Shown here: in pieces, positions 1 through 47,531 of the stretch
Layout of the letters: each line of letters begins with the position of its first letter
How positions within the stretch are numbered: the stretch's first letter is position 1
Assembly: GCA_947306125.1 (NCBI GenBank)
Contig: CAMZFO010000001.1
Span: 67,153 to 114,683, forward strand
DNA from: an uncultured Clostridia bacterium
Lineage (GTDB): Bacteria > Bacillota > Clostridia > Christensenellales > CAG-138
Reading direction: 5' to 3'
DNA: 47,531 nucleotides
Program-made: the position numbers and the translations under genes
The notes under the pieces: model-generated
Database searches by the model: none
Seen by the model: only the letters and a program-made list of their open reading frames with translations
What the model was told of the DNA's origin: nothing

Positions 1-22
1 ATTCACGAAGGGAGGTGTTCCG

Positions 23-580
23 ATGGGCGAAAAGGAGCTGCTCGAACTTTTCCTTGCGCGCAGGGAATCCGCGCTCGAGCAATGCAGAGAGCGATACGGC
101 GCCAACTGCCGCGCTCTTGCGGCGAGGATACTCGGCTCGCCCCAGGACGCGGAGGAAGCGGAAAACGACGCGTATCTTGCCGCGTGGAACAGCATCCCTC
201 CGAACAGGCCCTCGAGCATCGAAGCCTATCTTTACGCGCTGACACGAAGGATCTCGATCGACATGCTCCGCCGCAGGACGAGACTTAAGCGCGGAGGCGG
301 GCAAAGAGCTGCGGCCTTGGACGAGCTTTCCGAATGCGTCCCCTCCCCCGCGACCGCGGAATCCCGCTTTGAGAACAGGCTCCTGACGGAGGCTCTGAAC
401 CGCTTTCTGGACGGACTGCCGGAGAGGACGAGGCTCATATTCCTAAAGCGATATTGGTGGCTGTGCACGGCCAAGGATATCGCGAGGGAGCTGGGCATGA
501 AGGAGAGCGCGGTGAGGATGCAGCTTAAGAGGACGAGAGAAAAGCTCAGGGACTATCTTGAAAAGGAGTTATTGCTATGA
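23..580 (+). CDS. RNA polymerase sigma-70 family (ECF-type) factor
   Basis: Region 2-like 'GSPQDAEEAENDAYLAAWNSIPP..LYALTRRISIDMLRRR' and region 4-like 'LPERTRLIFLKRYWWLCTAKDIARELGMKESAVRMQLKRTREKLR'. Stop overlaps the next start. Confidence 0.9.
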   Translation: MGEKELLELFLARRESALEQCRERYGANCRALAARILGSPQDAEEAENDAYLAAWNSIPPNRPSSIEAYLYALTRRISIDMLRRRTRLKRGGGQRAAALDELSECVPSPATAESRFENRLLTEALNRFLDGLPERTRLIFLKRYWWLCTAKDIARELGMKESAVRMQLKRTREKLRDYLEKELLL

Positions 581-2133
581 ACGAATACGATATCGAGAAC
601 GCTATAAACGGCATATCCGAGGAGCATATACTGGCCTCCGCCCCGAAAAAGCGCCCGGCGAGGACGTGGAAGGTATTGGCCTCTGCGGCGGCCGCGGCGG
701 CGGTCATAATGGGAGCCGTCTGGGCGATAGGGGCGATAAAGGGCGGTGAAAGGCCCCATACCGAGGCGCAGGCGACCCAGCCCGCGGTGCAGGAAGGTAC
801 CGAGCTGCCCGAAAAGACCGAGCAAGCCTCGCCCGCACCGACGCTCTTCCTGCCCACCGAGGACCCGAACGTTACTCCCCTGCCTGCAAAGGAGCTGACC
901 GAAACCGGCGAAAAGCTGCAGGCTTCGGCGCTTTCAATGGCGATGCTGCCGCAGCTGCCCGAGGAGGGCACCGCCGAGTACGGCGCCTATATAGCGGAAC
1001 TGAGGCGCACCAAGTACGGGCGCGGAGCGCAGCTCGGCGGCTTTTACGCAAGGACCATAAACGAATTCTTGGGCGGGAGCAAGGAGAACTCCGCATATTC
1101 CCCGTTCAGCGTTTACACGGCGCTCGCCATGCTCGCGGAGACCACCGCGGGCAATACGCGGCAGCAGATACTCGACCTTCTGGACGTGCCGGATATCGAG
1201 ACTCTGCGGCTGATAACGGCGGGGCTCGTCGACTCCAACTACCGCGACGGCGAGAAGGAGAAGATACTTTCCGCCGCATCGTTCTGGATGAACGACCTCT
1301 TCCCCGCCTCCGTGTATCACGGGGATACGCTTGATAACCTTGTAAAATACTACCGCGCCTCCTCATTTATAGGGACCATGGGCAGCCCGGAATACGACGC
1401 GCTGATGCAGGCCTGGATCAATGAGAATACGAACGACCTCCTGAAGGATCAGGTCGGCAAGATCACATCCGATCCCTCGACTCTGCTGCGCCTTATCACC
1501 ACGCTCTATTTCAAGGCGGGCTGGTCGAACGGAAAGCAGTTGACGCAGGAGATGGTATTCCACGGTGCAAACGGGGATACCTCGGTCGATTTCCTTGACG
1601 GTCAGGGGCTCGATTATTACGAAGGCGAGGGCTATACCATGGCCTCCAAGGGGCTCGTCGGCGGTAACAAGATGTGGTTCATACTCCCCGACGAGGGCGT
1701 TTCGATCGATTCGCTGCTCGAGAGCGGCGAGGCGCTCGAGGTGATCTTCACCGGGAACCGCGGCGCGGGCTTCGAAGGGGATTACAAGGTGCACCTGCAG
1801 GCTCCGCTCTTCGATTCCGAATCGAAGATCAACCTGATAGACGGGCTCGTGCGCCTCGGCGTGACCGACTGCTTCGATCCCTATGCCTCGGATTTTTCCC
1901 CGCTCACCGACCTTGATCAGATCTTCGTCGGCAAGGCGGATCACGGCGTCCGCATAATAATGGACGAGGAGGGCGTCGAAGCGGCGGCCTACACACTGAT
2001 AGACGTGGTTTTCGGCGCCGCTCCGATCCAGAAGAGGATCATCGAGTTCACAGCCGACAGGCCGTTCATATATCTCATTATGAGCGACGATAATACGCCC
2101 CTCTTTGCGGGCACGCTTTACAACGCCGATTAA
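577..2133 (+). CDS. Membrane-anchored serpin (serine protease inhibitor) in the anti-sigma position
   Basis: Short N-terminal cytosolic segment, one TM (VLASAAAAAAVIMGAVWAIGAI), linker, then a serpin fold: 'NSAYSPFSVYTALAMLAETTAGNTRQQIL', RCL hinge 'DEEGVEAAA', C-terminal 'FTADRPFIYLIMSDDNTPLFAGTLYNAD'. Confidence 0.9.
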   Translation: MNEYDIENAINGISEEHILASAPKKRPARTWKVLASAAAAAAVIMGAVWAIGAIKGGERPHTEAQATQPAVQEGTELPEKTEQASPAPTLFLPTEDPNVTPLPAKELTETGEKLQASALSMAMLPQLPEEGTAEYGAYIAELRRTKYGRGAQLGGFYARTINEFLGGSKENSAYSPFSVYTALAMLAETTAGNTRQQILDLLDVPDIETLRLITAGLVDSNYRDGEKEKILSAASFWMNDLFPASVYHGDTLDNLVKYYRASSFIGTMGSPEYDALMQAWINENTNDLLKDQVGKITSDPSTLLRLITTLYFKAGWSNGKQLTQEMVFHGANGDTSVDFLDGQGLDYYEGEGYTMASKGLVGGNKMWFILPDEGVSIDSLLESGEALEVIFTGNRGAGFEGDYKVHLQAPLFDSESKINLIDGLVRLGVTDCFDPYASDFSPLTDLDQIFVGKADHGVRIIMDEEGVEAAAYTLIDVVFGAAPIQKRIIEFTADRPFIYLIMSDDNTPLFAGTLYNAD

Positions 2134-2150
2134 GCGGGCTTTCCCGCCCG

Positions 2151-2183
2151 TCCCGCGTCTTTTTCAGGCGCGGGATATTTTTA
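2151..2183 (+). terminator. Rho-independent terminator after the serpin gene
   Basis: TCCCGCG-tctttttcagg-CGCGGGA followed by tattttta. Confidence 0.7.
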
Positions 2184-2261
2184 TCATATTCACTGTTTAT
2201 TTCCATTGCGATATTTGTTATAATATACCTATACGCATCACGAAAGGAGCCGGGGCGGGAT

Positions 2262-2966
2262 ATGCTGCCCGCCTGCTGTAATATGGAGCAGGAAAAGGAT
2301 AAGAAGGGAAAAAAGAAAAAGCTCGACCTGAAAAAGGCCGGCAAGACCGCGGCAAACACCGCCGCCGGCGCGGCGATAGCGGGCTCGCTGTTTTTGGGGA
2401 GTCTCTTTTCCTCCCCTGCGGATCTGTTAAAGGACGGGGAGGTCGTCAATCCCCCCGCGATAGTGCAGATGGCGGAGCCTGCCGCAGATCAGGCGGACGA
2501 GCTGACGGTATTCTCGGAGGACGTTTTCGAAAAGCGCACCTGGAAGGACAAGCTCCGGGACGCCATAAGGCGTCTGCCGACTGTCGTGAAAGCCCTGCTG
2601 CTGCTTCCCATGTGGGCTATTGGCTACGGCGTGATATGGGGAGTTTCGGCGCTCGCCGGTCTCATAAGCCTGCCTGTAATAGGGCCCATAATCAAATTCA
2701 TTATCGGCGCGGCGGCCGTATTCGGACTGCTGCTGCTCGCGCTGAAGCTCATCTTCCCCAAGGCGCCGCTTAAAAAGCTGCTCGCCAAGCGGAACCTTTT
2801 GACGCTGCTCGTGACCTCGGGCGTGATCGCCCTTGCCGGGGCTCTGGGAGGAGTCTTCTGGAAGGGCAGCCCCCACGTCACCGCCATAATCGACGTTTCC
2901 GCCGCGGCCGTATGCCTGCTGGTATTCCTGTTCTCGCTCCGCGGGAGCAGCAGAAAGGCCGCCTGA
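2262..2966 (+). CDS. Hypothetical multi-TM membrane protein
   Basis: Lys-rich N terminus, several hydrophobic segments; AGGAG upstream. Alternative ATG at 2283. Confidence 0.65.
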   Translation: MLPACCNMEQEKDKKGKKKKLDLKKAGKTAANTAAGAAIAGSLFLGSLFSSPADLLKDGEVVNPPAIVQMAEPAADQADELTVFSEDVFEKRTWKDKLRDAIRRLPTVVKALLLLPMWAIGYGVIWGVSALAGLISLPVIGPIIKFIIGAAAVFGLLLLALKLIFPKAPLKKLLAKRNLLTLLVTSGVIALAGALGGVFWKGSPHVTAIIDVSAAAVCLLVFLFSLRGSSRKAA

Positions 2967-3006
2967 TAAAGCGCAGTACGCGCGCATTGCTGCCGTTTGG
3001 GAGCCC

Positions 3007-3531
3007 ATGAAAAACATCGAAGCCATACTGACCGCCTATATGGAGAATACCGAAGTCCTCATCGCAACTGCGAGGACGATAGTTTCCTCCGTCTCCGAAG
3101 CGGAGGATATAGTGCAGAACACGCTTCTGAAATTCATACGTGATCCCGAAAAATGCCCGCGTCTTATGGACCCCCTGCCCTATCTGCGCACCTGCGTGCG
3201 CAACGAGGCGCTGAACTATCTGCGCGGCCTTCCTCCGGAGCAGCCCGCGCCCGCGTGCGTGCTCGAGGAAAACGTCGAAACGCGCGAGGAGGGCTATTCC
3301 GTGATAGAGGACCTTATGTGGGCAAACTCTCACGCGGAGCATCTTTCGCCCAAGCTGCGCGACGCCTTCATCCGCTACGCGATAGACGGATGGCCCATAG
3401 CGGAGCTCGCAGAGGAGCTCGGGATGAAGCGCAGCACGCTCACCAAGCGTTTCAGGGCGATAATGGACGAAATGAAGAAGGACGTTTTGAATTCTCCGAC
3501 CAATAAACAGACGGGAGGTCCGGACAAATGA
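3007..3531 (+). CDS. RNA polymerase sigma-70 family (ECF-type) factor
   Basis: 'SEAEDIVQNTLLKFIRDPEKC..YLRTCVRNEALNYLRGL' and C-terminal HTH 'WPIAELAEELGMKRSTLTKRFRAIMDEMKK'. Confidence 0.85.
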   Translation: MKNIEAILTAYMENTEVLIATARTIVSSVSEAEDIVQNTLLKFIRDPEKCPRLMDPLPYLRTCVRNEALNYLRGLPPEQPAPACVLEENVETREEGYSVIEDLMWANSHAEHLSPKLRDAFIRYAIDGWPIAELAEELGMKRSTLTKRFRAIMDEMKKDVLNSPTNKQTGGPDK

Positions 3532-4394
3532 AAAGCATCCCCGGCAGCATCAGATCAAAGTTAAAAAAGCACCCGGAGCTTTTGGAGCCCGAAATGAAGC
3601 TTTCTCAGAAGGAGGCGGAAAGGCTCATAAAGGCCGAGGAGCCGCGCACATTCGAGGAGATGGTCACGGTATTGAAGTCGCGGGAGGAGCTTCCCGCCGA
3701 GGCTTGGATACCCGCCGACAGGGTCATAGAGCACAAAAAGCTCAAAGAAAAAAAGCGGCAGCAGTTTGCCGCCGCTTTGAAGGCTTCGCTGGCAGCGGCG
3801 GCGCTCGTGATCGCCGTGCTGTCCGCCCTCCGTTTCCTGCCCGAAGCGGGCTCGGTCCGTGCCAACGACGTCCATCATATTGCCGAGGTCAAGAACGGCT
3901 GGTTCACCGTTCGTGATTACGCTTCGCTGTTCGGCGTACCCGAAGGGCGCGACCTTACCGATGGCAGGGTACCCGAAACCGATGAATACGAGTCTCTTCA
4001 TTACACCGATCCGTTTGCGGTCGCCGAGCGCATCGGCAAAAATATCGCTTATATCGACGATGAAAACTACCGCATCGTTGATATCGAGCTGAACGACGAG
4101 CCCTCTTGGCTATGCGTTACCACGACCTACGAGGATAAAAACGGACGGGAGCTCCTTTTGAATCAGGAATGGAGTATTTGTATCTGCCTTGGCATACCCA
4201 TGTCCGACAACGTCCGCGTAAGGACAAAGCCCGTGGGGCAGTATCAGTACTATTTCGCCCGCTATGGTGGGCTGTCAAGAGGGGTGCTCATAGACGATGA
4301 GGCCGAAATCACCGTCACGATCGACTACATCGGAAGATACGTTGGCATGAACAAACTTTTAAGCCTCCTCTCTTGGACGGACGGTCAGATGTGA
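3528..4394 (+). CDS. Putative anti-sigma factor / single-TM protein
   Basis: ATGA overlap with the upstream sigma gene; cytosolic N terminus (~90 aa), one TM (AALKASLAAAALVIAVLSALRFL), extracellular domain of unknown family. Confidence 0.6.
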   Translation: MKSIPGSIRSKLKKHPELLEPEMKLSQKEAERLIKAEEPRTFEEMVTVLKSREELPAEAWIPADRVIEHKKLKEKKRQQFAAALKASLAAAALVIAVLSALRFLPEAGSVRANDVHHIAEVKNGWFTVRDYASLFGVPEGRDLTDGRVPETDEYESLHYTDPFAVAERIGKNIAYIDDENYRIVDIELNDEPSWLCVTTTYEDKNGRELLLNQEWSICICLGIPMSDNVRVRTKPVGQYQYYFARYGGLSRGVLIDDEAEITVTIDYIGRYVGMNKLLSLLSWTDGQM

Positions 4395-4777
4395 ATGTCG
4401 ATGACCTGTGAGTTATAATAGGTCGAGTTCCACGCCTGCACCACGAGCTTATAGTCGCCTGCCGAGAGATCGTAAAGCTTGGTGACGGTCACTACCCGCC
4501 CGTACCCCGTGTTCTCCTCGCTGCCGCACTGATGATAGATATTGTCCATCACCCTTTTGTGCAGCGTGATCTTGACGGTCGCCGTATCCTCATTCGGGAA
4601 TACCGCCCGTCCCATCCCCCTATACCGGTTGCCCGAAACGAGATTCAGGCTGCCGGTAAGCATCGGGTATACGGATCTTTCCTCCTGCGGCGGCGCTTCC
4701 TGCGCGAACGCGAAGCAGGGCACGCAGACGAGCAGGGCAAGGAAGAGCGCGGCAAGTCGTTTCAGTAGTTTTTTCAT
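4385..4777 (-). CDS. Small secreted protein of unknown function
   Basis: Start trimmed to MKKLLKRLAALFLALLVCVPCFAFAQ (signal peptide), preceded by a GGAG-like RBS. Confidence 0.6.
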   Translation of the reverse strand: MKKLLKRLAALFLALLVCVPCFAFAQEAPPQEERSVYPMLTGSLNLVSGNRYRGMGRAVFPNEDTATVKITLHKRVMDNIYHQCGSEENTGYGRVVTVTKLYDLSAGDYKLVVQAWNSTYYNSQVIDIHI

Positions 4778-4925
4778 AGTCTTTCTCCTTTGAATTATTA
4801 GGAGCGCTCCGCATTCAGCCGAAATGCTCCCGATATAAAGGTATTCGCGGGAAGACAAGCCTATTCATAAAAAGAATGCCGCTTTTCAGGCGCTTTTGCC
4901 GGAGAGCGCGAACGGAGGTAATTTC

Positions 4926-5591
4926 ATGCAGTGGTACATGATAGCTCTTATAGCCATAGCGGGGCTCGCGGCGCTGAGCATAGTCGCGGCTGTCGTCAAA
5001 TGGCTCGCCAGGATCGGCAGAAAGGCCGAGGGGCTGATAGACCAGATAAACCTTGCTCAGGTCAGGGCGGAGACCACGCCCAAGTCCCTCGCCGGTATGG
5101 AGTCGATACTCCTTCCGCAGATAATGAAGGACTTCCCCGAATACAACAGCGCCGTGGTTTACGACAGGGTAAGGTCCGACGCGAGGCTCTTTTACGAGAG
5201 CGCGATCGAGGGCAGGCCGCTTTATAAGGACGGGATATCCGCGGCGTTGAGGGAGCGCATGACCTTCCCCGGCGACGTTGCGGGCGGTATAGGCATACAC
5301 CGCGTTTCGCTTTCGGATTACGACCGCCGCTCCCGCGATAAATTCATCACCTATCAGGCGGCGGCAAAATACGAGGACGCCAAGGGCACGACTCATCAGA
5401 CGAGGCTGCACTTAAAATACATCGCCGCCTACGACGACGATTTCGCCAACGAGATACGCGTCATAAAATGCCCCAACTGCGGCGCTCCCGTGCCGACCTC
5501 GGGCGAGAAGGTCTGCCGCTACTGCGGTGCGGCTTTGAGGACCGCTCCCGGGCTCTGCTGGGTGCTGACAGACATAAAAGAGGACCGCTGA
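4926..5591 (+). CDS. Membrane-anchored protein with C-terminal zinc ribbon (possibly Tim44-like)
   Basis: ATG after ggaggtaattt; N-terminal TM; C-terminal CPNCGAPVPTSGEKVCRYCGAAL. Confidence 0.65.
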   Translation: MQWYMIALIAIAGLAALSIVAAVVKWLARIGRKAEGLIDQINLAQVRAETTPKSLAGMESILLPQIMKDFPEYNSAVVYDRVRSDARLFYESAIEGRPLYKDGISAALRERMTFPGDVAGGIGIHRVSLSDYDRRSRDKFITYQAAAKYEDAKGTTHQTRLHLKYIAAYDDDFANEIRVIKCPNCGAPVPTSGEKVCRYCGAALRTAPGLCWVLTDIKEDR

Positions 5592-5612
5592 TATTTCTCC
5601 CAAACAGAAAGG

Positions 5613-5641
5613 TTGCACTCAAGCGGTAAAAGTAGTATAAT
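5613..5641 (+). promoter_or_regulatory. Sigma-A-type promoter for the moxR operon
   Basis: TTGCAC-N17-TATAAT, 31 bp upstream of ATG 5673. Confidence 0.55.
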
Positions 5642-5672
5642 GATAGAACCTCAAATCAGATCGGAGAGAAAA

Positions 5673-6602
5673 ATGGTAAATCAGGAAGTCATCCTTAACG
5701 AATTGAAGAAGGCCGTGGTCGGCAAGGACGAAGTGCTCGAGATGGCGCTCATCGCTTTCCTTGCGCGCGGGCACATACTCATAGAGGACATTCCCGGCGT
5801 CGGCAAGACCACCATGGCGCTCGCAATGAGCAAGGCTCTGGGTCTCGTTTACCGCCGCATCCAGTTCACGCCGGACGTTCTCCCCTCGGATATCGTCGGA
5901 TTCTCGCTCCCCGATAAGGCGACCGGCGAAATGATCTACAAGCCCGGCGCGATATTCTGCAATCTCTTCCTTGCGGACGAGCTGAACCGCGCCACGAGCC
6001 GCACCCAGTCGGCTCTGCTGGAGGCCATGGAGGAGGGCAGGGTCACGGTCGACGGCGTAACGCATCCCGTTCCCGATCCCTTCATAGTCATTGCGACTCA
6101 GAACCCCGCGGGCTCCAGCGGCACTCAGCTCCTGCCCGAATCCCAGCTCGACCGCTTCATGGTCAGGCTTTCGCTGGGCTATCCCGATCCCGCCTATGAG
6201 CTCGATCTGCTGCAGCGTAAGCAGACGGGAAACCCGCTGGACAGGATAGTGCGCGTTGCGGACAGCGAGGAGCTTGCCGCGATCCGCGCGGAAGCGGACA
6301 AGGTATACGTGGACAAGAAGATACTGGATTACGTCATAAGGCTTTCCAACGCCTCGCGCAATCACCCCTCGCTGCTGCACGGCGCGAGTCCCCGCGCATC
6401 CATCGCCGTAATATCCATGGCGAAGGCGAGGGCATGGGTCAGGGGCAGGGATTACGTGCTCCCCGAGGACGTCAAGGCCATTTACCCCGCCACCATCACC
6501 CATCGCTATCTGCTCACCGCCGAGGCGAAGGCTTCCGGCACTTCCGCGGCCGCCGTGCTCGATAAGATACTCTCCTCCACGCCCTCGCCGGCGGTAAGGT
6601 AA
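5673..6602 (+). CDS. MoxR family AAA ATPase
   Basis: Walker A 'EDIPGVGKTTMA', Walker B 'LFLADELNRA', 'QSALLEAMEEGRVTVDG', 'FIVIATQNP'. Start trimmed to MVNQEVIL. Confidence 0.92.
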   Translation: MVNQEVILNELKKAVVGKDEVLEMALIAFLARGHILIEDIPGVGKTTMALAMSKALGLVYRRIQFTPDVLPSDIVGFSLPDKATGEMIYKPGAIFCNLFLADELNRATSRTQSALLEAMEEGRVTVDGVTHPVPDPFIVIATQNPAGSSGTQLLPESQLDRFMVRLSLGYPDPAYELDLLQRKQTGNPLDRIVRVADSEELAAIRAEADKVYVDKKILDYVIRLSNASRNHPSLLHGASPRASIAVISMAKARAWVRGRDYVLPEDVKAIYPATITHRYLLTAEAKASGTSAAAVLDKILSSTPSPAVR

Positions 6603-7555
6603 TGACCGGGAGGCGGATAACCTACATAGCTCTGCTCGTCGTGGCAGTCGTGCTTCACCTTGCATACGGTCAATACGCGACCCATTACATGGTGATCTTT
6701 TTGCTGTGCATTCCGGTGCTCTCGCTGCTGCTGAGCCTGCCCGCCGCCATCTCCGCGCGCACTAAGCTTTACGGCGGAGACGTCGTCCGCCGCGGCAGGA
6801 AAAGCCGCGTTCGTCTGACCGCGGGCTGCGGCAGGTTTTTCCCGCCCGAGATCTGGAACGTCACGGTGGAGGCGCAGAACCTCTTCACGGGCAGCACCGT
6901 CACCCGGAGGAATATCCGCCTTGACGACGAGGATAACCGCACCATGGTCTTCTCCCCCGACACCTCGCAGATAGGCGTCGTGCGCTTCAGGATAAAGAGG
7001 GCTTATATCACCGACCGTCTGGGGCTCATACCCATCCCCGTCAAAAAGGGCGGCACGGCCTCCACGCTCGTGCTCCCGGACACGGAGATGCCCGTGCCGG
7101 AGCCCGCGCTCATTGACCGCTCGGTGGGCATACTCAAGCCTAAGCTCGGCGGTTTTTCAGAGGAGCATGAGCTCCGCCCCTACCGCGAGGGCGACCCCTT
7201 GAATCTCATCCATTGGAAGCTTTCCGGCAAATTCGACGAATACATAATCCGCGAGCCGCAGGAGGTCACGAGGACGGAGATACTGCTCGTGGCCGATCTG
7301 CCCCCGCTTTACGAGGACCACCGGAGCGTGCTCGAGCAGCTCTGCTATCTTAACGATCAGCTCATCTCGCAGCAGATACCCTATACGCTGCAGTACGGGC
7401 GTGAATCGCTCTATATCGATTCCGTGAACGCTTTCGGCGAGTTCATGGGCCGCATACTCTCCGCGCCCATGCGCGTTGAAAAGGCGGCCATGCCCGACGT
7501 GGGCAGCAACACGCTCGTATACCGCATAAAGCCCGGAAAGGGGGAGCGCAAATGA
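6602..7555 (+). CDS. DUF58 domain-containing protein
   Basis: Two N-terminal TMs and the characteristic 'LRPYREGDPLNLIHWKLSGKFDEYIIREPQE'; overlaps moxR stop. Confidence 0.88.
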   Translation: MTGRRITYIALLVVAVVLHLAYGQYATHYMVIFLLCIPVLSLLLSLPAAISARTKLYGGDVVRRGRKSRVRLTAGCGRFFPPEIWNVTVEAQNLFTGSTVTRRNIRLDDEDNRTMVFSPDTSQIGVVRFRIKRAYITDRLGLIPIPVKKGGTASTLVLPDTEMPVPEPALIDRSVGILKPKLGGFSEEHELRPYREGDPLNLIHWKLSGKFDEYIIREPQEVTRTEILLVADLPPLYEDHRSVLEQLCYLNDQLISQQIPYTLQYGRESLYIDSVNAFGEFMGRILSAPMRVEKAAMPDVGSNTLVYRIKPGKGERK

Positions 7556-9717
7556 ACAAGCGGACTTCCCTCATTGAAATACTTGCCGACGGCGCGCTGA
7601 TCGCCTGCGGCGTGCTTGCCGCGGTCTGCGTCGTCCCCACCGCCTTCGGCGCCCCGTTCCTGCTCAAGAATCTCATACTCATCGCCCTGCCCATGGCCCT
7701 GCTGATCTCGGCAGGTCTGCACCTTTCCGACAGGGGATGGCTCCTGCCGGCGGTGCTCTTTGCCGGAGCCGCCGCGGTATACGGCTTTGCCCGCCGCGCC
7801 GAGATAGCACGCGGAGCGAATCTGCTCTGGTATTCTGCGGCGAGGCTTTTATCGCTCGACTTCTCGTTCCTGCCGACTCCCGCGGAGCCCGAGGCGGTGC
7901 TCATCCCGGAGGTATTCGTTACCGAATTCCTCGTTTTCGCCGCCGCGCTGCTGACGCTCCTTATCGGCATACTCGTCATCAAGTGCAGATCCCCGATACC
8001 GGCCGTAATAGCGCCGGTGCCGCCCTTCATACTCGGCTTCATCTATACCGACTGCTCCCCCGCGCTCTTTACCGTCGCGCTGCTCGTCATCTATTGGGGC
8101 GGCGTGCTGTTCGGGCAGGATCGGAAAAAGAGAGCCCGCGAAAGAGCCGGGGTCGGCAAAGCGATCTTCATACTGCTGCTTGCCGCGGTCGCTCTGCTCA
8201 TCACCTACGTTTCGCCGGAGGGCAAATTCACGCCCATACCGTTCTCCGAAAGGCGCGGCCTTTTCGACACGGTGGGCTCCGTGAGGGATAACCTGCGCTC
8301 GCACAGGCTCGAAAACCCGACCGAGGTGGATCTTGTATCCGAGGGCGAGCGAAGGAACGATCTTGACACCGCGTTCTCGTTCAGCTGCTCCAGGGAAGGC
8401 GCGCTGTATCTGCGCTCCCATTCCTACGGGCTCTATTCCACGAATAAATGGGCGGCGGCAAAGGAATACCCGGGCGCATGGAACTCCATGATGGCCCTTG
8501 CCTCCACCCAGAACGGCACCACCCGCGCGCTGCGCATACGCGGCGCGGATTCCAGCGAGCGCCTTGTTCCTTACGCATTTATGCCGGGCTACGACATTTT
8601 CGTCGGAGAATCCTTCATCCGCGCCAACGGCAGGACCGCCTACGTATGGAATTATCTTGACGATATCGAGTTCTCGCCGCAGGACGACAATACTTACGAG
8701 GACGAATACTATCGCTTCGCGCTGCAGCAGTACACCCTGCCCAACGGGGCAACGAGGGACGAGCTCATACGCCTGCTCGATACGTACGTGATGCCCGCGG
8801 GCGAGAGCATGACTCCGTATTCGCAGAAGCTGCGTTCGCTCGATCCGTACACCGCCGCAAGGTATCTGGCCTCCGTAATCAGCTCGAAGTACAAATACGA
8901 TCTCTTCCCGGGCAAAGTGCCGTATGATCAGGATTTCATAGAGTACTTTGTGACTCAGACCCACAAGGGCTACTGCGTGCATTTCGCCAGCGCCACGACC
9001 GCGTTCCTGCAGGCGGTCGGCGTGCCCGCGCGGTACGTCGTAGGCTACAGGGTAAATGCCGACGCGGCGAATATGTGGACGGACGCCAAAAAAATGGACT
9101 CCCACGCCTGGACGGAGGTGTACGTCAAGGGCATAGGCTGGCTCCCGATCGAGAGCACCGCGGGGCTTTCCGCGAATATCGGCTTCGATCCCGACGAGCC
9201 GCTCCCCACCCCCACTCCGCAGAACACGTATTCTCCCGAGAACACCCTTCCCCCGCCTCCCGGCGGCGACGAGCCCATGGAGACGGCAAGGCCTTCGAGG
9301 AGCCCGCGCGTAGCGCCCACGGGTACGCCCGCTCCGACGGCGAAGCCCGGCCACGGCGGGAATACGGGAAAGCGTTTCAACGCCAAGCTCTGGCTGCCCA
9401 TAATGCTGCTTGCGGCGATACTCATCTGGCAGGGCGCCGGCGTCATAATACGCGCCCGCAGGAAACGGGCCTTCGAGCAGGAGGACTCCCGCGCGGCGGT
9501 GCTTGCCATGATAGAATATCTCGGCTCGGTCAGACGCTATGGCGCGCCGAGCGTCAAGGACGCGGAAACGCTCGAAAAAGAAGCTGCGTTCTCCAACCAT
9601 CCCATGAAGGATAAGCAGAAGGAGCTTCTTGAGATGGTCGAGGATACCCGCTTCTCGCTCTGCCGCCACTCGCCGCTGATGCGGTTCGTGATAAAGTGGA
9701 TAACCTTCAGGATATAA
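7552..9717 (+). CDS. Transglutaminase-like membrane protein (TgpA-like)
   Basis: Multiple TMs, then Cys/His/Asp triad region 'KGYCVHFASATTAFLQAVGVPARYVVGYRV..DSHAWTEVYVKGIGWLPIESTAG', Pro/Thr linker, C-terminal TM. Confidence 0.9.
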   Translation: MNKRTSLIEILADGALIACGVLAAVCVVPTAFGAPFLLKNLILIALPMALLISAGLHLSDRGWLLPAVLFAGAAAVYGFARRAEIARGANLLWYSAARLLSLDFSFLPTPAEPEAVLIPEVFVTEFLVFAAALLTLLIGILVIKCRSPIPAVIAPVPPFILGFIYTDCSPALFTVALLVIYWGGVLFGQDRKKRARERAGVGKAIFILLLAAVALLITYVSPEGKFTPIPFSERRGLFDTVGSVRDNLRSHRLENPTEVDLVSEGERRNDLDTAFSFSCSREGALYLRSHSYGLYSTNKWAAAKEYPGAWNSMMALASTQNGTTRALRIRGADSSERLVPYAFMPGYDIFVGESFIRANGRTAYVWNYLDDIEFSPQDDNTYEDEYYRFALQQYTLPNGATRDELIRLLDTYVMPAGESMTPYSQKLRSLDPYTAARYLASVISSKYKYDLFPGKVPYDQDFIEYFVTQTHKGYCVHFASATTAFLQAVGVPARYVVGYRVNADAANMWTDAKKMDSHAWTEVYVKGIGWLPIESTAGLSANIGFDPDEPLPTPTPQNTYSPENTLPPPPGGDEPMETARPSRSPRVAPTGTPAPTAKPGHGGNTGKRFNAKLWLPIMLLAAILIWQGAGVIIRARRKRAFEQEDSRAAVLAMIEYLGSVRRYGAPSVKDAETLEKEAAFSNHPMKDKQKELLEMVEDTRFSLCRHSPLMRFVIKWITFRI

Positions 9718-9756
9718 GAAAAAAGCACGGATGAACGCGGTTCATCCGTGCTTTTG
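9718..9756 (+). terminator. Intrinsic terminator
   Basis: AAAAAGCACGGATGAACGCGGTTCATCCGTGCTTTT between convergent genes. Confidence 0.85.
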
Positions 9757-9770
9757 TATCTCAAAATAGA

Positions 9771-9797
9771 AGCCCTTGGCATGCCGAGGGCTTTTTG
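9771..9797. terminator. Second hairpin between convergent genes, possibly bidirectional
   Basis: GCCCTTGGCATGCCGAGGGC-TTTTT. Confidence 0.6.
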
Positions 9798-9803
9798 AAC
9801 GCT

Positions 9804-11126
9804 CTATTCGGGATCGGTCGGCTCGGGTTCCGGCGACGGGGTCGCTGGCGGCACGAAGGTCGGCCTCGGAGTCGGCTCCGGAGTTGCCGCCGGAGTATGT
9901 GTCGGCGTCGGCGCGGGAGTCGCGGTAGGCCCCGTGGTAGGCGCCGCTGTGTGCCCCGCGGTAGGCGCCGCCGTGGGATGCACGGTGGGCGCGGCGGTGG
10001 GGTGCACGGTAGGATGCGCGGTGGGATGCGCGGTAGGCTGCGGAGTCGGAGCGGGCATAGACCCGTGGATCTCGCCGTAATACTCCTCAAGGCAGACGCC
10101 CCTTGAATGGAGCTCGCGCGCGAGCTCGACTCCGACGTAGCGGAAATGCCAGGACTCGTAATGGACGCCGGTGATATGCGCCTTATTCGCGGGGTATCTC
10201 AAAATGAAGCCGAAGCGATAGGCATTGTTGCGGAGCCAGATCCCCTCGGAAGTCTGACCGAAGCCGTAATCCATCTCGGGATGAGCCGTGGAGGTGATAT
10301 CCAGCGCGAGCCCCGCGCAATGCTCGCTCGCGTTGCCGGGCATCGTGCCGACGGGCTTGGCATAGGGATCGTCGCCGTAATGCGGGTCGTGCGAGAGCCT
10401 ATCGTTCCAAAGCTCCCATTGGCTCGCCTGTGTGCGGTAGGCGCACCTCAAATAGTATTTGGCGGTCACTCCCTCGGAATAGGCGGCCTCAAACATCCTC
10501 TTCGTCTGCACCGCGACCTCCGTCTGTATCCTTGCGCGGGTATTGTGATACGTGCAGAGCGTGCCCAGATAGCTTTGCGCGTTTATGAGGTCGTGCGGGA
10601 CGAAATCATCGGGAAGGAGATGCATGAAATTGACAAGGCGCGTCTTCTCCCAGTCGGTGAGATAACCGCTCGTGGGGATGGGCTCCGGCTTGGGAGTCGT
10701 CACGGTCGGCCTTTGAGTGGGCCTCGGAGTGCCCGCGGGGGACGGAGTACGCGTCGCCTGCGGAGAGGGAGTCTGCGCGCCGGGAGCGGGGGTCGCTTTG
10801 GGCGTTGCGGCGGAGCCGTCAGCGCCGCCCGGAGTCGGGCTGACTGCAGGCGCGGAAGCGGGAGCCGCGCTTTCCGATGCAAAAGGATACTGCGAAGGAA
10901 GCTCCGTCGGCGCTTCACAGGTCGCATCCGCCGATGGCACCCCGGTCGGGGCGGCGGAAAAAGCCGCATCCTCCCGGGCCGGAGCCCCGTTGCGCGGGAC
11001 GGCGGTCACTCCGGGATCGAACGCCTCGGCAAATTCGCGCAGCCTGCACCCGGTAAACGGGAGAAGGAGCGCCAGAGCCATTATAAAGGCGGCGAGCCCC
11101 GATGCGGTTTTCAGCTCCTTTTTCAT
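9804..11126 (-). CDS. D-alanyl-D-alanine carboxypeptidase family (VanY/M15B) lipoprotein with Pro/Thr-rich flanks
   Basis: Lipobox-like LLLPFTGC; core 'YLRCAYRTQASQ..GNASEHCAGLALDITS..SEGIWLRNNAYRFGFILRYPANKAHITGVHYESWHFRYVG' containing the SExxxGLAxD and ExWHxRYVG motifs. Confidence 0.9.
   Translation of the reverse strand: MKKELKTASGLAAFIMALALLLPFTGCRLREFAEAFDPGVTAVPRNGAPAREDAAFSAAPTGVPSADATCEAPTELPSQYPFASESAAPASAPAVSPTPGGADGSAATPKATPAPGAQTPSPQATRTPSPAGTPRPTQRPTVTTPKPEPIPTSGYLTDWEKTRLVNFMHLLPDDFVPHDLINAQSYLGTLCTYHNTRARIQTEVAVQTKRMFEAAYSEGVTAKYYLRCAYRTQASQWELWNDRLSHDPHYGDDPYAKPVGTMPGNASEHCAGLALDITSTAHPEMDYGFGQTSEGIWLRNNAYRFGFILRYPANKAHITGVHYESWHFRYVGVELARELHSRGVCLEEYYGEIHGSMPAPTPQPTAHPTAHPTVHPTAAPTVHPTAAPTAGHTAAPTTGPTATPAPTPTHTPAATPEPTPRPTFVPPATPSPEPEPTDPE
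9805..10050 (-). repeat. Low-complexity tandem repeat coding a (H/A/T)PT-rich C-terminal tail
   Basis: Repeated ggtgggatgcgc / ggtaggcgccgc units encode HPTAHPTVHPTAAPTVHPTAAPT... Confidence 0.85.
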
Positions 11127-12556
11127 TCCTTCTTCTTTTTCTTGGGAGGAAGCTGGGAAAGCCTCTGCTCGAAGCGGTCCTTGCGGGTATCGGTCGGTAT
11201 CTTAGTGGGGTAATCGCCTCCGAAGCAGGCGCTGCAGTATTCGCAGTTCCCGGTCAGACAGGAGAGGCTGTCGATGGGAAGATAGCCCAGGGAATCCGCG
11301 CTGATAATACCCGCGATCTCATCGGTCGAGTGGTGGCAGGCGATAAGGTGCTGCTCGGAATCTATATCCGTGCCGTAATAGCAGGGATGCAGGAAGGGCG
11401 GAGAGGAGATGCGCATATGCACCTCTTTCGCGCCCGCCTCGCGCATGAGCTTGACGAGCCTGCCGCTGGTGGTGCCGCGGACAATGGAATCGTCCACCAA
11501 CACCACGCGCTTGCCGCGAACGACGTCCTCGATCGCGGAGAGCTTTATCTTGACCTTGTCGAGACGGGAATCGGGCTCTATGAAGGTCCTGCCGATGTAT
11601 TTGTTCTTTATGAGGCCTATGCGGTACGGGATCCCGGATTCCTCGCTGTAGCCCAGCGCGGCGTCGAGGCCCGAATCGGGCACGCCGACGACGATATCCG
11701 CCTTTACGGGGTGGGTCTGCGCCAGCACGCGGCCCGCGCGGAACCTTGCCTCATGCACGGAGACGCCGTCTATCCTGGAATCGGGGCGGGCGAAATAGAT
11801 ATACTCGAAAATGCAGAGCTTCTTGGGCTTTTTGCCGCAGTGCTCGCGGCGGGAGACGTAGCCGGAATCGGAGAATACGAGTATCTCGCCGGGCTCCACG
11901 TCGCGTATGACCTCGCCACCGACGGCTTTGATCGCGCAGCTTTCGGAAGCGACGACGTATACGCCGTCGGGAGTTTTGCCGAAGCAGAGCGGACGGAAGC
12001 CATAGGGATCCCTTGCACAGATGAGCTTCTGCGCGCTCATAAGCACGAGGGAATAGGCGCCGTCGAGTATGTTCATGGCGCGGGAGACGGCCTCCTCGAT
12101 CGAAGGAGAGGTGAGCCTTTCCTTGGTGACTATATAGGCTATGGTTTCGGTATCGCTGGTGGTATGGAATATGGCGCCGGAAAGCTCCAGCTCGTTGCGC
12201 AGCTCGGCGGCGTTCGCGAGGTTGCCGTTATGAGCGAGCGCCATGCGGCCCTTTTGATGATTGACCTCGATGGGCTGGCAGTTGTTCCTGTTGGTGCCGC
12301 CGGTCGTGCCGTACCTCGCGTGGGCAACGGCCATCTTGCCAAGGGGCATGCGCGAGAGGATATCCCCCGAGAACACCTCGGAAACGAGACCCATATCCTT
12401 ATGGGAAACGAAAAGACCGTCGTCGTTGACCACGATGCCGCAGCTCTCCTGCCCCCTGTGCTGAAGGGCGTAGAGACCGTAATAAGAAATGCTCGCCGCA
12501 TTGATGGGCTCCGGCGCGATGACGCCGAAAACACCGCATTCCTCGTGAATGCTCAT
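11123..12556 (-). CDS. purF: Amidophosphoribosyltransferase
   Basis: MSIHEECGVFGV (propeptide then nucleophile Cys), 'ALQHRGQESCGI', 'RVVLVDDSIVRGTTS', 'CLTGNCEYC' Fe-S type cysteines. Confidence 0.97.
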   Translation of the reverse strand: MSIHEECGVFGVIAPEPINAASISYYGLYALQHRGQESCGIVVNDDGLFVSHKDMGLVSEVFSGDILSRMPLGKMAVAHARYGTTGGTNRNNCQPIEVNHQKGRMALAHNGNLANAAELRNELELSGAIFHTTSDTETIAYIVTKERLTSPSIEEAVSRAMNILDGAYSLVLMSAQKLICARDPYGFRPLCFGKTPDGVYVVASESCAIKAVGGEVIRDVEPGEILVFSDSGYVSRREHCGKKPKKLCIFEYIYFARPDSRIDGVSVHEARFRAGRVLAQTHPVKADIVVGVPDSGLDAALGYSEESGIPYRIGLIKNKYIGRTFIEPDSRLDKVKIKLSAIEDVVRGKRVVLVDDSIVRGTTSGRLVKLMREAGAKEVHMRISSPPFLHPCYYGTDIDSEQHLIACHHSTDEIAGIISADSLGYLPIDSLSCLTGNCEYCSACFGGDYPTKIPTDTRKDRFEQRLSQLPPKKKKKE

Positions 12557-12600
12557 TTATTTACCATGCCTTTCCCGCGCTGCAACGCGGTATTTTGATT

Positions 12601-15683
<3,083 letters not shown>

Positions 15684-15695
15684 TGTCCTTTACCT

Positions 15696-16970
15696 TTACC
15701 TGATTATTATGCTGTCGCGCTCGGCGCCGACGGAGACGTATTTTATCGGACAGCCGATCTCTTTTTCGATATAGAGGACGTAATTCCTTGCGGCCTCGGG
15801 CAGCTCCTCCCATTTGCGGCAGGAGGAGATATCCTGCTTCCAGCCCTCGAAATACCCGATCTCCGGCTGCGCCTTATTGAGAGCCACGGGGAACGGGAAG
15901 CTGTCCGTGGGCTCGCCGTCCACCAGATAGCGGGTACAGACGGGTATGCGGTCCATATAGCTTAATACGTCGAGCTTTGTGAGCGCAATGCAGGTCGCCG
16001 CCTGCACCTCCACTCCGTAGCGGGTCGCGACGATATCGATGGGGCCGACCCTCCTGGGCCTGCCGGTCTTCGCGCCGTATTCGCCGCCGGCTTCGCGCAG
16101 GCGCTCCGCCTCATCCCCGAACATCTCGCAGACGAAGGGGCCCTCGCCGACGCAGGTGGAATAGGCCTTTACGACGCCTATGACCTCGTCTATCTTTGCG
16201 GAGGGGAGGCCGGAGCCGATGGGGGCGTAAGCCGCCATGGTGTTGGAGGAGGTGGTATAGGGGCAGATGCCGTAATCGAGATCGCGGAGGGAGCCGAGCT
16301 GCGCTTCGAAGAGTATGCTCTTGCCCGCCTTCTGCGCCTCCTTGAGGAACGCGCCCGTATCGCGCACGAAGGGACGGATCGCCTCGCAGGAGTTTTCAAG
16401 CCACTCGTCGATCATCTCGCGGGTCCAGGGGCGCGCGCCGTAAACGCGGGTCAGGGTGAGATTCTTCCACTCCATCAGGTCGTAAAGATGGGCGCGGAGC
16501 TCCTCCGGATAATTCAATTCGCCCGCGAGCACGGTCTTTTTCTGGTATTTATCGGAATAGAAGGGCGCTATGCCCTGCTTGGTGGAGCCGTATTTCTTAT
16601 CGGCGAGGCGGCGCTCCTCAAGCTCGTCCATTTCACGGTGCCAGGGCAGGAGCAGCGAAGCGCGCTCGCTGATCATGAGGTTTTCGGGAGTGAGAGGCAC
16701 GCCCTTCGAGGTGACGTCCGCCATCTCGGAAAGGAGGCTTTCGGGATCGACCGCGACGCCGTTGCCGAGGATATTCACCACGCCCTCGCGGAATATGCCC
16801 GAGGGGAGCAGATGCAGCGCGAATTTGCCGCGCTCGTTGATAACGGTATGCCCGGCGTTGCCGCCGCCCTGAAAGCGGACGACGATATCGTGCTCCGCGG
16901 TCAGAAGATCGACCATGCGGCCCTTGCCCTCGTCGCCCCAGTTGATGCCGACTATTGCGCAGTTTGCCAT
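15696..16970 (-). CDS. purA: Adenylosuccinate synthetase
   Basis: 'INWGDEGKGRMVDLL', 'VVRFQGGGNAGHTV', 'GPIDIVATRYGVEV'. Confidence 0.97.
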   Translation of the reverse strand: MANCAIVGINWGDEGKGRMVDLLTAEHDIVVRFQGGGNAGHTVINERGKFALHLLPSGIFREGVVNILGNGVAVDPESLLSEMADVTSKGVPLTPENLMISERASLLLPWHREMDELEERRLADKKYGSTKQGIAPFYSDKYQKKTVLAGELNYPEELRAHLYDLMEWKNLTLTRVYGARPWTREMIDEWLENSCEAIRPFVRDTGAFLKEAQKAGKSILFEAQLGSLRDLDYGICPYTTSSNTMAAYAPIGSGLPSAKIDEVIGVVKAYSTCVGEGPFVCEMFGDEAERLREAGGEYGAKTGRPRRVGPIDIVATRYGVEVQAATCIALTKLDVLSYMDRIPVCTRYLVDGEPTDSFPFPVALNKAQPEIGYFEGWKQDISSCRKWEELPEAARNYVLYIEKEIGCPIKYVSVGAERDSIIIR

Positions 16971-16987
16971 TTTGTTTCCTTTCGGCT

Positions 16988-17701
16988 TCAGATGTGCTCG
17001 TTCAAACGCTTCATGACCTCGGCATACGCGTCCTCGACGCCGCCGAGATCCCTGCGGAACCTGTCCTTATCGAGCTTTTCATGCGTGACGGAGTCCCAAA
17101 GCCTGCAGGTATCGGGGCTGATCTCGTCAGCGAGGACTATGCGGCCGTCGGAGGTCTTGCCGAACTCGAGCTTGAAATCGACGAGTGTGACGCCGCAGCC
17201 CGCCCAGAAGGCCTTGAGGTTATCGTTCACCATGAAGGCGAGGCGCTTGATCTCCTCGATCTCCTCACGGTCGGCGAGCTTCAAGGCGACGGCGTGATAA
17301 GCGTTGATGAGCGGATCGCCAAGGTCGTCGTTCTTATAGGAGAACTCGATGGTGGGCTCGTCGAACACTATGCCCTCCTCGACCCCGTACCTCTTGGAGA
17401 AGGAGCCGGCGGAAATGTTCCTGATTATGACCTCGAGCGGGACTATGGAGACCTTCCTCACAAGAGTCTCCCTCTCGTTCAGCTCCTCGACGAAATGGGT
17501 GGGCACGCCCGCCTTCTCGAGCAGCTTCATAAGGCGGTTGCTCATCTGATTATTGATGACGCCCTTGCCCTTTATGGTGCCCTTTTTCAGTCCGTTGAAG
17601 GCGGTCGCGTCGTCCTTATAGGATACGATGACCAGATCCTCGTTATCGGTGGCAAATACGCGCTTTGCCTTGCCCTCGTAAAGCTGAGCTCTCTTTTCCA
17701 T
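16988..17701 (-). CDS. purC: Phosphoribosylaminoimidazole-succinocarboxamide synthase
   Basis: Start trimmed to [37 protein letters not shown]; '[30 protein letters not shown]'. Confidence 0.97.
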
Positions 17702-17829
17702 AATTACTACCTCCGTATTAAGATCGAGTATTTCTCGCGCCGGAAGACCCGCTCCCGAAGCGCTTTCCGCATCAAACGAAACAAGGGCACGGCACCTCAT
17801 GCGGTTCGCCCGAGACGCCCTTGCCCTGC
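17702..17829 (-). ncRNA. Structured 5' leader of the purine operon (candidate cis-regulatory RNA, family unknown)
   Basis: Minus-strand CAAGGGC(17823-17817)/GCCCTTG(17788-17782) stem, inner CGG/CCG and ACC/GGT pairs; apical CCGCAT (17804-17799) complementary to downstream ATGCGG (17772-17767); then GCGC-TT-CGGGAG-CGGGT-CTTCCG-GCGC hairpin before the RBS. Confidence 0.45.
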
Positions 17830-17835
17830 CGATTT

Positions 17836-17864
17836 ACTATACTCTTTTTTGCCCCGATTGTCAA
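17836..17864 (-). promoter_or_regulatory. Sigma-A-type promoter of the pur operon
   Basis: Minus-strand TTGACA-N17-TATAGT. Confidence 0.75.
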
Positions 17865-17905
17865 CACGCAGAACGGTTCTCCGCCCCTCTGCGGAGAGAT
17901 ATATT

Positions 17906-19051
17906 TCACGGTCGGCACCGCTTGCATGGCTCGTAGCCCATGCCGATAAGCTCCTCCCGCGAGCCGCTGTATTCCCGCCTGTTCGCCTCGGATATCTCCG
18001 CCGCGCTCGGGCAGGAGGGATAATGGAATTTCCCCGTCTTTACGTTGAGAACGTAATTCCCCTCCCCCGCTTCGCTCTCCGTTGGAGAGGTCTTCGGCGG
18101 CGCGGTCGGAGCGGGCGTGCTTGCGGCGAGCGTATCCGCCCCCTCGTTCCTCTGCACCTCCGCAGTAACGCGCCTGCCGTCGCTGCGCAGCACTATATGC
18201 CCCTGCATATCGGTCCTAAAAACACGCGCTCCCGCGTCGCGCAGGCGGGATAACACCTGCTCCGTGGGATGACCGTACTGATTTTCGCCGACCGAGATCA
18301 CCGCATACTCCGGCATTACCTCGCGCAGGAAGGGGTACGAGGTCGACGAATTGCTGCCGTGATGGGCGACCTTCAGCACCGTGCTTTTAAGCTCTGCGCC
18401 GGATGCGAGGATATCCTGCTCCTCCTCGCGCTCCATGTCTCCCGTAAACAGGAAGGAGGTTTTGCCGTAGACTATCCGGAGCACTATGGAATCGTTATTT
18501 GGATCGTTCGAGAAGGCGATGGGGCCGAGAACGCTGACCTCCGCCGAGCCGAGATAAAAGCGCTCGCCCGCCTTTGGGACGGTTATCGAAAGGCCGCGCT
18601 TTTTCACGTATTTCACGAAGTTTTCAAACGCCTTGGTGCCGCCCTTGTCGGATGAGCAGTAGACCTTGCCCGCGCTCGCCCAGACGAGCGCTCCGGGTAT
18701 GCCGCCTATGTGATCCTCGTCGGAATGGGTCCCCACGACGTAATCGAGGTGCTCCACGAAATGGTTTTTGATATAGGAATAGACGCGCCTGGAATCGGAC
18801 GAATTCCCGCCGTCAATGAGCATGGCGTGCCCGTCGCAGATAACGAGCGCGGCGTCCGCCTCGCCCACGTTTATAAAATGCGCCTCGAAGAAGGACTCAC
18901 CGGGCGGGCGGGTCCCCGCCGGCGCTCCTCCCGTCGGCTCCGCATGCTGCTCCGCGGGGGTCTGCGGGCTTCTCGTTACCGCCCAAACGGCGGCCGCGGC
19001 GGCAAGCAGTACGGCAAGTATTATCAATGCGATTTTTACGGGCTTTTTCAT
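17906..19051 (-). CDS. Secreted MBL-fold metallo-hydrolase (ComEC C-terminal-like) with C-terminal Ada-like zinc-binding motif
   Basis: 'FINVGEADAALVICDGHAMLIDGG', 'GTHSDEDHIGG', 'LFTGDMEREEE', 'KVAHHGSNSS'; C-terminal 'GKFHYPSCPSA..MGYEPCKRCRP'. Confidence 0.88.
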   Translation of the reverse strand: MKKPVKIALIILAVLLAAAAAVWAVTRSPQTPAEQHAEPTGGAPAGTRPPGESFFEAHFINVGEADAALVICDGHAMLIDGGNSSDSRRVYSYIKNHFVEHLDYVVGTHSDEDHIGGIPGALVWASAGKVYCSSDKGGTKAFENFVKYVKKRGLSITVPKAGERFYLGSAEVSVLGPIAFSNDPNNDSIVLRIVYGKTSFLFTGDMEREEEQDILASGAELKSTVLKVAHHGSNSSTSYPFLREVMPEYAVISVGENQYGHPTEQVLSRLRDAGARVFRTDMQGHIVLRSDGRRVTAEVQRNEGADTLAASTPAPTAPPKTSPTESEAGEGNYVLNVKTGKFHYPSCPSAAEISEANRREYSGSREELIGMGYEPCKRCRP

Positions 19052-19095
19052 GCGTCGATTTTATCACCTTTTTACGGTTTATTCAAGCGCTCCGC

Positions 19096-19125
19096 TTGCA
19101 TGCAGGCGCTCCGGCATGGTATAAT
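19096..19125 (+). promoter_or_regulatory. Putative promoter for the M20 peptidase gene
   Basis: TTGCAT-N18-TATAAT, ahead of ATG 19193. Confidence 0.45.
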
Positions 19126-19192
19126 CCGGACAAGAACAGCTTCACGATCTGTTTTTCCAAGGCCGATCGGCGGAAAGGTGCGAAACAGCGAT

Positions 19193-20311
19193 ATGATACC
19201 CATAGACATTGAAAGGCATATTTCCCTGCTCAAGCAGTTCGCGGCGATACCCGCGCCCTCGCATAACGAGGATAAGCGGGTCGAATTCCTGCTGCGCGAG
19301 CTTCACGGGATGGGGATAGACGACGCTTATTCCGACGAGGCGAAGAACGTGCTCGTGCCCATGGGCTGCGAGGGTGCGGGCGGTATCACCGTTTACACGG
19401 CGCATACGGACGTGGTGTTTCCCGACACGACCCCCCTGCCCGTAAGGGAGGAGGGCGGCAGGCTTTACGCTCCCGGAGTCGGCGACGACACCGCGAACGC
19501 CGCGGCGATGCTTACCACGATCCGTTTCATCAAGGAAAACGGGCTCAGGGCAAAGGAGCCGGTGCTCTTCGTTTTCGATTCATGCGAGGAGGGGCTCGGC
19601 AATCTCAAGGGCGTGCGCCGCATAATGAGCGATTTTGAAGGCAGGATAAAGGAGCTCGTTTCGTTCGACTGCTCGCTGGACGAGGGGATAGTCGTGAAGG
19701 CCGTCGGCTCCGAGCGCTTCCGCGTGACGGCGCGCACTAAGGGCGGGCACTCATACGGCGCCTTCGGCAGCCCCAACGCCATACACCGCATGGCGGAGCT
19801 CATCACGAAGCTCTACCGGCAGGAGCTGCCCGCTTCGTCCGATCAGCGCACGACCTATAACGTCGGCGTGATACAGGGCGGCACCTCCGTCAATACCATC
19901 GCGCCTTCCGCCGAGATGCTCTACGAGTTCCGCTCGGACGAGCACTCTTCGCTCGAATTCATGCGGGAGCAGTTTTTAAGGCTCCTTCGGGAGGCCGACT
20001 GCCCCGAGGCGCATTTTGAAGCCGAGGTAATAGGCGAACGCCCCTGCGGAAAGAACGTCGATCCCGAGGCGCAGGCGAGGCTGCTCGGCCGCTGCTCGGC
20101 CGCGATAAAGTCCGTGACGGGAGAGGCCCCGCTTTTAAGCTCCGGCTCGACCGACGCCAACGTGCCGCTCTCGCTGGGCGTGCCCGCGGTGACGTTCGGG
20201 CTCTATATAGGCGCGGGAGCGCACACGCGCGATGAATGGCTCGAGCTTAACTCGCTTGAAACGGGCTTGGAGATCGCTTTGAAGCTCGTTGTCGGCGGGC
20301 ATTTCGAATAA
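19193..20311 (+). CDS. M20 family metallopeptidase (peptidase T-like)
   Basis: Start trimmed to MIPIDIERHISLLKQFAAIPAPSHNEDKRVEFL; 'VYTAHTDVVFPD', 'GVGDDTANAAAML', 'DSCEEGLGNLKG', 'LLSSGSTDANVPLSLG'. Confidence 0.9.
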   Translation: MIPIDIERHISLLKQFAAIPAPSHNEDKRVEFLLRELHGMGIDDAYSDEAKNVLVPMGCEGAGGITVYTAHTDVVFPDTTPLPVREEGGRLYAPGVGDDTANAAAMLTTIRFIKENGLRAKEPVLFVFDSCEEGLGNLKGVRRIMSDFEGRIKELVSFDCSLDEGIVVKAVGSERFRVTARTKGGHSYGAFGSPNAIHRMAELITKLYRQELPASSDQRTTYNVGVIQGGTSVNTIAPSAEMLYEFRSDEHSSLEFMREQFLRLLREADCPEAHFEAEVIGERPCGKNVDPEAQARLLGRCSAAIKSVTGEAPLLSSGSTDANVPLSLGVPAVTFGLYIGAGAHTRDEWLELNSLETGLEIALKLVVGGHFE

Positions 20312-20338
20312 CGGCGGACAGTGCCGGGAAAGGAAGCC

Positions 20339-20539
20339 ATGTTCGGTATCAAAAAGGAAAAGAAGGGAAATTGGACCAAAGTCGAGCACGCGTCGGGGCC
20401 GATCTATTACCGCTGCTCCAACTGCCGCGCGATGTTCCCCTCCCCCGCTCCAACCTGCCCCGCCTGCAGGGCGAAGATGAAAAAGAAGATAAAATACGAC
20501 CCGGCGTTCATAGACGACTGGTCGCTTGGCGAGGAATGA
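20339..20539 (+). CDS. Small zinc-ribbon protein
   Basis: CSNCRAMFPSPAPTCPACRAKM; RBS gaaaggaa upstream of ATG. Confidence 0.6.
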   Translation: MFGIKKEKKGNWTKVEHASGPIYYRCSNCRAMFPSPAPTCPACRAKMKKKIKYDPAFIDDWSLGEE

Positions 20540-20540
20540 T

Positions 20541-21290
20541 ATGCTAAAGAGCTTTTTTGACGAGCATCCCGAATGCGCCGTCGCCTTTTCTGGCGGAGCG
20601 GATTCGGCTTACCTGCTTTACGAGGCGAAGCTTTACGCGAGGCGATTCGCGGCCTTTTACGTCAAGACCGCGTTTCAGCCCATGTTCGAGTTCGAGGACG
20701 CCCTGAGATTCACGCGGGAGCACGATATCCCCCTGCGCGTGCTTCTCTGCGACGCGCTCTCCTGCGAGGAGATAGTCTCCAATCCGCCCGACCGCTGTTA
20801 TCACTGCAAAAGGCGCATATTCGGAGCCATAGCGGAGGCGGCGCGCAAGGCGGGCTTCGACACCGTTTTGGACGGCACGAACGCCTCCGACGACGCGGGC
20901 GACCGCCCCGGTATGCGCGCGCTCGAGGAGCTGCGGGTGCTCTCGCCCCTGCGCCTTGCGGGGCTTGAAAAGGCGCGAGTGCGTGAGCTTTCGCGCGAGG
21001 CGGGGCTTTTCACGTGGGACAAGCCCGCGTACGCCTGCCTGGCGACGAGGATAGGCACGGGAAGGCGCATCGAACGGCGCCTGCTCGAAAGGACTGAGCG
21101 GGCGGAGGCGTATATCGCCTCGCTCGGCTTTACCGATTTCCGCATACGCACGCTTGGCGAGACCGGGCTTTTGCAGGTCACCGAGGATGATATGCCTCTT
21201 GCGCGGGAAAGATTCGGGGAAATAAGGGAGCGGCTCTGCGGGCCTTACGCCGATCTGCTGCTCGATCCGGAGGCAAGGCATGGACAATGA
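20541..21290 (+). CDS. larE: LarE-like ATP-dependent sacrificial sulfur transferase
   Basis: PP-loop 'CAVAFSGGADSAYLLYEA', 'CYHCKRRIF', 'DGTNASDDAGDRPGMRALEEL', 'PAYACLATRI'. Start trimmed to MLKSFFDE. Confidence 0.92.
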   Translation: MLKSFFDEHPECAVAFSGGADSAYLLYEAKLYARRFAAFYVKTAFQPMFEFEDALRFTREHDIPLRVLLCDALSCEEIVSNPPDRCYHCKRRIFGAIAEAARKAGFDTVLDGTNASDDAGDRPGMRALEELRVLSPLRLAGLEKARVRELSREAGLFTWDKPAYACLATRIGTGRRIERRLLERTERAEAYIASLGFTDFRIRTLGETGLLQVTEDDMPLARERFGEIRERLCGPYADLLLDPEARHGQ

Positions 21291-22059
21291 GTTAAGAAGG
21301 CTTTTGGAAGGCGTGAGGGACGGGTCCGTGCCCGTGGACGACGCGCTTCTGCGGATAAAAAAGCAGCCCTTCTTGGATATAGGCTGCGCAAAGGTAGACC
21401 TGCACCGCGCCGCGCGGCAGGGCGCGCCGGAGGTGATCTACGGCGCCGGAAAGACGCCCGAACAGATAGAAAAGATCGCCCGCGCCATGCTCGATAACGG
21501 GCAGGAGCGCGTGCTTATAACGCGGCTCTCGAAGGAAGCGGCGGACGCGCTCTCGGGTCGCCTCCCAATGCGCTATTTTGCCGAAGGCCGCATAGGCTTC
21601 TGCGGGGAATTCCCGGAGCCCGACGGCTTGGGCAAGGTCGTCGTCGCGACGGGCGGGACGAGCGATATCCCCGTCGCCGAGGAAGCGGCGCTGACCGCCT
21701 CCGCCATGGGCAGCGAGGTGATAAGGCTCTACGACGTCGGAGTCGCAGGGCTGCACAGGCTGCTCGGGCACGTCGACGAGATAATGGGCGCCTCCGTGAT
21801 AATCGCCATAGCAGGTATGGAGGGGGCGCTTGCGAGCGTCATTGGCGGGCTTGCGGACTGCCCCGTGATCGCCGTGCCCACGAGCGTCGGCTACGGCGCT
21901 TCCTTCGGCGGGCTCTCGGCGCTGCTTTCGATGCTCAACTCCTGCGCGAGCGGAGTCGCCGCAGTCAATATCGACAACGGCTTCGGCGCGGGATATCTTG
22001 CAAACATGATAAACCACATGGCGGCCGTGAAGCCGTCTGAAAACACGGAGGGAAAATGA
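21280..22059 (+). CDS. larB: LarB-like carboxylase for nickel-pincer cofactor biosynthesis
   Basis: 'APEVIYGAGKTPEQI', 'VATGGTSDIPVAEEAALTASAMG', 'GMEGALASVIGGLADCPVIAVPTSVGYGASFGGLSALLSMLNSCASGVAAVNIDNGFGAG'. Confidence 0.95.
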   Translation: MDNELRRLLEGVRDGSVPVDDALLRIKKQPFLDIGCAKVDLHRAARQGAPEVIYGAGKTPEQIEKIARAMLDNGQERVLITRLSKEAADALSGRLPMRYFAEGRIGFCGEFPEPDGLGKVVVATGGTSDIPVAEEAALTASAMGSEVIRLYDVGVAGLHRLLGHVDEIMGASVIIAIAGMEGALASVIGGLADCPVIAVPTSVGYGASFGGLSALLSMLNSCASGVAAVNIDNGFGAGYLANMINHMAAVKPSENTEGK

Positions 22060-23327
22060 GAACGCTTTATCTTGACCTTGGCATGGGCGCGGCGGGCGAT
22101 ATGCTCACGGCGGCGCTTTACGAGCTGCTCGATGATGAAAAAAAGAAGGTTTTCATTGAAAAGATCAATTCGCTCGGGCACGGCGAGCTTTGCGTCGCGC
22201 CGGAGCCCGCGGAGAAATGCGGTATACGCGGGACGCATATGCACGTGACCATAGCCGGCATGGAGGAGCACGAGCATATGCATGAGCATGACCATGAGCA
22301 CGGGCATGACCACGAGCATGAGCATGACCACGAGCACGGGCACGAGCATGACCATGACCACGAACATGAGCATCATCACGGGCATCATCACAGCGGCATG
22401 GCGGATATAGAGGCGATCATATCGGGCGCCGACCTCCCGGACGGGGTCAAAAGCAGTGCCATGACCGTTTACCGTCTAATCGCGGAAGCCGAGAGCGCGG
22501 CTCACGGCAAGCCCGTGACGGAGATACATTTTCACGAGGTCGGCGCGCTGGACGCCGTGGCCGACGTGACGGGCGTGTGCCTGCTGATGGATATGCTCGG
22601 AGCGGAAAGGGTAATCGCCTCCCCCGCCGCCACGGGCTTCGGGCACGTGCACTGTGCGCACGGCATACTGCCCGTGCCCGCTCCGGCGACCGCATACATA
22701 ATGCGCGGGGCGCCCATTTACGCCGGCGAATTCGAGGGAGAGCTCCTGACTCCCACCGGAGCCGCGCTCATAAGGCATTTCGTTACCGAATTCGGCAATA
22801 TGCCCCTCATGAAGCCCGAGGCGATAGGCTACGGCATGGGCACGAAGGACTTCCCCCGCGCCAACTGCGTCCGCGCCGTGCTCGGCGATTCCGGTCCCGA
22901 AGGGAACAGGGGCGAGATCATGGAGCTTTGCTGCAATCTTGACGATATGACTCCGGAGGCGGTGAGCTTCGCCATGGATATGCTCTTCGACGCGGGAGCG
23001 GCCGACGTCTGGACGGAGCCCATAGGCATGAAAAAATCCCGCCCCGGCGTGAAGCTCTGCGCGCTCTGCACGGAAAGCAGGACGAACGCGCTCGTCCGCG
23101 CCTTCTTTAAGCACACCACGACGATCGGAGTGCGGGAAACGTTCTGCAGAAGGTATACGCTCGAAAGAAGCTTTGAGGCGCGGACGATCGGCGAAAGCAA
23201 AGTCACGCTCAAGCATTCCAGGGGCTATGGTGCGGAGCGATGCAAGCCGGAATTCGAGGACGTCGCCCGGATGGCAAGGGAAAGAGGGCTTTCGCTTGCC
23301 GAGGCCGAGGCGCTAATAAAGGAATGA
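22056..23327 (+). CDS. larC: LarC-like nickel insertase, single uninterrupted ORF
   Basis: 'MRTLYLDLGMGAAGDMLTAALYELL', 'EIHFHEVGALDAVADV'; C-terminal 'LCCNLDDMTPEAVSFAMDMLFDAGAADVWTEPIGMKKSRPG'. Confidence 0.95.
   Translation: MRTLYLDLGMGAAGDMLTAALYELLDDEKKKVFIEKINSLGHGELCVAPEPAEKCGIRGTHMHVTIAGMEEHEHMHEHDHEHGHDHEHEHDHEHGHEHDHDHEHEHHHGHHHSGMADIEAIISGADLPDGVKSSAMTVYRLIAEAESAAHGKPVTEIHFHEVGALDAVADVTGVCLLMDMLGAERVIASPAATGFGHVHCAHGILPVPAPATAYIMRGAPIYAGEFEGELLTPTGAALIRHFVTEFGNMPLMKPEAIGYGMGTKDFPRANCVRAVLGDSGPEGNRGEIMELCCNLDDMTPEAVSFAMDMLFDAGAADVWTEPIGMKKSRPGVKLCALCTESRTNALVRAFFKHTTTIGVRETFCRRYTLERSFEARTIGESKVTLKHSRGYGAERCKPEFEDVARMARERGLSLAEAEALIKE
22269..22391 (+). repeat. His-rich low-complexity repeat inside larC
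   Basis: cat/gag/gac/cac repeats encode HEHMHEHDHEHGHDHEHEHDHEHGHEHDHDHEHEHHHGHHH. Confidence 0.95.
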
Positions 23328-23335
23328 GAACAAGC

Positions 23336-23367
23336 AAAAAGAGCCGCGGCCCATGCTGCGGCTCTTT
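23336..23367. terminator. Bidirectional terminator between larC and thioesterase
   Basis: AAAAAGAGCCGC-ggcccatgct-GCGGCTCTTTT between convergent genes. Confidence 0.85.
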
Positions 23368-23371
23368 TGTG

Positions 23372-24094
23372 TTACAAGCTGATCCTTGCAAGGATCGCGG
23401 TCACATCCCGGCGCGCCATTTTGAGATCCCAGCCCGTTTCCGTACTGCGGCGGAAGACTTTAAGCTCGTCGCCCTCGAAACAGGGGGCCTTGAACAGCAC
23501 CTCCATGCTGCGGATGTCCATCGACTCGAGCTCGGCATTGGAGAAGAAACCCATAAGAGCCTTGACGTACGCGGCGTTGTTCATATGACGGCCTACGTCG
23601 ATATCGGTGGAGACGACGCGGTAGCTGCCGCAGCACTCCTCCGGGGAAAACTCGTCCGGTATGCGGGAGAAGGGCTCGGTGCCCGCAGGGGGCTGAGTGA
23701 GCGCGAGCTCCTCCGGGTAGACGCCCTTCATGGGAGCCAGCTTCCCGGTCTCCACGTTTATCACAGCCCATTCCGTCCTGCCGGTGATGACCGTCCTGCC
23801 GTCCTTTTTGACGAGATAGCTCCTGTTGCCGCGGATCCTTTCCGGAGCCTCCGGCCAGGTGACGAGCTTCACCTCCTCGCTCATGCGGGGACGCTCGAAA
23901 AAGTCAATGCGGGTCTTGACCGTGAGCCAAAAGAGCCCTCGCTTTGCCATATCCGCAAAGCCCACCCCGATGAGCTCAGCGTGGATCGCCGCCATATCCA
24001 TGAGTGCGCGGAAAACATCCGGCACTCCGAATCTGCCGGAAGCGTCCGCAAAACCGGGCGTTATTTTAAGAGTTTCCTCATGTATCTCGTTCAT
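23372..24094 (-). CDS. Acyl-ACP thioesterase
   Basis: Two hotdog halves; 'VVSTDIDVGRHMNNAAYVKALMGF', 'VKTRIDFFERPRMSEEVKLVTWP'. Start trimmed to MNEIHEETLK. Confidence 0.88.
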   Translation of the reverse strand: MNEIHEETLKITPGFADASGRFGVPDVFRALMDMAAIHAELIGVGFADMAKRGLFWLTVKTRIDFFERPRMSEEVKLVTWPEAPERIRGNRSYLVKKDGRTVITGRTEWAVINVETGKLAPMKGVYPEELALTQPPAGTEPFSRIPDEFSPEECCGSYRVVSTDIDVGRHMNNAAYVKALMGFFSNAELESMDIRSMEVLFKAPCFEGDELKVFRRSTETGWDLKMARRDVTAILARISL

Positions 24095-24114
24095 TTGAAG
24101 CACATCTCCTTTAC

Positions 24115-24158
24115 TCGTTAACGAATCGATTATAACACCTCGCGCGGCCTTAAGTCAA
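24115..24158 (-). promoter_or_regulatory. Promoter of the thioesterase gene with a palindrome near +1
   Basis: Minus-strand TTGACT (24158-24153)-N18-TATAAT (24134-24129); 10-bp palindrome TCGTTAACGA at 24115-24124. Confidence 0.6.
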
Positions 24159-24196
24159 CAACGCTCCGGATCCCGCAGAAGGGGCCCGGAGGGCGC

Positions 24197-24225
24197 AAAA
24201 AAGGGCGCCCCTCGAGGGAACGCCC
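24197..24225 (-). terminator. Minus-strand terminator-like hairpin upstream of the thioesterase promoter
   Basis: Minus-strand GGGCG-TTCCCTCGAGGGG-CGCCC-TTTTTT. Confidence 0.5.
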
Positions 24226-24286
24226 GATCCTGCCGAAATCATTTTTTTGCGGGATCTTTTATTTTACGGGAATCCCGCCATCCGGC

Positions 24287-24315
24287 TTGAAATCTGCCCG
24301 CCGCGATGGTATCAT
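24287..24315 (+). promoter_or_regulatory. Promoter for the M42 peptidase gene
   Basis: TTGAAA-N17-TATCAT, 28 bp before ATG 24344. Confidence 0.5.
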
Positions 24316-24343
24316 AAGCAAAAGAAACGAAAGGAGCGATCCT

Positions 24344-25378
24344 ATGTTGATATTCAACGAAGAATACTGCCTCGAAGCCTTCCGCAGGCTTTTGGGCGCG
24401 GACAGCACCACCGGTCAATACGAGCAGGTGCAGGAGCTTATCTGCAAAATGCTGGACGAGCTCGGCTTCCCCTACACCGTGACCCACAAGGGCGGCGTGA
24501 TAGCCGACCTCGGCGGCGAGGGCGATCCCCTCGTCGTGACCGCGCATCTTGACGATATAGGTCTCATGGTGCGGCACGTCAATTCCGACGGCACTCTTAA
24601 CGTGTGCCCCGTCGGAGGGCTCTACCCCTTCTACTGCATGATGGAGAACGTGCGCGTCCACACCCGCGACGGCAAGGTATTCACCGGCTCCGTATGCCGC
24701 ACGCCCAATTCCGTGCACGTCACCGAGGAGGAGCTGCGCGAGGAGATGCCCGATTTCCGCTCGAACGTCTGCGTCGTGCTCGACGAGGACGTTGAGAGCG
24801 CTGAGGACGTGAGAGCGCTCGGCGTCGAGACGGGCGACATGATAGCCCTTGAGCCGCGCTTCACCATGTCCAACGGGTACCTTAAATCGCATTTTATCGA
24901 CGACAAGGCCTGCGCCGCGGTGCTGCTTGCCGCCATGAAGGAGCTCAAGAGGACCGGCGAGAAGCTGAACCGCAAGGTGCTCGCGTATTTTGCGATGTAC
25001 GAGGAGATCGGCCACGGCACGAGCTGGCTGCCCGAGGGCGTGAAGGACATACTCTCCATCGACATCGCTCCGACCGGCCCCGACCAGAATTCCGACGAGC
25101 ATAAGGTGACGGTATTCTGCAAGGATTCGCGCTTCCCCTATCATTGGGGCATGACGAACGAGCTGCGCGAGGCGGCGATAAAGGCGGGCGTCGATTTCGT
25201 TATGGATATCTTCACCCCGCATTACGGCACCGACGGCGATATCAGCATAGTCGCGGGCTACGACATCCGCCACTCCGCCATAGGCCCCGGCACCGCCAAC
25301 AGCCACGGCTACGAGAGGACGCATATACTGGGGCTCAAGAACACCTTCGATCTGCTCGCGGCATACATCACCCGCTGA
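24344..25378 (+). CDS. M42 family metallopeptidase (glutamyl aminopeptidase/endoglucanase-like)
   Basis: 'VVTAHLDDIGLMV', 'FIDDKACAAVLLAAMKEL', 'YEEIGHGTSW', 'SIVAGYDIRHSAIGPGTANSHGYERTH'. Confidence 0.88.
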   Translation: MLIFNEEYCLEAFRRLLGADSTTGQYEQVQELICKMLDELGFPYTVTHKGGVIADLGGEGDPLVVTAHLDDIGLMVRHVNSDGTLNVCPVGGLYPFYCMMENVRVHTRDGKVFTGSVCRTPNSVHVTEEELREEMPDFRSNVCVVLDEDVESAEDVRALGVETGDMIALEPRFTMSNGYLKSHFIDDKACAAVLLAAMKELKRTGEKLNRKVLAYFAMYEEIGHGTSWLPEGVKDILSIDIAPTGPDQNSDEHKVTVFCKDSRFPYHWGMTNELREAAIKAGVDFVMDIFTPHYGTDGDISIVAGYDIRHSAIGPGTANSHGYERTHILGLKNTFDLLAAYITR

Positions 25379-25392
25379 CGCATACTAAAGCC

Positions 25393-26631
25393 ATGAAAAC
25401 GACCCGTATTTTAAGGAGTATAACGGCGCTCGCCCTTGCCTTGAGCGGCGTGCTTCTCTGCGCCTGCACGGGGAGCGGCAAGCCGGCCCCCACAGAGGAG
25501 CCGCGCGTCACGCAGGCGCCCGAGGTGGAATACACCATGACGCACGTTATAAGGTATTGGCCGGAGGACGCTGATTACAGCTCCTGCGATTACGCCTGCG
25601 TCGCCGAAATACCCAAGTTTTCCAAGGAATACACCGCGGGCTCCAAGCTGAACAAGGCGGTGGACGGATACCTTGAGGAGCTTGCCTCACGCATCGAGAC
25701 CCGCTATATGCCCGCCGCGATAGCCAAGCCCCCCTCCACGGAGGTCGAAGCGAGGGTCGAGACCGCCAACGGCGTCACGAACGTCATATTCACCGAAAAG
25801 CACGCATATGAGGCGCAGCCCTATTTCGAGACCTACGTGCTCATGCTCAACGAGCGCGGCGATGCGGTGAACCTCAACGACGTATTCAAAAACTATCACG
25901 CCGACCAGCTCATAGCCTCCGTGATCGCCGATTCCATCGCGGGCGACGACCGCTTTTACGAGGCGGACGCTTCGAAGGTGCTCGCCTCCATCGACTGCAA
26001 TCACGGCGCGAGCGTGCAGAACGGCGGCTGTACGGTATACGTGCACGAGGGCCTGCTCGCCCCGTATGAGCTGGGCGAGCTCTCGTTCGACGTGCCTTTC
26101 GGCGACGTGCATCCGGACTTCGTCGGAGAAAACGCCGCTATGACGCTCGAGGAATACGGCGATATAGTCGACTTCCTGCACTTCGTGTCCGACGCGGCGG
26201 TAGTGCGCGCTGAGAGCATATACGACGGACGCCTCTCCGAATACGAGGCCGCTTCCTTCATGGGCGAGCTCGCGCTGACGCTCGGCATACTCCCCGAGGA
26301 CGGCCGCATACCCGTGCCGGAAGAGGAATTCCTGCGCCTCTACCGCGAGTGCTTCGGGCAGGAGCTCCCCGGTATCGACACGGAAGCGCACGACATAAAG
26401 CATGAGGGCGGCTTTTTCAAGGTCGAGAACGCGAGGAAGAGATACGCCTACAACGTCGACATACTGGGAGCCGAGCGCAGCGGAGACGATCTGACTCTCA
26501 CGGGAGATATGATATTCGGCAAATTCGGCTTCGCCTCGAGCGAATACGTCTGCCACGTCACGGTTAAGCTCATAAAGAACGCGGAAAGCCCGTTCGGGTT
26601 CACGCTCAAGGATTTTGAAATGAAGATGTGA
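25393..26631 (+). CDS. Putative lipoprotein (DUF3298/RsiV-like)
   Basis: Signal peptide and lipobox LSGVLLCAC; 'YFETYVLMLNERGDAVNLNDVFKN..' resembles DUF3298 proteins. Confidence 0.6.
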   Translation: MKTTRILRSITALALALSGVLLCACTGSGKPAPTEEPRVTQAPEVEYTMTHVIRYWPEDADYSSCDYACVAEIPKFSKEYTAGSKLNKAVDGYLEELASRIETRYMPAAIAKPPSTEVEARVETANGVTNVIFTEKHAYEAQPYFETYVLMLNERGDAVNLNDVFKNYHADQLIASVIADSIAGDDRFYEADASKVLASIDCNHGASVQNGGCTVYVHEGLLAPYELGELSFDVPFGDVHPDFVGENAAMTLEEYGDIVDFLHFVSDAAVVRAESIYDGRLSEYEAASFMGELALTLGILPEDGRIPVPEEEFLRLYRECFGQELPGIDTEAHDIKHEGGFFKVENARKRYAYNVDILGAERSGDDLTLTGDMIFGKFGFASSEYVCHVTVKLIKNAESPFGFTLKDFEMKM

Positions 26632-26644
26632 GGATGAAAAAGCA

Positions 26645-26682
26645 AAAGGCCGCGGGCGAATATGCCTGCGGCTTTTTCCTTC
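26645..26682. terminator. Terminator between convergent genes
   Basis: AAAGGCCGCGGGC-gaatat-GCCTGCGGCTTTTTCC (one wobble). Confidence 0.65.
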
Positions 26683-26694
26683 AATGGGCTTTTT

Positions 26695-27852
26695 TTATTG
26701 CTTTATACCGGTTTTTTTCGCGGCTGCGGAGGCGACCGCGGCGGTCAGGGGAACTGCGAGTATGAGCCCAACGGAGCCCGCGGCGGACCTTATAAGCTCC
26801 ATTATCGTATCATCGTTGTTGATGAGCTGGTAGGGCTGCATACCGGCGGCGGCCATGATTATCATGAGATTCAGCGAGGCGCCGACGAAAGCCAGTATGA
26901 GCGTGTTGGTCATGGTCCCTATCATATCCCGCCCTATGTTCATGCCCGAGCGGAACAGCTCCCCGCGCGAGAGCCCGGAGTCGACCTCGTGAAGCTCGTT
27001 CACGGAGGAGGCTATGCTCATGGCGACGTCCATGACGGCTCCGAGGGACGAAATGATTATGCCCGAAACGAAGAGCCCGCGCACGTTGAGCGTTATGCCC
27101 TCGAGGGTGCGGGATTCATCGAGCAGCCACTCCGCCTCGTCCATCGTCATGCCCGAAACGCGTGCAATGCTGCCGCAGATCAGCGCAAAAGCGCCCGAAA
27201 CGAGCACGCAGAGCGCCGTGCCGAGCATGGCGGAGACCGTTTTACGGGTGACGCCGCCGAGCAGGGTGAACGAGAAAACCGTTATGAACACGCAGACTAT
27301 GAGCGTCAGGGGTATCGCGGGGAAGCCCTTGAGCCACATGGGTATCAGGAAAAGTATTATCGCGGCAAGCGAATACGCGAGCCCGAACAGGCTCATGACG
27401 CCCTTCTTCCTGCCGACCGTTATCGCGGCTGCGGCAAAAATAAGGACTATGGCCGCGGCGAGCCATGTGAAATCATAATTGACTATGCTCATCTGATAGC
27501 CGGGCTCGCGCGAATCGGAGGTGATGGTGACCGTGAGCACCGTGCCCGCCTTGGCGACCTTTTCGTGCATGGGGCCCAAATAGTTGTTCACGTTCATTAC
27601 GTCGCCCTTATACCTGCCCGTGAGCACCGTCACGCAGAGCGACTGCGAGCCGCGGAGCGCGTTTTCGGTCTCGGGATCGACCTCGTAGCTGTCACGGAGC
27701 ACTTGTGTGACCCGCACGAGCTCGTACTCGATGGTATAATAGGGGTTCTGCCCGGCGGGCTTCGCCCTTCTTCCGAGGAACGCGCCTATAACGAGCGCGG
27801 CAAGGCATATTACGACCGCCGTTATACTGACTATACTGTTCTTGCTTTTCAT
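26695..27852 (-). CDS. YibE/F-like multi-TM membrane protein
   Basis: 'VTVLTGRYKGDVMNVNNYLG', 'GVMSLFGLAYSLAAI', 'ISSLGAVMDVAMSIASSVNEL', 'LAFVGASLNLMII'. Confidence 0.85.
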   Translation of the reverse strand: MKSKNSIVSITAVVICLAALVIGAFLGRRAKPAGQNPYYTIEYELVRVTQVLRDSYEVDPETENALRGSQSLCVTVLTGRYKGDVMNVNNYLGPMHEKVAKAGTVLTVTITSDSREPGYQMSIVNYDFTWLAAAIVLIFAAAAITVGRKKGVMSLFGLAYSLAAIILFLIPMWLKGFPAIPLTLIVCVFITVFSFTLLGGVTRKTVSAMLGTALCVLVSGAFALICGSIARVSGMTMDEAEWLLDESRTLEGITLNVRGLFVSGIIISSLGAVMDVAMSIASSVNELHEVDSGLSRGELFRSGMNIGRDMIGTMTNTLILAFVGASLNLMIIMAAAGMQPYQLINNDDTIMELIRSAAGSVGLILAVPLTAAVASAAAKKTGIKQ

Positions 27853-27877
27853 GTGAAAACCGCCGGATACTTAAAAT

Positions 27878-27906
27878 TCGGGGACTGCCGCAAAGGGCAG
27901 TCCCCG
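27878..27906 (-). terminator. Terminator for the giant PHP-protein gene
   Basis: CGGGGACTGCC-gcaaa-GGGCAGTCCCCG 3' of the stop at 27921; T-rich on the minus strand (CCCCGAATTTT). Confidence 0.65.
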
Positions 27907-27920
27907 ATGCTGTTTTTTAC

Positions 27921-30900
27921 TCAGCGAAGGTTCATGGTGTGACGCAGATACAGGAGCGCATCGGTCATATCCACGGCGCCGTCATGGTTGATATCCATCA
28001 TGGCGACTATCTCGGGAGTGTACTGATCGAGATGCATCACGTAGCGCATTATCATGAGCACGTCGGCCGAGGTGTTGTCGCCGTCGCCGTTAAGATCGGG
28101 ATAGGGATTGGCGGTGGGGATGACCTCGGCGCGGTTCCTGACGCGGATGCGCGGGATGTAACCGCCCTCCGCGCTCTCCGTGTCGACCGTGATGGAAGCG
28201 AGACCCGTCGCCTCAACGTGATCGCCGACGTGGATATCGATGACGTAATCGCTCATGATATAACCGTCGATGAATACGCGCGCGACGTCGGTGCCGTCGT
28301 TGACCATTATGGTCTCGAGAGCGCCGTCGGAGGAATAGCCGAGGCTTTCGACCGTGCCGCTGACCTTGATGAGCAGACCGGTGTAATCGGTGCTCATGGC
28401 CTGCGCCGCAGTGAGCTCGAGAGGCTCGATGATCCTCTCCTCGTGGCCCTCGACGGCCTCTATCTTGGTGACTACCAGCTCGCGCTCGCCGTTATAGGCG
28501 CCGAGCACGTCGGTGCACCTGACGTACTGGCCGATATGGAAATCGCCCGCAACGGGGAACAGGTTGATGCCCGCGGTATCGTCCTGCACGTAGATGCAGT
28601 CAAAGAACGCGGTATCCTGATCGTAACCGGAAGCGTTGGAGGTGACGTAGCCTTCAACGGTGTACTTGCCGCCGGGCTCGGCCGCGTTGACCTCCTCGAT
28701 CGGGGTGATCGTGGGCTCGGGGATGAGCTTGTCGATTATGTTCATTACGATCTGGTAATTGCTGTTCTGCAGGGTGGTGGCGTTCTCGATCTCCACCTTC
28801 ACCTCGAACGTGGAGAAGAAGGTCACGCCGGAGGTCAGCAGCCAGCCGCCGCCCGCGAGATCCTCAAGGGACATCGCGACGACCTCGCCCATGGGAACGA
28901 CTACCGTATCGCTGTCATAATCGGGAACGTAGCTGGAGGAGCCGCCGAAGTCGGCGGTGTAGTTGGCGCCCCATGTGGTGGGATAGCCCACGATAACGGG
29001 TATCGCGCCTTCGCCCGGGATGATGGGCGCGCCGTTGTAGCAGGAGAAGGAGTTGTTGGTGGTCTCAAGCACGTCCTTCAGCACCCACACGGGCTCGCCG
29101 TTCCAGGTGTAGTTGTAGTTCTCCTCGCGGGTGAAGTACAGACGGTAAGCCTCGTTTGCCTTCTCCTCGTTATCTACCACTATGCCGTTCGCAATGGCAG
29201 TGTCGGAGCCCACGGCCGCGAGTATCGCATTGGTTATGGTATGCGCCTGCTCCGCGATATTCTCGGGATTGCCGCGGTCGGACTTGGAGCAGATTATGAG
29301 GTTGCCGCCCGCCGCCGCATACTGCGCGATGGCGTCAAGCTCGGCCTGAGTATAAAGGTTGGCCTCGCCGACGTTTGCCCAGCCGTTATAGGGAACGGTG
29401 AGAACGAGGAGCGCGTAATCCTTTATGTTCTCATAGGTGAGCTGACCGGCGCGGACGTAATTGGTGCGGATCGCGTTCTGAGCGCAGAGCTCAATGAACG
29501 CGGCGTCACTGCCAGCGTAATTGCCGGAAACGTAGAAGTTGACGTGGCCTGCGTCGATGCCGATATCAAGGAGCTCGGTGGGATCCAGAACGTCCATCTC
29601 ATAGGAGTAGGTGAACTGCATCGCGGTATCGCCGAGGAAGCCCGTGACGACTACGACGAACTTCTGATTGCCGAGGCTTACGGGAGTGAAGTTATAGGTG
29701 AGCTGCAGCTCGGAATCCGAAGCGATCACGCCCGCGTTCTCGATAACGTCAAGGAGCACGGGCTCGTTCTGCCCGACGGTGCTGTAGTAGCTGACGGTGG
29801 AGATGACGAAATCCTCCGCCTCATAATCGTAGAGGGTGGTGGTGAAGGTCATTTCCTCGTCCTTAACGGGTATGACGGTCTCGGTGGTCACGTCGGAGAT
29901 GCCGACCTTGGATACGTCGCCGACCCAGACGGGAGCGGTGACGGCGATATCCTTATCCGGCTGATCCACCCTTATGAAGTAATAGGAGTAATCATTGGGC
30001 AGCGTCACGTCGATCATGCCGGAGGACTCGGCGATGACCTCGGAATAGGCGTACACGCCGCCGTTGACGACGACGGATACGCGGCCGATGCTTTCGCCGT
30101 CGGGATCGTTGACGGAAACGCAGATGCGGACGGTCTCAACGGGGTTCTCCTCGTCATCGGGGATGATGGAGCCCATCACCTGATCGTTCAGGGTGTAGTA
30201 GAGCTCGAGGTTCTTATCCTCGGTGGCGTACATGGTCATGCTGCGCATGGCCTCGTAGATGCCCTGCTCGGAGAAGTCGTCGGTGATGATAACGTCGCGG
30301 GCGGTGTTGGCGTTGCCCCACTTGCCCTTGTGGTTATCCTGGTTGTTTGTGGGAGCGACGTGCCAGCCCATATCGAGAGCAAGCGTGTACTGCTCGTAGC
30401 TGGGCCAGTACGCGGAGCCGCCCACGGCGCCTTCGCCGTTGCCTACCTCGACCATCGTTATGACTCGGTCGGCGGCGACGTCGTAATAACCGAAGTTATC
30501 GAAGTTGCCGAAGGTGGTGCCGGGATGGTTGAAGGCGTGTATGGTATCGGGATACTGCTTGATAAGGTCGTAATAGGCCACAAGTCCCGCGCCGCCCTGC
30601 ACGGTGTAGGTGCTGTTCTGGCGGGAGACGATACCCACGGAATTGTAGGTGTTGATATGGCCGTACTGACCGGACCAGGTCATCTCGTAGCCGCCGATGA
30701 ATATAACGTCGTTCTGACGCTGGTTGAATTCATCGATCAGGGTGGTGTAGTTATACCACTTGGAGTGACCGTTGGCGGCGATGGTACCCGACTCGACGTT
30801 CTCGAAATCGCCGAGATCGGACTTGGAATCGAAATAGTTGGAGTGGTCGGTCACGGCAACGAAATCGACGTTCTCGCTCTCGGGAAGGCCGGTGACGTAG

Positions 30901-33900
30901 CTGTAAACGTCCTCAAGCGTGCCCGCGCCGTCGGAATACTCCGCGGTATGGGCATGGAGCTGACCGAAGTAGAAGCTGTACTGCGGCTCGCCCACGGTGA
31001 AGCTCCAGCTGTAGCTGACGGAAGCGCCGTCCGCCCTCGTGATAACCACGGTGGCGTTATACTTGCCGTCCGCAAGCTCGCCCTGATAGCTCAGGTATGC
31101 GTTATTGCCGGAAACGACGGTGCTGCCGCTTACGCCGGGAACGGTTATGACGATGGTGGGATCCGCGCCCGCGTTGGCAAATGTGACGCTGATGAAGGGC
31201 GTCTTGTCATCATAAGTCGCGGAGTTGGCCCTGGGGGTCACGGAAACTATCTGAGGCAGGTCGACGATGCTGACGACGACCTCCGCTTCGGAAGTGAGCC
31301 CGTAGATATCCTCCGCCGTGAACGTGAGCGTCATCTCCGTATTGCCGGAGGTGATGGCGGAGCCGGGGACCGCAGCCCTGTACTTGGAGTTGGTGGGATT
31401 ATAGACCATCTCGGCCTGACCGACAACGCCGCCGATATCATAGCTCATAACGACCCTCTCCACGCCGTAATCATCGGTAACGGCAATGGCGACGTCGTAA
31501 TCCACGCCTACCTCGGCGTTGAGCATGGAGCCCACGGTGATGACGGGAGCCTTGTTCTCGCCATAGTATTCGCCGCCCCTGAACTGCCAGGTGGAGGAAT
31601 ACTTGGAGAGCGCCGCCGCAAGATCGACCACCTCGCCCGGCTCTACGCAGTAATTCGTGTAGGGATAAGCGCGGTAAATGGGCATCGTTGCGCCGGTGGA
31701 GTCGGTAACGGTGGTGGAGCCGTTATCGTTATAACTGCCCAGCGTGACGTTCCTTACCATAACGTACTCGGAAAGGAGGGACTCCTTGTTTGCGAGCAGC
31801 TCGGCGAAGGTGTTGAAGCGCTGCGCGGGGATGCGGTCAGTTGAGAAGAGCTTCTCGACGGATACCGCGCTCTGGATCTGGGGAACGCCGCCGTAGGTGG
31901 TCTTTGTGGCGGTGATCTTGAGCACGTCGCCTATCGCGTAATCGTCGAGGGAGTTATACATCTGCAGACCGCAGATCTCGCCGTCAACGATATCCTCGAG
32001 TATGGCGGAATTGACGGAATCGTAATTGCCGAACCTGTAAACGAGCTGAGCTATAAGTGTGACCTCGGTGGAATCAGCGCAGGCTATGACCTCGGGAATG
32101 GTCATGACGCCCTCTCCGAAGAGCTCGGAGCCGATGGGATCGTTATAGGAGATATGCTCGGATACGCTGTTGGCGTCGGCGACGCGGAGCTGCAGGTTAT
32201 TGTAGCAGGAGACTACCGCGGCTATATCCACCGTGTCGCCCTCATTGAAGGCGATCTCGGGGAGCTTATAGATATTGACGGTGACTCCGTTCTGGGTGAT
32301 GGGAGTGCTGCCGCCGTTGTTGATCGCGCCGAGCACTGCGCCCTCAACGAATATCCTCTCGCACATATAGGCGTCGGGATCGGCGGTGAGCTGCTCCAGA
32401 GTCACTGTCTCCAGAGGCAGAGCGTTGCCGGAGGAATAGATCTTGAACACCTCGGGATCGGCCTGGTCGATACCGGAGAGCTCGGGCAGGCCCTTAAACG
32501 CGGCGCGTACGCCGGTCGCCTCAACGAGATCGCCTATCTTGACGGTCTCGTGAGCAGCGTTGAGGTAAAGATCGATACCGCCGGTCGCATCCTGAACGTA
32601 CACGTTCCTGCCCTCGACGAATATGACGACGCCGCGGACGGTCGCGGTCTCGCCCTCGGCAAGCGCCAGAGCCTCCGCGATGGGGATATAGGGCAGATCG
32701 GTCTGCACGTAATCCGCGGGGGCGCCGTTCCTGAGCTGGACGGTGGTATTATACTTGGAGGCCACGGCGTAAACGTCCACCTTATCGCCCGCGCTGACGC
32801 CGTCGGGATAGGCGGCCGCACGGTAGATGGGGATGGAAGCGCCGTTGGGATCGGTGACTATGGTGGAGCCGTTGCTGTTGTAATCGCCGAGTATGGCGTC
32901 CTTAATGACGACGCGCTCGGAAACGTAAGCGGAGATATTGTTCATCAGCTCGCTGACGGTAACGGCCTGAGCGGGGATGAGCTCCGCGGAGGTATTGAGC
33001 ACGGCTACGTTGGAAACGTTGGAGAGCTGACGCACTCCGCCGTAATCCGCGACCTCGCCGGTGACGGCGATTATCTGGCCGGGCACGTAGGACGAGATAT
33101 GGTTGAAATCATAGATCTGCAGACCGACGATCTGACCGTTCTCAACGTCCTGGAGGGAGACGGAATTGAGGCTGCCGTAGTTGCCGAACAGCATCGCCAC
33201 CTGACCCACGACGGTCTGGGTGCTGCCGGTGGACATGGCGAGCACCTGCGCGATGGTCACGCAGTCGGGATAATCGGCGGGATCGATGGGGTCTTCCACG
33301 GGCTCGGGAGGAGTGGTGGGCTCGGGCGAGGCGGTCGGGCCGGGAGACGCGACGAGCTCGACGTCCGAACCCTGCGCAACGCGCAGCTGCACGGTGTTGA
33401 AGATGCCGACGACAGCGGTCACGTTGACGGTATCGCCCTCGGCGGCGTCGACGGCGGGCATCTTATAGATATTGATGCTCGAGCCGTTCTGCATGAGGGG
33501 GGTGTTGCCGGAATTGTTGATCGCGCCGAGCACGGCTTCACGAATATAAACGCGCCTGCACATATAGGCGGCTTCGTTGGCGATTATCTGCGCAAGCGTC
33601 GCCTCGGTAAGGGGCAGCGCATTGCCGTGGGATATGATCTCGAACTGAGCGGGATCGCCCGGCTCTATATTCGAGATCTCGGGAAGGCCCTTATAGGTGC
33701 TGCGGGTACCGGTGGCTTTAACGAGATCGCCGAGGACGACGGAGGGAGCGGATTTGAAGAAGAGATCGATGCCGCCCGTCGCATCCTCAACGTAAACGTT
33801 TTTGCCGTCGATCATTGTAACGACGCCGGCGACGCATACGTTTTCGGTGTTATCGGCAAGCGCCAGCGCTTCCGCAATGGTTATGGTACCGTCAACGGGG

Positions 33901-35150
33901 CCGGGAGTTGGCTGAGGAACGGGAGTCACGACGGGGGTCTCGCCGTAAAGGGTGACGTCGGAAGAGAGCGCCACGCGGAGCTGCACGTCGTTGAACATTC
34001 CGACGGAGGCGATGACGTTGACCTCGTCGCCCTCCTCGGGCTCAACTTCGGGCATCTTATAGATGTTCACGGTGACGCCGTTCTGGGTGATGGGAGTATT
34101 GCCGGAGTTGTTGATATCGCCGAGCATGGCGTCCTCAACGAATATCCTCTCGCACATATAGGCGTTGGGATCGGCGGTGAGGGCGGCGAGGGTCACGGTC
34201 TCCAGAGGCAGCGCGTTTCCGGAGGAGAGTATGACGAACTGATCGGCATTCGAGGGATCGACGTTCTTGATCTCGGGCAGACCCTTATAGGTCGCGCGGG
34301 TACCCGTCGCCCTTATCCTGTCGCCAAGCGCCACGGTGGGAGCCGCGGTAAAGAAGACGCACATACCGGCGGTCTCATCCTGGATATAGACGTTCTTGCC
34401 GTCGACGAAGTTTACAAGACCCTCGATGCAGACGTTCTCGGTGTCGTCGGCAAGCGCCCTTGCTTCGGCAATGGTGATCGCGTCCCCTGCGGGGGGCTCT
34501 GTGGGAACGGAAGTGGGGTCGGGAGTGACCGACGAGCCGCCGCACTGCACGAAGAGATTATCAATGCGGAGCGTGCCGCCGGAGGCCACGGTATTGCCGT
34601 TCGCACTCTCCGTGTCGGTCACGGCGAAGCGGAGCACGAGGCTTTCCGCGTTATCGCAGAGCGCGGGAAGCGCGGCGGATATGCCGCCCCATGTGCCGCC
34701 CGCGAGAGCAACAGCGCCGCTCTCCGCTGCGATGAAGTTCACGCCGTCAACGCTGTAATAGAGCTTGACGTTTTTGGGGCCGGTGTTGGACGCACGGAAA
34801 TCGGCGCTCACGACGAGGCCGGAGCAGCCCGCCGCGTTCACGGTGACCGTGTAATACTTGGGGGAAGCGGCCGAAGCGTCCGCCCAGCCGTTGCTGTTCA
34901 GACCCTTGGAGCTTCCGTTGCCGGCGGCATAGGTGAATTCGATCGTGCTGTCTTCCCTTGCTACGACCGCGCCCGCGTTATTGGCGTTGGCGGAAGAAGC
35001 AACCGGCGTCTCGGACTCGAAATCCCAGGCGGCCACGGTCTCAAGCTCTTTTACGGGCACGGCGACCCTTGCAAGAGCCGAGGCGGGAACCAGCGAGATC
35101 ACCATCAATGCCGCAAGCAGCAGAGCGGAGATTCTTTTTACGCTTTTCAT
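27921..35150 (-). CDS. Giant (2409 aa) secreted multidomain protein: repeated OB-like modules, PHP/CehA-McbA-type metallophosphoesterase, DUF4350-like region, C-terminal OB, type I dockerin
   Basis: Signal peptide MKSVKRISALLLAALMVISLVPASALA; five repeats of 'xTIAEaLALAxxtENVxVxGvVxfvdGkNVYvqDaTGGidlfF'-type modules; PHP motifs 'GQLHAHTAEYSDGAG', 'VAVTDHSNYFD', 'NHPGTTFGN', 'QDNH'; terminal DLNGDGDNTSADVLMIMRYV...DINHDGAVDMTDALLYLRHTMN. Confidence 0.88.
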   Translation of the reverse strand: MKSVKRISALLLAALMVISLVPASALARVAVPVKELETVAAWDFESETPVASSANANNAGAVVAREDSTIEFTYAAGNGSSKGLNSNGWADASAASPKYYTVTVNAAGCSGLVVSADFRASNTGPKNVKLYYSVDGVNFIAAESGAVALAGGTWGGISAALPALCDNAESLVLRFAVTDTESANGNTVASGGTLRIDNLFVQCGGSSVTPDPTSVPTEPPAGDAITIAEARALADDTENVCIEGLVNFVDGKNVYIQDETAGMCVFFTAAPTVALGDRIRATGTRATYKGLPEIKNVDPSNADQFVILSSGNALPLETVTLAALTADPNAYMCERIFVEDAMLGDINNSGNTPITQNGVTVNIYKMPEVEPEEGDEVNVIASVGMFNDVQLRVALSSDVTLYGETPVVTPVPQPTPGPVDGTITIAEALALADNTENVCVAGVVTMIDGKNVYVEDATGGIDLFFKSAPSVVLGDLVKATGTRSTYKGLPEISNIEPGDPAQFEIISHGNALPLTEATLAQIIANEAAYMCRRVYIREAVLGAINNSGNTPLMQNGSSINIYKMPAVDAAEGDTVNVTAVVGIFNTVQLRVAQGSDVELVASPGPTASPEPTTPPEPVEDPIDPADYPDCVTIAQVLAMSTGSTQTVVGQVAMLFGNYGSLNSVSLQDVENGQIVGLQIYDFNHISSYVPGQIIAVTGEVADYGGVRQLSNVSNVAVLNTSAELIPAQAVTVSELMNNISAYVSERVVIKDAILGDYNSNGSTIVTDPNGASIPIYRAAAYPDGVSAGDKVDVYAVASKYNTTVQLRNGAPADYVQTDLPYIPIAEALALAEGETATVRGVVIFVEGRNVYVQDATGGIDLYLNAAHETVKIGDLVEATGVRAAFKGLPELSGIDQADPEVFKIYSSGNALPLETVTLEQLTADPDAYMCERIFVEGAVLGAINNGGSTPITQNGVTVNIYKLPEIAFNEGDTVDIAAVVSCYNNLQLRVADANSVSEHISYNDPIGSELFGEGVMTIPEVIACADSTEVTLIAQLVYRFGNYDSVNSAILEDIVDGEICGLQMYNSLDDYAIGDVLKITATKTTYGGVPQIQSAVSVEKLFSTDRIPAQRFNTFAELLANKESLLSEYVMVRNVTLGSYNDNGSTTVTDSTGATMPIYRAYPYTNYCVEPGEVVDLAAALSKYSSTWQFRGGEYYGENKAPVITVGSMLNAEVGVDYDVAIAVTDDYGVERVVMSYDIGGVVGQAEMVYNPTNSKYRAAVPGSAITSGNTEMTLTFTAEDIYGLTSEAEVVVSIVDLPQIVSVTPRANSATYDDKTPFISVTFANAGADPTIVITVPGVSGSTVVSGNNAYLSYQGELADGKYNATVVITRADGASVSYSWSFTVGEPQYSFYFGQLHAHTAEYSDGAGTLEDVYSYVTGLPESENVDFVAVTDHSNYFDSKSDLGDFENVESGTIAANGHSKWYNYTTLIDEFNQRQNDVIFIGGYEMTWSGQYGHINTYNSVGIVSRQNSTYTVQGGAGLVAYYDLIKQYPDTIHAFNHPGTTFGNFDNFGYYDVAADRVITMVEVGNGEGAVGGSAYWPSYEQYTLALDMGWHVAPTNNQDNHKGKWGNANTARDVIITDDFSEQGIYEAMRSMTMYATEDKNLELYYTLNDQVMGSIIPDDEENPVETVRICVSVNDPDGESIGRVSVVVNGGVYAYSEVIAESSGMIDVTLPNDYSYYFIRVDQPDKDIAVTAPVWVGDVSKVGISDVTTETVIPVKDEEMTFTTTLYDYEAEDFVISTVSYYSTVGQNEPVLLDVIENAGVIASDSELQLTYNFTPVSLGNQKFVVVVTGFLGDTAMQFTYSYEMDVLDPTELLDIGIDAGHVNFYVSGNYAGSDAAFIELCAQNAIRTNYVRAGQLTYENIKDYALLVLTVPYNGWANVGEANLYTQAELDAIAQYAAAGGNLIICSKSDRGNPENIAEQAHTITNAILAAVGSDTAIANGIVVDNEEKANEAYRLYFTREENYNYTWNGEPVWVLKDVLETTNNSFSCYNGAPIIPGEGAIPVIVGYPTTWGANYTADFGGSSSYVPDYDSDTVVVPMGEVVAMSLEDLAGGGWLLTSGVTFFSTFEVKVEIENATTLQNSNYQIVMNIIDKLIPEPTITPIEEVNAAEPGGKYTVEGYVTSNASGYDQDTAFFDCIYVQDDTAGINLFPVAGDFHIGQYVRCTDVLGAYNGERELVVTKIEAVEGHEERIIEPLELTAAQAMSTDYTGLLIKVSGTVESLGYSSDGALETIMVNDGTDVARVFIDGYIMSDYVIDIHVGDHVEATGLASITVDTESAEGGYIPRIRVRNRAEVIPTANPYPDLNGDGDNTSADVLMIMRYVMHLDQYTPEIVAMMDINHDGAVDMTDALLYLRHTMNLR
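27924..28103 (-). other. Type I dockerin-like domain
   Basis: Duplicated Ca-binding loops DLNGDGDNTSADV and DINHDGAVDMTDA, each followed by a helix. Confidence 0.82.
30180..30985 (-). other. PHP metallophosphoesterase domain (approximate bounds)
   Basis: HAH, D, TDH, E, H and D-x-H residues present in order. Confidence 0.75.
31560..32108 (-). repeat. OB-like module B2
   Basis: 'VMTIPEVIACADSTEVTLIAQLVYRFGNYDSVNSAILEDIVDGEICGLQMYN...'; approximate bounds. Confidence 0.7.
32150..32694 (-). repeat. OB-like module A3
   Basis: 'YIPIAEALALAEGETATVRGVVIFVEGRNVYVQDATGGIDLYL...'; approximate bounds. Confidence 0.75.
32695..33270 (-). repeat. OB-like module B1
   Basis: 'CVTIAQVLAMSTGSTQTVVGQVAMLFGNYGSLNSVSLQDVENGQIVGLQIYD...'; approximate bounds. 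Confidence 0.7.
33350..33886 (-). repeat. OB-like module A2
   Basis: 'ITIAEALALADNTENVCVAGVVTMIDGKNVYVEDATGGIDLFF...'; approximate bounds. Confidence 0.75.
33942..34482 (-). repeat. OB-like module A1
   Basis: 'ITIAEARALADDTENVCIEGLVNFVDGKNVYIQDETAGMCVFF...'; approximate bounds. Confidence 0.75.
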
Positions 35151-35409
35151 TGGTTTCCTCCTGATAATATTTTTCGGCGCTTTTTTATGCGCACAGTTTT
35201 ACACCTTAATAATACCACAAAGGAACTCTCGGCGCTATATGAAATTTGAAATTCGGGGTCGATTTTTTACCGATATGCAAGCGGAGCGGCCGGAAGATCT
35301 TTTTAACGCGCCTCTTAACGAACTGCAAACATAAACGACCCTTCGGTCGGCTTCGCCGCCGGCTCCCCTTACACAGTGGAACCTTGTGCCGCGCGCGGCC
35401 CTTAATCCC

Positions 35410-37587
35410 TCACACGCCGGGATCGGGCCTCTCCCCGGCAAGGGTAAGCTTTGCGCGGAAGGAGATCGCCCGCGGGGTATCCATGCCGTCGAATTTGACG
35501 ACGTGCGCTCCCCGCTCGGTATCGACCTCTATGACCGTTCCCGCGCCGAGCACCGGGTGCACGACGCGCGTGCCGGGCTCGAAGCCCTCACGCTCCTCCT
35601 CGTCCTTCAAAAAGCGCTCGCGCGAGGCGGCGTATTCGCGGGCGTCGCGGATAAGAGCGTCCTTTACGGGAGCGGTGCGCTCGATGAGCCTTTCGTCGAT
35701 ATCGAGTATGAATCTGGAGGGATAGCGGAAGGAGCCGTCGTGATTCACGCCCTCCGCCTCCGAAATATAAAGGCGCTCCTTCGCCCTCGTCATGGCCACG
35801 AACGCCAGGCGGCGCTCCTCCTCCATGCCGAGAAGTGTGCTGACCTTGCGCGAGGGGAATACGCCCTCGTTCATGCCGCAGAGGAACACGTACGGGAACT
35901 CCAGACCCTTCGCCGCGTGCACTGTCATCAGCTTCACCCTGCCCGCCTGCTCGGCGGCGTCGGTATTCGTGAAGAGCGCGATATGCGCAAGATAATGCTC
36001 GAGCGTCGTCTCCTCGCCGCAGGTGGTCTCGTATTCGTATACGGACTGCTTGAGCTCGGCAAGGTTGTCGAGCCTCTCCTGACTGCCCTCCGTGCGAAGC
36101 GCCTGCTCATAGCCGCTCTCGTTGAGTATCGCGGACAGCAGCTCCGAAACGGGGCGCCCGGCGTGCTCGCCCGCAAAACCCTCGATGAGATTTATGAATC
36201 TTACCGCGCCCGTGCCCTTGAATTTATCGGTCTCGGAAAGCTCGGCGAGCGCCTCGTAAAGCGAGCAGCCCCGCTCCGCCGCACGCTCCTCGATGAGCTT
36301 CATGCGGCTTATGCCGATATTCCTTTTGGGCTTGTTTACTATTCGGCGGAACGAGAGATCGTCGCGGTAGGCTATCATGCGCAGCCAGCTCAGGGCGTCC
36401 TTTATCTCCGCCCGCGCGAAGAACTGGACTCCCGAATAGATGGCGTAGGGGAGCTTGCGCGCGATGAATACCTCCTCTATGGGGCGGGTGACGTAATGCG
36501 CGCGGTAGAGGAGCGCTATATCCCGCTCGTCAACTCCGCTTTCCTCAAGCTCCGCGATCCTGTCCGCTATCCACTCCGCCTCCGCCTTCGCGCTGCGCGC
36601 GTGATGGCAGAGCACGCTTGCCCCGTGCGGCAGGGTCGGCACGAGCTCTTTTTTTATCCTGTGCCTGTTCTTGTCTATCAGCGAATTGGCGGCGGCGAGC
36701 ACCTCCGGGGTGGAGCGGTAATTGCGGTTCATCATGACCGTCTTTACGCCCGGGAAGCGCTTATCAAAATCCATGAGATATTTGACGCTCGCTCCGCGCC
36801 AGGTGTAAATGGTCTGGTCGGGATCGCCCACGATGAACAGGTTCCCGTGATACCCGCAGATGGCCTCCATTAGCTTGTACTGGAGCCCGTCGATATCCTG
36901 GAACTCGTCGATCATTATGTATTCGAGCCTCTTCTGCCACTTGAGGCGCACCGAGGCGTTTTCTTCGAATATATAGAGGGTGAACTTGATAAGGTCGTTA
37001 TAGTCTAGCCCGAAGCACTTCTTCTGCTGCCAGAGATAGCCGTAAAAAATGATATCGTCGCGGTCCTTCGCGGCAAGATATTTCTCGCGCAGGGCGTCCG
37101 CGTCCATATTGATAAGATCGAGATAATAATCGGGTTTTTTCAGCGTCTTCAGTATCTCTATCATGTCGTTCGCGGCGTTATAGGGCATATCGCGGAGGGT
37201 AAGGCCGCGCTCCTCGTAAACTATGGACAGCATGGCGTTGATATCCGTATTGTCCAGCACGAGGAAGCTTTTGGGATACTGCACGGCATTGGCCTCCTCC
37301 TGCAGCACGGATACGCAGAAGCCGTGGAACGTGTTTATAAAGCCGGTATCGTTATCGCCTATGAGGTTGTGTATGCGGCTGCGCATCTCGTTGGCGGATT
37401 TATTGGTGAACGTGACGCAGAGGATATTGCCGGGAAGTATGCCTATATCGTTCACAAGATAGGCGAAGCGATACGTGAGAGCGCGCGTCTTGCCCGAGCC
37501 CGCGCCCGCGACGACCCGAACGTATCCTTCCGTGCTTGTGACCGCCTCGAGCTGGGCGGGATCGAGTTTCGTCAAGTCCATGCTCAT
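35410..37587 (-). CDS. UvrD/PcrA-like superfamily 1 DNA helicase
   Basis: 'VVAGAGSGKTRALTYR', 'ILCVTFTNKSANEMRSRI', 'YIMIDEFQDIDGLQYKLM', 'VGDPDQTIYTWRGA', 'LNRNYRST'-like, 'VKLMTVHAAKGLEFPYVFLCGMNEGVFPS'. Start trimmed to MSMDLTKLDPAQ. Confidence 0.93.
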   Translation of the reverse strand: MSMDLTKLDPAQLEAVTSTEGYVRVVAGAGSGKTRALTYRFAYLVNDIGILPGNILCVTFTNKSANEMRSRIHNLIGDNDTGFINTFHGFCVSVLQEEANAVQYPKSFLVLDNTDINAMLSIVYEERGLTLRDMPYNAANDMIEILKTLKKPDYYLDLINMDADALREKYLAAKDRDDIIFYGYLWQQKKCFGLDYNDLIKFTLYIFEENASVRLKWQKRLEYIMIDEFQDIDGLQYKLMEAICGYHGNLFIVGDPDQTIYTWRGASVKYLMDFDKRFPGVKTVMMNRNYRSTPEVLAAANSLIDKNRHRIKKELVPTLPHGASVLCHHARSAKAEAEWIADRIAELEESGVDERDIALLYRAHYVTRPIEEVFIARKLPYAIYSGVQFFARAEIKDALSWLRMIAYRDDLSFRRIVNKPKRNIGISRMKLIEERAAERGCSLYEALAELSETDKFKGTGAVRFINLIEGFAGEHAGRPVSELLSAILNESGYEQALRTEGSQERLDNLAELKQSVYEYETTCGEETTLEHYLAHIALFTNTDAAEQAGRVKLMTVHAAKGLEFPYVFLCGMNEGVFPSRKVSTLLGMEEERRLAFVAMTRAKERLYISEAEGVNHDGSFRYPSRFILDIDERLIERTAPVKDALIRDAREYAASRERFLKDEEEREGFEPGTRVVHPVLGAGTVIEVDTERGAHVVKFDGMDTPRAISFRAKLTLAGERPDPGV

Positions 37588-38162
37588 ACCCTGCCCTTCG
37601 CGGCGTTCCTTAATTCGGCGACGATCCTGTTCCAAAGCTCAATGGGCTCGGAGCAGCCGTCCATGTCTATCCACGCCTCAGCGCGGTCGTCCGAGCTGCC
37701 GTCGATTATGACGCTCGTCTCGCCGTCGCCTATCGTGACGCCCGCCTCGTGCCCCTTCCTCGTGAAGGTCATGCTTATGAGGGCGTCGCTTTCCTCTATA
37801 TCCTTCAGCTTCCAGCCGCGGAAGGAGATATACTGCGTGAGATCCTCGAGCCGGTCGTATTCATACTGCGCGAATATGCGCTTTGCAAGCGGGTGGGAGA
37901 CGGTATGCGGAAGCTGCTTTATGGCCTCCGCGCGCATGCGCTTCTCCTCCCTTTGACGGCGGCCGATAAGCGCCAGCATAACGCCCGACCAGACGCACAG
38001 GAAGGCTATCGACGCGACGAATACCGCGGGGGTCCTTTCGATGACGAGCATGCCCGCAATGAACGCGGCAAGCCCCAGCGCGACGCCCGCGCCGCTTATC
38101 CATGCGAGGCGGATAGTCTCACGGGAGAATCTGCCGTACGAGGTGTTTTTATCTTTTTTCAT
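37584..38162 (-). CDS. Hypothetical protein with two N-terminal TMs
   Basis: Hydrophobic 'LAWISGAGVALGLAAFIAGMLVI' and 'VFVASIAFLCVWSGVMLALIG'; ATGA overlaps both sides. Confidence 0.6.
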   Translation of the reverse strand: MKKDKNTSYGRFSRETIRLAWISGAGVALGLAAFIAGMLVIERTPAVFVASIAFLCVWSGVMLALIGRRQREEKRMRAEAIKQLPHTVSHPLAKRIFAQYEYDRLEDLTQYISFRGWKLKDIEESDALISMTFTRKGHEAGVTIGDGETSVIIDGSSDDRAEAWIDMDGCSEPIELWNRIVAELRNAAKGRV

Positions 38163-38845
38163 ACTGTTCCTCCATTTTCAAGACATATGCGGAGCACGTC
38201 CCCGGGGCGTTCGGCGATATAGTCCGCTCCCGCTTCCTCGAGCTCCCCGCGCGAGCCGAAGCCGAAGAGCACCCCGACCGAATCGACTCCGTTGGCCTTC
38301 GCGCCGAGGATATCATGCTCGCGGTCGCCCACCATGAGCGCGCTTGCGGGCTCGGCTCCGAGCTGCTCCAGGGCGTAAGCTATCACCTCGTCCTTTTTCA
38401 AGCGCAGCTTCCGCTTCCTGCCCTCCGCGTCGTCAAGCTCGGCTCCCGCAATGAAGCGGAAATACCGCTTAAGGCCCGTGTCCTCGAGCACTACGTTTGC
38501 GAACACCTCCGGCTTGGAGGTGGCGAGCACGGGTGAAAAGCCCGCGTTTACAAGGCTTTCCAGCAATTCGGGTATGCCGGGATAGACCTTGTTTTCATGC
38601 ACGCCCTTTACCCGGTAGCGGCTGCGGTAAATATCCGCCGCCTCCCCCGCCCGCTCCCGCGAGAAGCCGTAAAAGCGCATGAAGGAATCGACGAGGGGCG
38701 GGCCGATGAAGCAGAAAAGCTCCTCACGCGAGGCGGGAAAAATGCCGAAATGCGCAAGCGCGAATTCGACCGAGCGGGTTATGCCCTCCCCCGAATCGAC
38801 TAGGGTCCCGTCAAGGTCGAACAAAACGTATCTGTATTTTTTCAT
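38159..38845 (-). CDS. HAD family hydrolase (phosphoglycolate phosphatase-like)
   Basis: 'YVLFDLDGTLVDSGEGITRSVEFAL', 'VLATSKPEVFAN', 'ALMVGDREHDILGAKANGVDSVGVLFGFG'. Confidence 0.9.
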   Translation of the reverse strand: MKKYRYVLFDLDGTLVDSGEGITRSVEFALAHFGIFPASREELFCFIGPPLVDSFMRFYGFSRERAGEAADIYRSRYRVKGVHENKVYPGIPELLESLVNAGFSPVLATSKPEVFANVVLEDTGLKRYFRFIAGAELDDAEGRKRKLRLKKDEVIAYALEQLGAEPASALMVGDREHDILGAKANGVDSVGVLFGFGSRGELEEAGADYIAERPGDVLRICLENGGTV

Positions 38846-39573
38846 ATCTTCCTTTCCAATCCGAGCAGCTCCGGTATGCGCGAACAGTCCCCGCCGCGTA
38901 TCTCACGCGGGACGGCGAACGCGGGGTTGTACCCGCCGGAGGTCTCCGTTTCGATATAGAGCGCGTCCATGCCGAAGCGCAGGGCGAGGGCGATATCCGC
39001 ACGCTGATCGTTGCCCGTCATTATGCAGTCGGAGGGGTCGAGGCTGTATGCGTCGAGCAGGCTCCGCATTATGCGCGGCGAGGGCTTTCTGACGCCCGCC
39101 TCCGAAGAGAGCGCTATGCCGTCGAAGCGGCCCTCGAGCCCGAGCAGCTTGAGCTCCGGGCGGGTGAAGCAGGCCTGCGCGTTGCTCAAAAGGAACAGCC
39201 TCGAGCCCTCGGCTCTGATCTCGTCGAGCACGGGCGCGGCCCACGGGTAAAGGCGGAGCTTTTTGGTCGAGAGCAGGCGGAACGCGACGGCCGTCTCCTC
39301 AACGAGGCGCTTTGCCGGACGGACGCCCTTATTGCGGTAAAGCGCGGCAAAAACGAGGGTGAGGTCGAGCTCGAAGAGCGGATCGGGGCTCTTCGCCTGC
39401 TCCGCCGCGCAGAGTTCGATATAGGCTTTTTTCAGCTCCGCCGCCGAATACGGAGCGCCGTGCATACCGAAATACGCCGCGGCGCGCCGCCAGAACGCGG
39501 GGCTTTCCTCATCCGTCCGTATATCGGCAAGAGTGCCGTAGAGATCGAATATATAATTCGCGTAACGAGCCAT
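38842..39573 (-). CDS. HAD family hydrolase
   Basis: 'NYIFDLYGTLADI', 'LFLLSNAQACF', 'CIMTGNDQRADIALALRFGMDALYIET'. Start trimmed to MARYANY. Confidence 0.88.
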   Translation of the reverse strand: MARYANYIFDLYGTLADIRTDEESPAFWRRAAAYFGMHGAPYSAAELKKAYIELCAAEQAKSPDPLFELDLTLVFAALYRNKGVRPAKRLVEETAVAFRLLSTKKLRLYPWAAPVLDEIRAEGSRLFLLSNAQACFTRPELKLLGLEGRFDGIALSSEAGVRKPSPRIMRSLLDAYSLDPSDCIMTGNDQRADIALALRFGMDALYIETETSGGYNPAFAVPREIRGGDCSRIPELLGLERKI

Positions 39574-39630
39574 GCCTTTACCGCCTTTCCCTTCCCATTT
39601 TATCACATGGGGCCGCCTCCCGCAACAAGG

Positions 39631-39659
39631 TTGTGAGCGGGAAAAGGATGTGGTATAAT
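39631..39659 (+). promoter_or_regulatory. Promoter for the capA-like gene
   Basis: TTGTGA-N17-TATAAT, 29 bp before ATG 39688. Confidence 0.55.
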
Positions 39660-39687
39660 AGCCCCATCAGTTTTTGCGGAGGCGGAT

Positions 39688-41121
39688 ATGAAAGGGAATT
39701 TGCTCAAAAGCGCGCTCGCGCTGCTCATTGCGCTCAGCGCCGTTTTTGCGGGAGCCGCATGCGTTTTTTTGCGTCCCGCGGAGCAGAGCGCCGTTATAAC
39801 GGAAGCGCCGGACGTATCGGAGGCCGTTACGGAAGCGCCTTCCGCCGGCCCGACTTCGGCTCCCGCTCCCCCGCCGACCGGGGAGCCGACCGCGGCGCCC
39901 ACCGGGGAGGATACGCCTGAGCCGATCACGGAGGAGCCGACGCCCGCGCCGACAGCGCCGCCCACGGAAAAGCCGACTCCGGCGCCCACTCCCGCGCCCA
40001 CTCCGAAGCCGACTAAGGAGCCGACGCCGAAGCCGACGAAGACTCCCAAGCCGACAGGCTCCCACACCGCGAAGCCCTCCGCGACCCCCGGCCCGGCCTT
40101 CGATCCCTCGGACGTGACTATGATGTTCGTGGGGGATCTGATGTGCCTTTCGGGTCAGCAGTACGCCGCCATGAATCAGGCGGGCAGCGGCGCGGATTAT
40201 GATTTCCGCCCCTCCTTCGATTACGTGAAAAGCATACTCTCCCGCGCGGATATTGCGATGGGTAACCTTGAGACCACCCTTTCCGGCTCCTGGCCCTATG
40301 CGACGGAGGAGAAGGAGATCGACGGCATGCCCAACTGCAACGGGCCAGCCGAGTTCCTGCAGGCCGTGAAATACGCCGGGTTCGGCGCGCTCGCGCTCGC
40401 CAACAACCACTGCTGCGACGCGGGAGTCACGGGCATACTGGAGACGCTCGACGCGGTGGATCAGTACGGGCTTAAGCACACGGGGCTCTTCCGTACCGAA
40501 AGCGAATCAAGGTATAAGATACTAAGCGTCGGCGGGATCAAGGTGGGGCTTTTATCCTACGCCGAGTTTTACAACCACAAGGAGAGCTGCGTATACGAGG
40601 CAGGCTGTCCCTTTATGATAAACACCTATTCGGAGAGCACGGCAAGAAGGGATATCGCGGCGGCGAAGGCAGCCGGAGCGGAGTTCATAATCGTTTACGA
40701 GCATTGGGGCAGGGAGCACACGCACGAGCCCACCGAGCTGCAGTTGAAGCACGCGAGGCAGCTTGCAAACGCGGGCGCGGACCTCATATGCGGCTCGCAT
40801 TCGCATACGGTGCAGCCGAGCGTATGGCTCGAGGCCGACGACGGGAGGCGGGTGCTCTGCGCCTATTCCCTCGGCAATTTCGTTTCGAGCATGAGCCAGT
40901 CCGCCTCGAACGATACCGTGATAATGGAGCTTCGCATAGGCCGCAGCGGAGGCAGAACGGTTATAAAGAACGAGACCTACCACCCCTGCCGTGTGATCCG
41001 TCAGGTAGGCGGCAAATGCTTCGTGGTCGTGCCGACGAGCGAGACCTCCATCCCCTCTATAAGGGCGGAGCTCGAGGCCGCGGAGGAGAGGATAATGAGG
41101 ATACTGATGAGCAAAAGATGA
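39688..41121 (+). CDS. CapA family (poly-gamma-glutamate synthesis-type) metallophosphatase with Pro/Thr-rich linker
   Basis: 'VTMMFVGDLMCLSGQQ', 'ADIAMGNLETTLSG', 'ALANNHCCDAGVTGILETLDAVDQYGLKHTG', 'HWGREHTHEPTELQLKHARQLANAGADLICGSHSHTVQP'. Confidence 0.9.
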   Translation: MKGNLLKSALALLIALSAVFAGAACVFLRPAEQSAVITEAPDVSEAVTEAPSAGPTSAPAPPPTGEPTAAPTGEDTPEPITEEPTPAPTAPPTEKPTPAPTPAPTPKPTKEPTPKPTKTPKPTGSHTAKPSATPGPAFDPSDVTMMFVGDLMCLSGQQYAAMNQAGSGADYDFRPSFDYVKSILSRADIAMGNLETTLSGSWPYATEEKEIDGMPNCNGPAEFLQAVKYAGFGALALANNHCCDAGVTGILETLDAVDQYGLKHTGLFRTESESRYKILSVGGIKVGLLSYAEFYNHKESCVYEAGCPFMINTYSESTARRDIAAAKAAGAEFIIVYEHWGREHTHEPTELQLKHARQLANAGADLICGSHSHTVQPSVWLEADDGRRVLCAYSLGNFVSSMSQSASNDTVIMELRIGRSGGRTVIKNETYHPCRVIRQVGGKCFVVVPTSETSIPSIRAELEAAEERIMRILMSKR

Positions 41122-41140
41122 TCGTTTTTTCACAGCAAAG

Positions 41141-41165
41141 CCCCGCGTTTTTTTAAAACGCGGGG
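41141..41165. terminator. Bidirectional terminator
   Basis: CCCCGCGTTTT-ttt-AAAACGCGGGG between convergent genes. Confidence 0.85.
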
Positions 41166-41183
41166 CCGGTTTTTAAGAAAGGA

Positions 41184-42110
41184 TCAGTTTTCGGGGATGA
41201 CGGCGAACTGGAATAGGTCGGTTGCCGTGCCGCCCTCGGATTCAAACTCGACGTCGCCCTTGCAGAATATGCAGGGAGAGCCCTCGACTATGGTCAGAAG
41301 CTCGGAGCGGAACTCATAGTCCTTTACCTCCCCGTATATCTCGGCGAGCTTCGCCTCTATCGCGGGCAGATAGTCCTCAAGCTTGAGCTCCGGAGCCTTA
41401 TCGAGGCCGCGTACCGCGTTGCACTTCATAAGCACGCGGAATATGTTCCCTTCGGGATCGAGCGAGACCGTGACCGAATCGCCGTGCTCGAGCCCGTTCG
41501 TTTCATTATACCAGCGGACGGAATAATCGTAGATCCGCTTTTCCTTATCGGGCTTTGAGACCTTGAAGTGCTCGAAGCCGCTGACGTCGATCTCGCTCTT
41601 GAGCGCCTCCGCGACGGCGGCCGCCATCTTCTTTTCGGATTTGTTCTTCTTTATATTTATCGAGGCAAGCGTGCCGTAAAGCAGCGCGATCTGGCCTATG
41701 CTGCCGTCCGGTAGGAGCCTTACCAGAGTTCTGACGTCCTTAAGCGCGGGATCGTCCGAAACGATCTCGTATTCATCGACGGTGTAATCGCCGACGACGA
41801 ATGAGACTCTGCGGATGAAGGAAAGCTCATACTCCCTGCCCGCAAATTCGATCGTCCTCTTTTCCCCCTCCCTGCTCTCGTCGGGGATCTGAGTAAGATT
41901 CTGAACGTGATCGTATGTCAGGCCGTGCTTCGAGCCCCACTCGCCGGCGCCTATGGTGACTATCCTGCACGGGGCGCCCTCCTCCGATCCGTGGGAAGCG
42001 GGCGAGGGCTTATCCTTGCCTCCCGCGCACGCGCCGAAAGCGAGTCCGCAGCCCGTTGCCATGAGCACGGCGAGCAGCGCGGAAACGATCCTTTTGAAAA
42101 AAACTTCCAT
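41184..42110 (-). CDS. Hypothetical lipoprotein
   Basis: N-terminal 'RIVSALLAVLMATGCGLAFGACAGG' lipobox. Confidence 0.6.
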   Translation of the reverse strand: MEVFFKRIVSALLAVLMATGCGLAFGACAGGKDKPSPASHGSEEGAPCRIVTIGAGEWGSKHGLTYDHVQNLTQIPDESREGEKRTIEFAGREYELSFIRRVSFVVGDYTVDEYEIVSDDPALKDVRTLVRLLPDGSIGQIALLYGTLASINIKKNKSEKKMAAAVAEALKSEIDVSGFEHFKVSKPDKEKRIYDYSVRWYNETNGLEHGDSVTVSLDPEGNIFRVLMKCNAVRGLDKAPELKLEDYLPAIEAKLAEIYGEVKDYEFRSELLTIVEGSPCIFCKGDVEFESEGGTATDLFQFAVIPEN

Positions 42111-42143
42111 TTATAGAGCCTCTTTCCTTTTTATTTACGGCTC

Positions 42144-42172
42144 ATTATATGCCGCCGCCGGGGCGGTGTCAA
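42144..42172 (-). promoter_or_regulatory. Consensus sigma-A-type promoter for the lipoprotein gene
   Basis: Minus-strand TTGACA-N17-TATAAT. Confidence 0.8.
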
Positions 42173-42222
42173 GAAATCGCGCCGCAGATGAGTAAAAATC
42201 CCGTAAAAAATCGCCGGCGCAC

Positions 42223-42251
42223 TTGAATTGTCCCCGAAGCGCAGTTATAAT
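42223..42251 (+). promoter_or_regulatory. Promoter for the RsbW-like/STAS operon
   Basis: TTGAAT-N17-TATAAT, before ATG 42290 with AGGAGG RBS. Confidence 0.6.
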
Positions 42252-42289
42252 ATGAAACAAATATCAGCTTGCATAAGGAGGTCTAATTA

Positions 42290-42874
42290 ATGAGATCCGA
42301 TACGATCACGGTCTGCACGGACGGCACGGGCGTCAGCGAAGCGCTTGCTCAGACCGAAGCGGTCGCCGTATTCAAGGGGCTCAACCGCAAGGACAGCCTG
42401 CGCCTGCGCCTTCTTGCCGAGGAAATGATGGGCATGCTCAGCGCCCTGACGGGAGAGGTGGAAGCGAAGTTCTATATCGAGGATGAAAACAACGATTTCC
42501 GGCTCCATCTTTCGACCGACACGAGCATGAATTCCGAGAAGCGCGAAAAGCTGCTCGAGGTATCCACCTCCGGCAGGAATTCTTCCGCGGTGGGTGTAAT
42601 GGGCAAGCTCAGGAATCTTTTCGAGAGGGCCTTCGAGCCCGTTGACTCCGACCCCGGCAATTATCTTTCGGTAGGCTGGATGGACCCGGAATACGATCCC
42701 CTCGGCGTCACCGCCTGGTCGCTCTGCAAGTACAGGGATTCCATTGAAAAGGACGGCAGCGCGAAGGAGGAGTGGGACGAGCTCGAGCGCTCCATAGTCG
42801 CCAATATCGCCGACGAGATAAGGATCGGCATAAAGGGCGCAAAAGTTGAAATGATCATTTACAAGAAATTTTGA
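42290..42874 (+). CDS. RsbW/SpoIIAB-like (GHKL-type) anti-sigma/ATP-binding protein, apparently degenerate
   Basis: Position ahead of a STAS gene; 'RLRLLAEEMMGMLSALTGEVEAKFYIEDENNDFRLHLSTD'. Family call tentative. Confidence 0.5.
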   Translation: MRSDTITVCTDGTGVSEALAQTEAVAVFKGLNRKDSLRLRLLAEEMMGMLSALTGEVEAKFYIEDENNDFRLHLSTDTSMNSEKREKLLEVSTSGRNSSAVGVMGKLRNLFERAFEPVDSDPGNYLSVGWMDPEYDPLGVTAWSLCKYRDSIEKDGSAKEEWDELERSIVANIADEIRIGIKGAKVEMIIYKKF

Positions 42875-42891
42875 AACAGGAGGAAATGGAT

Positions 42892-43179
42892 ATGACGATC
42901 AACAAGAAAATGGAAGGCGGCGTCCTTACGGTCGCTCTTGACGGCAGGCTCGACACCATGACCGCTCCCGAGCTCGAGAAGGAGCTTGACGGTCTTGCGG
43001 GCGCCAAGGAGCTCGTTTTCGACCTTACCGGGCTCGAGTACGTTTCCTCCGCAGGGCTGCGCGTTTTTCTCCGCGCCCATAAGCTCATGAACGGTAATAT
43101 GACCGTTCGCGGAGCAAACGAAATGATAAACGAGATATTTGAGGTCACGGGCTTCACGGACGTGTTCGATATCGAATGA
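42892..43179 (+). CDS. STAS domain anti-sigma factor antagonist
   Basis: 'VALDGRLDTMTAPELEKELDGLAGAKELVFDLTGLEYVSSAGLRVFLRAHKLM'; AGGAGG RBS 8 nt before ATG. Confidence 0.9.
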   Translation: MTINKKMEGGVLTVALDGRLDTMTAPELEKELDGLAGAKELVFDLTGLEYVSSAGLRVFLRAHKLMNGNMTVRGANEMINEIFEVTGFTDVFDIE

Positions 43180-43193
43180 TCCTTTGAGGTATC

Positions 43194-43220
43194 GCCCGGG
43201 CGCAGACCCGGGCTTTTTTT
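43194..43220 (+). terminator. Intrinsic terminator
   Basis: GCCCGGG-cgcaga-CCCGGGC-TTTTTTT. Confidence 0.9.
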
Positions 43221-43263
43221 ACGCTTCAGCGCGTCGATAAGCGAGATTTTTTTGCGAAAGGGG

Positions 43264-43292
43264 TTGAAAAAAGGGGGAATTTGTATTATATT
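43264..43292 (+). promoter_or_regulatory. Putative promoter for the polysaccharide deacetylase gene
   Basis: TTGAAA-N17-TATATT before ATG 43345. Confidence 0.45.
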
Positions 43293-43344
43293 ATTCAGTT
43301 GGGTATAAAGACTCCCACGAAGCTTTCAAAGGGGGCATGACATA

Positions 43345-44283
43345 ATGGAACAGCACGAAAAAAGAGGCCGCGGCGCGCGTATCATTTCGGCCGCGCTCTC
43401 CCTCATATTCCTTCTTTCGATGGGCGGATGCATCAGGCGTGAGCCCGACGATAAGCAGGCGAATGCCGGCGACGAGCCTTTTGAGATAGTCGACGACACT
43501 CCCCTGCCCGTGACCGCGGGGCCGACCTGCACTCCCTCTCCCACTCCGGAGCCCACGGAAGTGCCGACCGAAACTCCCGCGCCGACGCCGACTCCCAAGC
43601 CCACAGCCGCGCCTACCGAGAAGGCCGATCCCGCGCCCAAGAAGAAGGTCATGTATCTGACCTTTGACGACGGCCCCTACAAGTACACGGACGAGGTGCT
43701 GGACATCCTCGACGAATACGGCATAAAGGCGACCTTCTTCACCATCGGCAACTGCATCAAGGCCTACCCCAAGCAGGCAAAGCGCATCGTCAAGGACGGG
43801 CACGTGCTCGCCTGCCATACGCAGTCGCATGATTTTTCAATACTCTATCACGGCACGGAGGGCTTCATAAAGGACGTTGACAGGTGGCGTCAGACCGTCA
43901 TCGACGCCGTGGGTTACGACGCGGGCGCTTACGTGCTGCGCTTCCCCGGCGGCACCACGAACACCACCATCGGCGGGCGCAAGGGCAGGGATCCCTACGT
44001 CAAGGCCGTCAACAAGCACGGCTATCTGGCTTTCGACTGGAACCTCGGCCTTAACGACAGGTGGCTCGCGGGGAACAAAAAGAACCTCCCGCTGGAGGAT
44101 TATTTCTGGGAATCCTACATCGCCTATATAGGCATGGTAAGCAACGTCGAGCCGAGGATATTCCTCATACACGATACGGAGCCCGTCAGCGTGCATATGC
44201 TGCGCCGCGTCATAGACGACCTCATTTCGAGGGGCTACGAGTTCGGCGTGCTCACCGATCTTAAGGACAATTATCTGATGTAA
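43345..44283 (+). CDS. Polysaccharide deacetylase (NodB/CE4) lipoprotein
   Basis: 'VMYLTFDDGPYKYTDEVLDILDEYGIKATFFTIG', 'HVLACHTQSHDFS', 'VLRFPGGTTN', 'IFLIHDTE'; lipobox FLLSMGGC. Confidence 0.93.
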   Translation: MEQHEKRGRGARIISAALSLIFLLSMGGCIRREPDDKQANAGDEPFEIVDDTPLPVTAGPTCTPSPTPEPTEVPTETPAPTPTPKPTAAPTEKADPAPKKKVMYLTFDDGPYKYTDEVLDILDEYGIKATFFTIGNCIKAYPKQAKRIVKDGHVLACHTQSHDFSILYHGTEGFIKDVDRWRQTVIDAVGYDAGAYVLRFPGGTTNTTIGGRKGRDPYVKAVNKHGYLAFDWNLGLNDRWLAGNKKNLPLEDYFWESYIAYIGMVSNVEPRIFLIHDTEPVSVHMLRRVIDDLISRGYEFGVLTDLKDNYLM

Positions 44284-44444
44284 GGCGGTAACGACGCTGC
44301 CTTAAAAGATCATTCTATCGTCACAGCCGCGACATTGAACGGATGTGCTTCGCAGCTTATAATATCCCCGACGATCCCGCGGGGGATATTATCGCAATTC
44401 AGGGAAAACGGCTCTGCTGCCGGGAAAGGTTTTTGATACTGAAA

Positions 44445-46118
44445 ATGAAGAAGATAGCCGCAATACTGCTCTCGATACTGCTTATCGCGTCCCTTGCCGC
44501 CTGCGGCGGTAAGGGAACGGATCCCGCCGACCCGCAGAACACGGAGAATAACGGCTCCGATGGCTCCTCGGCGGACGCCGCGACGGATTCCTCCGTGAGC
44601 GCGGAGGAGGTCACGGGAGAATTCCTGATGCTCACCGCCGACGGGCATTATTCGCAGGAGGGCTCGAAATACGTCATCACCTCCGCGGGCACTTACACCA
44701 TGCGCGGCGCGCTCGACGGCCAGATAGTCGTTTCCGCGGGCGAATCCGAGGAGGTCGTGCTCGAGCTTTCCGGCGTGACCATCAACAATTCCTCCGACTC
44801 CCCCATAAAGATACTCTCGGCGGACAAGGTCGAGATCTCAGCCAAGAAGGGCACGGGCAACGTCATAAACGACAAGCGTCCGGTAAAATCGGCGGAGGAC
44901 GACAGCATGGGAGAAGCCGCGATATACGCCAAGGCCGACCTGAAGCTCAAGGGCAAGGGCACGCTCGTCGTGAACGCTTCCTATAATAACGGCGTGCACA
45001 CCACCAAGGATCTTACCGTCAAGAACCTCTCGCTCAAGGTGACCGCATACAATAACGCCCTGAAGGGCAACAACTCCATAACCATCAAGAGCGGCACGGT
45101 CGTTGCCGTCTCCACCAACGGCGACGGCTTGAAAACGACCTCGAGCGACCTGAGCAAGTCCGGCAATATCCGCGGAGACGTCGTTATCTCCGGCGGCAGC
45201 CTGGCGGTTTACGCGGCGGGCGACGGCATCCAGACGGCGCACGATTTCATTATGAAGGCCGAGGACGGAGCCTCCCCCAATATCACGATATTCACCGGCT
45301 CCTACAGCGGCTATACGGCGGCGGATTCCTCTGCGAGCTCCTTTAAGGGAGTCAAGGCGGACGACGCGATGGATATTTCCGCGGGCGTTATAAGCATTTC
45401 GAGTTTTGACGACGGTCTCAACGCCAATTACGGCACTTCGCTCGAATGCGGCGGAGTCGGCACGGGCAATATCAGCATTTCCGGCGGCAGCGTGACCATG
45501 ACCGTCTATTCCCCCGAGGGCAAGACCGGCGGCGGAAAGACGGGGCCCGGCGGCCGCGGACATCACGGCCATCAGCAGGCCGTGCCCGGCGCGGACGGCA
45601 TACATGCGGACGGCGAGCTCAACATCTCCGGAGGCACTTTAGAGCTCGACAGCGCGTATGAGGGGCTTGAGGCGAACGTGATAAACATCTCCGGCGGCAC
45701 TACCAGGATCACAGCCGTCGACGACGGCGTGAACGCCTGCAAGGGGCAGGCTTCGCCGCTCGTAAACGTTACGGGAGGCTTCCTCGACGTTTCGGTCGCT
45801 CCGAACGGCGACGTCGACGGTATCGACTCCAACGGCTCCTACACCCAGTCCGGCGGCGTGGTCATCACCCGCGGCCCCAAAAGCACCATGGCGGCGGCGA
45901 TAGACGCGGAGGGCGGCGTGCGCGTTTCCGGCGGCACGCTCATTGCGCTCGGCGCGGGCAGCATCGGCATAGAGGGGAACGTGAAGCAGCTCTCGCTCGA
46001 GCTCCATTCGGAGGGCGCTCATAAGCTCAAGGTGAACGGCGTCAGCTACGATCTCACGAACGCATATGCCTACGGGCAGACCTTGGCGGTAAGCGATACC
46101 GAGGTCACGGGAGAATAA
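44445..46118 (+). CDS. Carbohydrate-binding beta-helix lipoprotein (Cthe_2159-like)
   Basis: Lipobox LLIASLAAC; 'YVITSAGTYTMRGALDGQIVVSAGESEEVVLELSGVTINNSSDSPIKILSADKVEISAKKGTGNVIND' and repeated 'ISGGT' rungs. Confidence 0.8.
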   Translation: MKKIAAILLSILLIASLAACGGKGTDPADPQNTENNGSDGSSADAATDSSVSAEEVTGEFLMLTADGHYSQEGSKYVITSAGTYTMRGALDGQIVVSAGESEEVVLELSGVTINNSSDSPIKILSADKVEISAKKGTGNVINDKRPVKSAEDDSMGEAAIYAKADLKLKGKGTLVVNASYNNGVHTTKDLTVKNLSLKVTAYNNALKGNNSITIKSGTVVAVSTNGDGLKTTSSDLSKSGNIRGDVVISGGSLAVYAAGDGIQTAHDFIMKAEDGASPNITIFTGSYSGYTAADSSASSFKGVKADDAMDISAGVISISSFDDGLNANYGTSLECGGVGTGNISISGGSVTMTVYSPEGKTGGGKTGPGGRGHHGHQQAVPGADGIHADGELNISGGTLELDSAYEGLEANVINISGGTTRITAVDDGVNACKGQASPLVNVTGGFLDVSVAPNGDVDGIDSNGSYTQSGGVVITRGPKSTMAAAIDAEGGVRVSGGTLIALGAGSIGIEGNVKQLSLELHSEGAHKLKVNGVSYDLTNAYAYGQTLAVSDTEVTGE

Positions 46119-46133
46119 GGCGTTTTTGATACG

Positions 46134-46171
46134 AGGCCGCTTCCGCGGGAAACCGCAGGCGGCCTTTTTCT
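46134..46171 (+). terminator. Intrinsic terminator
   Basis: AGGCCGC...GCGGgaaaCCGC...GCGGCCTTTTTCTTTT. Confidence 0.75.
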
Positions 46172-46191
46172 TTTGAAAGCGGCCTTTCGTA

Positions 46192-46219
46192 TTGACAAAA
46201 TATATACGAATGGTATACT
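46192..46219 (+). promoter_or_regulatory. Strong promoter for the adhesin gene
   Basis: TTGACA-N16-TATACT. Confidence 0.75.
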
Positions 46220-46257
46220 GTATGTGAATTATTTATGTTTGGAACGGAGGTACCCTT

Positions 46258-47531
46258 ATGAAAAAACGATCGCTTTCCCTGCTCATCGCCGTGCTTATGG
46301 TGATGGCGCTCGTTCCCGCGGGCGGAGCGGCAAAGGGCGCGGAGTCCGTGAGCCCGGCTGAACCCGTTTCCCGCTCGCAGACGATAGCCTACAGCACCGA
46401 TTTCGAGACCGATCCGGAGGCGGACGGCTGGACTTTCGTCGATTCCGACGGGGATGGGTATAACTGGAACTGGAGTTATGATCAAAATCAGAAGGCAAAT
46501 TCCGGCGTCGGCATAATCCGATCCGCATCGTGGGACTTGACCGCCCTGTCTCCCGATAACTGGGCGCGCAGTCCGCAGATAACCGTGCCCAATGACAAGC
46601 AGTATGCTTATCTTTCCTTTTACGCGATCGGCCAGGATCGGAACTTTTCTGGTGAAGTCTACAGGCCCTACGTTACCGTGAACGGGCAGGATATCCCCCT
46701 TTCGGATGATATCACCGCCACGCGGAATTATTGGCGCAAGGTATTCGATATTTCCGCCTACGCGGGTATGACGGTATCGTTTGCCATACGCCACTATAAC
46801 GTAACCGATATGTTCATGCTCAACGTGGACGATTTCTCCGTGTTCTCCTCAGACGCGGTCTGTGAGGATGAGGAAGCTCCTGAGCTGCCCCATCCTCTTC
46901 CCGACGGCTGCTTTGACGGCTTCTATTTTGAGGATGATTACGAGATGAACCGCATACAGGTATTTGATGAGAGCGGAGACGGATATGCATGGTATCGGGT
47001 TATTAATTATAGCCTTGCTTATGAGGGTAATACCTATATGGCTTCCTTCTCGTGCTATAACGGCGTCGCGCTTACACCCGATAACTGGCTGGTTTTCACC
47101 GGCGTGCAGATACCTTCAGGCGGCGCGTCGGTCACCTTCAGGGCAATGGGCCAACTTGAAGCCCATCCTGCCGAGCATTTCGCGGCTTACGTGATACCCG
47201 GCAGCGTTTCGAGCGAGGACGATCTGAGCCGCGCCGTTGAGGTCATTGCCGAGACCGAGACGGTTGCTGCATGGACGCAGTATTCCGCCGATCTTTCGGC
47301 ATTCGCGGGGCAGACGGTCTCATTTGTCATACGCCACTTCAACTGCACCGATCAATCGTGGCTGCTCGTAGATCAGGTGGAATTCTGGGTCGAGTCGCAC
47401 GAGTACAACGAGTTTATGCATGGTTACTATTTTGAGGATCCCGCGGAGCTCGATCACATGACCTTCATTGACGGAGACGGCGACTATGAAACTTGGTTCA
47501 TTGCCGATCCTTCAATGGGATACGGCGGGGA
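46258..47531 (+). CDS. Secreted adhesin-like protein with tandem choice-of-anchor J/cleaved-adhesin-like domains (truncated by window end)
   Basis: Absent from the ORF track because no stop occurs before the window edge. ATG 46258 after ggaacggagg; signal peptide MKKRSLSLLIAVLMVMALVPAGGA; repeats 'DFETDPEADGWTFVDSDGDGYNWNW', 'YFEDDYEMNRIQVFDESGDGYAWYR', 'YFEDPAELDHMTFIDGDGDYETWF'; frame read through to 47531. Confidence 0.85.
   Translation, partial: MKKRSLSLLIAVLMVMALVPAGGAAKGAESVSPAEPVSRSQTIAYSTDFETDPEADGWTFVDSDGDGYNWNWSYDQNQKANSGVGIIRSASWDLTALSPDNWARSPQITVPNDKQYAYLSFYAIGQDRNFSGEVYRPYVTVNGQDIPLSDDITATRNYWRKVFDISAYAGMTVSFAIRHYNVTDMFMLNVDDFSVFSSDAVCEDEEAPELPHPLPDGCFDGFYFEDDYEMNRIQVFDESGDGYAWYRVINYSLAYEGNTYMASFSCYNGVALTPDNWLVFTGVQIPSGGASVTFRAMGQLEAHPAEHFAAYVIPGSVSSEDDLSRAVEVIAETETVAAWTQYSADLSAFAGQTVSFVIRHFNCTDQSWLLVDQVEFWVESHEYNEFMHGYYFEDPAELDHMTFIDGDGDYETWFIADPSMGYGG

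Follow-up and report, generated by a model that had tools for sequence, protein, structure and literature searches.

A dockerin-bearing secreted PHP protein and its YibE/F neighbor: a putative phosphoesterase of the clostridial cell surface

The DNA analyzed here (47,531 nucleotides of a rumen-type bacterium, hereafter the window) encodes on its minus strand, at positions 27921–35150, a secreted protein of 2,409 amino acids (P0001), whose combination of repeated OB folds, a PHP domain, and a dockerin raises the question of what such a giant protein may hydrolyze, and with which partners. A preliminary description made from the sequence had proposed a giant secreted ORF at this place, and its coordinates proved exact: the frame is intact, opens with an ATG, and contains no internal stop. 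The counterpart in a Christensenella sp. UBA1214 MAG (L007) is collinear and 73% identical over 2,376 codons, with a dN of about 0.21, a dS of about 0.81, and a dN/dS ratio of about 0.26, which indicates that the gene evolves under purifying selection. This collinear match and ratio, together with the recurrence of the core of the protein in all of 80 related loci, establish it as a real gene. Two long antisense ORFs (27939–31844 and 32154–35249, plus strand; 1,301 and 1,031 amino acids) were rejected as shadow frames opposite the selected gene. The core is present once in the source genome. Elsewhere in the window, the product of 44343–46118 (plus strand) contains a Cthe_2159 carbohydrate-binding domain (E-value 1.7e−65), and is another polysaccharide-related gene product. 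In P0001, a signal peptide (MKSVKRISALLLAALMVISLVPASALA, residues 1–27; 35070–35150, minus strand), already recognized in the preliminary description and directly visible in the sequence, with a K/R-rich start, a hydrophobic stretch, and an ALA cleavage motif typical of Sec export, is followed by a CBM4/22-like jelly roll, five tandem-OB modules, two Ig domains, the PHP domain, an Ig/CARDB-like region, a GATase/DUF4350-like domain, a sixth tandem-OB module, and a type I dockerin.

By searching GTDB species genomes with the PHP region as query, we identified 188 relatives and kept 80 loci, 69 of them distant. Residues 1202–2350 are conserved, collinear, and approximately 42% identical in the 69 distant clostridial relatives (loci cut by contig ends aside), and define a core that recurs in 80 of 80 loci; these relatives are not independent samples, and most loci come from Oscillospiraceae and their relatives. 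The N-terminal part is variable, with zero to five detectable tandem-OB modules or other domains, and N-terminal OB modules were undetected in many family members. The C-terminal anchors vary as well: SLH domains are found in 25 of 62 tails and dockerins in 10, and many others are of the sortase type or transmembrane. Such swapping of anchors implies that surface attachment is important. The dockerin is the local solution, an anchor specific to this lineage and not a hallmark of the family. It also agrees with the earlier proposal of a cell-surface or complex-docked enzyme. In one relative (L085), a single polypeptide combines three LTDs, an Endonuclease I domain (E-value 6e−42), one OB module, the same core, and SLH; this fusion of Endonuclease I to the core was found only once. 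In another (L138:5834–12115, minus strand), the PHP-core gene carries an N-terminal LTD, is split into two ORFs, with the interruption between core-model positions 527 and 556, and has no YibE/F gene nearby. A plasmid search returned only distant CehA/McbA-type proteins, and a literature search for PHP domains associated with dockerins found nothing beyond an unrelated expression table. Judging from these comparisons, P0001 is a member of an unnamed, widespread clostridial family of cell-surface PHP enzymes.

The core opens with two Ig-like domains (residues 1202–1384; 30999–31547, minus strand), where a single Ig-like region had previously been noted before the PHP domain; they show weak CopC/Big_13 matches and β-strands in the AlphaFold (AF2) model, and are kept in distant members. 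The CehA/McbA-type PHP domain follows (residues 1390–1640; 30231–30983, minus strand). It contains nine residues, H1399, H1401, D1407, H1436, E1489, H1498, H1542, D1605, and H1607, which, from what is known of PHP enzymes, we take to be the ligands of a trinuclear metal center. Not one of them varies among 44 aligned relatives, and they are also kept in a sister family described below and in the far relatives L137, L138, and L170. The metal-ligand motifs, reported intact in the preliminary description, are thus both present and conserved, and on this evidence the predicted site seems neither disordered nor inactivated. The family model NF038032 (CehA/McbA) matched at C1:97074–98126 over positions 2–314 of 315, end to end across the PHP domain and the following Ig region, with a marginal score (81.4 bits for a cut-off of 80); hmmscan of full-length P0001 did not list it. 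The C-terminal part of this model corresponds to an Ig/CARDB-like region (residues 1641–1855; 29586–30230, minus strand), in which relative L138 shows a CARDB match. The Pfam PHP model (PF02811) scored 17.8 bits, below its gathering cut-off of 26.4, and when the PHP alignment was compared by hhalign with canonical members, only the first two motifs aligned. A profile search of the PHP region against the PDB gave no match, no solved structure being close, and a Foldseek search with the model of the entire core found only proteins of multiple Ig or β-sandwich domains (complement, GH2, macroglobulin), leaving the PHP fold without independent confirmation. P0001 is thus best described, by sequence, as carrying a divergent PHP domain of the CehA/McbA class.

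The part of P0001 that precedes the core consists of a jelly roll and five OB modules. At its N-terminus, the region previously seen as β-sandwich-like (residues 37–205; 34536–35042, minus strand) is indeed a sandwich, which can now be assigned by AlphaFold and Foldseek to a jelly roll with a CBM4/CBM22-like fold (matches to 4xun, 2y6j, 3p6b, and other CBM4/22 structures); a CBM_4_9 match (PF02018) in the far relative L137 supports this assignment. A module HMM then finds five repeats of about 180 residues, in agreement with the five OB-like modules of the preliminary description, at residues 222–400 (33951–34487), 420–598 (33357–33893), 627–815 (32706–33272), 819–997 (32160–32696), and 1013–1197 (31560–32114), all on the minus strand. 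Module 3 also matches the OB region of ExeM/NucH (residues 675–735, E-value 2.2e−8), and module 5 shows a weak DUF5689 match. The AlphaFold model of module 1 consists of two consecutive five-stranded OB folds (pLDDT about 98); by homology among the modules, P0001 would carry ten OB folds before the catalytic part and two in the C-terminal module. The best Foldseek matches of module 1 in the PDB are HIN-200 domains (E-values 5e−6 to 1e−4, TM-scores of about 0.35–0.4 on the target), with which it shares approximately 10% identity and no visible sequence relation. HIN-200 domains are tandem-OB proteins that bind double-stranded DNA. On these results, the repeats consist of OB folds and not of ordinary carbohydrate-binding or Ig folds. 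The OB modules of P0001 are strongly acidic (net charge −9 to −18), but we dropped this as an argument against nucleic acids, since the Endonuclease I domains of L085 and of the source genome are equally acidic.

On the other side of the PHP domain, a GATase-like domain (ThuA/GIFT/DUF4350-like, residues 1856–2140; 28731–29585, minus strand) shows an α/β pattern in the AF2 model. In relative L138, this domain matches GIFT (36.1 bits, above the cut-off of 27.2), ThuA, and DUF4350 (24.4 bits), so that its earlier description as DUF4350-like is reasonable, even though the profile search reported no DUF4350 match (PF14258, cut-off 30.4) in P0001 itself. The C-terminal OB-like domain of the preliminary description is likewise an OB structure, but a paired one: this tandem-OB module (residues 2146–2345; 28116–28715, minus strand) scores above the cut-off for DUF5689 (31.3 bits), lies within the conserved core, and is its most conserved OB part. 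The protein ends, as had been proposed, with a dockerin, of type I (residues 2351–2409; 27924–28100, minus strand; PF00404 E-value 8.9e−9, 35.9 bits for a cut-off of 22.9; PDB 1ohz, E-value 5e−4), in which two calcium-loop repeats, DLNGDGDNTSAD and DINHDGAVDMTD, can be read directly and are both intact. The source genome contains 48 dockerin and 6 cohesin matches, three of the latter within one ORF, a small scaffoldin. Dockerin and cohesins thus coexist in one genome. The same genome also encodes, on contig C53 (L176:2548–5151, minus strand), an 868-residue secreted Endonuclease I with a C-terminal dockerin; no Endonuclease I match (PF04231) was found within P0001. Because of this second enzyme, P0001 and a dockerin-borne nuclease could share one scaffold. 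The nuclease gene adjoins a gene for a 682-residue dockerin protein. Two secreted LTD proteins of the source genome (L177:150–3134 and L178:2254–4617) have C-terminal halves that look CotH-like by eye.

Which partner might such an enzyme have? On the same strand, 68 bp downstream of the P0001 gene, lies a gene for a YibE/F-family membrane protein of 385 residues (26695–27852, minus strand), a full member of its family (PF07907, E-value 5e−77, 259 bits for a cut-off of 27.2). Between the two genes, a GC-rich perfect inverted repeat of 12 bp (27878–27907), has only a poor T tail on the minus strand, which makes a role as terminator or attenuator uncertain; this predicted hairpin counts against taking co-transcription as given. 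The PHP query alone had retrieved the 80 loci, which were then scanned for YibE/F; the gene was present at 55 of them, in three arrangements: tandem downstream (31 loci), divergent upstream (23), and YibE-first (one, L085). The YibE/F gene is nearly always the immediate neighbor (one exception lies 3.2 kb away, in L016). When only the 46 relatives flanked by 2 kb or more on each side are considered, it is adjacent in 38 and absent in 8. No other neighbor of the core gene recurs in more than five distant loci, and the pair of PHP and YibE/F genes is repeated in two far families (L137 and L170). This conserved gene pair is new here and, with the family-wide core and the status of the dockerin as a lineage-specific anchor, adds to what had been described before, since all of these lie beyond the coordinates given there or beyond the window itself. 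Of 120 genomes from the phylum, only 32 contain YibE/F, and many genomes have it but lack the PHP core. Genome-level co-occurrence of the core and YibE/F is weak at the phylum level, since YibE/F is also found in other contexts and matches to the core model are often partial. Adjacency is therefore the stronger evidence for a link between the two.

Away from the PHP core, YibE/F genes adjoin an alkaline phosphatase gene in three loci (L116, L117, and L120), lie near genes for secreted calcineurin-type enzymes in others (L121/L136, L112/L135, and L159/L171), and also have PHP (L101) and PhoU proteins as neighbors. However, outside the PHP family the YibE/F loci with a phosphoesterase next door are in the minority (about 10 of approximately 56), and YibE/F is therefore not exclusive to phosphoesterases. 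Metal regulators and transporters are also represented among 143 ORFs neighboring YibE/F (Fur, 6; DtxR, 2; ZIP, 2; FeoB, 2; nickel insertion, 3). In five loci (L099, L103, L104, L105, and L109), a phosphate/metal trio recurs, in which YibE/F is joined by a regulator of the Fur family and a gene with a PhoU domain, the latter Na/Pi-cotransporter-like in L140. YibE/F proteins possess nearly invariant acidic residues (D275, E286, D309, and E352), which would be compatible with cation transport, although this is only suggestive. The papers searched for YibE/F (PF07907) gave neither a function nor a link to secreted phosphoesterases. On the basis of adjacency, we regard a functional coupling of YibE/F to the PHP enzyme as very likely; a coupling through metal is a possibility that we hold with some reserve, and one through phosphate or a reaction product is more doubtful still.

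Clues to the substrate come mainly from relatives. One secreted protein of 1,558 residues (L136:7465–12141, minus strand) combines a GATase-like domain, homologous to that of the core, with PGA_cap, 5′-nucleotidase, and metallophosphoesterase domains, and its gene lies two genes away from a YibE/F gene. A sister enzyme of about 700 residues, made of PHP, Ig, and GATase-like domains, was found in five genomes of four families (L126–L130, L172, and L173); in all five its gene directly follows that of an ABC substrate-binding protein, and permease genes come next wherever the downstream region is visible. The nearest PDB entries to this binding protein are 7c14/7c0f (7e−56), followed by UgpB (1.7e−35). 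We take 7c0f/7c14 to be the Thermus dinucleotide-binding protein, the PDB table giving only "sugar-binding protein". A U3G (dinucleotide) binding protein of Thermus thermophilus has been described as a relative of UgpB (PMC12718374), and the paired OB region has been shown to be essential for the nuclease activity of ExeM (PMC6085458). Together, these clues converge on phosphodiesters and lean toward nucleic acids, but glycerophosphodiesters may also be considered because UgpB-type proteins bind them. The phosphodiester substrates of the preliminary description thus receive indirect support, from the Endonuclease I fusion, the phosphoesterase neighbors of the partner gene, and the UgpB-class importer beside the sister enzyme.

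The reading that we prefer, in which P0001 would be a dockerin-bearing, secreted, metal-dependent phosphoesterase likely acting on nucleic-acid fragments with YibE/F as its partner, bears out the preliminary inference of a surface-docked phosphodiesterase as the best one, and stands as a whole at about even confidence. Its parts differ in strength: P0001 is very probably a surface hydrolase and the chemistry of its PHP domain is probably that of a phosphoesterase, whereas a nucleic acid or nucleotide is its substrate with roughly balanced chances. The chief competitor keeps the chemistry and the docking unchanged but takes the substrate to be glycerophosphodiester polymers or headgroups, such as wall teichoic acid, lipoteichoic acid fragments, or phosphoglycans of neighboring rumen bacteria. 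The sister importer does belong to the neighborhood of UgpB, which includes glycerol-phosphate and glycerophosphodiester binders, the N-terminal domain is CBM4/22-like, and the many dockerin proteins of the genome would fit polysaccharide breakdown; however, the binding protein is closest to the Thermus protein and not to UgpB, the OB modules are related to those of extracellular nucleases, Endonuclease I is fused to the core in L085, and the GATase-like domain is fused to a 5′-nucleotidase in L136. We consider this alternative rather unlikely, yet the most serious one. More improbable is a non-phosphoester activity (on an ester, carbamate, or amide), with the phosphate links coming from the neighbors only. 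CehA/McbA, named after carbaryl hydrolases, is indeed the best family model, but none of the neighbors suggests a carboxyl-ester substrate, and YibE/F adjoins several unrelated classes of phosphoesterases; the UgpB-class importer and the Endonuclease I fusion argue in the same direction.

The adjacency of YibE/F might also be a historical linkage inherited in Clostridia, devoid of functional meaning, given that most loci come from Oscillospiraceae and relatives, that the gene is missing in 8 of 46 well-flanked loci, and that many genomes have YibE/F without the PHP core. A merely inherited linkage is nevertheless hard to reconcile with an adjacency kept in three arrangements while all other neighbors were shuffled, with the recurrence of the pair in the far families L137 and L170, and with the association of YibE/F with non-homologous phosphoesterases, and we give it little credence. 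Least credible of all is a catalytically inert adhesin that binds DNA or glycans: binding and spacer domains do make up most of the mass of P0001, but dozens of relatives keep all nine ligands, together with the motifs around them, despite the variation of the binding modules.

In the preferred phosphoesterase scenario, P0001 would be exported and dock through its dockerin to a cohesin-bearing scaffoldin, the tandem-OB modules would hold the substrate, a polymer or an oligomer, and phosphodiester or phosphomonoester bonds would be hydrolyzed at the trinuclear PHP center. The likeliest substrates would be nucleic-acid fragments released by co-displayed endonucleases, with salvage of the products. 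YibE/F, in the membrane, would assist the exported enzyme, either with a supply of divalent metal or by handling the released phosphate. A broader version of this scenario, which we put forward only tentatively, makes YibE/F a membrane partner of secreted phosphoesterases in general (a metal-loading exporter, as a second route beside TerC, or a product uptake system) and P0001 the catalytic half of a module foraging nucleic acids or phosphodiesters that certain gut bacteria would add to their cellulosome, together with the dockerin-borne Endonuclease I. Most PHP enzymes known so far are intracellular; in this case, the PHP domain is the predicted catalytic part of a surface family spread across many clostridial families, with interchangeable anchors. 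The presence in one genome of P0001 and an Endonuclease I, both with dockerins, suggests that cellulosome-like complexes may forage phosphorus or nucleic acids, beyond plant polysaccharides. Moreover, the conserved YibE/F neighbor places a widespread, uncharacterized membrane family in a concrete setting where its role can be tested.

P0001 can be compared with several known systems. It resembles the CehA/McbA metallohydrolases (NF038032) by the end-to-end match over the PHP and Ig regions and by its intact ligands. CehA and McbA, the founders of this family, are carbamate (carbaryl) hydrolases and not phosphoesterases, whereas P0001 is a 2,409-residue multidomain surface protein with a core of 1,150 residues and a YibE/F partner. 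With the extracellular nucleases ExeM, NucH, and Xds it shares secretion, the paired OB region, and, in some of its relatives, LTDs; it lacks, however, their EEP nuclease domain, the PHP domain occupying the catalytic place, and it matches their model NF033681 only in the OB part, with 33.4 bits for a cut-off of 300. Endonuclease I (EndA/Vvn/Dns) is fused to the same core in L085 and carries a dockerin in the source genome, but has a different fold and is not part of P0001. The likeness to HIN-200 proteins (IFI16, AIM2-like) concerns the tandem OB arrangement and is one of fold only, the modules of P0001 being acidic. Finally, the TerC proteins MeeF and MeeY are membrane proteins that supply metal to exported metalloenzymes (PMC10550928), and we propose YibE/F as a possible analog by function, with no claim of homology; the presence of Fur, DtxR, ZIP, and FeoB families among the neighbors of YibE/F is in line with this analogy, metal transport by YibE/F being putative.
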